From Chloroflexia bacterium (GTDB lineage: Bacteria > Chloroflexota > Chloroflexia > Thermomicrobiales > CFX8), in contig JAUIIK010000031.1 of assembly GCA_030431755.1 (NCBI GenBank), positions 1-43,200 of the forward strand: 43,200 bases of DNA, read 5' to 3'. Positions 1-43,200 of this stretch are shown here, one piece after another. Below the pieces are notes generated by a model. The model did no database searches, had not been told where the DNA came from, and was given only the letters and a program-made list of their open reading frames with translations. Each line of letters opens with the position of its first letter. Within the stretch, counting starts at the first letter, position 1. A program made the translations under genes and the position numbers.

Positions 1-606
1 ACCGACAACTGCAATGGCGCAGCAGTCCAGTCGCTCGGCTCGAATCTGAGCGACGACGACTCCTGCGACTTCTTCCAGCCAACGGACATACAGAACAGCG
101 GCAACGTCGCGCTCGGCCCGCTTCAGAACAATGGCGGCCCGACGGCGACGATGCTACCGGCAACGGATTCCGACGCGGTCGACACCAGCGCCTGCCTGAC
201 GAGCACGGACCAGCGCGGGTATACGCGCCCGAGTGGTGCTGGCTGCGATATTGGCGCGGTCGAGCTTCAGCAAGCGGCGACCTCCACGCTCTGTGCCAGC
301 TACTACACCGGACAGGTGCTTAGCCCGCGGAGCGGCCAGTGTGGGCCAGGAACCTACGAGCTTGCCGTGCCTGACGCTGGACCGCTCGCCTTCTGCATCG
401 ATCCATACACCGGACGCGTGAGCTACAGCTTTGGACGGTTGTGCGCGCCACCGCGTCAGATGCACGTCGTGCCGAATGACGGGGATCTGCTGACCTGTGT
501 CAACATCTACACCGGCGCGCATCGGCACGTGTACAACCATAGCCAGTGCCTCCCGGCGGAGTATCCAAATCTGATTCCGGCGGAAGCATACGGCCAAAGC
601 CGCTAG
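1..606 (+). CDS. C-terminal part of a secreted beta-helix protein with triplicated YTG Cys-rich module (5' end outside window)
   Basis: The reading frame is open from base 1, so the gene begins upstream and only 201 residues are visible. The first ~85 residues match the end of the beta-helix region of the next genes, the choice-of-anchor-Q type, with NNGGPTATMLP, a DAVD-type motif, DQRG and GCDIGAVEL. The last ~105 residues are a Cys-rich module of three similar units: LCASYYTG...C, FCIDPYTG...C and LTCVNIYTG...C. The same module ends the next four secreted proteins. By family knowledge, beta-helix proteins of this sort are exported and surface-exposed. The function of the YTG module is unknown. 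It faintly resembles the short C-x-N-x-[ST]TG repeats of some bacterial surface and collagen-like proteins (inference). Confidence 0.85.
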   Translation, partial: TDNCNGAAVQSLGSNLSDDDSCDFFQPTDIQNSGNVALGPLQNNGGPTATMLPATDSDAVDTSACLTSTDQRGYTRPSGAGCDIGAVELQQAATSTLCASYYTGQVLSPRSGQCGPGTYELAVPDAGPLAFCIDPYTGRVSYSFGRLCAPPRQMHVVPNDGDLLTCVNIYTGAHRHVYNHSQCLPAEYPNLIPAEAYGQSR

Positions 607-643
607 GGCTCTGCATTCGTTCGGTACTCATGGGCCGCCGGAC

Positions 644-665
644 ACCCGGCCTGCAGGGGCCGGGT
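644..665 (+). terminator. Stem-loop after the first gene
   Basis: A perfect 8-bp inverted repeat ACCCGGCC/GGCCGGGT (644-651 and 658-665) with a 6-nt loop lies 38 bp after the stop. There is no clear T-run, so it may be a weak or factor-dependent terminator. Confidence 0.45.
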
Positions 666-753
666 TGCGCAGGCGCACGTCGTGTCGAACTCGCTGCGCT
701 CCTTCAATACCTTGTACCTAACATTCCGTTACTTGCTGACTTTTGCGCAACGA

Positions 754-782
754 TTGTGAGTGGCACACGGGCAGGGTAGACT
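754..782 (+). promoter_or_regulatory. Possible sigma70-type promoter of the 825 gene
   Basis: TTGTGA (754-759) and TAGACT (777-782) are separated by 17 bp and lie 43 bp upstream of the chosen start at 825. The match to consensus is partial (4/6 in each box). Confidence 0.35.
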
Positions 783-824
783 CGCCCGAGATATTCGATG
801 CGGGAAACCAGGGGAGTTCAATTG

Positions 825-2558
825 ATGCGACGCAGCATGCGGGTGCTGATGGTTGCCGGGTTGTTGGCAGGGCTTGTGCCGCTGCTGCCGGTTGGGGTGG
901 CGATGGCCGCCGATGCGGTCGTCGGTGATGGCACGCCGGAGAGCTGTACGGCGGCGGCGTACAACGATGCTTTCAACACCGTCAATAGTGGTGGTGGGAC
1001 GCTGACCTTCGACTGCGGCGGGCCGGTGACGATCGCGCGCACGAGTTTCAGTCGGGTGCTCTCTTCGCCGGTCATCATCGACGGCGGGAACGAGGTGACG
1101 CTGGATGGCGGTGGAGTGACACGGCTCTTCATCGTCAACTCCGGCGGAGAGCTCGAACTGCGGAATATCGTCCTCGCCAATGCCTCCGAGAGCGGGAGTG
1201 GCGGGGCGATCTCCAGCTTCGGCGACCTGCGTATCGTGAACAGCACGATCCGTGATAGCGCGGCAACCGCTCAGGGCGGCGCGATAAGCAGCTCCTCGAA
1301 TGCGACACTGGCGATTGAGGGAAGCACCTTCACGGGCAACACAGCGCTTGGTGGCGCGGGCGCGATCCAGAGCGCTGGGCCGCTCGATATTGTCGACTCG
1401 GTGTTCAACGATAACAACGCTCCTGATGAGGGCGGCGCGATTCGCAACACTGGAGCGCTCGCGATCGAGCGCAGCAGCTTCATCGGTAACGAAGCTGTTG
1501 ACGATGGCGGCGCGATCTACACCATTGGCGGTAGTCTCGAGATCGAAGCCAGTGTCTTCGACGGCAATCATTCGGACGAGAGTGGCGGAGCGATCTTCCG
1601 GAGCAGCGGGCCACTGGAGATCCTGGATACGACGTTTTCAAACAACTCCGCCGGCAACGACGGCGGCGCGGTTGCAACGACGGGAATCGGTAACAGCACG
1701 GTCTACATCGCGCGCAGCACGTTCTCGGGGAACACAGCCGGCGACGCCGGGGGCGGACTCTCGCATGGCGGAGCGACCGGGCAGTCGGTCGCGACGGTCA
1801 TCGCCAGCACCTTCAGCGGCAACACGGCGAGCGGTGTTGGTGGCGGCCTGCGCATCACCGCCGATCTCGATCTGCAATCCAGCACGGTCTACAACAACAG
1901 CGGGCTGACCTCGGGCGTGTATGCATCTGGACCAGTGACGGCAAGCGGATCGATTGTGGCGGCGAACACCCCGGCGAACTGCAGCGCCGCGCTGGTGTCG
2001 AACGGCTCGAATCTGAGCGATGATGCAAGCTGCGGGTTCATCCAGGGTGACGACATCGAGAACAGCGCGGCGATCGATCTTGGACCGCTGGCGAACAACG
2101 GCGGCCAGACCCGGACGCACATGCCGGAGACCGGCAGTGACGCAATTGACAACGGCTCGACCTGTGGCGGTGTCGATCAACGCGGCTTCCCGCGGCCGGT
2201 AGGCGCGGGTTGTGAGATCGGTAGCGTCGAGCTGCAGACCGACTCGCTCCTGACGCTATGCGCCAGCTATTACACCGGTCGAGTGACGAGCCCGTTGAGT
2301 GGCCAGTGCGGGCCGGGAACCTTCGAACTGGATGTGCCGGAGATGTATCCGTTGACCTTCTGTATCGACATCTACTCCGGGATTCTCTCGTTCAGCCGCA
2401 CCGGAGCCTGCGCCGCGCCACGGCAGCCACACCTGATGCCCGACGCCGGGAACCTATTGACCTGCGTCAGTCTCTACACGGGCGCGAACCGGCGCGTCTA
2501 CGACCACAGCCAGTGCAGCGTGTACGAGCTGCCGAACTTCATCCCGGCGGCCAGCTAA
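825..2558 (+). CDS. Secreted right-handed beta-helix protein with C-terminal YTG module (paralogue 2)
   Basis: A 577-residue exported protein. I chose ATG 825 over in-frame ATG 798 because GGGGAG (811-816) sits 8 bp before it and it begins a clean signal peptide: MRRSMR, a hydrophobic stretch, then a cleavage site after AMA. After an opening segment with a C...FDCGGP motif come many ~22-residue repeats of the kind GGAI-x-S-x-G-x-L-x-I-x-x-STF-x-x-N, typical of pectate-lyase-like parallel beta-helices. A choice-of-anchor-Q-like region (NNGGQTRTHMP, DQRGFPRP, GSVEL) follows. The last ~100 residues are three C-x3-Y[TS]G...C units. No catalytic motif is evident, so an adhesion, envelope or polysaccharide-binding role is inference. 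The gene is flanked by its own promoter-like boxes and a strong terminator. Confidence 0.9.
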   Translation: MRRSMRVLMVAGLLAGLVPLLPVGVAMAADAVVGDGTPESCTAAAYNDAFNTVNSGGGTLTFDCGGPVTIARTSFSRVLSSPVIIDGGNEVTLDGGGVTRLFIVNSGGELELRNIVLANASESGSGGAISSFGDLRIVNSTIRDSAATAQGGAISSSSNATLAIEGSTFTGNTALGGAGAIQSAGPLDIVDSVFNDNNAPDEGGAIRNTGALAIERSSFIGNEAVDDGGAIYTIGGSLEIEASVFDGNHSDESGGAIFRSSGPLEILDTTFSNNSAGNDGGAVATTGIGNSTVYIARSTFSGNTAGDAGGGLSHGGATGQSVATVIASTFSGNTASGVGGGLRITADLDLQSSTVYNNSGLTSGVYASGPVTASGSIVAANTPANCSAALVSNGSNLSDDASCGFIQGDDIENSAAIDLGPLANNGGQTRTHMPETGSDAIDNGSTCGGVDQRGFPRPVGAGCEIGSVELQTDSLLTLCASYYTGRVTSPLSGQCGPGTFELDVPEMYPLTFCIDIYSGILSFSRTGACAAPRQPHLMPDAGNLLTCVSLYTGANRRVYDHSQCSVYELPNFIPAAS

Positions 2559-2586
2559 CCGCCGTCATTCGCATCATCAGGGCGTG

Positions 2587-2617
2587 ATCCGGCCGCGCAA
2601 CCCACGCGCGGCCGGAT
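2587..2617 (+). terminator. Strong hairpin terminator after the 825 gene
   Basis: A 12-bp perfect inverted repeat ATCCGGCCGCGC/GCGCGGCCGGAT with a 7-nt loop begins 28 bp after the stop. It is followed by a mixed TACCCCGTATTT tail. Confidence 0.7.
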
Positions 2618-2777
2618 TACCCCGTATTTCCTATGGCACAGAGCAGGCTAACGACATCTAATGAGAGCGTCGTCAACGGACCTGCGGGCGTTGGCGCGCC
2701 TGCTACACATCCGGTTTGCCGGCTGGCGGAAGCCTCTTACCGGAGAATGACAATGCCTGTGAGAGGAACGCATAGTG

Positions 2778-4874
2778 ATGCGACAGAGATTCCATATCCT
2801 CGCGCTTGTGGCGGTGCTGGCGGGGGTGTTCCCGTTGTTGCCGTCGACGAGCGCGTTGGCTGACGATGCGGTGGTGACGACCTGTACCGAGGCCGGCTTC
2901 GACGCTGCCCTGGCGACGGCGCAGACCAACGGCGGCGGGACGATCAGCTTCAACTGCGGCGGCCCGGCGACGATCACCTTCACCGGCGAAAAGACGATTG
3001 CCGGGGGCAACACCGTCGTCATCGACGGCGGAGACACGGTCATCCTCGACGGTGACGACGCGACCCGGCTGTTCACGGTGGCAGCCGGCGGCACGCTCGA
3101 TCTGCGCAACATCACGTTGCAGAATGGTTCGTCAGATGGAAACGGCGGCGCGATCTACACCAGCGGTGGCACGCTGAAGATCACTGCGAGCACGGTCAAG
3201 GACAATGTTCTGCCGGCCTTTGACGACGGAGACGGCGCTGCGATCTACAGCGCTAGCGGCGTGATCGAGATCATGAACAGCACCTTCAGCGGCAACCTGG
3301 CGCTGGATGGACATGGTGGCGGGATCTACGCAGTTAATAGCACGATCGACATCACCGGCAGCTCGTTCAGTCACAACGACGCGGATGACTCTGGTGGCGC
3401 GATCTATATCTCCAACAGTCCGCTGAACATCGTGTCGAGCACCTTTGACAACAACTCCGCTTACGATACCGGTGGCGGGGTGATCTATATGGCCGCCTCC
3501 ACCGTAGACATTGCCGGAAGCACCTTCCACGACAACTTCAATTCGAACAGAGGCGGCTCGATCTTCGTTGACAGCTTCGGCACGCTTACGGTGACCGGCA
3601 CTGACTTCTTCAACGACAACGCTAGCCAGGGTGGCTCCATCGCGAATGAGGGCGGCGCCGTCGAGGTCAAGTCGAGCACGTTTGACAGCGGCATTAGCAG
3701 TGATGCGGGAGCGATCTGGCACGATTCCGGCGTCTTCACTATCCTGTCGAGCACTTTCACCGCGCACAACGCCTCTGCCTGTGGCGCGGTCCGTTCGTAT
3801 GGCACGATGACGATCACGTCGAGCACCTTCGAAGACAACGGCGTGTCAGGGCGTGGCGGGGCGATCTGCCACAGCGACGGCCAGCTGAAGATCAGCGCTA
3901 GCACCTTCACCGATAACCAGGCGAGCGATACTGGCGGCGCGATCTACTCGGGCGACGGAGGGCTGGAGATCATCGATTCAGTCTTCAGTGGCAACACGAG
4001 CTTTGAAGACGGCGGCGCGCTCGATCTGCGCTCAGATGCGACCGTAACGGGCAGCACCTTCAGTGGTAACCAGACGGACTCTGACGGCAGCGCGATCTAC
4101 AATCGCGGCGACCTGACGGTGACAGCCAGCACCTTCAGCGGCAACATCTCAGACCATGCTGGCAGCGCGATTTACAACGACAGTGTGATGGAGCTGAAGT
4201 CCATCACGGTCACGAACAATACCGGTGGTGGGCTGGAAGGGAACGACCCGGTTACGCTGGCCAACACGCTCATCGCTGATCAGGCCAGTGGCGACGACTG
4301 CTCCGGAGATATCGATTCCGATGGCTACAACCTCGACAGCGATGGCAGCTGCGCTCTCAACCAGCCGACCGACATGCCGAACGGGAATGCCGATCTGGCG
4401 GCGCTCGCCGACAACGGCGGGCCGACCGAGACGCACATGCCAAGCGTGTCGAGCGATGCGGTCGACAACGGCGGCAGCTGCTCCGGCAAGGATCAGCGCG
4501 GCGAGATGCGGCCGGCGCGCCAGGGCTGCGACATCGGCGCGGTCGAGCTGCAAGCGGGCGCAACCTTCACGCTCTGCGCGAACTACTACACCGGCCAGGT
4601 GTCAAGCGCGTTGAGCGGGCAGTGCGCCAGCGGGTCTTACGAGCTGAATGTCCCAGAGATGTACCCGCTGGTCTTCTGCATCGATACCTGGACCGGGCGC
4701 GTCTACTTCAGCCCAAGCAAGGTCTGCAACCCGCCCCGGCGGGCGCATGTGATGCCTGACCACGGCGATCTGTTGACCTGCGTCAGCCTCTACACCGGCG
4801 CGAACCGGTGGGTCCATAACGCCAACCAGTGCAACGCCTACGAGCGGCTGAACGTCGTCCCGGCGTCGCTCTAG
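2778..4874 (+). CDS. Secreted right-handed beta-helix protein with C-terminal YTG module (paralogue 3)
   Basis: A 698-residue exported paralogue of the 825 product and the longest of the array. GTG 2775 and ATG 2778 are adjacent in-frame starts. ATG is preferred, with GAGAGGA at 2761-2767. The signal peptide (MRQRFH..., cut near ALA-DD) leads to a Cys-containing N-terminal segment (CTEAGFDAAL, FNCGGPATITF). About 16 beta-helix repeats of the GGAIY / STF-x-x-N kind follow, rich in Ser/Thr. The end of the helix has the choice-of-anchor-Q-like NNGGPTETHMP/DQRGEMRP/GCDIGAVEL region. The last ~100 residues hold three YTG/WTG units (LCANYYTG, FCIDTWTG, LTCVSLYTG). It is most likely surface-exposed. 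The substrate is not visible. It has its own terminator. Confidence 0.9.
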   Translation: MRQRFHILALVAVLAGVFPLLPSTSALADDAVVTTCTEAGFDAALATAQTNGGGTISFNCGGPATITFTGEKTIAGGNTVVIDGGDTVILDGDDATRLFTVAAGGTLDLRNITLQNGSSDGNGGAIYTSGGTLKITASTVKDNVLPAFDDGDGAAIYSASGVIEIMNSTFSGNLALDGHGGGIYAVNSTIDITGSSFSHNDADDSGGAIYISNSPLNIVSSTFDNNSAYDTGGGVIYMAASTVDIAGSTFHDNFNSNRGGSIFVDSFGTLTVTGTDFFNDNASQGGSIANEGGAVEVKSSTFDSGISSDAGAIWHDSGVFTILSSTFTAHNASACGAVRSYGTMTITSSTFEDNGVSGRGGAICHSDGQLKISASTFTDNQASDTGGAIYSGDGGLEIIDSVFSGNTSFEDGGALDLRSDATVTGSTFSGNQTDSDGSAIYNRGDLTVTASTFSGNISDHAGSAIYNDSVMELKSITVTNNTGGGLEGNDPVTLANTLIADQASGDDCSGDIDSDGYNLDSDGSCALNQPTDMPNGNADLAALADNGGPTETHMPSVSSDAVDNGGSCSGKDQRGEMRPARQGCDIGAVELQAGATFTLCANYYTGQVSSALSGQCASGSYELNVPEMYPLVFCIDTWTGRVYFSPSKVCNPPRRAHVMPDHGDLLTCVSLYTGANRWVHNANQCNAYERLNVVPASL

Positions 4875-4886
4875 CATTCGCCCCTC

Positions 4887-4924
4887 AACCCCGTCGCTTG
4901 CCAGGAGCAAGCGGCGGGGTTTTC
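4887..4924 (+). terminator. Rho-independent terminator
   Basis: A 15-bp stem (4887-4901 with 4907-4921, one G-T wobble) has a 5-nt loop CAGGA and runs into a T-rich tail (4920-4924). It starts 13 bp after the stop of the 2778 gene. Confidence 0.85.
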
Positions 4925-5054
4925 CTGTTGCTCTTTTGACGGACGAAACAGTTCGCTGTGCCGGTTGGAACGGTCGTGACCTTTGGGCCTTTGCCGCGTC
5001 GGCCCGCCAGGAAACAATGTGTCATGTGCATAGTGTGGAAAGGAACGCGCGGCG

Positions 5055-6080
5055 ATGGCGAGGATGTTCTTCGTATTGATGTTTGCAGCCCTGGTTGCTA
5101 CTGGCGGGGCTGTCGCGCCAGTGTCGGCACGGCCGGCGGTAGATGGGATACACCAGACAGGTGACGCTGACGAGCGTCCGCGGCCGGATACGCCAGGCAA
5201 CGGCGCGGCCATCGCCGAGTTCCAGCGCTCGATCACCCATTCGGCGAGTATGGCGGTCGTCTGGCCGACATCGGTCGCCTGCCTCAATAGCGGGTATGCC
5301 GTAGAGAACAAGTATCTCCGAGTCTTTGACCTGCCTGCGTTCGGGATCGGCGATTACTACACAGTCTCCAGCATCGACCTTGGTATCCAGGATTCTTACC
5401 CGGCCGGGGCAACGCAGCCGATCTACGTCAACCTCTACACGCTGGACGGCCCGTTGCTCTACGAGAATATGACGAAGATCGGCGCAGCACGGGCTGATGT
5501 TGGCTACATGATGGACTCGGTCATCAACATCCCGGTAACCGGCGTCGCTCCGCGCGGGGCAAAGCTGGTCGTCGAGATCGACTCGCCCAATCGAGAGGAT
5601 CAAGGCAATAGCTTCTGGATCGGCGCCAATGAATTCGGCCAGACCGGCAAGAGCTACGTCGCCGCGCCGGCTTGCAGTTTGCCGGAGCCGACCGATCTTG
5701 CGGCGGTAGGCTTTCCGAACGTTTCGTTCGTTCTGCGGGTGAATGGCGATGAGCGCGATCCGTTGGCAATTGAGCGATTGTGCGCCAGTTACTACACCGG
5801 CGCGGTGAGCGTGCAGCACCCGGTCAACGGCTGCCCGGCGACGGCGCTGCCAATGACGATGCCACAGGCAGTGAAGTTCTGTGTGAATACCTACACCGGC
5901 GCGCTCACCTGGTCCGCGCGCGGGACGTGTGCGGGTTACGGGATGCGGCAGCATATTCTGCCGGACCACGGGCAACTCGGTGTCTGCTGGAATAGCTGGT
6001 CCGGCGGGCTACGGGCCGCGCGTTCGGCTCTGACCTGCAGCGCGGCCGAGATCTACGGGTACATCCCGGCTGACCGGTAG
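5055..6080 (+). CDS. Secreted protein with jelly-roll-like N-terminal domain and the shared YTG Cys-rich C-terminal module
   Basis: A 341-residue exported protein. ATG 5055 follows GGAAAGGAACGC and begins a signal peptide (MARMFFVLMFAALVATGGA, cut near VSA-RP). Residues ~60-235 are not beta-helix. They look like a beta-sandwich of the kind found in cell-surface proteins (YTVSSIDLGIQ, IYVNLYTLDG, IPVTGVAPRGAKLVVEI); this is pattern recognition only. The last ~100 residues are the same three-unit module as in the neighbouring beta-helix proteins: LCASYYTG, FCVNTYTG, then GVCWNSWSG in place of YTG. Sharing this module with an unrelated N-terminus shows that it is an independent, mobile C-terminal domain. 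Monocistronic, with terminators on both sides. Confidence 0.85.
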   Translation: MARMFFVLMFAALVATGGAVAPVSARPAVDGIHQTGDADERPRPDTPGNGAAIAEFQRSITHSASMAVVWPTSVACLNSGYAVENKYLRVFDLPAFGIGDYYTVSSIDLGIQDSYPAGATQPIYVNLYTLDGPLLYENMTKIGAARADVGYMMDSVINIPVTGVAPRGAKLVVEIDSPNREDQGNSFWIGANEFGQTGKSYVAAPACSLPEPTDLAAVGFPNVSFVLRVNGDERDPLAIERLCASYYTGAVSVQHPVNGCPATALPMTMPQAVKFCVNTYTGALTWSARGTCAGYGMRQHILPDHGQLGVCWNSWSGGLRAARSALTCSAAEIYGYIPADR

Positions 6081-6114
6081 CTGCCAGTCACAAGCACGTC
6101 AGAGAGCAGCGGAC

Positions 6115-6147
6115 ACGAGGGCAACGCCAGCGCGGCGTTGCCCTCGT
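6115..6147 (+). terminator. Strong hairpin terminator after the 5055 gene
   Basis: A 14-bp perfect stem ACGAGGGCAACGCC/GGCGTTGCCCTCGT with a 5-nt loop begins 35 bp after the stop. Confidence 0.75.
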
Positions 6148-6262
6148 TGCGCTATGCTGTAGGAAACTGGTGCGCGTAAGGGCGTGGCCCGATCCACATC
6201 CTGCACGTACACTGAGGTGGCGACCTTCAGGGGATACATCTTCAAGGGAATGGAGAGTGCGG

Positions 6263-8242
6263 ATGCGACGCGGGTGGCGTTTACTGATGATGCTCGGCTT
6301 GCTGGCCGGGCTGGTACCGTTGCTGCCGGTTGGGGTGGCGGTTGCCGATGATGTGGTGGTTGGCGCGCCATGTCTCGAAGGCGACTTCGACACGGCGCTG
6401 GCGGCGGCGCTGACGAATGGCGGCGGCACGATCACCTTCGCCTGCGGCGGCGCGACGACGATTACCTTCACCAGTGTCAAGACGATCACCGCCGGCAACA
6501 CCGTCGTCATTGATGGCGGCGACCTGATCACGCTCGATGGCGCGGACGCGACGCGCATGTTCGATGTGCCGGCCGGCGCGACATTGGAGCTGCGGAACAT
6601 CGCCGTCAACAACGGCAACGACGGCTCAGACTTTGATGACATTGATCCCGGCGGCGCGATCAACGTGCTCGGCACGTTGCGGGTCTTCGACAGCTCCTTC
6701 GATAGCAACGAGGGTGACTGGGAAGGCGGCGCGATCGACAGCGATGGCGGGACCGTCGAGGTCACCCGGTCGACGTTCACGAATAACGGAGCGGGCGGCG
6801 GCGGTGCGATCGACAACGATCCCGGCACGCTGACGATCGTCGATAGCACCTTTGAAGGCAATGGGGCATTTGAGGGTGGCGCGATCTTCTCCGACGGCCC
6901 GTTGGAGATCTCGGGGTCGACCTTCTACCTGAATGACGCATACGACGGTGGCGCTATTCTCAACCTTGGCATGCTAACGCTAACAGGTACGACCTTCGAA
7001 GATAACGAAGCCTTCAATGTTGGCGGGGCGCTGATCCTCGATTATGAGACCGCGACGATCTCTGACAGCGAGTTCCTGTACAACTCGACCATTGACAACG
7101 ATGGCGGCGCGATCTTTATCGCCGAAGATAACACGTCAGCGACGATCACGAACACCGACTTCATCGAGAATGAGTCCGGCGACGACGGTGGCGCCATCGG
7201 GATGTATGGCGGCACGCTGGAGATCACCGGCTCGCTCTTTGAGGGCAACGACGCGAGTGATGGCGGCGCGCTCGATCCCGACGGCGGCAACACGACGATC
7301 ACCGAGTCATCTTTCATCGGCAACTACGCCGATGACGATGGCGGCGCCATCGACTACGACGACCCGGAGGCAGAAGACGATAGTCTGACAATCATCCGCA
7401 GCACCTTCTATGACAATGAGGCCTACGCCGATGGCGGGGCGCTGCATCTGGACGGCACGCTGGCGACGATTGAGTCGAGCACGATCTCCGGGAACTCAAC
7501 GGATGACGACGACGGTGGCGGTATCTATGCGGGCGACAGCGACGGCGAAGTCTTCATCTACAACTCGACGATCACCGACAATGATGCTGACGATGACGGC
7601 AGCGGTATCTACCAGGACGATGGCTCCCTGACGCTGCGGAACACAATCATCGCTGACAATGATGGCGAAGATTGCGATCTCTACGACTCAGTCTCTAACG
7701 GCTACAACCTGGACAGTGACGACACCTGTGATCTCGATCATCCGACGGATATCCCGAACGGCACGGCGGATCTGAACCCAATTGCCGACAACGGCGGGCC
7801 GACGATGACCCACCTGCCGATGGAGACGAGTGATGTGGTTGGCAACGGCGGCCAGTGCTCGGGCACCGACCAGCGGCTGCGGCCACGGCCGGTCGAGGCT
7901 TGTGAGATCGGCTCGGTCGAACTGCAGACAGCGGCGACCTACACGCTCTGTGTGAACTACTACACCGGCCGCGTGTTGAGCCCGCTGAATGGCCAGTGTG
8001 GCGCGGGTACCTACGAGCTGGATGTGCCGGAAGTCTATCCGGTGACCTTCTGCATCGATACCTACACCGGGATCGTGCATGTCACGCGGAGCTGCAACCC
8101 GCCACGCCAGCCGCACCTGATGCCGGACGCCGGCGATCTGTTGACCTGTGTGAACCTCTACACCAGCGTCAACCGGCGTGTCTTGAACGAGAGTCAGTGC
8201 AACGCCTACGAGGTCCCGAACCTTATCCCTGCGGAGCTCTAG
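6263..8242 (+). CDS. Asp-rich secreted beta-helix protein with C-terminal YTG module (paralogue 4)
   Basis: A 659-residue exported paralogue. The frame opens at 6170, but ATG 6263 is chosen: GGAGAG (6252-6257) precedes it and it begins the signal peptide MRRGWRLLMMLGLLAGLV..., cut near VAV-ADD. The same architecture follows: an N-terminal CLEGDFDTAL/FACGGATTITF segment, beta-helix repeats, a choice-of-anchor-Q-like region (NNGG replaced by DNGGPTMTHLP), and three YTG units. Unlike its paralogues the beta-helix turns are full of Asp and Glu (repeated DDDGG, EDN). That would give a very acidic surface and possible Ca2+ sites (inference). Terminators bracket the gene. Confidence 0.9.
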   Translation: MRRGWRLLMMLGLLAGLVPLLPVGVAVADDVVVGAPCLEGDFDTALAAALTNGGGTITFACGGATTITFTSVKTITAGNTVVIDGGDLITLDGADATRMFDVPAGATLELRNIAVNNGNDGSDFDDIDPGGAINVLGTLRVFDSSFDSNEGDWEGGAIDSDGGTVEVTRSTFTNNGAGGGGAIDNDPGTLTIVDSTFEGNGAFEGGAIFSDGPLEISGSTFYLNDAYDGGAILNLGMLTLTGTTFEDNEAFNVGGALILDYETATISDSEFLYNSTIDNDGGAIFIAEDNTSATITNTDFIENESGDDGGAIGMYGGTLEITGSLFEGNDASDGGALDPDGGNTTITESSFIGNYADDDGGAIDYDDPEAEDDSLTIIRSTFYDNEAYADGGALHLDGTLATIESSTISGNSTDDDDGGGIYAGDSDGEVFIYNSTITDNDADDDGSGIYQDDGSLTLRNTIIADNDGEDCDLYDSVSNGYNLDSDDTCDLDHPTDIPNGTADLNPIADNGGPTMTHLPMETSDVVGNGGQCSGTDQRLRPRPVEACEIGSVELQTAATYTLCVNYYTGRVLSPLNGQCGAGTYELDVPEVYPVTFCIDTYTGIVHVTRSCNPPRQPHLMPDAGDLLTCVNLYTSVNRRVLNESQCNAYEVPNLIPAEL

Positions 8243-8281
8243 GGCAGAGGCGCAGCCGCCAACGGCAAACGCAGGAATACG

Positions 8282-8320
8282 TGCCCGCCGCTCATGTAAC
8301 GTGAGCGGCGGGCATACTTT
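8282..8320 (+). terminator. Rho-independent terminator after the beta-helix array
   Basis: A 13-bp perfect stem TGCCCGCCGCTCA/TGAGCGGCGGGCA (8282-8294 and 8302-8314) has a 7-nt loop and is followed by TACTTT. It separates the surface-protein array from the oxidoreductase gene. Confidence 0.8.
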
Positions 8321-8358
8321 AAGGGATACTCCGGTACGCGACGACAGATAGGCAGAAT

Positions 8359-9576
8359 ATGACAGGCATTGCGGACAGCTACGACATCGTCATTGTCGGT
8401 GGCCGGGTCGCCGGGTCGGCAGCGGCGCTCGCACTCTCGCGACATGGTTACCGGACGCTGCTGCTGGAGCGGGCAGCGATGCCCTCCGACACGCTCTCGA
8501 CGCACTTCATCTGGCCCGACGGCGTCGCTGCACTCAAGCGCCTCGATGTTCTGGACGAGGTGCGGGCAAGCGGAGTGCCGGAGATCCACTACTTCCAGAG
8601 CTGGGATGGCGAGGACCGACTTGTCGCCGATCTGGTTGAGATTGACGGCGTCGACTTTGGCCTCTGCCCGCGCCGGACGGTGCTGGACGGCATTCTCTTT
8701 CGCCGGGCCGCCGAAGCGCCTGGCGTCGAGGCTCGCGACCACGCGCGGGTGACGGGCTTGCTGCGCGACGATGCCCGGATCACGGGCGTCGAGTGCGAGA
8801 TCGACGGTGAGCGCCAGCAGGTGCGCGCCGAGCTTGTTATTGGCGCTGATGGCCGCAATTCGCGGGTTGCGCGGGAGGTTGGCGCGGAACTGTCGGACGT
8901 CATGCCAGCCGGGCGCTACTGGTACTACGGCTACTTCGAGAACGCCACGCCGCCGGAGCCGGAGGACGCCTTCATCGTCTCGTCCGGCGAGCGTGATTTC
9001 ATTGGCTCAACCCGGACGAACGACGGCTTGCAGATGGTTCTCTACGGCGCGTTCAACGACGACTTCGACGAGTTTCGCCAGGACCATGAGAAGCACTACA
9101 CCGAGCGCGTGATGGCACACCCGGTTGGCGGGCAGCTGCTTGCTGACGCCCGGCTCGTGTCGCAGGTCTCAGGGATCGCTGGGATCGAGGGCTACTACCG
9201 GCAGGCGCACGGCCCGGGCTGGGCGCTCGTTGGCGACGCCGTTCACCAGAAGGACCCGATTGCCGGGCGTGGCGTCAACGAGGCGCTGCGAGGCGCTGAA
9301 TGGCTGGCCGATGCGCTCGCGGACGGCATCGCTGATGCCCGGCTAGAGGGCTATGCCGAGCGGCTGCGGGCGTCGACCTGGCCGAAGTACAAGCTGGCGC
9401 ATATCGTCGCCCGGAGCGATCTGTACCGGACCGATGCCCAAGGCGAGTTGCTTGGTGAACGGCTCGTCTCGAACGCAGCCCTGACGGAGTTCATGCGCCT
9501 CTGGTACGACGACCGCCGGACCTTTGATGAGTATTTCGCTCCGGCGGGAACCGCGCTTGCGGTGGCCGAGGACTGA
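8359..9576 (+). CDS. FAD-dependent oxidoreductase/monooxygenase (geranylgeranyl-reductase/PHBH-like)
   Basis: A 405-residue cytosolic flavoprotein. The N-terminal Rossmann motif VGGRVAGSAAALALSR binds FAD ADP, followed by LLLERAAMPSDTLSTH. A central DG motif (VIGADGRNSRVAR) lies near residue 165-177. The C-terminal FAD-ribityl motif GDAVHQKDPIAGRGVNEAL is near residue 290. This set is typical of the class A flavin monooxygenase / geranylgeranyl reductase superfamily, and the length is usual. The first glycine box reads GGRVAG rather than GxGxxG, which also occurs in this superfamily. Substrate cannot be read from the sequence. The start has only a weak ribosome-binding site (AGGCAG). No functional partners are next to it. 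Confidence 0.85.
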   Translation: MTGIADSYDIVIVGGRVAGSAAALALSRHGYRTLLLERAAMPSDTLSTHFIWPDGVAALKRLDVLDEVRASGVPEIHYFQSWDGEDRLVADLVEIDGVDFGLCPRRTVLDGILFRRAAEAPGVEARDHARVTGLLRDDARITGVECEIDGERQQVRAELVIGADGRNSRVAREVGAELSDVMPAGRYWYYGYFENATPPEPEDAFIVSSGERDFIGSTRTNDGLQMVLYGAFNDDFDEFRQDHEKHYTERVMAHPVGGQLLADARLVSQVSGIAGIEGYYRQAHGPGWALVGDAVHQKDPIAGRGVNEALRGAEWLADALADGIADARLEGYAERLRASTWPKYKLAHIVARSDLYRTDAQGELLGERLVSNAALTEFMRLWYDDRRTFDEYFAPAGTALAVAED

Positions 9577-9951
9577 CCGTCGTTGTAGAGGTCAGGAGGA
9601 AGTCGAAATCCGGCGTGAGGATGGGCACGTTCGTTGCGTTTCCCGTTCCCGTGGAGTACCCATCATCGCACTTGGCATCCCGACGCAGGAGGGATCTTGC
9701 TGCGAGCGTGTCACCCGTCGGTTTCAGGTAGTCGATGGCATGAAACCAGCGACAGTAGTAGGGGCGTGATTCATCACGCCCGGTATCCACAGCCAGCGAA
9801 CGTATGCGGGTTCCAGGCGCGGACGTGAGGGGCACCCTCTGGGTCCACGCCCCTACACGATACCGGACTCCCTCACCATGAAACAGCGTAGATCCCTCGT
9901 CGCCTCGGGATACCAATCCTGGAGTGGGAGGTGCGCCAGGGAGGGTTCACG
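9577..9951. other. Intergenic region with inverted-repeat element, no gene seen
   Basis: No convincing coding frame is present. Apart from the element at 9758-9856 and its downstream extension to 9886, it contains the short inverted repeat GGTTTCA/TGAAACC around 9720-9747. The two flanking genes converge here. Confidence 0.6.
9758..9856. repeat. Inverted-repeat (MITE/REP-like) element, family 1 copy A
   Basis: The 99-bp element is bounded by perfect 11-bp inverted ends GTAGGGGCGTG/CACGCCCCTAC. A nested palindrome GGGCGTGAT-TC-ATCACGCCC lies at 9762-9781. The right end plus 30 bp downstream (9841-9886) recurs at 28453-28498. Related ends beginning GTAGGG occur at 28322 and 33345. Confidence 0.75.
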
Positions 9952-11862
9952 TTAGCTGAAGCCGCGGCTGCCGCCGCCACCACCGCCGCCGAATGAGCCG
10001 CCGCCGCCGCTGAAGCCGCCACCGGAGCGGCCGCTGGAGTTCGAGTAGGGGCGGAAGGTCGATGAGGCCTGGTTGAACATGCTGAAGAGCCCGTCGCTCA
10101 TGCCCTGGAGCGAGCTGGAGAAGCCGCCGCTCATATCGTTGAGGGACGGCATTCCAGGGCCGCTGCCGCCACCGCCGCTATTGACGATGACCGGGCGCTG
10201 GCGGTGCCAGTCGCGCATGTGGCGCGGCCCGTACCAGCGCGGCGCGGGCGCGCCAATGCGGGCAAACTTCCGCACCCAGCTCTTCTCGATCCCGAAGGCG
10301 ATGGCGTAGGGCAGGTACTTCTCGAAGACATCCTGGGCCTCGGCGAGGTCGCCATATTGCTCGATCTGCTCGAGATAGCGGCGGAAGGCCACCCAGCGGG
10401 CGGCAGCTTCCGCGCCTTTCGGCGTCTTGCGGGGCATCCAGCGCGAGGCGATGATGACGCCGATGGCGACGATGCCGAGGCCGATCAGAACGGCAATGGC
10501 GAAGGGCGCGAAGCTCCCGACCGCGCCCCAGAAGACGAAGCCCAGGAAGGCGATTGCGCCGAAGAGCACCATCCCGCCAATGCGCCAGCCGGTCCGAACC
10601 GATTCCGGGTTGCTCGGGAAGTAGCCGCGTTGGACGAGCTCGGCGTAGTAGGCCTTGCGGACCTCCGTCTGCTTCTGGCCGAAGCTCTTGCGGATGTCCT
10701 TGAGATTGACCGTCGTGCGGCTCCCGAAGAGCGTCGTCGCCATCGACCGTTCGGAGGTGCTGAGCCCTTCGAAGGAGCCGATCTTGCTGATTTGCCAGTC
10801 GCGGCCGGTCGTGACGCCGAGGATCTCCGAGTTGTCCTCCTCGATGTGGATGATGTCGCGCTCGGCAAGGTCGACCATCGTCGCGATCAGGTCATGGATG
10901 TCGGCCCGTTCGTCGATGAGCGTGCCAACGACGCCGGGCGGCAGGTCGTCTGGCGGCTCGCGCAAGATGTCGACCGGGATCTCGACCGGCGTGTCGCGCC
11001 CGTAGCTGTGCCAGATGCCGTAGAGGGCAACCGGCCCGCCGACGGCGAGCATCAAGCCCGCGCCGAGAAAGAGGACGTTGGCGAGCGCCTTGTATGGCTC
11101 CAGCCGCTCCTCGCGAGCGCGGCGGGCGTCGTCGGCAGCTTGCCAGGTCGGTTCGCTGGCAGTGGTGATCTGTGGGAATGTGACGCGCGGCTCAATGGCG
11201 CCGCCCTGGTCGATGTTCGTGGCCTGGAAGATGACGGTGTCGCCGTCGATCTGCTGGATCGTGACGTTGTCGGCGTCGTAGTCGTGGGTGAAGACTTCGG
11301 CCAGGAGATCGTTTTCGGATAGCTCGGACGGCAGGTTGATGGTGATCGTGCTGCTGGTGATGTCGGCTGCGAAGTCCTCGTCGATGGCCCGCCACCAGAC
11401 CTGGTTGGTCGGCGGGTCGCCATAGACGCGCAGGCCGCCGCGTATGTCGTAGCTGAGGGTGAACTGGCGGGACTCCGGGCCGATGGCCGGCGCGAAGTAC
11501 CAGCGGATATCGAGATCGCCGCCGAACTGGCTGAGCCGGTAGGTGTTGGGCTGGCTGAAGCTGCCGTCGTCGCGGACGTAGGGCGTGCCGTCTTCGGAAA
11601 GCTCGACGTTGGAGATCTCCTCGATCCGGCCAAGCGGGATGACGGCGAAGCCCTGGCTGAAATAGCCGCTGTCGAAGGAGATCACCTGATCCTCAGTGAC
11701 GTGGAAGGTGCCGTCCTGGTTGACGTCGATGGTGACATCGTAGCGTTCCCAGTGGAGGGTCTTCTCGCCCGGCGTCGTCGTATCGCAGGCGCTGAGCACC
11801 AGCACCAAGACCAGCACGCTCGCGAGTGCCGCGAAACGTCCGAGATTTGCCCGGCTCATCAC
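9952..11862 (-). CDS. DUF2207-family membrane lipoprotein with Gly-rich C-terminal tail
   Basis: A 636-residue envelope protein. GTG 11862 and ATG 11859 are adjacent starts, with AGGAG upstream on the minus strand. It begins with a lipoprotein signal (LVLVLVLSAC, lipobox LSAC), then a long beta-rich extracytoplasmic DUF2207 domain (WERYDVTIDVNQDGTFHVTE...). A transmembrane segment lies near residue 265-285, a cytosolic region follows (FGSRTTVNLKDIRKSFG), and two more membrane segments near residues 430-475. The last ~45 residues are low-complexity glycine and serine (GGGGSFGGGGGGGSRGFS). This layout and the glycine tail are typical of DUF2207 (YciQ-like) proteins, whose role is not established. 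It is transcribed alone. Confidence 0.85.
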   Translation of the reverse strand: MMSRANLGRFAALASVLVLVLVLSACDTTTPGEKTLHWERYDVTIDVNQDGTFHVTEDQVISFDSGYFSQGFAVIPLGRIEEISNVELSEDGTPYVRDDGSFSQPNTYRLSQFGGDLDIRWYFAPAIGPESRQFTLSYDIRGGLRVYGDPPTNQVWWRAIDEDFAADITSSTITINLPSELSENDLLAEVFTHDYDADNVTIQQIDGDTVIFQATNIDQGGAIEPRVTFPQITTASEPTWQAADDARRAREERLEPYKALANVLFLGAGLMLAVGGPVALYGIWHSYGRDTPVEIPVDILREPPDDLPPGVVGTLIDERADIHDLIATMVDLAERDIIHIEEDNSEILGVTTGRDWQISKIGSFEGLSTSERSMATTLFGSRTTVNLKDIRKSFGQKQTEVRKAYYAELVQRGYFPSNPESVRTGWRIGGMVLFGAIAFLGFVFWGAVGSFAPFAIAVLIGLGIVAIGVIIASRWMPRKTPKGAEAAARWVAFRRYLEQIEQYGDLAEAQDVFEKYLPYAIAFGIEKSWVRKFARIGAPAPRWYGPRHMRDWHRQRPVIVNSGGGGSGPGMPSLNDMSGGFSSSLQGMSDGLFSMFNQASSTFRPYSNSSGRSGGGFSGGGGSFGGGGGGGSRGFS

Positions 11863-11947
11863 CCTGCTACGTCTCCTCTAGTGTTCTGTGACACATGATT
11901 TGGTCAACAACCTGTCGCTTCCTAGATGACTCATCACGCATCAAGCT

Positions 11948-12055
11948 TGTCATTTCGACCCCTTCGACTACGCTCAGGGGCAGGCTCTGGGAGAAATCTC
12001 TGTGTAACGCTTCACTGATGTTCGACTGAGATTCCTCGCTCCGCTCGAAATGACA
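11948..12055. repeat. Inverted-repeat element, family 2 copy A
   Basis: The ends TGTCATTTCGA (11948-11958) and TCGAAATGACA (12045-12055) are a perfect 11-bp inverted repeat. Subterminal GAGAAATCTC and GAGATTCCTCGCTCCGC also pair. A second copy lies at 33140-33222. No transposase is present, so it is a non-autonomous or REP-like element. The rest of 11863-12203 holds no gene. Confidence 0.75.
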
Positions 12056-12203
12056 GTGTCGTTGCGGTTGAGTTGCCCGGCGAAGTGAGACGGCCCCTTC
12101 ACGTCACAAGTACAGGGCACTAGTGAAAGCTGCTTCTGTTTACCGGGCATTGCGGCCCGTTGCGATTGTAGTCTGCGGGCTGGATGGCGGGCAGGGCGTT
12201 TGG

Positions 12204-12974
12204 TCAGGGTGTGCTGGCGAAGATGCCGGCGGCGACCCGGTCGGCCGTCTGCTTGCCGAGTTTCTTCTCCGCCCAATAGCGCGTTGTGCGGTAGAGGCTC
12301 TCGAAGGTCCCGGCATCGCTCCAGAAGCCGTCGAGCTCGTGCCAGTCGAGCTGGCCGTCCTGCAAGTAGCGGTTGTTGGCGTCGGTGATCTCCAGCTCGC
12401 CGCGGTCGGATGGCTCCAGCCCGCCGATGTAGTCGAAGATCTGGGCATCGTAGATGTAGAGGCCGGTCACGGCGTATGGGCTGCGCGGGTTGGCCGGTTT
12501 CTCCTCGATGTCGATGATGCGCGCCGGGTCGTCGGCGGAGAATACCGGACAGCCGAAACGGTGCGGGTCCGGCACCTCCTTGAGGAAGATCGTCGCGCCG
12601 CCGCGAAAGCCCTCGACGGCCGGCCGGATGTCGGCGTCGGTGGTGTTGTCGCCGAGAATGACGCAGATCGGCTCCTCGTCGGCAAATGTCTTGGCGAAGC
12701 TCAGCGCCTGGGCGATGCCGCCATTCTCTTCCTGGTAGGCGTACTCGAGCTGGCGGATGCCGAAGTCCCGGCCATTGCGGAGGACTGGCAGGAAGTCGCC
12801 GGCATGTTGGCCGCCGGTGACGATCATGATCTCGTCGATGCCGGCTGACACGAGCGTCGATATCGGGTAGTAGATCATGGGCTGGTCGTAGACCGGCAGC
12901 AAGTGTTTGTTGGTTGCGTAGGTGAGCGGGTAGAGCCTGCTACCGCGCCCTCCGGCCAGGATAATGCCTTTCAT
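12204..12974 (-). CDS. rmlA: Glucose-1-phosphate thymidylyltransferase-like sugar nucleotidyltransferase
   Basis: A 256-residue cytosolic enzyme that would join dTTP and glucose-1-phosphate to dTDP-glucose, the first step of dTDP-rhamnose and related envelope sugars. ATG 12974 is chosen over an upstream in-frame start because GGGGAGGAAGAGG lies just ahead and it puts the diagnostic motif at the N-terminus: MKGIILAGGRGSRLYPLT, with the GG-x-G-x-RL-x-P-x-T nucleotide-binding loop. Further family motifs are KHLLPVYDQPMIYYP, VILGDNTTD, IIDIEEKPANPRS and YAVTGLYIYD. It is shorter than classical RmlA (~290 residues), so another NDP-sugar specificity is possible. No other rml genes are nearby, which makes it an isolated gene. 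Confidence 0.85.
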   Translation of the reverse strand: MKGIILAGGRGSRLYPLTYATNKHLLPVYDQPMIYYPISTLVSAGIDEIMIVTGGQHAGDFLPVLRNGRDFGIRQLEYAYQEENGGIAQALSFAKTFADEEPICVILGDNTTDADIRPAVEGFRGGATIFLKEVPDPHRFGCPVFSADDPARIIDIEEKPANPRSPYAVTGLYIYDAQIFDYIGGLEPSDRGELEITDANNRYLQDGQLDWHELDGFWSDAGTFESLYRTTRYWAEKKLGKQTADRVAAGIFASTP

Positions 12975-13049
12975 CGCCTCTTCCTCCCCATCTGTGACGC
13001 GGGACATTGCCGCCCGCACGGCAATGCGTTCTCCGGGTGGGCTGGCGGG

Positions 13050-13364
13050 TCAGGAGCCGTTCACGTTGTCGCTGCCGAGGCGCATCGTGAGCCAGAGGCC
13101 GAGCCCGGAGATGGCCAGGCCGAAGAGCGTGCCGGTAATCTGTTTCCAGCCGAAGCCGGATTGCGGCAGGCCGAGCGCGAGCGGATCGGCGAAGACGGAG
13201 ACCAGCGTCAGGATGACGCCGAAGGCCAGAATCACGAATGCTCCAGCTCGCAATTGCTCTCGCACCTGGCTGGTTATCCCCTCGCCGGTTCTCTCAGCTT
13301 CTATGATTGCGCTGCTCCAATGCCCTGGATCGTCAAGACCGGCCGGCAAGCCGGACTTGCCCAA
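13050..13364 (-). CDS. Small two-helix membrane protein of unknown function
   Basis: A 104-residue frame with a TTG start. Residues ~40-62 (AGAFVILAFGVILTLVSVFADPL) and ~75-95 (ITGTLFGLAISGLGLWLTM) are plausible transmembrane helices with a soluble N-terminus. I do not recognise the family. It lies 50 bp downstream of the M24-like gene on the other side and 76 bp from rmlA, all on the minus strand, so it could be co-transcribed. The ribosome-binding site is poor and the exact start is uncertain. Confidence 0.5.
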   Translation of the reverse strand: MGKSGLPAGLDDPGHWSSAIIEAERTGEGITSQVREQLRAGAFVILAFGVILTLVSVFADPLALGLPQSGFGWKQITGTLFGLAISGLGLWLTMRLGSDNVNGS

Positions 13365-13413
13365 CCCGCGGCAGTATATCAGCCGCGCCGGATTTGCCCG
13401 TGCGCACAGGCAG

Positions 13414-14541
13414 CTAGCGCACGATCAGGTCACGCGGGTAGCTCGTCAAGCGTTCCGCGCCGCTGTCGGTGATGGCGACGGTCTCGCTGACGCTCATATC
13501 GCCGCAGCTGACGTAGACGTGCAGGACCATGCCGGCTTCGAGCGGGCGCGCCTCGTCGGCGGCGATGCGGAAGCGGTCGATGTCTCCGCCAATGACCGAC
13601 GGCTCGTGAAATGACAGGGCGTAGCCGGTCAGCTGCATGGCCCACTCGCCGGCCGGAAGCCTATCGCGGACAACGGCGTCGAGCTCCAACGAGATCGCGC
13701 CGGGCGTCATGCGCGCCAGCTGCTCGTCCTGCAGGCCGCGCAGGAGCTCGTAGCGCTCGCGCGTCTCCGCGCTAGGCTCGCCGATCGAGACCATCCGCAT
13801 GATCCTGGCCCAGTAGCGGTTGACTGCGTTCGACATCTCCAGCCGGACGAGGTCGCCGCCCTCCAGCTCCCGGTCACTCAGGCCGCCGTGGATCTGTTGG
13901 AGCCGGTCGCCGGAGGCGATGACGCCGATGCGCGGAGTGTCGGCCCCGGCATCGATCAAAGCCGCAGCGACGGCGGAACCGATCATGCGTTCGGTGTTGC
14001 CGGCGGAACAGGCGTCGATCCCTGCTACCAGCGCTTGCTCGATGGCCGCGGCCGCGCGCCGGTGCATTGCGATCTCTTCGGCGGAGCGAATCAGCCGTTG
14101 CGCTCCGATTTCGAGCGAGAGGTCGATGAACGTGCGGTTGAAGAGCGCCGCTGAGAGCAGCTCGAAGCGCCCGACGGAGAGCTGTGGCGAGAGCTTCTCG
14201 ATGCCGATTCTCAACGCGCGCGAGTCGACCTCATCGATAAGGTTCGCGAGGGTAAAGACGGGATCTTCGATGTCGTCGTAGTAGCGCGCGTTGTCGAGCC
14301 AGGAGCTGGCCTCGAAGCTGGCCCGTTCGGCATAGCGCAGCAGGTGGACCGGCGCGGCCTCTTGCGGCACCAGGAGGGCCTGGAAGGTTGTCGTCGCGCC
14401 AGCGAAGCCTGTCAGGTAGTAGATCGTGTCGGCGTCGACAATGACGGCGAATTCACTGCGCTGGAGCGCCATGTTTTCGCGCAATTGTGCCCAGCGGCGT
14501 TCGAACTCCGCATCGCTAAATACACGTCCGTTAGCGTTCAT
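13414..14541 (-). CDS. M24 (pita-bread) family protein with apparently lost metal-binding residues
   Basis: A 375-residue protein with the two-domain creatinase/prolidase layout: an N-terminal domain (MALQRSEFAVIVDADTIYYLTGF...) and a C-terminal M24 domain. I chose ATG 14541, because the frame is open to 14688 but the upstream part is unconserved in character and would crowd the divergent promoter region. In metal-dependent M24 peptidases the IDFG and SDITR segments carry two Asp ligands. Here the aligned segments read VRLEMSNAVNRYWARIMR, so both are replaced. The LSFHEP segment keeps a His, and the late Glu region reads HVYVSCGD. It thus resembles creatinase-type, metal-independent members. 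Hydrolysis of a small C-N substrate is possible, and peptidase activity is doubtful. Confidence 0.8.
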   Translation of the reverse strand: MNANGRVFSDAEFERRWAQLRENMALQRSEFAVIVDADTIYYLTGFAGATTTFQALLVPQEAAPVHLLRYAERASFEASSWLDNARYYDDIEDPVFTLANLIDEVDSRALRIGIEKLSPQLSVGRFELLSAALFNRTFIDLSLEIGAQRLIRSAEEIAMHRRAAAAIEQALVAGIDACSAGNTERMIGSAVAAALIDAGADTPRIGVIASGDRLQQIHGGLSDRELEGGDLVRLEMSNAVNRYWARIMRMVSIGEPSAETRERYELLRGLQDEQLARMTPGAISLELDAVVRDRLPAGEWAMQLTGYALSFHEPSVIGGDIDRFRIAADEARPLEAGMVLHVYVSCGDMSVSETVAITDSGAERLTSYPRDLIVR

Positions 14542-14659
14542 TGCCGCGCTGGCCTTCCAGGTACGTCCAACCTTGCACTGATGATACTCCCCCGGCTCAA
14601 CCCGGTCCGGTGTCGATGGTGTGACAGGGGCTATCATGGTGGCTGGAAGGGGGATAGAT

Positions 14660-16189
14660 ATGGAAGCAGGGATCTGGGATATCGTCATTGTCGGCGCTGG
14701 GCCGGCCGGCTGCGCGCTGGCGGCGCGCTTGAGCGAGGATGCTGCGCTGCGGGTGCTGCTCCTCGAAGCCGGGCCGGACTACGGCTCGGAGGCCGCAGGC
14801 TGGCCCGAGGATCTGCTGAACCCAACCTTCTTGCCGGTCAATACGCACTCCTGGGATTACTACCACCGGCCGGATGCGGCCGGCCGGGAGCTGCAGCTGC
14901 CGCGCGCGAAGGTCGTCGGTGGCTCGGCGGCGATTAATGGCGCGATGTGGATCCGTGGCTCGGCGCTCGACTACGACGACTGGGCGGCGCGTGGCAACCC
15001 CGGCTGGGATGCTGCTTCCTTGATGCCCGCCGTCAAGCGCGTTGAAACCGACCCCGCCGGCGGGCCATTGCACGGCTCGCACGGTCCGGTGACAATCCAC
15101 CGGGCGACACGCGACGAGCAATCGCCGCTGGACCACGCCTTCCTGGAATCGTCCCAGGAGCTTGGCTTCGAGTATGTTGACGATATCAACGGCAGTGAAG
15201 TCCAGGCCCCGTGTGTGGGCCAGACACCCAAGAATTTCATTGACGGCAGCCGCCAGAACAGCTCTCTGAGCTACCTGCGGGCAGCTCGTGGGCGTGAGAA
15301 TCTGGCGATTGTGCCTGACGTGCTGGCCGACCGCTTGCTCATCGAGGGGCGGAAGGTGATCGGGGTGCGCGCCGCCGACGGGCGCGAGTTCCGGGGGCGC
15401 GAGACGATCCTCTGTTGCGGTTCCTATGGTTCCCCGGCTGTGCTGCTGCGGTCCGGCGTCGGCCCCGCGGCAGAGCTGGCCGAGCTGGGCATCGAGCCGG
15501 TCGTCAACCTGCCCGGTGTCGGCCGGAGCTTGATGGACCATCCGCAGGTCGCCCGGCAAAGCGGTCTGACATCGTTCATTGTCAAACCTGAGTATGCGCG
15601 GAACACACCGACATTCATCAATACGATGCTCAAGGCGCGCAGCAGCCAGGTTGACCGTGAGATCGACATCCATCTCTATCCCGGCGAGACCTTCGACGAA
15701 CGCGCCGACGGCTGGACGCTGGCATTCGGCGTCAGCCTCCAGTTTGCGCGGTCGATGGGCTCGGTCCGGCTGACGTCGGCCGATCCGGAGGCCCCGTTGG
15801 CCATCGACCACAACTATTTCAGCGACCCGCGTGATCTCGAAGCGCTCTGTGATGGCTACGAATTGCTCCAGCGCATCGCGACGATCCCGCCGCTGCGTGA
15901 TCTGCTGGAGGGGCCGCTGCGTGATGGGCCGCATCTCCAGGACCGCGAGGCGCTACGCGCGGTCGTGCGCGCCGAGGTTGGGACGACCTATCACCCCTCG
16001 ACGACCTGCAAGATGGGGCCGTTGCGGGACGCAAGCTCCGTCGTCAATCAGCGCTGCCAGGTGCGTGGCTTGAGCGGCGCTCGTGTCGTCGATGCGTCGA
16101 TCTTCCCCTACGGGCCGCGCGCCAATCTGCACTTCTCCGTCTGCGCCGTCGCCGAACATGCTGCGGAGCTGATCCGCGCCGGACACTAA
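14660..16189 (+). CDS. GMC-family FAD oxidoreductase (choline dehydrogenase-like)
   Basis: A 509-residue flavoenzyme that oxidises an alcohol to an aldehyde or ketone. ATG 14660 is chosen, with AAGGGGG upstream. The frame is open from 14621. The N-terminal FAD motif is IVIVGAGPAGCALAARLSED, followed by LLLEAGPDYG. GMC signature 1 is PRAKVVGGSAAINGAMWIRG and signature 2 is CCGSYGSPAVLLRSGVGP. The active-site region near the end has YHPSTTCKMG (catalytic His) and RVVDASIFPYGPRANLHFSV, where the usual final Asn/His is probably the N or H of NLH. Substrate is unknown. It is divergent from the M24-like gene, so they may share a control region, and the pairing suggests catabolism of a small metabolite (inference). 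Confidence 0.9.
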   Translation: MEAGIWDIVIVGAGPAGCALAARLSEDAALRVLLLEAGPDYGSEAAGWPEDLLNPTFLPVNTHSWDYYHRPDAAGRELQLPRAKVVGGSAAINGAMWIRGSALDYDDWAARGNPGWDAASLMPAVKRVETDPAGGPLHGSHGPVTIHRATRDEQSPLDHAFLESSQELGFEYVDDINGSEVQAPCVGQTPKNFIDGSRQNSSLSYLRAARGRENLAIVPDVLADRLLIEGRKVIGVRAADGREFRGRETILCCGSYGSPAVLLRSGVGPAAELAELGIEPVVNLPGVGRSLMDHPQVARQSGLTSFIVKPEYARNTPTFINTMLKARSSQVDREIDIHLYPGETFDERADGWTLAFGVSLQFARSMGSVRLTSADPEAPLAIDHNYFSDPRDLEALCDGYELLQRIATIPPLRDLLEGPLRDGPHLQDREALRAVVRAEVGTTYHPSTTCKMGPLRDASSVVNQRCQVRGLSGARVVDASIFPYGPRANLHFSVCAVAEHAAELIRAGH

Positions 16190-16202
16190 GCGCACAAAAG
16201 AA

Positions 16203-16233
16203 CGCCCGACTCCTTTGGGGGAGGAGCCGGGCG
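16203..16233. terminator. Bidirectional terminator between convergent genes
   Basis: CGCCCGACTCCT (16203-16214) pairs with AGGAGCCGGGCG (16222-16233), with one mismatch and a 7-nt loop. It lies between the GMC gene and the convergent PRC-barrel gene. Confidence 0.7.
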
Positions 16234-16269
16234 CTACGCTGGCGCGTGAGGGCTTGGGACATCGGGGAG

Positions 16270-16515
16270 CTAGATGATCGACGGATGCTCCCAGTCGAGG
16301 TCGCTGTAGTCCTTTTCGGTAATGTTCAGCTCGACCCGGCGCTCGGTGTCGACAACCAGGTTGACGAACGTAAAGGGCACGAAGATGTCACGGTGATGTG
16401 TCCGGTCAATCAACATGTCGTGCTCGCGCACTTGCTTGATTGAGCCGATCAGCACTGCGTCTGATGTATAGACCTCCATGTTTGGCTGGATTTCGACAAG
16501 GCTTTGCATACTCAT
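16270..16515 (-). CDS. Small PRC-barrel/DUF2171-like protein
   Basis: An 81-residue cytosolic protein beginning at ATG 16515 with AGGGAT upstream. The pattern MEVYTSDAVLIGSIKQV...DMLIDRTHHRDIFVPFTFV is typical of small PRC-barrel / DUF2171 proteins, which often pair with stress or redox functions in Thermomicrobia and Deinococcus relatives. It lies 39 bp downstream of a CBS-PRC protein on the same strand, so the two are very likely one operon, and both carry the same kind of fold. No specific ligand is visible. Confidence 0.7.
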   Translation of the reverse strand: MSMQSLVEIQPNMEVYTSDAVLIGSIKQVREHDMLIDRTHHRDIFVPFTFVNLVVDTERRVELNITEKDYSDLDWEHPSII

Positions 16516-16554
16516 GGCGCTATCCCTTCAGTCGCTACGGTTGCGGCTATGCCG

Positions 16555-17244
16555 TTAGCTGGCCGCAGTCGGGACGTGCTCTTCGTCCAAATCCTCGACA
16601 TCGGAGAGGAAGCCGAACTCGGTCTTGCCGAAGTCGAGATAGACAGCTTCATCATCGGCGTTGGCGACATGATCAGCCGCGACGCGCTTGTGGTGGCGTC
16701 CGAGTAGGCCGTGCTCGATAGTGAAGGAGGCGACGTGGTCGCGTTCCAGCACGATCTCATCGACCTTGCCGAGCTTGTTGCCGTCGGTGCCGAGAACATC
16801 CATGCCGACCACAATCGTGTGAAGAGGCTGCCCGTTCTCGTCAGTGACAGCCCCGCGTCCAGCCAGGACGGTTTCGGACTCGCGCATGATGACTTCACGG
16901 TCAACGACGCCAACGAAAAGGCCGCTATCGTCAACGACCGGGATGCGGTCGGCGTCGAAGTCCACGCTGCCGAGATCTGTCCGGGCGTCTGCGAGCGTCT
17001 GGGTCTGCTTCAGGACGGGGACAGTTACCGCAACGTCGCGGGCTTTGAGCTCGAGATCGGCATCCGAAAGCTCGCGCATACGGCCGCGGGTCAGCAGTCC
17101 AACCGGCCCTGACGCGTCGATCAGGATCAGCGAGCGAACCGTTTCAAGTTCAAACTGCTGCTTGGCATTCTTCACCGGTTCGTCTGCCGCCATCAGGTTG
17201 TCGGCATCGTGCATGAATTCGCGAACCGTCATGTCAAAGCTCAT
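16555..17244 (-). CDS. CBS-domain pair fused to a PRC-barrel domain
   Basis: A 229-residue cytosolic protein starting at ATG 17244 after a strong GGAAAGGAG site. Residues ~5-60 and ~68-125 are two CBS motifs (TVREFMHDADNLMAADEPV..., RDVAVTVPVLKQTQTLADA..., IPVVDDSGLFVGVVDREVI). Such a pair usually binds adenine nucleotides. Residues ~140-205 form a PRC-barrel (HTIVVGMDVLGTDGNKLGKVDEIVLE... FTIEHGLLGRHHKRVAADHV). The fusion suggests a nucleotide- or energy-sensing adaptor, with the next gene (PRC-only) as a likely partner (inference). The acidic tail ends at residue 229. Confidence 0.8.
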   Translation of the reverse strand: MSFDMTVREFMHDADNLMAADEPVKNAKQQFELETVRSLILIDASGPVGLLTRGRMRELSDADLELKARDVAVTVPVLKQTQTLADARTDLGSVDFDADRIPVVDDSGLFVGVVDREVIMRESETVLAGRGAVTDENGQPLHTIVVGMDVLGTDGNKLGKVDEIVLERDHVASFTIEHGLLGRHHKRVAADHVANADDEAVYLDFGKTEFGFLSDVEDLDEEHVPTAAS

Positions 17245-17602
17245 CTTCTTCTCCTTTCCGCCGCCTTGGCACGCTGGCCAGTGGGCGGCGAATGTATGTC
17301 CGTAGTCTCTGGATCTGACGGCAGGCGGTCAATGTATCGCCGCCCTCTCCGACGATCTATCGATGGTCATGTTCTCGCCTATTGTCGGCCCGAAAGGGGC
17401 ATACGTACGCGGATTCTCCTTGCCTTGCCGCCTGTCATGCAAACGGGTGGCCGGGTGGTCGAGATGGGCTGTGAGGGCAAACGAACAGGTTGTACGGACG
17501 CAGCGGCGCAACCGATCTGCTCTGTGACTCAAGCTAGAATCACGCGACTGTGCGCTTTCCGGACTGGCGCAGGCAGCGACGCAGCAAGGCAGGGGCCCGG
17601 CC
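17245..17602. other. Divergent intergenic region
   Basis: 358 bp between the divergent CBS-PRC and amidase genes. I see no coding frame. A TAGAAT box at 17534-17539 could be the -10 of the amidase promoter, but no good -35 is present. Confidence 0.4.
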
Positions 17603-18979
17603 GTGACGGAACTCATATATGAACCGATGTACATCGTCGCCGGGATGCTCCGCCGCCGCGAGGTGTCGGCGGTCGAGCTCGTCGATGCGGCGCTCAACCA
17701 GATTGAGCGGCATGGCGAACGGCTCAACGCCTTCATTACGCTCACCGCCGTGACCGCGCGGGCGCGCGCCGCCGAGCGCGACGCGGAGCTGGCCGGCGGC
17801 GTCGACCGTGGACCGCTGCATGGCATCCCGATTGTCCTTAAAGACCTCTTCGACACGGCCGGCGTCGTGACGACCGGCGGCTCGGCGGTCTATCGCGAGC
17901 GTGTGCCGGAGGAGGACGCGACTGTCGTGCGGCTGTTGCGCGATGCCGGCGCGGTGTCGCTCGGCAAGACCGGCATGCCGGAGTTCGCCGAGGAGCCGAC
18001 GTCGATCAACCCGACCTTCGGCGGCGTCCGCAATCCCTGGAACCCCGATCTCGACACGGCCGGTTCCAGTAGCGGGACCGCGGCAGCGATTGCCGCAGGG
18101 ATGGCCTGGTGCGGACCCGGGTCGGATACGGGCGGTTCGATTCGGATGCCCTCGGCAGCCTGCGGGTTGGTTGGTCTCAAGCCGACTTACGGGCGTGTCA
18201 GTTTGCGGGGTGTGCTGCCGCTGGCGGCGTCGCTGGACCACGTCGGCCCAATGGCGCGGACGGTGCGTGACGCGGCCCTGCTGATGCAACCGCTGGCGGC
18301 CTTCGACCCGGCCGACCCGCACAGCCGCGACGCTCCGACGCCTCACTATCCAGCGATGATCGAGGACGGCGTCGCCGGGCTACGTGTGGGCTATTTCACG
18401 GACGATGGCGGCGATCCCGTGCCAGACGACATTCTCGCGGCGTTTCAGGGCGGCTTGCGGATGCTCGAAGCGGCCGGAGCAACGCTCGAACCGGTCGACC
18501 TGTCGTTTCTGCGCGAGCTGAACGAAGATGGCGCGCTCTATCTGGCCGAGGTCTTCGACCACTATGGCGGTTTGCTCGACGAATACAGCGATCAGCTCAG
18601 CCCTTACGTCCGTGACGTGCTCGAAAAGGGCCGGCGCATTACCGGCGCAGAGGTGATGGCCGAGCGCCGGATGCGCGATGCCAAGCTCCACCGGGTCGAG
18701 CGAGCGCTGCGCGGCTACGATCTCATCGCCAGCCCGACCCTGGCGCTGCACCCGCCAGCGGCCGGCGAGGCGGATATACGTCTCGTGCGGCTGACCTCGA
18801 TCTGGGATCAGAATGGCTGGCCGGCGATCACTGTCCCGGCCGGTGTTTCGCCGGTCAACGGGCTGCCGATCGGTTTCCAACTCATCGCCCGACCCTGGCA
18901 GGAGCCGCTGTTGCTACGGGCAGCGCGGGTCATTGAGCGAGCGCACGGGTTGGCGTTTCCACCCTCCGGGAGTTTGTAG
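17603..18979 (+). CDS. Amidase (amidase-signature family)
   Basis: A 458-residue enzyme of the amidase-signature family, which hydrolyses amides through a Ser-cis-Ser-Lys triad. Lys is in GIPIVLKDLFDTAG (about residue 79). The cis-Ser region is DTAGSSSGTAAAIAAGMAW, and the nucleophile is in GPGSDTGGSIRMPSAACGLVGLKPTYGRVS. The C-terminal region IWDQNGWPAITVPAG...LPIGFQLI is also family-typical. Start GTG 17603 lies about 9 bp after AGGGG. The substrate cannot be predicted. It is not GatA with certainty, since no gatB or gatC is nearby, so a stand-alone amidase is more likely. Divergent from the CBS-PRC operon. Confidence 0.9.
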   Translation: MTELIYEPMYIVAGMLRRREVSAVELVDAALNQIERHGERLNAFITLTAVTARARAAERDAELAGGVDRGPLHGIPIVLKDLFDTAGVVTTGGSAVYRERVPEEDATVVRLLRDAGAVSLGKTGMPEFAEEPTSINPTFGGVRNPWNPDLDTAGSSSGTAAAIAAGMAWCGPGSDTGGSIRMPSAACGLVGLKPTYGRVSLRGVLPLAASLDHVGPMARTVRDAALLMQPLAAFDPADPHSRDAPTPHYPAMIEDGVAGLRVGYFTDDGGDPVPDDILAAFQGGLRMLEAAGATLEPVDLSFLRELNEDGALYLAEVFDHYGGLLDEYSDQLSPYVRDVLEKGRRITGAEVMAERRMRDAKLHRVERALRGYDLIASPTLALHPPAAGEADIRLVRLTSIWDQNGWPAITVPAGVSPVNGLPIGFQLIARPWQEPLLLRAARVIERAHGLAFPPSGSL

Positions 18980-19123
18980 GTTGTAGTGGGTAGTTTGTAG
19001 GAAAGCCAGAGGAGTTCCCTCACCCCCCCCGGCCCGCTACACGGGTACCCCGCCCACTGCTGCGCAGGGAAAGGGGGAGAAAGACAGGGTTGACGTTGTT
19101 GCACGGTTGATCTCATTCTTGGC

Positions 19124-19220
19124 CGACTCCCGACTCCCGACTCCCGACTCCCGACTCCCGACTCCCGACTCCCGACTCCCGACTCCCGACTCCCGACTCC
19201 CGACTCCCGACTCCCGACTC
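19124..19220. repeat. Perfect 7-bp tandem repeat (CGACTCC)n
   Basis: Thirteen complete CGACTCC units in perfect register, plus 6 bp of a fourteenth, run from 19124 to 19220. It lies between the amidase and the ribbon-helix-helix-like gene. The minus strand reads as an open Gly-Ser-Arg-Glu-Ser repeat, but nothing supports translation. Confidence 0.95.
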
Positions 19221-19282
19221 GCACACTAATGTAATCTTGTAATCTACCCTCGCCCTGGCCGGGTGAGTGAGAAAGCAGGCAG

Positions 19283-19810
19283 ATGGTGGCCGATTTTCAG
19301 CAGGAGGTTCTGGGGTGGTTCGTCGGGCGGGTGCCGGAGGACTGGTTTCTGGAACTCCCGGAGATTAGCTTCGACCGCGAGGAGATCCTCATCATCGGCG
19401 AGTTGAGCGAGCCGCGCATTCCAGAGGATGCATCGGACGAGCTGCGGAGCGCCGCGTTACGGTCCAGGATCGATCAGTTTCGCCAGGAGACACGGGATCG
19501 GCGCACGCGGATTGCAGACGAGGCCCAGCAGCTCTTTGGCCGGCAGGTCTCCTGGGGCGTCAACTGCGGAGGCTACCGCAAGCTCTACACCAACCTCAGC
19601 GTGCCAGTGATGACCCGCTTGCGGATGCCAGAGCGGCGCACGCTCGATACGCTGATCGATGCCGGTGTTGCTCGTAGCCGGAGCGATGCGCTGGCCTGGT
19701 GCGTCCGGCTTGTCGCCCGCAACCAGTCGGAGTGGCTGGATGAGCTACGGGATGCTCTGACCCGCGTCGAGCAGGTGCGCTCGGAAGGACCGAACCCAGA
19801 TTTCGAGTAA
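19283..19810 (+). CDS. Hypothetical protein with ribbon-helix-helix-like C-terminal region
   Basis: A 175-residue soluble protein starting at ATG 19283. Residues 1-45 include FQQEVLGWFVGRVPEDWFLE, followed by an acidic EEILIIGELSEP strand. Residues ~60-90 are a charged helix. The C-terminal ~60 residues (VMTRLRMPERRTLDTLIDAGVARSRSDALAWCVRLVARN, in two parts) have the strand-helix-helix pattern of CopG/RHH DNA-binding proteins, with the usual SRSDAL turn. It probably binds DNA (inference). It overlaps the next reading frame by 11 bp if that gene starts at ATT 19800, so the two regulators seem translationally coupled. Confidence 0.65.
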   Translation: MVADFQQEVLGWFVGRVPEDWFLELPEISFDREEILIIGELSEPRIPEDASDELRSAALRSRIDQFRQETRDRRTRIADEAQQLFGRQVSWGVNCGGYRKLYTNLSVPVMTRLRMPERRTLDTLIDAGVARSRSDALAWCVRLVARNQSEWLDELRDALTRVEQVRSEGPNPDFE

Positions 19811-20441
19811 CGCTCTCCCCCGCCCGCGCGTCCTGACGCTCGCGGCCTACCCGACCATCAGCTATGGCCTGCGCGCCGCCGTCGAATCTGACGAGGCATT
19901 GAGCTACGCCGGGAACGTCAACGAGTGGGCGGCGCTGCCGGAACGTCTGCTCGATGGCGGCGTCGCCGTGATCCTGGCCGACATCGACTGGAGTGAGGAC
20001 GATCTGAGCGAGGCGGGCGGCCTGGCAGTATTGCCGCCAGCGCTGCTGCTCGCTGAGGACGTTGACGCCGGTCTGCAAGCGCTGGCCAGCGGATATCGCG
20101 GCGTCTTGCTTCGGGATAGCGCCGTCGAGGAGCTGCTGGCTGGATTGCACGCGCTTGCCGCCGGGCTGGCGGCGCTCGACCCGCGCATCTTGCCGCATAT
20201 CCAGGCGCTGCCAGACGCAAGCACCGGACCGGCTGCGCCACGTGAAGCGCTTACACCGCGCGAGACAGAGGTGCTGAACCTCATCGCCCGCGGCTTCCCC
20301 AACAAAGCGATCGCGCTCGAGCTCGGCATCAGCGAGCACACGGTCAAGTTCCATGTCGGCTCGATCCTTGGGAAACTCCACGCAGCCAGCCGCTCGGAAG
20401 CCGTCGCCATCGCGATCAGCCATGGCATGGTGACGGTCTAG
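19800..20441 (+). CDS. LuxR-family response-regulator-like protein with a non-canonical start
   Basis: About 213 residues if begun at ATT 19800. Residues ~145-200 are a clear LuxR/GerE helix-turn-helix: LTPRETEVLNLIARGFPNKAIALELGISEHTVKFHV, shown here in outline. The N-terminal part looks like a receiver domain (RVLTLAAYPTISYGLRAAVE, VAVILADIDW), but the usual acidic pair of the first strand is AAY. The frame has no ATG, GTG or TTG between its upstream stop at 19758 and TTG 19899, which would cut the first strand and helix off. ATT 19800 with GGAAGGA 10-11 bp upstream is the best alternative, giving an 11-bp overlap with the preceding gene. Regulator of an unknown target. Confidence 0.75.
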   Translation: MSSNALPRPRVLTLAAYPTISYGLRAAVESDEALSYAGNVNEWAALPERLLDGGVAVILADIDWSEDDLSEAGGLAVLPPALLLAEDVDAGLQALASGYRGVLLRDSAVEELLAGLHALAAGLAALDPRILPHIQALPDASTGPAAPREALTPRETEVLNLIARGFPNKAIALELGISEHTVKFHVGSILGKLHAASRSEAVAIAISHGMVTV

Positions 20442-20456
20442 CGCACCGGCGCGGTC

Positions 20457-21113
20457 CTAGCTATCGGCGGTGGCGGGCACGGTGGCGGGGTCGGTCATGG
20501 TTGGTTCTGCGGTTGCCGTGACGAGGCCGAGCAGACCCGGCAGGGCGGCCAGGATGCCGACGAGGGCGACGACGATAAATGTCAGCCGGACGCCGATGAA
20601 GGGGATCAGCAGCAGAACCGGCACGAAGGTGCCGACGAGCGCGCCGATCGTCGTCAGTGCGAAGATCGTCCCGGCGGACGAGCCAGAGGCGCCGGCTGAA
20701 GGGATCGTCAGGCGAATCGCTGCCGGGGTGATCATCCCGAGCAGGAACGGCTGCACCGTAATCAAGATCAGCACCGACAGGAAGATGCCAAAGGTCACGC
20801 CGCCGAAGTCGAAGGTCCACTCCTGGATCTGGAAGGCGATCGTGCGCCCGAATGCCGCCACGCCGAGCGTGTAGACCCCGGCTCCGAGCAGGCACAGGCT
20901 GACGAAGCGGGCCGTCGGGTTGCGGTCGATGTAGCGCCCGCCGATCTCATAGCCAAGCGAGAGCGAGGCGAAGGTGAGCCCGATGATGAGCGACCAGAGA
21001 TCGAGGGTCGTTCCGAAGGCGGGAGCCAGCAGGCGTTCGGCGGCCAACTCGACACCGAGGCCGACGGTGCCGGCGAGAAACGCGCAGAGTTTGGCGTAAG
21101 CGCGGATATTCAA
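20457..21113 (-). CDS. Membrane half of a fused MFS/spermidine-synthase-like protein
   Basis: A 218-residue integral membrane protein with about six hydrophobic segments. The N-terminus VGLGVELAAERLLAPAFGTTLDLWSLIIGL and the motif SLGYEIGGRYIDR are typical of the membrane part of fused spermidine-synthase-like proteins. The usual C-terminal aminopropyltransferase domain is absent: the protein ends with a Thr/Ala-rich tail, and no such domain follows. It starts at TTG 21113 because an in-frame TGA sits two codons upstream. It converges on the LuxR gene with 15 bp between stops. Function unknown, possibly a transporter-like remnant. Confidence 0.7.
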   Translation of the reverse strand: MNIRAYAKLCAFLAGTVGLGVELAAERLLAPAFGTTLDLWSLIIGLTFASLSLGYEIGGRYIDRNPTARFVSLCLLGAGVYTLGVAAFGRTIAFQIQEWTFDFGGVTFGIFLSVLILITVQPFLLGMITPAAIRLTIPSAGASGSSAGTIFALTTIGALVGTFVPVLLLIPFIGVRLTFIVVALVGILAALPGLLGLVTATAEPTMTDPATVPATADS

Positions 21114-21202
21114 CGATCAGTTTCCATTCGACGAAGCGTGACGACGACCACATGCTGCCCCAATTGTGCCCGAAAGTCCGGGGTTCGCGTGACCAGAGGT
21201 CA

Positions 21203-21222
21203 TATCACTACATCGTGATATT
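21203..21222. promoter_or_regulatory. Operator-like palindrome at the -35 region
   Basis: ATATCAC (21203-21209) and GTGATAT (21216-21222) form a perfect 7-bp inverted repeat with a 6-bp spacer, ending at the first base of the -35 box. This position is typical of a repressor or activator site. Confidence 0.55.
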
Positions 21223-21250
21223 GCGTTATCTGGGCAACTAGGATATACTG
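21222..21250 (+). promoter_or_regulatory. Sigma70-type promoter
   Basis: TTGCGT (21222-21227) and TATACT (21245-21250) are separated by exactly 17 bp. Transcription would start near 21256-21258 and read towards the terminator at 21459. Confidence 0.6.
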
Positions 21251-21255
21251 CTTCT

Positions 21256-21483
21256 GTAAGACACTGGAATGCGATGGCAGAGGAGCTGCATAACACCTCA
21301 AATCGATCATCTTCGATCGAATCGTGACCAGACATGGATCGAACGATCCGGTCGCGATGGACCGGCCGGTCACCGCCGCCGCCCAGTCCTGTGAGACCTA
21401 CCATAGGCGGTAACTTCTAACACCTCTTACTCCAAAGCCATCCAGCCATTCAATGGCGCGGGACCCGCCAAGGGTCCCGTTTT
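21256..21483 (+). ncRNA. Candidate small RNA or leader RNA
   Basis: A ~230-nt unit between a good promoter and a strong terminator with no long reading frame. It can form several local hairpins: TCGATC/GATCGA (21303-21320), GGATC/GATCC (21336-21349) and CCGGTC/GACCGG (21348-21365), the last two competing. A 17-codon frame beginning ATG at 21274 ends at 21327, with no good ribosome-binding site. I do not recognise 6S, SRP, tmRNA or a known riboswitch. It may be a free-standing regulatory RNA, or an attenuated leader of the serine-hydrolase gene 195 bp further on. Confidence 0.45.
21459..21483 (+). terminator. Rho-independent terminator
   Basis: CGGGACCC/GGGTCCCG (21459-21466 and 21472-21479) with loop GCCAA is followed by TTTT. 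A textbook intrinsic terminator, 195 bp before the next gene start. Confidence 0.85.
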
Positions 21484-21677
21484 CCCTTAACAGACAATTC
21501 ACTACGCATGTCGCCCAGCACGGGCAGTGACGATGCGTCCTGGCGTGCCTCCAGCGCTGGCCGCAACCGTGCATCCATGACCATTCTCCTAGTGGTTGGC
21601 GCGCGCAGCACTGCTTGAGTGATAGTAGGAATGTCGCAGGTCAACCGCTGAAGCTTGAAGGACGGGAACGGGTCGCG

Positions 21678-23294
21678 ATGCAGGCAGGGGATCGACGGTT
21701 CGGCAACATCGGGAGGGCGCAGATCTCGCGCCGGAGCATGCTGCGGGTCGGCGGGTTTGGCCTCGCCGCCGGTGCGCTTGGCTTCACCGGCATGGGCCGG
21801 CCCGCGCTCGCGCAAAGTTCCGGGGAACAGGGCGTTACCAGTGACCGGATTGCCCTGGCGCTGTCCGCATTGGACGGCATCGTTGAAGACGCCCAGCGCC
21901 GGACCGGTGTCCCGGGCATCGCTGTCGGTGTCGTCCACGCGGATGAGGTCGTCTATCAAAAGGGGTTCGGCGTGCGCGAAGCGGGCTCGAGCCCGCGTGT
22001 AACTGCGGACACCGTCTTCCAGCTCGCCTCCGTCTCAAAGCCGATCGCAGCGACGATCGTCGCTGGCGCAGTCGGTGACGGCGTGGCCGGCTGGGACTCC
22101 AAGCTGAGCGACCTCATGCCGGCCTTCGAGATGTACGACCCGTGGGTCACGCGGGAGGTGACGGTGCGCGATATGTTCAGCCATCGCAGCGGGCTCCCCG
22201 ATCACGCCGGCGATCTGCTCGAAGACATCGGTTACGACCGGGCCGAGGTGCTCCACCGCCTGCGCTACCAGCGACCGTCCAGCAGTATGCGCTCTGCTTA
22301 CAACTACACCAACTTCGGCCTCACCGCCGCCGCCGAGGCCGTCGCCAGGGCCGCCGGGACATCCTGGGAAGAGCTGGCGGCGGAGCGTCTCTACGACCGC
22401 ATTGGGATGCACAGCGCCAGCTCGCGCTTCGAAGATTTCATCACGTCGCCCCGGCGCGCCGCCGGACATGTCCGGATCGACGGCGAGTGGGTAGCGCGCT
22501 ACCAGCGTGACCCGGACCCGCAGTCGCCGGCCGGCGGTGTCAGCGCGTCGATACGCGACCTGATGATCTGGTTGCGGCTCCAGCTTGGCAACGGCTGGCT
22601 CGACGGCGAGGAGATCATTTCGTCTGCCGCGCTCGCCGAAACCCATCGGCCGCAGATCGTAAGCAGCCCGCCGGGCGATCCATTCGTCAACTTCGCTGGC
22701 TTCTACGGGTTGGGCTGGAATGTCACCTACGAACAGAATGGGTTGATTCGTCTGGGCCACTCGGGCGGGTTCTTGCTCGGCGCGGGCACGGCGGTCTTCA
22801 TCCTGCCGGCGGAGCAGCTGGGCATCGCTGTCCTGACCAACGGGATGCCGATCGGCCTCGCCGAGGCAATCGAGGCGTCGTTCCTCGATATCGTCCAGAC
22901 CGGCGCGGTCCAGAATGACTGGGTCACGTTCCTCGGTGAGCTCTTCATCGAGTTGATGGCGCCGGAGTACGAGAGTGACTACGACACACCACCGCAGCCG
23001 GTCTCTCCGCCGCTCGCCGCGAACGCCTACACCGGGCGCTACGCCAACGACCTCTATGGCGAGATCGAGATCACCGGTGGAGATGGGGCGCTGGCCCTAC
23101 TGCTCGGCCCTGAGTTGCAGCAGTTTGAGCTGTGGCACTACGACCACGACATCTTTCTCTACCAGCCGACTGGCGAGAACGCTGGCGGGCCAAGCGCTGT
23201 GACCTTCGTCATCGGCCCGGAGCGCCAGGCGACAGAAGTCGTGATCCAGAACCTCGACATCGATGGCCAGGGCGACTTCCACCGGATCACCTAG
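21678..23294 (+). CDS. Tat-exported serine hydrolase (class C beta-lactamase/penicillin-binding-protein fold)
   Basis: A 538-residue exported enzyme. ATG 21678 is chosen; upstream frame to 21615 has no better start. The twin-arginine motif SRRSMLRVGGFGLAAGALG and a cleavage site near ALAQS indicate folded export. Catalytic motifs of the beta-lactamase class C family are all present: S118-V-S-K121 (SxxK), Y210-T-N212 (YxN), and GHSGG as the third H-x-G motif. The C-terminal ~90 residues (YTGRYANDLYGEIEI...) look like a DUF3471-type domain. Such proteins are esterases, D-amino-acid amidases or peptidases, and true beta-lactamase activity is not implied. It is preceded by the candidate small RNA and its terminator. 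Confidence 0.9.
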   Translation: MQAGDRRFGNIGRAQISRRSMLRVGGFGLAAGALGFTGMGRPALAQSSGEQGVTSDRIALALSALDGIVEDAQRRTGVPGIAVGVVHADEVVYQKGFGVREAGSSPRVTADTVFQLASVSKPIAATIVAGAVGDGVAGWDSKLSDLMPAFEMYDPWVTREVTVRDMFSHRSGLPDHAGDLLEDIGYDRAEVLHRLRYQRPSSSMRSAYNYTNFGLTAAAEAVARAAGTSWEELAAERLYDRIGMHSASSRFEDFITSPRRAAGHVRIDGEWVARYQRDPDPQSPAGGVSASIRDLMIWLRLQLGNGWLDGEEIISSAALAETHRPQIVSSPPGDPFVNFAGFYGLGWNVTYEQNGLIRLGHSGGFLLGAGTAVFILPAEQLGIAVLTNGMPIGLAEAIEASFLDIVQTGAVQNDWVTFLGELFIELMAPEYESDYDTPPQPVSPPLAANAYTGRYANDLYGEIEITGGDGALALLLGPELQQFELWHYDHDIFLYQPTGENAGGPSAVTFVIGPERQATEVVIQNLDIDGQGDFHRIT

Positions 23295-23302
23295 ACGATC
23301 GG

Positions 23303-23390
23303 GCGACGTAGCACGTCGCAGCTACGCATGATGTTGGTACCGAGAGGTCCCGGCGACAATCTACCCCGGTAGCTACGACGCGATGCGTCG
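23303..23390. repeat. Short inverted repeats downstream of the serine hydrolase
   Basis: Small inverted repeats GCGACG/CGTCGC (23303-23319), CGTAGC/GCTACG (23307-23326) and CGACGC/GCGTCG (23376-23390) are clustered here. They could act as terminators or be a decayed REP-like element. No long T-run is present. Confidence 0.4.
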
Positions 23391-23588
23391 CTCGGCTCAA
23401 CTACGACTGACGCACGCGGACCAAATCACTTCAATCCCGTATCGCCTGCGCCGCTCCCTTGTACTGGCAAGGCGACGCATTGCCACGCTATGAGCGCGCA
23501 CCATGAACAAGGCAACCCGCGCATCCACCGCCCCCGTCTTCTAACTGACCCCGCGAAACAACCGAATGATCCACCGAATGGAGTCGAC

Positions 23589-24047
23589 ATGGCGTCGAAG
23601 AAGTGCGCCCGGCCAGGCTGTCGCGCCTGGGCCATGCGGGGCGCGACCTACTGTGCTGCCCATCGTTCACTGGAAGGAGACGACAACGTGATTGCTAGCG
23701 AGTACGACAGACGCCTGGAGCGTTCGGCTACGTTCGCGCGGGCGGTGCGCTCGGGCGAGGCGGAGCGGCTGATCGAGCAGGCGGTCCAGCAGGTTATCCG
23801 CGAAGCGGGAGCTGACGGTTCTCTGCGACAGGAGATCGGCGCGCTGCGGGTCGTCCTCCAGCGGGTGATCGCGATGGATGCCCTGGAGGGCGACCCGACG
23901 AAGACGGCGACGACCGTCGCCCGGCTCGTCGATTCGCTCGTCCGGGCGGTCAAGATGCAGCGGGCGCTCGAAGGCGAGTTGGCCGATGACTTGGCCGGGG
24001 CGCTGACGACGGTGTTGATCGAGATGGGACTGGGGGATGAACGATGA
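23589..24047 (+). CDS. Zn-finger protein, likely small-terminase-like partner of TerL
   Basis: A 152-residue soluble protein starting at ATG 23589 after GGAG. The frame is open further upstream, but nothing there looks coding. The N-terminus has C-x4-C-x10-C-x3-H (CARPGCRAWAMRGATYCAAH), a likely zinc-binding knuckle. The rest is helical: IGALRVVLQRVIAMDALEGD, followed by TATTVARLVDSLVRAVKMQR. Its position two genes ahead of a TerL and its overlap with the next gene (ATGA) suggest a DNA-binding role in a terminase complex. That is inference from context, and I do not recognise the family firmly. Confidence 0.7.
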   Translation: MASKKCARPGCRAWAMRGATYCAAHRSLEGDDNVIASEYDRRLERSATFARAVRSGEAERLIEQAVQQVIREAGADGSLRQEIGALRVVLQRVIAMDALEGDPTKTATTVARLVDSLVRAVKMQRALEGELADDLAGALTTVLIEMGLGDER

Positions 24048-24274
24048 AGCTTTCGGGTTTGGAACGGCTGACTGACCTGCTCGTCAACCCCGTGAGCCCG
24101 CCGGGGGAGCCTGACCGCGCTCAACCGGCGACGAGCTACGAGGAAACGACGCGCCAGATGGTGCGCGACGTCGAGGATGACGTGCGCTCGCTCCGTCGGC
24201 GGCTGGACGCCCTGCTCTTCATGGTCCTCTCGGCGATCCTGGTCGAGGCGGCCAGCAGGCTCTTTGGAGGGTAG
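24044..24274 (+). CDS. Small membrane-anchored protein of the terminase cassette
   Basis: A 76-residue protein. Its ATG overlaps the previous stop by 4 bp (ATGA), a sign of translational coupling. Residues 1-30 are Pro-rich, residues 32-54 are a charged helix (MVRDVEDDVRSLRRRLD), and residues 53-72 (LDALLFMVLSAILVEAASRL) form one hydrophobic helix. The layout of coiled helix plus C-terminal anchor resembles small phage XhlA-like proteins, but there is no recognisable motif. It ends two bases before the TerL start. Confidence 0.65.
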   Translation: MKLSGLERLTDLLVNPVSPPGEPDRAQPATSYEETTRQMVRDVEDDVRSLRRRLDALLFMVLSAILVEAASRLFGG

Positions 24275-24276
24275 CG

Positions 24277-25758
24277 ATGATCGAAACCGCGACACGCCGG
24301 CGCGCGCTACGGCGCGGGCTGGCCGAGATCCACAGCGACATCGGGCGCTTCAGCCCGGCGCTCTACCCGCGCCAGACCTTACGGCCCTACCAGACGAGCT
24401 TTGCCCGCGCTGTGGCTAGCGGCGTGGAGCGCCAATCCGGCGATACCTTCGCCGCCGTCTTCAGCCGCCAGTCAGGGAAGGACGAGGCGCTGGCGCAGCT
24501 GACGGCCTATCTGTTGAGTCGTTACCGGCTGACCGGCGGCAGCATCGTCGTCGCGACACCGGCGCTACGGCCGCAGGGCTTGATCGCCCGTGACCGGCTG
24601 CTGGCCCGGCTGGATACACCGCTCGCCAGAGGCGCGGTCCGGGTGCGCGAGGGCACGATCGTCGAGCTCGGCAGGGCGAGCGTGCGCTATCTCTCGGCCG
24701 CGCCGGGCGCGAATAGCCGCGGCAACACCGCCAGCCTGCTGCTCGTCGCGAACGAGGCGCAGGATATCGACGCCGATGTCTGGGATGCGGTCTTTGCGCC
24801 GATGGCCGCCTCGACCAATGCGACAACGCTCTTTCTCGGCACGGTCTGGACCAGCGCGACGCTGCTCGCCCGGCAGATGCGCTGGCTCCGCGAGCGCGAG
24901 GCTCGGGACGGTCGCCGCCGGCTTTTCGTCGTCGACTGGCGTGAGGTCGCGCGCCATGTGCCCGGCTACGGTGCCTACGTGCGCGGTCAGATGGAGGCGC
25001 TGGGGCCGGAACACCCCTTCATCCGCACCGAGTACGAGCTGCGCGAGCTGGACGGCGATGGCCGCCTCTTCCCGCCGGAGCGGGCCGCGCTGCTCGATGG
25101 CGCATTCGGGCCGGTCGACCAGTCGGACCCGGATGGCGGCGTGGAGTACGCGCTGCTGATCGACGTGGCCGGCGAGGTCGAGGACGGTGTCGAGGGCGAG
25201 TCGCTACGCCGCAGCCAGCCGCGCCGCGATTCGACGGCGGTGACCGTCGTGCGAGTGCGCCCCGGCCCGCCGGCCCGCTACGAGATCGTCGCCCGCTACC
25301 TCTGGACCGGCGCCAAGCACAGCGCGCTGCACCAGCGCCTCGTCAACCTCGCCCGGCGCGTCTGGCAGGCACGCAAGATCGTCATCGACGCGACCGGACT
25401 CGGCGCGGGGCTGGCCAGCTTTCTGCGGGCCACGCTCGGCGAGCGCGTCGTCGAGCCGTTCGTCTTCAGCACCGCCAGCAAGAGCCGCCTCGGCTGGGAT
25501 TTTCTCTCCTTGATCGACGGCGGCCGGCTGACGAGCTTCGATCCGGCTTTGGCCAGCGACCCCGAGCAGCGACGGCTCGAGCGCCTTTTCCGGGCCCAGC
25601 TGGCCGCCTGCCGCTACAGCGTCCTGCCCGGCCCCGGAAAGCTGCTGCGCTGGTCGGTCGAGGATGCCACGCTCCACGACGATCTCCTGATCTCAGCCGC
25701 GCTCGTCGCCGTCCTCGATCGCCTCGACTGGTCGCCCCGCACCGCGCGTGGACGCTGA
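24277..25758 (+). CDS. Phage terminase large subunit-like protein (TerL)
   Basis: A 493-residue protein with the two-domain layout of phage DNA-packaging motors. ATPase domain: Walker A SRQSGKD (residues 63-69), and Walker B LLLVANEAQD with catalytic Glu160. RNase-H-like nuclease domain: Asp296 in LLIDVAGE, Asp371 in VIDATGLG, and Asp468/469 in LHDDLLI, the three acidic positions expected. A strong GGAGGG site precedes ATG 24277. Only the two small genes upstream accompany it; no portal, capsid or tail genes are in the window. It is therefore a prophage remnant or a domesticated packaging cassette. GC content is as high as its flanks, so it is not a recent arrival. Confidence 0.85.
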   Translation: MIETATRRRALRRGLAEIHSDIGRFSPALYPRQTLRPYQTSFARAVASGVERQSGDTFAAVFSRQSGKDEALAQLTAYLLSRYRLTGGSIVVATPALRPQGLIARDRLLARLDTPLARGAVRVREGTIVELGRASVRYLSAAPGANSRGNTASLLLVANEAQDIDADVWDAVFAPMAASTNATTLFLGTVWTSATLLARQMRWLREREARDGRRRLFVVDWREVARHVPGYGAYVRGQMEALGPEHPFIRTEYELRELDGDGRLFPPERAALLDGAFGPVDQSDPDGGVEYALLIDVAGEVEDGVEGESLRRSQPRRDSTAVTVVRVRPGPPARYEIVARYLWTGAKHSALHQRLVNLARRVWQARKIVIDATGLGAGLASFLRATLGERVVEPFVFSTASKSRLGWDFLSLIDGGRLTSFDPALASDPEQRRLERLFRAQLAACRYSVLPGPGKLLRWSVEDATLHDDLLISAALVAVLDRLDWSPRTARGR

Positions 25759-25901
25759 GCGAAGCTGCGCGGAAGAAGAAAATGAAACTGGCTCCTATCT
25801 GGTTGCTTGATGCGGACGCTGTAACCATGACCTGGATCTCGCTGTTAACTAGTACGTTGGCACAGGCGCGGAGTTTGATAACTGTCGTACAATGCGGCTG
25901 G

Positions 25902-25939
25902 GGAAAACAGAGACCCGCCTCCAATCAAGGAGACGGGTC
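25902..25939 (-). terminator. Intrinsic terminator of the small minus-strand gene
   Basis: On the minus strand GACCCGTCTCC and GGAGGCGGGTC pair over 11 bp (one G-U) with a 6-nt loop and are followed by CTCTGTTTTCCCC. It lies 17 bp past the stop of the 26100 gene. The pairing is better as minus-strand RNA than as plus-strand RNA. Confidence 0.7.
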
Positions 25940-25956
25940 CCAAGGCAGTTTAGGGA

Positions 25957-26100
25957 CTAACCTTCGTCATTGCCACGTAGAAGCGAAACCAATGCGGCTC
26001 CGCCTACGATGGCCGATGCTCCCGGTGACCCAAGGATGGAACTCAGCAGCACACACCAGATGGCTACGAGTTGCTCATCCCGAGAGATGCGGATGTTCAC
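25957..26100 (-). CDS. Very small predicted membrane protein
   Basis: A 47-residue frame. The frame is open to ATG 26181, but a perfect GGAGG lies 7 bp before GTG 26100, so this is the likely start. The product is a short charged N-terminus (VNIRISRDEQ) followed by a hydrophobic stretch (LVAIWCVLLSSILG, then SAIVGGAALVSLL) and an acidic end (RGNDEG). A strong intrinsic terminator follows at once. Start site, terminator and hydrophobic profile together support a real gene. I do not recognise a family. A small toxin-like or holin-like membrane peptide is possible next to the TerL cassette, but this is a guess. Confidence 0.55.
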   Translation of the reverse strand: MNIRISRDEQLVAIWCVLLSSILGSPGASAIVGGAALVSLLRGNDEG

Positions 26101-26112
26101 CACATCGCCTCC

Positions 26113-26141
26113 GTAACATGAGGGTTCGAGCTGGCTGCTAC
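26113..26141. repeat. Direct repeat GTAACATGAGGGT...CTGCTAC, copy 1
   Basis: GTAACATGAGGGT (26113-26125) and CTGCTAC (26135-26141) recur with the same 9-bp spacing at 26301-26329. Copy 1 sits just upstream of the small gene starting at 26100, in its 5' region. Confidence 0.6.
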
Positions 26142-26300
26142 TCCAGCAATCCCCGACCTGGGGATCCCGCCAAGTGTACATACACGTTATGGCATTTGCC
26201 TACGCGTCACGCTGCACTCACCGTGGATTCTGTCGGTAGTGAGACTATGACTTACGTGTGGTAATTGACATTCGCCCTAGCGTTTGACAAGATTGCATAT

Positions 26301-26329
26301 GTAACATGAGGGTGGTGACGGACTGCTAC
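26301..26329. repeat. Direct repeat GTAACATGAGGGT...CTGCTAC, copy 2
   Basis: Second copy of the 29-bp repeat. 13 bp and 7 bp blocks are identical and the intervening 9 bp differ. No start codon with a ribosome-binding site follows it on either strand. Confidence 0.6.
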
Positions 26330-26412
26330 ATGCCGTCGCTGGCCAGATGAAGTATTGGACGAATCGCTGGTAGTCGCCCGAGACTCTGCCAGCATGATCG
26401 TTCAACCAGAGA

Positions 26413-26448
26413 CCGTCCGAGAGTCCATCTCGGGCGGTTTTCTCTTTT
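26413..26448 (+). terminator. Rho-independent terminator
   Basis: CCGTCCGAGA/TCTCGGGCGG (26413-26422 and 26428-26437, one G-T wobble) has a 5-nt loop and is followed by TTTTCTCTTTT. No coding gene ends upstream on this strand, so it may end a short non-coding transcript. Confidence 0.7.
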
Positions 26449-26781
26449 GTAGAACTGCAACCGTGCCCCGCCATCGTGGCGGAACTCTCACGGGTTCAAG
26501 ATGAAGACAATGCGGCCAGGTGGCTACCGGCGGCTCGTTGAGTAGCTGGAGCAGCACGCGGTTAAGTCACTGGCAATCGTCACTGGTTCCTGATAACGGG
26601 CGCGGCGCCGGATGAGCTGCTGACTCGCGTGTGCGCCTTTGAGCCGGAGCTTCTCGCGCAATTGCAGCCGTGCTAACCGCATCTCTACGCCAATTCAGGA
26701 CTAACAGGACTTCCCCGGCGCTAGCCGCTGCCCATAGCGTTAGGCCATGGACTCGGCCGTGCCAGCGGAGGAGCGGCGCAG

Positions 26782-27615
26782 GTGAACATCGTCAAAACCA
26801 TCATCGGCATCGGCCTGCTGCTGGGCTTCGTCATCGTCGTCGCAACCTGTAGTGGCGCGGAAGAGTCGTCGCCGGACGGCGCGCACGACTTCCCGGCAGG
26901 GCATCCCGTCGTTGATGAGACGACGGTTGAGCAGGTCAGCGAGGGCCAGCGGCTCTTCGCCGAGGCGGGCTGTGCCGGCTGCCACGGACCGGACGGGCTC
27001 GGAGCATCCGCCCCGCACGTCATCGGACACTCGGCTGATATCGTGCGCCTGATGGTGCGCGACCCGGTCGACCAGATGCCGGCCTTCGATGCGGATCAGC
27101 TGAGCGACGAACAGCTCGACAAGATCGCTGAGTATATTGGCAATCTCTCCGGCAGTCGGGCCGACGTCGAACGCGCTGTGCGGCGCGGTATCACCCACCA
27201 GCAGCTCGCCATCCACGCCATCGACATCAAGGACCGCGATGACGCCCTCTACCACCTGCAGAACAGCGTCCGCTACGCTCATGACGTCGACCGCATCCCG
27301 GAGCTGAATGACGCGCTTGCCCTGCTGGAGTCCGGCGACTGGGCAGGCGCCCGCGAGCTCGTCGCCTCTGGCCCTGAGCTTCAGGGCGCAGCGGAGCGAC
27401 CGCTGGAGCAGATGTACCTCGACCTCGGGGTGCTGGCACTCCGGGCTGGCGACATCGACGACTCCACCCGCAACTTGACGATCTACGTCGACCTCAGCGA
27501 TGACGACAGCGCCCGGGCTGATATCGAGCAGACGCTGGAGCTGATCGAGGCCGGTGACATCGAGCAGGCGCTCGCTATCGCCGAATCGTTGCTCAGTGTG
27601 CTGGAGCGCTCATGA
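26782..27615 (+). CDS. Membrane-anchored cytochrome c with TPR-like region
   Basis: A 277-residue exported protein. GTG 26782 follows GGAGGAG by 9 bp. Residues 4-22 are a hydrophobic signal or anchor ending ATC, a poor lipobox. Heme-binding C64-A-G-C67-H68 with Met99 (DQMPAF) as probable sixth ligand forms a class I cytochrome c domain (residues ~45-125). Residues ~130-277 are a helical region with repeated DDALYHLQNSV, LALLESGDW and LEAGDIEQALAIA units resembling TPR repeats, an unusual addition. It overlaps the next gene by 4 bp (ATGA), so the two form an operon. It probably carries electrons at the outer face of the membrane. Confidence 0.8.
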   Translation: MNIVKTIIGIGLLLGFVIVVATCSGAEESSPDGAHDFPAGHPVVDETTVEQVSEGQRLFAEAGCAGCHGPDGLGASAPHVIGHSADIVRLMVRDPVDQMPAFDADQLSDEQLDKIAEYIGNLSGSRADVERAVRRGITHQQLAIHAIDIKDRDDALYHLQNSVRYAHDVDRIPELNDALALLESGDWAGARELVASGPELQGAAERPLEQMYLDLGVLALRAGDIDDSTRNLTIYVDLSDDDSARADIEQTLELIEAGDIEQALAIAESLLSVLERS

Positions 27616-28286
27616 GCCTGCGTCAGCTGCGATGGTGCGGCCTGCTGCTGCTAGCGCTGGCAGTCACCGGGTGTGCCGGGGCCGGGGCAACCGCGCCGAC
27701 TGCAACGCCGCCGCCAACAGCCACGCCCGATCCGGCGGCCGGCGAGTTGGTCGAGATTGGTGAGTACACCGCGCTCGTCTGGGGCACGGGCAACTATGGC
27801 GTCGTCATCGTCGGCTCCAGCGGCGGCGCGGCGGCGACCTGGCAGGCAACAGCGTTGACCCTGGCTGGCGAAGATATGACCGTCCTCGCGCCCAACGACT
27901 ACAGCTACAGATACGTCGTCGATGCGATTGACTACCTGGTTGATGAGCGTGGCGTCGATGGTGTCGCCCTGATAGGCATCGGCGCGGGTGCGCCGCCGGT
28001 CATCGGGGCGGGTATCATCGCGCCGGAGAAAGTCGATCAGATGATCCTCGTCTCCGGTTTCGGCGAGTATCAGGATATGGGCGACTTCCCGAAGCTCTTC
28101 ATCGCTGCCGATAGCGAATCCGGCATGGTCCGCCGCGCTCGCACGATGGCCGAGGAAGCACCGGGCACAGACAACGAGGCGCTGATCATCCCCGGCTCTG
28201 CCGGCGGCGATGCGCTTTTCACCTCCGACAGCAGCGACGACCTCATGGCCGCGATCACCGCGCGGCTCGAACAGTACCGCAGGTAG
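27612..28286 (+). CDS. Lipoprotein with alpha/beta-hydrolase-like fold lacking the nucleophile
   Basis: A 224-residue lipoprotein: hydrophobic signal with lipobox LAVTGC near residue 21, then a Thr/Pro-rich linker (ATAPTATPPPTATPDP). The rest resembles an alpha/beta hydrolase core: YGVVIVGSSGG, YRYVVDAIDYLVDERGV and VALIGIGAGAPPVIG. At the nucleophile elbow (normally G-x-S-x-G) the sequence is GIGAG, so the catalytic serine seems to be missing. Late segments MILVSGFGEY and PKLFIAADSE match the usual later strands. It is coupled to the cytochrome gene, suggesting a structural or binding role with it (inference). Confidence 0.65.
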   Translation: MSLRQLRWCGLLLLALAVTGCAGAGATAPTATPPPTATPDPAAGELVEIGEYTALVWGTGNYGVVIVGSSGGAAATWQATALTLAGEDMTVLAPNDYSYRYVVDAIDYLVDERGVDGVALIGIGAGAPPVIGAGIIAPEKVDQMILVSGFGEYQDMGDFPKLFIAADSESGMVRRARTMAEEAPGTDNEALIIPGSAGGDALFTSDSSDDLMAAITARLEQYRR

Positions 28287-28321
28287 CCACGGTTCGAGGC
28301 CAACTCATCCTCGCCATGAAC

Positions 28322-28407
28322 GTAGGGCTGGGGCTCGTCTGGATCGCCCTCTAGGCCCGCGTACGAATGCGGTCTCGTGACCGGGTGGGGACGAGCCCCA
28401 CCCCTAC
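28322..28407. repeat. Inverted-repeat element, family 1 copy B
   Basis: The 86-bp element has 18-bp inverted ends GTAGGGCTGGGGCTCGTC and GACGAGCCCCACCCCTAC, 17/18 complementary. It lies 36 bp after the lipoprotein stop. Related copies are at 9758-9856 and 33345-33418. Confidence 0.8.
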
Positions 28408-28452
28408 GAGCATGGCGCTTCAATGTCCATTGGCCTCAGAGGATTCGTAGTT

Positions 28453-28498
28453 GGGTCCACGCCCCTACATCAGTCGCGACAACCTCACCGTGAAACAG
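28453..28498. repeat. Dispersed 46-bp repeat (matches 9841-9886)
   Basis: GGGTCCACGCCCCTAC and CCTCACC[AG]TGAAACAG occur with identical spacing at 28453-28498 and 9841-9886. The second block differs by one base. The remaining part of 28287-28566 holds no gene. Confidence 0.7.
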
Positions 28499-28566
28499 AA
28501 TCTGCGTCACATATCGCACGCTAGAGCAACAGCCGTGGCATCCCCCCGTCAGTTCTTCGGCGGTGC

Positions 28567-29067
28567 TTACGCCGCGAGCGAGGCGGCGATCCAGACGACG
28601 GCGAGGTTGAGGACGAGGTTCACGGCCGATAGCGATCCAGAGATGATCTGGAGGCGACGGCGCACGCTCAGGTACTCCGGGGTCTCCTTGACGGTTGGCG
28701 GCTGTTCAGCGAGCCTCACGATGCGCTGGCCGTACCAGGTGTGGGCTGCCGTGATGACGACGATCAGCGCTACCAGCACAAGCTTGATCAGTAACCGTGA
28801 GCCGTAGGTCGTTGCTGTCAGGTCTGTCCAGTCAACCGACCGGCGTTCGCCGTTCAGGTAGCCGGTCACCAACAGCGCGATGAGCGCGACGACGGAGATG
28901 ACGCCGTAGCGCGTGCCAACACGCCCGACGAGCAGTGCTCGGCTGTCGGGATCGAGCGCCGGCCGGACGACCGGGAGCAGCACCAGCAGAATGAAGAGCA
29001 TGCCGCCGATCCAGGTGATCGCTGCCAGCAAATGAATCCAGCGCACCAGCACCCAAACGGAGATCAC
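28567..29067 (-). CDS. CopD-like four-helix membrane protein
   Basis: A 166-residue integral membrane protein with four hydrophobic segments. The N-terminal VLVRWIHLLAAITWIGGMLF, with its conserved His in the first helix, is typical of CopD/DUF-type proteins linked to copper or heme handling. A later helix ITAAHTWYGQ carries a second His. It overlaps the sufS stop by 4 bp (ATGA), so it is the last gene of the cd1-sufS-copD-like operon. A role in metal or cofactor supply for the cuproprotein/cytochrome upstream is inference. Confidence 0.75.
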   Translation of the reverse strand: MISVWVLVRWIHLLAAITWIGGMLFILLVLLPVVRPALDPDSRALLVGRVGTRYGVISVVALIALLVTGYLNGERRSVDWTDLTATTYGSRLLIKLVLVALIVVITAAHTWYGQRIVRLAEQPPTVKETPEYLSVRRRLQIISGSLSAVNLVLNLAVVWIAASLAA

Positions 29068-30335
29068 ACGGCGGTCTCCTGGTCGAAAATCTCATAGACC
29101 CGCTCGAGCGCTCCGAGCAGCCGGTCGACATCGGTGACGTCGTTGTAGAGGTAGAAGCTGGCGCGCACCGAGGCGACCAGATCGAGCGCCGCGTGCAGCG
29201 GCTGGGTGCAGTGGTGTCCGGCGCGGACGGCGATATGCTCGCCGTCGAGGACGGTTGCCATATCGTGTGGGTGCACCCGGCCGATGTTGAAGCTGATGAC
29301 GCCACCGCGCGCCTCCGGGCCCGGGCCGTAGATCGTGATCCCCGGTAGCTCCTGGAGCTGAGCGTAGGCGTACGCGGTAAGTCGCCACTCGTGCTCGTGG
29401 ATCGCCGCCATCGAGACGGAGCTGAGGAAATCGCAGGCGGCTCCAAAACCGACGGCGTCGGCGACGCTGGGCGTCCCGGCCTCGAACTTCTGCGGGATGT
29501 CGGCCCAGGTCGAGTGGCGCAGTTCGACGATCCGGATCATCTCGCCGCCGCCCATGTAGGGCGGCATCGCCTCCAGCAGTTCCCGCCGACCGTAGAGCAT
29601 CCCCGCGCCCATCGGGCCGCACATCTTGTGTGCCGAGCAGGCGTAGAAATCCGCGCCAAGCTCCGGCAGGTTGAGTGGCATGTGCGGCGCGGCCTGTGCG
29701 CCGTCGATGAGCACCAACGCGCCCGCCTCGTGGGCCTGCCTGATGATCTCGTCGACCGGGTTGACTGTCCCGAGCATGTTGGAAACATGCGCGAGCGCGA
29801 CCAGCTTGACGTAACCTTCAGCAAGGTGCTCCGCTAGCTCCTCCATTCGTAGGCAGCCGTTCGCGTCGATGCCGACAAACTCCAGACGCGCACCGGTCCG
29901 CTCGCAGGCCAGCTGCCAGGGCACGAGATTCGAGTGGTGCTCCATGATGCTGGTCAGGATGACATCGCCCGGCCCGAGGTTCGCGCCGCCCCAGCTCAAT
30001 GCGACGAGGTTGATCGCTTCCGTTGTGTTGCGTACGAAAATCACCTGGCCTTCGTCATCGACGCCGAAGAAGCGCGCTACGCTCCGGCGGGCTTGTTCGT
30101 AGGCTTCGGTCGAGCGCTCGGCCAGCTTGTAGACGCCGCGGTGGACGTTGGCGTAGTCCTCGCGGTAGTAGCGGTCCATCGCTGCCAGCACCGCCTCGGG
30201 CTTCTGCGACGAGGCGGCGCTGTCCAGGTAGATCGTGCGTGCTCCTTCCGGGGGCTGCGCCAGGAGCGGGAACTCCCGGCGCAGCGCCTCGGCGTCAAGG
30301 TGTTGCGTAACGGTCTCGGTAGCTCCGGCGTTCAT
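29064..30335 (-). CDS. sufS: Cysteine desulfurase SufS
   Basis: A 423-residue PLP enzyme that takes sulfur from cysteine for Fe-S cluster assembly. The N-terminus YLDSAASSQKPEAVLAAM, the PLP-lysine K237 in SAHKMCGPMGAG, and the active cysteine C376 in RAGHHCTQPLH are all those of SufS (group II). EHHSNLVPW and the VSNMLGT motif also match. Length is typical. It lies 14 bp after the cd1-like gene and overlaps the CopD-like gene. No other suf genes are present, so here it is out of its usual cluster. Confidence 0.93.
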   Translation of the reverse strand: MNAGATETVTQHLDAEALRREFPLLAQPPEGARTIYLDSAASSQKPEAVLAAMDRYYREDYANVHRGVYKLAERSTEAYEQARRSVARFFGVDDEGQVIFVRNTTEAINLVALSWGGANLGPGDVILTSIMEHHSNLVPWQLACERTGARLEFVGIDANGCLRMEELAEHLAEGYVKLVALAHVSNMLGTVNPVDEIIRQAHEAGALVLIDGAQAAPHMPLNLPELGADFYACSAHKMCGPMGAGMLYGRRELLEAMPPYMGGGEMIRIVELRHSTWADIPQKFEAGTPSVADAVGFGAACDFLSSVSMAAIHEHEWRLTAYAYAQLQELPGITIYGPGPEARGGVISFNIGRVHPHDMATVLDGEHIAVRAGHHCTQPLHAALDLVASVRASFYLYNDVTDVDRLLGALERVYEIFDQETAV

Positions 30336-30349
30336 CGTCCGATCGATTT

Positions 30350-32266
30350 CTAGTGTCCGAGCGGCTCGTGCCTCCGGACCGTGTTGAAGATGCCCGTGGG
30401 GGCGGGAATGTCGGTGAGCTCGGCGACGAGCTCGAGCGTCTCCGCATCGTAGACACGGACGGTATTGCCGGTCCAGTCACTGATGTAAACAAACTCGCCA
30501 TCGTCGGTGAACTCCGGATGCAGCGTCATGACGCCGTCATCAATCACCCCGACGATCTCGAAGGGCGCTTCCTTCTCGAAGACTGTGATCGTGTTCGACG
30601 GGTCGCCGAAGAGCGCGTCCGCCCAGACATAGGGGCTGTTTTCGGCTGCCCGCAGGAAGAGGCCGGGGCCGGCTGTCGGCACCGTTCCGACGATCTCGTT
30701 CGTCGCCAGATCCCAGACCGTGACCTTGCCTTCCGCGGCATGGACCGTCGCGCCGTAGGTCGTGCCATCCGCTTCCCAGACAGCGCCCGAGCCGGGGTGG
30801 GGCGTGTCGCCGGTCGGGATCTGCTCGACCAGCTCGGCCTTCTCGACATCGATGACGGCCATCCAGTTGTCGGTCTGCGACGCGACGTAGAAGTACTTGT
30901 TGTCCGGGCTGAGGAAGCCGTCGTGGAGGATGTTGCCGACATTCTCGATCTTATCGATCGGGAACTCCGGATCGGAGAAGTCGATGCGCCAGATCTGCCC
31001 GGCCTCTTTCAGCGCGATCAGGAAGTACGGTCCGACCATCTCCATCGAGACATCGCTAGTGATGCAGACGCGCGAGTTGACGACCTCGCCGCTAGGGCTC
31101 GCGCCGACCGTCTCGATGACCTTGAGCGGTTCCAACGTCTCGGCATCGAGGATGACGGCGCTATTCGGGATGAAGTTGCCGATCAGGAGGTACTTACCAT
31201 CGTCGGACATCGCCAGGCCGCGCGAGTCCAGCCCGACGCGCACCTTCCGGACCGCCTGGAGGGTGTAGAGGTCGATCTTGAAGAGCCAGCCGTCGCGGCC
31301 GACGTTGTAGGCCCAGCGCTCGTTGGTCGGGTCGAAGGTGTAGCCGTGGGCCCGGTAGCTGGCCGGCACGTGGGCCAGGAGTTCATTGGTGTCGCCGTCA
31401 ACGACGGCGATGGCCCGGCTCTCGCGCTCGGTGATGAGCATCAGGTTGTCGATGTTGCCCGTGTGCTGCGGTTCATCGGGCAAGGTCGATTCGTCAACGA
31501 GCACTTCTAGCGTCGGGGCGATCTCGTCGAGCTCCCATTTCACGGCGTCGGCATCCGGTTCGGTGCGGATGTAGCCGACGAGCCCCCAGATCTCCTCATC
31601 AGAGAGGCCGAGCTGTTCCCAGGCGGGCATGACCGTTCCTGGGCGGCCGTCGGCGATGACGTTGAAGTAGAAATCGTCGTCCGAGGTCAGACGCCCGGGG
31701 ACCAACGCCGGGCCGGTCGCGCCTTCGCGGTTCGGCCCGTGGCAGCCGCCGCAGGCATCGGTGAAGTAGTCGGCGACCGGCTTGCCCTCGAAGTATTCGG
31801 CTGCCACCGCCGCGCTCGCGACGACGATGACCCGGCCCTGGATGCTGTCGTCCAGCTCATCATGGTACGGGTAAGTGCCGGGCTCGTTGAACTGCCACTC
31901 GAAGCTGTCGCCCGGCGCGATCTCCTGGTGGAACCAGCCGTCGTCGCTGGTGATCGTGTGCGGGCTGTCGCTGTCGTTGGTCCAGGTGATCGTTGCTCCG
32001 GTCGCGACGTAGATTGTGCGGTCGGATTCTGCCAACGCGCTGATCGAGGGTTCGGCATGTGAGACGGCTTCGATCGGGCCGGTCGGCGCGTCACCATCGA
32101 CATCCGCGTCGTCCGCTGATGTCGCCGTTGGCGCTTCCGCTGCCTCGGTTGCCGTGGCGTCGGCCGGCGTCGCCGTCGGATCGTCATCGTCGTCGGATAG
32201 ACAGGCAACCGTTGTGAAGCTCGCGATGAGCAAGAGCGGAACGAGATAGCGTAGGTAGCGTTTCAC
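30350..32266 (-). CDS. Cupredoxin - cytochrome c - cytochrome cd1-like fusion lipoprotein
   Basis: A 638-residue exported protein. GTG 32266 follows GAGGAG by about 8 bp. The signal ends at Cys22 (TTVAC), then an acidic, Thr-rich linker. Residues ~65-150 are a cupredoxin domain: His103 is kept, but Cys, His and Met of the copper site appear as Asp136, Asp139 and Ile142. Residues ~155-240 are a cytochrome c domain with C172-x2-C175-H176 and likely axial Met213. Residues ~265-638 are an eight-bladed-propeller-like region strongly resembling the d1-heme domain of cytochrome cd1 (NirS/NirN/NirF): AIAVVDGDT, VGRDGWLFKIDL, AETLEPLKVIET, LHDGFLS, TPHPGSG. Probable proximal d1 ligand His307 and active-site His490 remain; the second active-site His is not evident. 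Confidence 0.8.
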   Translation of the reverse strand: MKRYLRYLVPLLLIASFTTVACLSDDDDDPTATPADATATEAAEAPTATSADDADVDGDAPTGPIEAVSHAEPSISALAESDRTIYVATGATITWTNDSDSPHTITSDDGWFHQEIAPGDSFEWQFNEPGTYPYHDELDDSIQGRVIVVASAAVAAEYFEGKPVADYFTDACGGCHGPNREGATGPALVPGRLTSDDDFYFNVIADGRPGTVMPAWEQLGLSDEEIWGLVGYIRTEPDADAVKWELDEIAPTLEVLVDESTLPDEPQHTGNIDNLMLITERESRAIAVVDGDTNELLAHVPASYRAHGYTFDPTNERWAYNVGRDGWLFKIDLYTLQAVRKVRVGLDSRGLAMSDDGKYLLIGNFIPNSAVILDAETLEPLKVIETVGASPSGEVVNSRVCITSDVSMEMVGPYFLIALKEAGQIWRIDFSDPEFPIDKIENVGNILHDGFLSPDNKYFYVASQTDNWMAVIDVEKAELVEQIPTGDTPHPGSGAVWEADGTTYGATVHAAEGKVTVWDLATNEIVGTVPTAGPGLFLRAAENSPYVWADALFGDPSNTITVFEKEAPFEIVGVIDDGVMTLHPEFTDDGEFVYISDWTGNTVRVYDAETLELVAELTDIPAPTGIFNTVRRHEPLGH

Positions 32267-32394
32267 GGGCAGGCTCCTCGGTCAGTGGCGCTAGGTTCTC
32301 CCTTCCATTCTCTGGACGCTGCCGTCCACCGTCTGTGCCTTTTCGCACGAACTCGCTACGATGCGTGCGGAGCCTGAAGCGGGGAGGTCGGTGC

Positions 32395-33075
32395 GTGGCG
32401 AACAAGTGGGCGAACACGGAGCAGCTTGCGGCGCAACTTCACGATGTGCCCTACTTCGCCGGTCTCGGAGATGTCGTCATCGCAGAGAGCGCCCGGCAGA
32501 TGGTAGTCCGCAGCTACGCGCAGGGCGAGCAGATCTTCCTCAAAGGGGAAGGCGTCGGAGAAGCGCCATTTCGCCTCGTCCTCGACGGCACGGTGCGCAT
32601 CTATGTCATCTCCCCGCGCGGCCGCGAGCAGGTGCTGCGCCTTTTCAACGCCGGTGACACTTTCGCCGATGTGCCGCTCTTCGACGGCGGCGGCTACCCG
32701 GCCAGTGCCGACGCGCTCACCCCGGTCACCCTCGGGCTGCTGCCGCGCAACCATCTGCTTCGACTGATGGGGGACCATCCGGAGCTAGCGCTCAACATCG
32801 TCGGTGTCATGGCCGGGCGCTTGCGCCACTTCAACACGTTGATCGAAGACCTATCCCTCCGCCGGGTGCGTAGCCGTGTCGCGCACATGCTGGCGGCGGA
32901 GCAGGCCTCGGCGCTCACCCAGGCGCAGATGGCGGCGATGATCGGCTCGTCCCGTGAGATGGTCAACCGGTCGCTCCACAGCCTCGAAGACGAGGCCGTC
33001 ATCGAGCTCCATGACGACGGCACGTTGAAGATTCTCGACGCCGGTCGGCTGGCGGAGATCGTTGACGATTACTAG
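32395..33075 (+). CDS. Crp/Fnr-family transcriptional regulator
   Basis: A 226-residue regulator. I chose GTG 32395, 8 bp after GGGGAGG (32380-32386). The frame is open from 32335. N-terminal cyclic-nucleotide-binding-like domain (YFAGLGDVVIAES..., YAQGEQIFLKGE, LVLDGTVRIYVISPRGREQVLRLF), a long dimer helix, and a C-terminal winged helix (LTQAQMAAMIGSSREMVNRSL). No N-terminal Cys cluster for an Fe-S centre is present, so a Dnr- or Crp-like ligand sensor fits better than FNR. Divergent from the cd1-like operon with a 128-bp gap, so control of that operon is likely (inference). Confidence 0.88.
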   Translation: MANKWANTEQLAAQLHDVPYFAGLGDVVIAESARQMVVRSYAQGEQIFLKGEGVGEAPFRLVLDGTVRIYVISPRGREQVLRLFNAGDTFADVPLFDGGGYPASADALTPVTLGLLPRNHLLRLMGDHPELALNIVGVMAGRLRHFNTLIEDLSLRRVRSRVAHMLAAEQASALTQAQMAAMIGSSREMVNRSLHSLEDEAVIELHDDGTLKILDAGRLAEIVDDY

Positions 33076-33139
33076 CGCTTTGTGACATGCGAGTTACCGG
33101 AACGACTCACCTCGCCGGGAAACGCAACCGCAACGACAT

Positions 33140-33222
33140 TGTCATTTCGACCAGCGGGAGAAATCTCAGTCTGACGTCGCTCTGATGCTCAACTGATATC
33201 TCTCGCTCCGCTCGAAATGACA
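33140..33222. repeat. Inverted-repeat element, family 2 copy B
   Basis: The ends TGTCATTTCGA (33140-33150) and TCGAAATGACA (33212-33222) match copy A exactly. Internal GGGAGAAATCTC and TCTCGCTCCGC are shared. 83 bp long versus 108 bp for copy A. Confidence 0.8.
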
Positions 33223-33344
33223 GGATGGAGCCATGTGTGTTCTCCGGCGAAAGGCCTCGAATCCGCTGGTGCACGTGTCACGTTCCACCACACTCAGTTC
33301 CGGACTCATTGATGGTTCGATTGCAGAGCGGGCCAATCGACATC

Positions 33345-33418
33345 GTAGGGATGGGGCCTGCCTCCATCCGGCAAGACACATGCGTACGTACGCGGATGGG
33401 GACAAGCCCCATCCCTAC
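33345..33418. repeat. Inverted-repeat element, family 1 copy C
   Basis: The ends GTAGGGATGGGGC and GCCCCATCCCTAC are a perfect 13-bp inverted repeat, 74 bp in all. It sits 270 bp after the regulator and 52 bp beyond the stop of the convergent LLM gene. The rest of 33076-33470 holds no gene. Confidence 0.8.
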
Positions 33419-33470
33419 AAGATCCAGGTATCTTCGGTACCTGGCGCCTGCGATGTCTTCGACAGACGGT

Positions 33471-34385
33471 CTAGCTGTCGAGCAGCTCCAGCGTCTTCCC
33501 GAACTCCTCGATGGCATGAGCCGTATTGGGATAGACCCAGATCTGGACGTGGTCGATGCCGCGCTCGGCGAAGTCGCGGAGGTACTCCGCAAGCTCCTCC
33601 GGTGATCCGGTCAGCGCCGGGTGTAGACGGTTGACATGCGGTTGGCTACGGCCGGTCGGGCTCATCAGGACGCCGACCGAACGGGCCAGCGTCGATGGAT
33701 CGCGGCCACCGGCGGCGCAGGCGGCATCGACGAGCGCGCGCATCGGCTCGACGTTCTCCGGCTCGTTGCCCCGTGTCGGCAGCCAGCCGTTCCACTCGTC
33801 GGCGTACTTGACCGCCAGCTGGAGCATCTTCTCACCGAGCGTCCCGAGAATGATCCGGGGGCCCTCGGGACGCGGACCGCGTGGCCGCAGCTCGCACTCG
33901 CGCGCCGAGTGGAAGCGTCCCTCGAAATCGACCTCGCCATCCCGCAGCAGGGCGTGGATGATCGTGAAGGCCTCCTCGAAGCGGCTGTAACGATAGTCGG
34001 TCGGATAGCCGAAGGACTCGTACTCCGGATCGTGGTACCCCGCGCCGAGCCCGACGACGAAGCGTCCGCCGGAGATCTCGTCGATGGTGTCGGCCATCTT
34101 GGCGTAGAGCGCGGGGTTCCGGAACGTCACGCAGTTGACGGCCGAACCAAGCTCGACTCGGCTGGTCGATGCCGCGATTGCCGCCAGCATCGACATCGCC
34201 TCCCAGAAGCCCTCCGGCTTGCCCTCCTCCATCTTGAAGAGCAGGTGATCCGGTACCCAGACCGAATCGAACCCGACATCCTCGGCGACCGTCGCCATCT
34301 CGCGGACGTTCTCCCACCTTGGTGTCTCGCCGTCCATCATCCGTTCGGCGAGGTTGATGAAGACGCCGACTTTGAGAGGTCTCAA
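33471..34385 (-). CDS. LLM-class (luciferase-like, probably F420-dependent) oxidoreductase
   Basis: A 304-residue TIM-barrel enzyme. TTG 34385 follows AAAGGA by 8 bp; no other start is plausible. The family pattern is clear: KVGVFINLAERM, VAEDVGFDSVWVPDHLLF, MLAAIAASTSRVELGSAV, NPALYAKMADTIDEISGGRFVVGLGAGYH, then EEFGYPT-like SFGYPTDYRYSRFEEAFTII. The GxGxGYH segment and preceding ISGGR are typical of F420- or FMN-dependent members. Substrate unknown. It is transcribed away from the amidohydrolase gene with a ~390-bp gap. Confidence 0.9.
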   Translation of the reverse strand: MRPLKVGVFINLAERMMDGETPRWENVREMATVAEDVGFDSVWVPDHLLFKMEEGKPEGFWEAMSMLAAIAASTSRVELGSAVNCVTFRNPALYAKMADTIDEISGGRFVVGLGAGYHDPEYESFGYPTDYRYSRFEEAFTIIHALLRDGEVDFEGRFHSARECELRPRGPRPEGPRIILGTLGEKMLQLAVKYADEWNGWLPTRGNEPENVEPMRALVDAACAAGGRDPSTLARSVGVLMSPTGRSQPHVNRLHPALTGSPEELAEYLRDFAERGIDHVQIWVYPNTAHAIEEFGKTLELLDS

Positions 34386-34778
34386 TAGATGATCCTTTCT
34401 GGGTTGTCGTCGGTTGCGTTGTAGCTTTACGCTCGGACATCGTAGCGGAACGGGGTCATCTTTGCGTGGGTGTGTATGCCTTCACGCAGCCTCAGCCGAG
34501 GGCTTCATCGAGCTCGTCGCGTCGCCCCTGCGGTCTGAGCCGGGAGCCATACTCGGTCGAGCAGCAACATGCGTCGTTATTGCCCCTGGCGCAGCGCCCG
34601 TGGTCAGAACCGAGCGTTCTTACCACGCTCTACGCAGTCTCCGGTTGATTGAGATCCTCTTAGAAGAAGTTGCGGTTTGACCCGAGCGGCAGCCACGAAC
34701 CCGGCTCCCGGATGCCCTGACGATGGAGTATGTTAGGTTAGCGGTTTCAAGCCATGCGACCGGCAGGGAGAACTCAGC
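34386..34778. other. Divergent intergenic region
   Basis: 393 bp between the LLM and amidohydrolase genes. I see no convincing coding frame, RNA gene or strong promoter. It presumably holds promoters for both genes. Confidence 0.4.
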
Positions 34779-35930
34779 ATGAACCTCGACGTGGATACAC
34801 AGGCGTCGGTCCAAACGCCAGACGCGACGCGCGAGAAGCTCAGCATCATCGATTGCGACGTCCATCACATACTCGGAAGTTTCAGCGATCTGTTTCCCTA
34901 TATGGACGAGTCGCTGTTGCGTCGGATCACTCCGGCGATGAATGCCAGGGCAGAGGCGCGCAATAGCTTCCAGATGCCGCGCCGGGCCTATTTTCACCCC
35001 TTCAGCACGGCGCGTACCGACACCATGGATGAGGACGGCACCAACCACGCCGCCGATCCTGTCCGCATCAAAGAGGATCTCCTGGATCGCTACGACATCG
35101 CCTACGCCATCCTCATGGGCAACGATCTGACAACGATCTCCGGGATGCCGGATCCGGACCTTGCAGCCGGTATCACCAGCGCCTACAACGACTGGACGAA
35201 TGACGTCTGGATTTCGTCAGATCCGCGTTTCAAACACTCCATCTGGGTCACCCCACAGGATCCGGCCCAGGCCGTCGCGGAGATCGAGCGCTGGGGGCCG
35301 CATCCCGACGTCGTTCAGGTCGGGATACCGCAGAACGACATGCTGGTCGGCAAACGGCACTTCTGGCCGATCTATGAGGCCGCGGAACGGCACAATCTGC
35401 CGGTCGCCTTCCATGTCGGCGCGGAATCCGCCGGCTTGAACGGCGCGCAGATTGCCGTCGGCCCGCCAACCTATTACATCGAACTGCAGACCGGTGTCAT
35501 TTCGATCGGCATCAACAATGTCATCAGCCTCATCTGCGAAGGCGTGTTCGAGCGCTTCCCCGGGCTGAAGGTTGTCTTTCTCGAATACGGCTACACCTGG
35601 GTGAGCAGCGTCATGTGGCGGCTCGATCGCGAGTGGATCTCGCTGCGCGCTGAAGTGCCCTGGGTCAAACGGCTCCCGAGCGAGTACATCCTGGAGCACA
35701 TGCGTTTCGGTTCGCAGCCCCTTGAAGCGCCATACGGCCTGTCCGAGTCTGAGAAACGCCAACAGCTGCACCAGTCGCTGGAGATGATGTCGGCCGAGCG
35801 CACGATGCTCTTTGCCACCGACTACCCCCACTGGGACTTCGATGATCCTCGCTACGTCATCCAGCGGCTGCCAAAACACATGCGCCGTCCGATTGTCGAG
35901 GACAATGCCCGCGAACTCTACGGCTTGTAG
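34779..35930 (+). CDS. Amidohydrolase-family (amidohydrolase-2/ACMSD-like) protein
   Basis: A 383-residue TIM-barrel metalloenzyme starting at ATG 34779 after AGGGAGA. Metal-binding motifs: DCDVHH near residues 25-30 (Asp27 and His29 as first ligands), the LPVAFHVGAES histidine near residue 213, the EYGYTWVSS segment, and the late MLFATDYPHWDFDDP with a conserved Asp. This layout is that of the amidohydrolase-2 family, which includes ACMSD-type decarboxylases and lactonases on aromatic compounds. It is followed 33 bp later by a Rieske protein, so the two may work in one aromatic-degradation step (inference). Confidence 0.87.
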   Translation: MNLDVDTQASVQTPDATREKLSIIDCDVHHILGSFSDLFPYMDESLLRRITPAMNARAEARNSFQMPRRAYFHPFSTARTDTMDEDGTNHAADPVRIKEDLLDRYDIAYAILMGNDLTTISGMPDPDLAAGITSAYNDWTNDVWISSDPRFKHSIWVTPQDPAQAVAEIERWGPHPDVVQVGIPQNDMLVGKRHFWPIYEAAERHNLPVAFHVGAESAGLNGAQIAVGPPTYYIELQTGVISIGINNVISLICEGVFERFPGLKVVFLEYGYTWVSSVMWRLDREWISLRAEVPWVKRLPSEYILEHMRFGSQPLEAPYGLSESEKRQQLHQSLEMMSAERTMLFATDYPHWDFDDPRYVIQRLPKHMRRPIVEDNARELYGL

Positions 35931-35963
35931 GTTGTCAGCGCACGCGCTCTGGATTGACCGTCA

Positions 35964-36359
35964 ATGACGCAGGCACGCCACGTCGTCGGCAAAGTCGGTG
36001 ACATCCCACCGGGTAGCCGCAAGATCGTCGAGATCGGCCATCGTTCGATCGGCGTCTTCAACGTCGACGGCGAGTTCTTCGCGCTGTTGAACCGCTGTCC
36101 TCATCAGGGCGCGCCGCTCTGCCTGGGCGCAATCTCCGGAACCATGCTGCCAGCCGAGCCGGGTCAATACAGCTACGGGTTGCACGGGCGGGTCTTGCGC
36201 TGCCCCTGGCATGGCTGGGAATTCGACATCACGACCGGCGAGATGATCTTCGTGCCCGATCCGGTCCACGCAAGGTCCTACGAGGTATCCGTCGAACCCC
36301 CTGAGCTTGAGACCTTCCCCATCGTTGTCGAAGACAGCACGGTAGTTCTTTACATCTAA
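35964..36359 (+). CDS. Rieske [2Fe-2S] ferredoxin-like protein
   Basis: A 131-residue soluble protein starting at ATG 35964. The Rieske cluster motifs are C45-P-H47-x-GAPLC and C80-P-W-H83-GWEFD, giving two Cys and two His ligands. The CPHQ and CPWHGWEFD sequences are those of Rieske ferredoxins and oxygenase electron carriers. It is somewhat longer than minimal ferredoxins because of an insert (GTMLPAEPGQYSYG) between the two motifs. It lies 33 bp downstream of the amidohydrolase gene and is probably co-transcribed. A partner oxygenase is not in the window. Confidence 0.9.
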   Translation: MTQARHVVGKVGDIPPGSRKIVEIGHRSIGVFNVDGEFFALLNRCPHQGAPLCLGAISGTMLPAEPGQYSYGLHGRVLRCPWHGWEFDITTGEMIFVPDPVHARSYEVSVEPPELETFPIVVEDSTVVLYI

Positions 36360-36760
36360 CAGGCGATCCTTCAAGCATAGACAGCCAATACGAGTCGCAA
36401 TTGCCATTGTCGATTGCACGAGGTTTGAGTGCCCTGCTCAAACGCCGCATGGATCATCTGAGCAGGCACGATGTATTGCGTGGATCATTTGAGCGCGGAT
36501 CGGAGCTCGAACTAGCGAGAGACGGAGCATGCGCAGAGACATGTGGTCTTTAGAATGCTGCATTGTGCGAACCTAAGAGGGCAGTGTAAAGCATGACACA
36601 ATACTGCTATCATGGAAATCCGTTGGTCTGACGATGTGCTTCCATCCCGTTCCGGCTTAGAGTCCCCAACAGAAATCGGGCAGTGTTGACCGCGGTCTGG
36701 AGTAGGAGATGGCGAGAAGATCTGTCGAATGGCTAGTCAACTAGAGCAGGAGATTGCGGA
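36360..36760. promoter_or_regulatory. Intergenic region with operator-like repeats at the edge of the low-GC island
   Basis: 401 bp. GTTTGAG/CTCAAAC (36423-36429 and 36437-36443) is a perfect 7-bp inverted repeat. Downstream, TGGATCATCTGAGC (36450-36463) and TGGATCATTTGAGC (36481-36494) are near-identical direct repeats 31 bp apart, about three helical turns. All share the TGAGC/TTTGAG core. This looks like a multi-site operator for the HEPN-helicase genes. Two very short frames (ATG 36709, 11 codons; ATG 36729, 11 codons) with overlapping GTGA at the HEPN start could be leader peptides. Confidence 0.5.
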
Positions 36761-37555
36761 GTGAGCATCGTGTCACCGTTTCGCGAAGGCCAAGTGGAAG
36801 CACTAGCTCGCGTGATCGGTGAGTGTGGATCGGGTACAGATATCTCTCGTGTGCTAGGCGATCGAGGCCTCGTTGACGACTCCGGTGAATCCACAAAATG
36901 GAGGCGCCTCTACTGGATCTTTCTCAAGATTCAACGGGAGCACAAGTCCGCAAACGGGATCCTCGACTTCATTCAATCGTTCCTGATCCCGGCGCGCTTC
37001 GCCGGACGTAGTGAGGAGTTCGAAGGCCACCGTGAGAAGCTCAATGCGATCCTTGCATTCTCGGGTATCGAATACGGTGCTGACGGCGAGTTTCGCACAC
37101 GAGAACCCGCGCGAACTCTCGACGAAGCCGAGATGCGCTTGCGGACCATTCAGGCGAAGTTCAAAGGTCGGCGGCTGCACTCTGAGGTGCTGAAATACTG
37201 CAACACGGAATTACTCCAGTACAACTACTTTCACGCCGTGTTTGAGGCGACCAAAGGACTTGCTCAACGTATCCGAGACGACTCTGGCGTCGACGGGGAC
37301 GGTGCGGCACTCGTGGACCGCGTGTTCTCAGTCGAGCATCCAGTGCTTGCGTTCAACACGCTGCAATCTGAAACGGAGAAGTCGGAACATAAGGGCTTCG
37401 CCGCGCTCTTGAAGGGCTGTTTCGCCGCTGTTCGAAATCCCCTTGCGCACGAACCAAAGATCCTCTGGGAAGGGGAAGATGATGCAGCGGACTATCTCTC
37501 ACTGATCTCGCTGCTACACCGAAAACTTGATGAGTGTGTGCGGGTGCGAATGTAG
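36761..37555 (+). CDS. HEPN-type protein of the TIGR02391 (Ymh) family
   Basis: A 264-residue soluble protein. GTG 36761 lies 8 bp after AGGAG. The C-terminal ~125 residues match the TIGR02391/Hypoth_ymh family: LHSEVLKYCNTELLQYNYFHAVFEATKGL (in outline), GAALVDRVFS, NTLQSETEKSEHKGFAALLKGCFAAV and R225-N-P-L-A-H230. The Rx4H motif is that of HEPN ribonucleases, which act as RNA-cutting toxins in many defence systems. The N-terminal ~130 residues are helical without a known motif. It precedes the helicase-nuclease gene by 75 bp on the same strand and has lower GC than the core genes. A role as the toxic effector or sensor of a defence module is inference. Confidence 0.8.
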   Translation: MSIVSPFREGQVEALARVIGECGSGTDISRVLGDRGLVDDSGESTKWRRLYWIFLKIQREHKSANGILDFIQSFLIPARFAGRSEEFEGHREKLNAILAFSGIEYGADGEFRTREPARTLDEAEMRLRTIQAKFKGRRLHSEVLKYCNTELLQYNYFHAVFEATKGLAQRIRDDSGVDGDGAALVDRVFSVEHPVLAFNTLQSETEKSEHKGFAALLKGCFAAVRNPLAHEPKILWEGEDDAADYLSLISLLHRKLDECVRVRM

Positions 37556-37630
37556 GCTGTGTTTTCAGAGATATGTCGCACGTAGAAGGAATTCTGAGAA
37601 CACTGCACGCAAACAAGGTTGGAGATGACA

Positions 37631-40219
37631 ATGAGTCTATTTCGTAGTCCTGGAGGACGATCTCCCGCCGTAGAGTCTCCCATGTCACTCTTCAGGGATC
37701 TCCATCGTCGTGGTGATGCGAAGTATCTCTGGTCTCACCAAGGGCATCTACTGCGTGCATATCACGCAGATCACCGCACTACTGCCAACCTCGCGCTGGA
37801 ATCGCCAACTGGCTCGGGCAAGACGCTAGTGGGCCTGCTTATTGCAGAATTCCGGCGGCGGAATAATCAGCAGCGTGTTGCCTACCTATGTCCGACCCGT
37901 CAACTTTGCCATCAAGTGAAGATCCAGGCTGATCAATATGGTATTCCCTGCTCACTGCTCGTCGGTCCACAGCGAGACTACGATCAGTCCGCATTCACGT
38001 CTTTTCAGCAGGCGAACAGCATAGCTGTCACGACATACAGCGGTCTCTTCAATACCAATCCCCGAATCGATGAACCTGAGGTCATCATAGGCGACGATGT
38101 CCACGCGAGTGAAGGTTACATCGCCTCCCTTTGGACGGTCGAATTAGATCGTGAATCAATGCCCGGATTGTTCGAGCAGATGGTCGGAGTGCTCCACAGC
38201 GCTATTCCCGATGATATGCGTAGACGAATTGAGTCAGGCGCAACTAGCCGGTGGGAAAGAGAGGCCGTCGACCTTGTGCCAGGGCCGGCATACAGCAGCA
38301 AACTCGATGAAATCTCTGACGTTCTTGATCTCTGTCGAGAAGGAACAAGCCAGGCATACGCTTGGTCAATGCTTCGCGGCCACTTGGAAGCATGCAACTT
38401 GTATCTGACACCTGAAAAGATTCAACTTCGCCCACTCATTCCCCCCACTGAAACCCATCTGCCGTTCGCGAACGCACATCAACGGATCTTCATGTCGGCC
38501 ACGATTGGTGATGGAGGAGAGCTAGAACGAACCACTGGCATTTCCAACATCGCCCGGATACCGTCTCCTCCGGAGAGTGAACAGCATAATACCGGGCGAC
38601 GACTGATTCTTTTTCCCGATCTATTCACTGAAGATGATGCTCCAGAAGCAATTCGCCAGTCTGTCTGCGATGCAGATCGCGTATTGCTCTTGGCCAAGAA
38701 TCAGAGTCTAATTGACGATTTCAAGGCTGAGTTCGGAACGGAAGTGCGCATCATTGGCGCACAAGAGATCGAGAAGGACTTGTCGGAGTTCACCTCCTCC
38801 GAGGATCCTACAGTGCTTGCGCTTGCCAATCGATACGATGGAATAGACCTTCCAGGAGATACTTGCCGGCGAGTGATCCTCGATGGCCTACCTGGTGCCA
38901 CTGATCTCCAAGAGCGATTCTTCCTCCAACGCCTCGGGGCGTCTTCACTATTGCGGGACCGCATTCGCACCCGATTAACACAGGCTGTCGGTCGCTGTAC
39001 TCGAGATGAGACTGACTATGCACTCGTGCTTATGCTCGGCCGAGATCTACTCAAGTGGTGCAGCTCAACCTCAAATACGCGCGGCATGAATCCAGCGCTT
39101 CAAGCGGAGCTTACCTTCGGAATTGAGAATTCTGTCGATCGACCTTTGTCTGACTTCCAACAGATAGTCCACGCGTTCCTCGGGCAGACCGACGAATGGT
39201 TGGATGCCGGCAATCAGGCCATTGTTGACCTACGGAATAGCATAGCGATCGCTGAGGATGCCGTTGCTGTCGCGCTACATAAGTCGGTCGCGCACGAAAT
39301 CTCATTTGTGGGGGCGATGTGGCAACGTGACTTCAGGCGGGCATACGATGAGGCAACTGCTGCTACTGAGGCACTCGCAGGAGGATCTGAACTTCGTCCG
39401 TATCGAGCATTTTGGCACTATGCTAGCTGCGCTGCTGCCCACTGCGCATGGCAGCAGTCTGGAGCCTCACACTGGGAACAGAACTTTCATGACCACTTGA
39501 ACCGCGCACTCTCGACGACGATAAGCATCCAGTGGCTAGCGGACTTGCGCAAGCTTTGGGACAGTGAGCCATCTACGATCTCTACCGATAGCCCCATCGA
39601 TACTGAGCAAGTCAGCAGACTGCTCGAAGACTGGCAATTTGTCGGGAGTCGCTTTCAACGGGAGGTTGCGACGGTACGAACGAGAATCTACTCGACGGAG
39701 GCGAAGCCGTTCGAAAGTGGACTCAAGAGTCTCGGGTCCATGCTTGGATTTGTTGCGAAAAGCTGGCCAAGGGAAAACGGGGCTCCCGACGGGGCATGGC
39801 GCATCAATACTAACAAGGTGGTGGTTTTCGAAGCGAAGTCCGACGAGGATCCCGATGAGCCCATATCTTTGACAACCGTTCGTCAAGCGAAATCACACCG
39901 CGACTGGCTGGAATCGAAAGGTGAGTTGTTGCCAGGTGACGAGGTTGCGTGTGTCCTCGTAACACCGCGAACAAAGGTCCGTGAGGACGCCCATGCTGTC
40001 GCGCAAGACCTATTCTATGTACCAATCGAGCAGATCCATGCGTTGTTTGATCGGTGCTTGCCCATCTTGACATCGATTCGCGCGCGGGGACGGAACATTA
40101 CTGAAGAGATGCTTCGAGAACTCATCAGTACGGAGTATCGAAACGGTCACTTAACGCGTTCAGAGATTGAAGATGTCCTTTGTCGGCAGAATGTACGGTC
40201 GCTACCCCTCGAGGGATGA
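37631..40219 (+). CDS. SF2 helicase with C-terminal PD-(D/E)xK nuclease motif
   Basis: An 862-residue protein. ATG 37631 is chosen over TTG 37619 and ATG 37625, since GGAG (37621-37624) then has a 6-bp spacer. Helicase motifs: I ESPTGSGKT (GSGKT at 61-65), II D155-D-V-H158 (DExH-like with Asp in place of Glu), III SATIG, and VI QAVGRCTR (451-458). The C-terminal part, residues ~700-862, holds D720-x13-E734-A-K736 (PDGAW ... VVVFEAKSD), the spacing of a PD-(D/E)xK nuclease core. The middle ~200 residues are helical and unrecognised. No Fe-S cysteines of XPD type are seen. Likely DNA-acting; with the HEPN gene it forms a probable anti-phage operon. Confidence 0.85.
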   Translation: MSLFRSPGGRSPAVESPMSLFRDLHRRGDAKYLWSHQGHLLRAYHADHRTTANLALESPTGSGKTLVGLLIAEFRRRNNQQRVAYLCPTRQLCHQVKIQADQYGIPCSLLVGPQRDYDQSAFTSFQQANSIAVTTYSGLFNTNPRIDEPEVIIGDDVHASEGYIASLWTVELDRESMPGLFEQMVGVLHSAIPDDMRRRIESGATSRWEREAVDLVPGPAYSSKLDEISDVLDLCREGTSQAYAWSMLRGHLEACNLYLTPEKIQLRPLIPPTETHLPFANAHQRIFMSATIGDGGELERTTGISNIARIPSPPESEQHNTGRRLILFPDLFTEDDAPEAIRQSVCDADRVLLLAKNQSLIDDFKAEFGTEVRIIGAQEIEKDLSEFTSSEDPTVLALANRYDGIDLPGDTCRRVILDGLPGATDLQERFFLQRLGASSLLRDRIRTRLTQAVGRCTRDETDYALVLMLGRDLLKWCSSTSNTRGMNPALQAELTFGIENSVDRPLSDFQQIVHAFLGQTDEWLDAGNQAIVDLRNSIAIAEDAVAVALHKSVAHEISFVGAMWQRDFRRAYDEATAATEALAGGSELRPYRAFWHYASCAAAHCAWQQSGASHWEQNFHDHLNRALSTTISIQWLADLRKLWDSEPSTISTDSPIDTEQVSRLLEDWQFVGSRFQREVATVRTRIYSTEAKPFESGLKSLGSMLGFVAKSWPRENGAPDGAWRINTNKVVVFEAKSDEDPDEPISLTTVRQAKSHRDWLESKGELLPGDEVACVLVTPRTKVREDAHAVAQDLFYVPIEQIHALFDRCLPILTSIRARGRNITEEMLRELISTEYRNGHLTRSEIEDVLCRQNVRSLPLEG

Positions 40220-40454
40220 CTTCATCCGGATTGCTAGCAATTTGTAGTCCAAGGGGTCACTTCCCGAAGCCAACGATAGAAATGGTGCAACGGGCCAGTT
40301 CCACGGTGCGCAGTTGGAGAACGCGACAGTATGCACAGCGGACATCTGGCTGGTCGTCCAACGCGGCCAGCGATGACTGCGTTGATAGTGGCCCAGGGTC
40401 GCTTAGCCGGCTGCAATTCAGGGTCCTAGGCGGGAAGACCAAGCCTGCTTCTAT

Positions 40455-40474
40455 TTTTCGGACGCTTCCGAAAA
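40455..40474. terminator. Possible terminator hairpin
   Basis: TTTTCGG (40455-40461) and CCGAAAA (40468-40474) form a 7-bp inverted repeat with a 6-nt loop, 235 bp after the helicase stop. It could act in both directions. Confidence 0.4.
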
Positions 40475-40484
40475 CTGAGCCATC

Positions 40485-40545
40485 TCAGGCTGGGATGTCC
40501 AGCTTGTGGGCGTGCTCCAGGAAGGTCACGGGTAGCTGGAGCTCC
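40485..40545 (-). pseudogene. M42-aminopeptidase C-terminal remnant A
   Basis: On the minus strand this reads LQLPVTFLEHAHKLDIPA and a stop. The 57 bp at 40484-40540 match 42206-42262 at 52 of 57 positions, and that second copy continues into a recognisable M42 C-terminus. Here the upstream sequence no longer resembles M42. Confidence 0.6.
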
Positions 40546-40624
40546 TCTGGCGAGATTAGGAGCTCATATTGGGGCGCAACAGCCGTACGTGTTACTCTTG
40601 CCCCTCATATGGGAACGTTGCTAT

Positions 40625-40825
40625 TCACGACCAAAATACGCGATTTAGTTGGCCAGCGGCCTCAACCATCTGGGCTCGTCGAGCCTCGGGAACGATATTC
40701 AGCAGGTCGATGGTATCGAGTACGCCACGCTCCATAAGAGTAGAGTCGATACAACCTTGTGCTCGCAGTCCCGAGAGGACGATCATCACGCCTGCTACGA
40801 TACCCGTCCTTGTGCCAGCCAGCAA
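40625..40825 (-). CDS. Possible small or decayed membrane-protein frame
   Basis: A 66-codon frame from TTG 40825. The upstream part has a hydrophobic run (TGIVAGVMIVLSGL), followed by a coding-like charged end (GVLDTIDLLNIVPEARRAQMVEAAG). The frame extends further upstream without a start and no ribosome-binding site is seen. It could be the end of a decayed gene or a real small gene. Low confidence. Confidence 0.25.
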   Translation of the reverse strand: MLAGTRTGIVAGVMIVLSGLRAQGCIDSTLMERGVLDTIDLLNIVPEARRAQMVEAAGQLNRVFWS

Positions 40826-41026
40826 TGCGCGGAATGCTCCAAGAAGGCCGGAGTTTTGTATCTCCGGCAGCGGGTTTGTGTTGTCGTCTTGGCCACGTGA
40901 ATCACTCCCGCTCGTCCAGAGTCGCGTAGTCCATGGGATCGCGGCTTAGGGCCAGTTGTTTGCGGGCTGGGTAATCTCAGCTTCATTCTCGGCGAGTCGC
41001 GAGTCGAGAAAAATGAAAGAGCGCCA

Positions 41027-41968
41027 ATGTTAATATTCTTCATCACTATCGCCATTCTGGCTGTGATTTTCTGCGCAATCAAACTTGGTGAGGATCATAT
41101 GCCGGACTGGGCTGTGAAGGCAAGCGTTCTCTACTATGTGCTTGTGCCACTTGCAGGACTCCTGTTTGCAATCGGGTATATGTGGAATGTTGAATGGGCC
41201 GGCTGGCGCGAAATCACGCTGTTTGTTCTGTTCTGTCTACTGGCTGGAGTCGGAACTGGCGTGGGATATCACCGGCTATTGTCCCACGTCTCTTTCGAAA
41301 CAAAGCCCTGGATTCGTTTCATGTTCATCGCGCTCGGCGCGATGGCAATTCCGACACGTCCCATTGATTTTGCCGCCAACCATCGAAAGCATCACGCCTT
41401 CTCCGATAAGGAAGGCGATCCACATAGCCCGCTCGACGGGTTTTGGCATGCCCACTTCTTACACATTTTGGATCGAAACACTGCTGATCGGCAGAAGTAC
41501 TGCAAGAGACACCTTTCTGATCCACTCGTAATGTTCATCGACCGGACCTACGTCGTGTGGTTCGGCCTTGGGCTGTTTCTGCCTGCATTGATCGGATATT
41601 TGATCGGAATCGGAGCACTCCAAGGCCTGCTTTGGGGTGGGCTCATCCGGATTTTCTATCACAACCATGTGACGTTCGCGGTCAACTCAGTCTGCCACAC
41701 GTTCGGCGACCAGCCGTTTGACATACCCGATGAAAGCCGTAATAACTGGCTCATCGGCTTGCTCGCGTTTGGAGAGGGCTGGCATCACAATCATCACGCA
41801 TTTCCAGCAATGGCAGTTCACGGCATGGGATGGCGCCAGTTCGATCTCAACGGGTTGATTATCCTCGGCCTGAGGCGAATCAATCTCGCCTGGGACGTCA
41901 AAGAACCAAGTGTCGAGCTTATCCAACGACGACGAAAGCTAAAACCTGCCGCAGCACCTGTGAGCTGA
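41027..41968 (+). CDS. Fatty-acid (acyl-CoA/acyl-lipid) delta-9-type desaturase
   Basis: A 313-residue integral membrane di-iron enzyme that adds a cis double bond to fatty acyl chains. The three histidine boxes of the family are intact: H82-RLLSH87, H119-RKHH123 and H253-HNHH257 (GEGWHHNHHAFP). Hydrophobic segments lie at ~1-18, ~33-52, ~62-80, ~97-110 and ~175-205. Length and box spacing fit the delta-9 desaturase family. ATG 41027 follows a modest GAAAGAG site. GC is lower than in the core genes. It is flanked on both sides by M42-aminopeptidase remnants in direct orientation, which suggests that it arrived or was duplicated with a segment bounded by them. Confidence 0.92.
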   Translation: MLIFFITIAILAVIFCAIKLGEDHMPDWAVKASVLYYVLVPLAGLLFAIGYMWNVEWAGWREITLFVLFCLLAGVGTGVGYHRLLSHVSFETKPWIRFMFIALGAMAIPTRPIDFAANHRKHHAFSDKEGDPHSPLDGFWHAHFLHILDRNTADRQKYCKRHLSDPLVMFIDRTYVVWFGLGLFLPALIGYLIGIGALQGLLWGGLIRIFYHNHVTFAVNSVCHTFGDQPFDIPDESRNNWLIGLLAFGEGWHHNHHAFPAMAVHGMGWRQFDLNGLIILGLRRINLAWDVKEPSVELIQRRRKLKPAAAPVS

Positions 41969-42206
41969 GAGGCGGTCCATGGGGAATGACTGCTGGCGTC
42001 CGGCCCAGCCCGCGGCGGTTCGGGCTGTCGTGGCATCCCGTCCATCCAAGACGTCGGTATGCAAGAGTGTCGATTGGACCACACACCTTCCGAAGCAGGC
42101 CTGTCCACGTGTGGTGAGTGCACGCTGGGGATCACGTAACACGCGAGATGGGCCTCCCAGATCAGCGCGACGATCTTCGGGCGCTGCGGCATGTTCTCCC
42201 GGCGAC

Positions 42207-42341
42207 TCAGGCTGGGATATCCAGCCTGTGAGCGTGCTCCAGGAAGGTCACGAGCAGCTGGACGGTGGCGTCGATGTCGTCTTTGTGGACGAGCTGGACG
42301 GTCGAGTGCATGTAGCGGACGGGCGCGCCGCCGGTGGACCC
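42207..42341 (-). pseudogene. M42-aminopeptidase C-terminal remnant B
   Basis: The minus strand encodes STGGAPVRYMHSTVQLVH, then DDIDATVQLLVTFLEHAHRL and a stop. The GGAPVRYMHS block and the ending are typical of the C-terminus of M42 (glutamyl-aminopeptidase/endoglucanase-like) metallopeptidases. Only ~44 residues remain of the ~350 expected. Upstream (minus strand) the sequence breaks off at about 42342 with no remaining homology. Its end matches remnant A. The region 41969-42206 between it and the desaturase holds no gene. Confidence 0.7.
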
Positions 42342-42417
42342 TCCTTAGAAGGATATTAGGTTGCCACCGACGATTGCGGTAAGTCACTCGATTGATCGGA
42401 GACAATAGCCGTCCTGT

Positions 42418-43200
42418 CTAGAAATACTCGGGCAGTTCCTTGGCCAATGCGTCGCGGATGCGAGCACGCACGGGGACCGCCGGATCGGGCTTCTCAAATT
42501 TCAAACTCGTCAACCCCTCGAACAAGGCGACAAACTTGTTGCTGAACTCTATCAAGGTCTCGGCGGGGATTTTCGGGATTGGATCTTTGTACGGATCACA
42601 TTGGCTAGCAATCCATAATCGCAGGAATTCCTTGTCCAGACTGTCCGGCTCTTCACCAGCCTCAAACCTTTTCTGATAGGTTTCAGCAATCCAGAAGCGA
42701 CTAGAATCAGGTGTGTGCATCTCGTCTGCCACCACGATCAGGCCATCTTCATCAAGACCGAACTCGTATTTGGTATCTACTAAGATGAGCCCCTGCTTTG
42801 CTGCTACTTCTTGTCCACGATTAAATAGCGCCAGGCTCTTTTCCGCCAACTCAGAAAATTGCCCAGCGGTGACGAGTTGAGTTTCAATAACTTCCGATTG
42901 CGTAATCGGTGCGTCGTGCCCTCCTTGAGCGGGTTTCGTCGTCGGCGTTATGATCGGTGTGGGCAGCTTCTGGTTCTTCTTCATGCCCTCTGGAAACTGA
43001 TGACCGTACAATACCCTCTCGCCTCGATCGTACATTGGCCAAAGGCTGGTGTTGGTAGAACCCGTGATGTAGGACCGAACCACCACCTCGATCGGCAACA
43101 TGTCGAGGTCTTTGACAATAACCACGTTCGGATCAGGGTACGAAATTACATGATTCGGACAAACGTCCTTGGTCTCATCAAACCAATACCGTGCGGTCTG
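42418..43200 (-). CDS. purC: Phosphoribosylaminoimidazole-succinocarboxamide synthase (N-terminus outside window)
   Basis: At least 260 residues are visible; the minus-strand frame is open to the window edge, so the N-terminus is missing. The enzyme joins aspartate to CAIR with ATP in purine synthesis. Family motifs: MLPIEVVVRSYITGSTN, LPTPIITPTTK, LILVDTKYEFGLDEDG, VVADEMHTPDSSRFW. This is the longer form resembling yeast Ade1 and many bacterial homologues, not the ~240-residue E. coli type. Its GC content is visibly lower than that of the left part of the window, so this copy may have been acquired. Confidence 0.93.
   Translation of the reverse strand, partial: QTARYWFDETKDVCPNHVISYPDPNVVIVKDLDMLPIEVVVRSYITGSTNTSLWPMYDRGERVLYGHQFPEGMKKNQKLPTPIITPTTKPAQGGHDAPITQSEVIETQLVTAGQFSELAEKSLALFNRGQEVAAKQGLILVDTKYEFGLDEDGLIVVADEMHTPDSSRFWIAETYQKRFEAGEEPDSLDKEFLRLWIASQCDPYKDPIPKIPAETLIEFSNKFVALFEGLTSLKFEKPDPAVPVRARIRDALAKELPEYF

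Follow-up and report, generated by a model that had tools for sequence, protein, structure and literature searches.

The nirS gene serves as a marker of denitrification, and the locus described here encodes a relative of its product. In Chloroflexi, C1-C2-NirS fusions have been reported, some of them with an N-terminal cupredoxin and with His327 conserved; no further denitrification genes were found near them, and C2-NirS without C1 was stated not to have been seen in this phylum (Schwartz et al. 2022, PMC8756737). PMC10999283 assigns the C1-C2-NirS fusion to NirS clade 1g, describes outside it a deep Clade 5 with members from Chloroflexi, Proteobacteria, Actinobacteriota and Planctomycetota, and reports that the presence of the nirBEFJNT genes varies between clades. 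The known heme d1 pathway requires the siroheme decarboxylase NirDLGH, NirJ, NirF/NirC and NirN (PMC13168839).

In the 43,200-nt stretch of DNA analysed here (the window), positions 30350 to 32266 of the minus strand encode a 638-residue cupredoxin-cytochrome c-cytochrome d1 lipoprotein (the cd1 lipoprotein), as established from the open reading frame, its Pfam domains and its Chloroflexota homologues (52-73% identity). The start codon is GTG, with a GAGGAG-type ribosome-binding site ahead. Residues 1-22 (32201 to 32266, minus strand) form a signal peptide with a probable lipobox (TVA-C22), read from the translation, and lipoboxes are also apparent (VAC and TGC) in the cupredoxin-less relatives L006 and L065. 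The initial annotation had placed three redox modules in a single lipoprotein, and Pfam finds all three, each exceeding its curated cut-off. These are a cupredoxin (residues 78-150; 31817 to 32035, minus strand), matched by Cupredoxin_1 (PF13473, 35.3 bits, residues 85-148) and supported by alignment to the intact domains of L004, L005 and L063 and by a pLDDT of about 75-91; a cytochrome c domain (residues 160-236; 31559 to 31789, minus strand), matched by Cytochrome_CBB3 (PF13442, 43.8 bits, residues 166-233); and a cytochrome d1 propeller (residues 262-632; 30371 to 31483, minus strand), matched by Cytochrom_D1 (PF02239, residues 271-631). This domain assignment is secure. The reading frame is open and GC3 is 0.87-0.89 across all three domains, which argues against a pseudogene.

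The propeller is a genuine D1 domain, since it scores 260.9 bits with PF02239 against a cut-off of 25.5 and covers profile positions 2-367 of 368. Models of generic YVTN or WD40 propellers stay below 70 bits, which rules them out. The best solved structures by sequence were NirN (232 bits), NirS (157 bits) and NirF (100 bits), and Foldseek with an AlphaFold model retrieved the same three proteins first, well before other propellers. Note that the model (mean pLDDT 67) is mostly good in the cupredoxin and the propeller and poor in the cytochrome c domain, and is too uneven for c-d1 geometry. A lactonase-type N2O reductase (L-NosZ) was also considered and rejected: the cd1 lipoprotein reaches 54 bits, where the cut-off is 700, and NirN of proteobacteria scores much the same (51 bits), so the match reflects only a shared propeller similarity.

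We then compared the d1 pocket with 11 NirS, 9 Chloroflexi C1-C2-NirS, 7 NirN and 6 NirF sequences, using the active-site residues published for P. aeruginosa NirS (PMC7278500); the numbering was checked with the P. mandelii NirS precursor, whose residues are shifted from the published ones by a constant 27. His307, the proximal ligand, and His490, both of which had been proposed to be kept, align with NirS His182 and His369. However, the claim that the second active-site His of NirS was lost proved wrong: His448 (codon at 30923 to 30925, minus strand), in the motif LHDG, aligns with P. aeruginosa His327 and P. pantotrophus His345. This position is His in all 20 NirS-type sequences, Asp in 7/7 NirN and Tyr in 6/6 NirF, and His448 is present in every member of the clade of the cd1 lipoprotein and its relatives (clade A) that covers it. 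Arg156, Arg198 and Arg372 contact the heme d1 side chains in NirS and Trp498 is the lid; the equivalents of Arg156, Arg198 and Trp498 are retained as Arg281, Arg324 and Trp598 and, together with the His triad, are invariant in clade A where covered. The equivalent of Arg372 is Ser493, as in most NirN, and the PH-x-G-S motif of the cd1 lipoprotein also matches NirN. This position is Pro in two divergent NirS sequences, L033 among them; L033 (genome G569) and L031 (G511), both from alphaproteobacterial genomes, are divergent NirS on a supported branch of their own.

In the tree, clade A was supported (99/98) and was separate from NirS plus C1-C2-NirS (100/99), from NirN (100/100) and from NirF (100/100). 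Under midpoint rooting its branch precedes the split of NirN and NirS (94/83), a placement for which the rooting is insecure and the sampling limited. These results bear on the suggestion that the protein is NirN/NirF-like, which stood as regards overall similarity, higher to NirN than to NirS, and failed as regards both the distal His pair, which is that of NirS, and the tree, where the protein groups with neither. A NirN-like role in periplasmic heme d1 maturation, rather than as a reductase, thus has in its favour that NirN is the top match by sequence and by fold and has the PH-x-G-S motif and Ser493 in common. Nevertheless, we consider this role very unlikely, given that NirN has Asp at position 448 and no Arg at 281, that the two clades are separate, and that the genome encodes no NirS to mature, because each carrier holds exactly one D1 gene.

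Clade A was detected in 11 of the 396 genomes in the class to which G505 (a Chloroflexota MAG labelled Anaerolineales) belongs, and among the 158 genomes of the cd1 lipoprotein's own class it was found only in the one that carries 30350 to 32266. This distribution fits horizontal transfer, without proving it.

The two N-terminal domains differ in their conservation. As had been proposed, the cytochrome c motif is intact: C172-x-x-C175-H176 is the single CxxCH of the whole ORF, the axial Met213 is present too, and these heme c ligands are invariant in 15/15 clade A sequences. By contrast, the cupredoxin is far less conserved than the c-d1 core, for which full-length clade A members are 55-74% identical to the cd1 lipoprotein in the c domain and 59-74% in the d1 domain. 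A type-1 copper site uses His, Cys, His and usually Met; here the first His (H103) is kept, and the others are changed (C136D, H139D and M142I). Alignment to intact relatives showed that the ligands were replaced in register, in agreement with the loss postulated by the initial annotation, and the alternative that they were displaced did not hold.

Among the 17 members of clade A, the copper site is intact in five, partial in two and lost in eight (the cd1 lipoprotein included), and two have no domain. The full His/Cys/His/Met set is found in L004, L005, L009, L063 and L072; L008 is without the Met only, and in L064 Ser replaces Cys and Thr replaces Met; the site is gone in L007, L066-L070, L071 and the cd1 lipoprotein itself; and the domain is absent from L006 and L065. 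L072 is truncated, and the assembled sequences of L008 and L009 contain frameshifts, so both were read from the frames; their cd1 genes (at about 10001-11494 and 10001-11721, respectively) are split across frames, maybe through assembly errors or because the genes are broken. In the c-d1 tree, members without a copper site make up two supported groups, one at 96/99 and the other, formed by the cd1 lipoprotein, L065 and L071, at 92/87. This grouping suggests that the copper site was lost repeatedly in clade A, although the tree test forces no more than one change. We read the cupredoxin as a probably dispensable, vestigial domain that may formerly have served for electron entry; the gradation from intact to absent sites would then record an electron-entry domain being shed while the catalytic core stayed fixed.

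A functional rather than vestigial cupredoxin would require another metal, bound through H103, H135 and the acidic loop D136/E137/D139/D140. The loop (HDELDD) does offer potential ligands, and L071 has a similar one (YHDDTD), but the remaining copper-less members are without such residues (L007 has TTAAN, and most of L066-L070 are similar in this respect), and the domain is missing altogether from two members, so we regard this repurposing as improbable. As a separate observation, the cd1 ORF of L071 (genome G701, 1501-3918, minus strand) seems to encode two further elements ahead of the cupredoxin, a segment of the carboxypeptidase-regulatory-like kind and a dockerin-like repeat (DTDGNNRVDLFDL...DLNDDGITDLFDL); if real, this arrangement would be uncommon among cd1 proteins.

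Next, we asked where the heme d1 would come from. The initial annotation had noted that the window holds no d1-heme biosynthesis genes, and the absence extends to the whole genome for the genes searched, nirJ, nirDLGH and nirF. As a control, the siroheme decarboxylase family PF17805 was present in four copies in each of 6/6 proteobacterial NirS genomes. It was found in none of the 16 distinct Chloroflexota cd1 carriers searched, the genome with the cd1 lipoprotein among them (7 carriers belong to clade A, 9 to clade B; G386 and G508 counted once), two of the clade B genomes being single-contig with 99% completeness. NirF and NirN were likewise absent from these carriers, each of which holds exactly one D1-domain gene (or one frameshifted); the second PF02239 match of the own genome (C209, 27 bits) reads as a generic propeller fragment and not as NirF. 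The own genome yielded no radical SAM protein at the level of NirJ: its best match to TIGR04053 reaches 38 bits, compared with 146-184 bits for true NirJ proteins, and the best match to TIGR04051 reaches 40 bits. The search for NirJ itself covered the own genome, and for the other carriers TIGR04053 is an indirect test. As a possible NirJ substitute the TIGR04053 radical SAM protein was discarded here, being present in several Chloroflexota carriers and absent from the own genome. Elsewhere, on the Thermus thermophilus plasmid AP031329.1 (L051, 8902-11721), nirS adjoins a TIGR04053 radical SAM/SPASM gene related to AhbD (heme synthase), which might replace NirJ.

The clade A genomes are MAGs, and since all of them show the same gap, incompleteness can hardly be blamed for the absence of the pathway. 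Doubt over the supply of heme d1 is therefore justified. As the known pathway was not found in the genome, the cofactor would have to be taken up from neighbouring organisms or come from an unrecognised route. Another possibility is that the tetrapyrrole in the propeller is not heme d1 but, for example, siroheme, one of its derivatives or heme b, and that the protein is a reductase of nitrite or another small anion. This would account for carriers that in 16/16 cases have no PF17805, no second D1 protein and no NirF, where proteobacterial NirS genomes have four PF17805 copies each, and the Arg372-to-Ser change alters one side-chain contact in clade A. However, the iron-ligand His, both distal His residues, two of the three Arg residues that contact the side chains and the lid Trp are all retained. 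Moreover, clade B carriers, whose NirS pockets are unmodified, Arg372 included, are without the same genes, so gene absence alone implies no different heme. We consider a different tetrapyrrole unlikely, although the least unlikely of the alternatives to a d1-type heme protein of the NirS kind. Somewhat less likely than not, yet well within reach, is a broader view in which clade A, beside NirS, NirN and NirF, is a fourth deep c-d1 lineage that kept a NirS-type site without making its own d1, using instead a cofactor scavenged from denitrifiers nearby, an undescribed route or another tetrapyrrole.

The neighbourhood was also examined. A Crp/Fnr-family regulator (32335 to 33075, plus strand; PF00027 and PF13545) is divergent from the cd1 gene, and genes of the Crp/Fnr family likewise occur close to the cd1 genes of L005 and L063 (clade A) and of L019 and L021 (clade B). 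The other neighbours are a SufS-family desulfurase, a CopD-like protein, a luciferase-like oxidoreductase and an amidohydrolase, none of which was seen at the related loci, whose flanks are mostly short. The FNR box (TTGATN4ATCAA) has 19 near-matches across the window, compared with 7.6 expected, and 0/100 shuffles were as high; many contain GATC, so composition may account for the excess, and the cd1 gene has none in its upstream intergenic region. Elsewhere in the window, 798-8242 holds three ORFs (586, 699 and 690 aa) rich in Chlam_PMP/beta-helix repeats, and between 36001 and 42000 the G+C content falls from about 0.64 to 0.54; the genes there encode a Hypoth_Ymh protein, a large helicase and a desaturase, and the DNA may have been acquired.

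The own genome yielded no recognised NO reductase, a result that for the larger heme-copper oxidase match (C44) stops short of single residues. Two candidates were rejected: the heme-copper oxidase at C244 has a CuA-type subunit II beside it and resembles a ba3-type oxidase, and a weak match at C51 is NnrS-like and below cut-off. The latter (genome G000, C51 7750-8055, L075) is a membrane protein with 24.7 bits to NnrS and could have a link to NO stress. The absence of a recognised NO reductase would suit an oxidoreductase of unrelated function built on the cd1 fold, with a role in the chemistry of O2 or hydroxylamine or in NO signalling, and Schwartz et al. (PMC8756737) raise a non-denitrifying role for Chloroflexi NirS. 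Since the nitrite-binding His pair is complete and Crp/Fnr regulators are recurrently adjacent, we give such a function little chance.

From the sequence, we propose with moderate confidence that the cd1 lipoprotein is a lipid-anchored, extracytoplasmic cytochrome cd1 of the NirS kind, in which the cupredoxin is vestigial and the d1-type heme is obtained from outside or by an unrecognised route. An external donor would reduce heme c, which would hand electrons to the d1-type heme, for which His307 of the propeller would be the ligand; His448 and His490 would bind the substrate anion, most likely nitrite, and protonate it, and its reduction would yield NO. The N-terminal cupredoxin would once have been the point of electron entry and, with its copper site decayed, may keep at most a structural or docking role, and the cofactor would be scavenged from neighbours or produced by an unrecognised route. 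In support of a NirS-like enzyme are the D1 score (261 bits), the full His triad, the equivalents of R156, R198 and W498, the invariant heme c ligands, the Foldseek ranking, the Crp/Fnr regulator adjacent here and at four other loci of both clades, and the loss of the copper ligands or of the whole domain while the c-d1 core stays conserved. Against it are the higher similarity to NirN, a dehydrogenase, than to NirS, the Ser493 at the Arg372 position, and a genome in which no siroheme decarboxylase, NirF, NirN, NirJ-level protein or NO reductase was found. If Chloroflexota do hold a cd1 enzyme with its catalytic site and without the known d1 pathway, nitrite reduction by them would rely on the cofactor of others, on an unknown route or on a substitute.

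Finally, we compared the cd1 lipoprotein with the known systems. With NirS (PDB 1nir, 1aof and others) it has in common the three active-site His residues, the Arg156, Arg198 and Trp498 equivalents and the His/Met ligands of heme c; it differs in its identity to NirS-type proteins (about 33%), Ser for Arg372, its separate clade, its cupredoxin N-terminus and the lack of d1 biosynthesis genes found. NirN (the dihydro-heme d1 dehydrogenase of P. aeruginosa, PDB 6rtd/6rte) has the same layout of heme c and d1 propeller and the Ser493, but it has Asp for His448, no Arg at 281 and no cupredoxin, and partners NirS, which is absent from the genome of the cd1 lipoprotein. NirF (PDB 6tv2) has in common the d1-propeller fold and the proximal His; it has no heme c and a Tyr at 448, and is distant in the tree, whereas the cd1 lipoprotein has heme c and His448. 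The Chloroflexi C1-C2-NirS proteins come from the same phylum, are c-d1 enzymes with a cupredoxin in some cases, and are likewise encoded by lone genes outside a denitrification cluster. Unlike them, the cd1 lipoprotein has no C1 cytochrome, a region found only in clade B, and it is 30-36% identical to them and belongs to a different clade. The architecture is thus partly published already, in the C1-C2-NirS fusions with a cupredoxin. Clade 5 of PMC10999283 may include clade A, and the missing pathway may partly be on record in the tables of that paper. What seems to be new is the control-backed absence of NirDLGH and NirF, the architecture without C1, the series of copper-site decay and the presence of the NirS triad in a lineage nearer to NirN by similarity.
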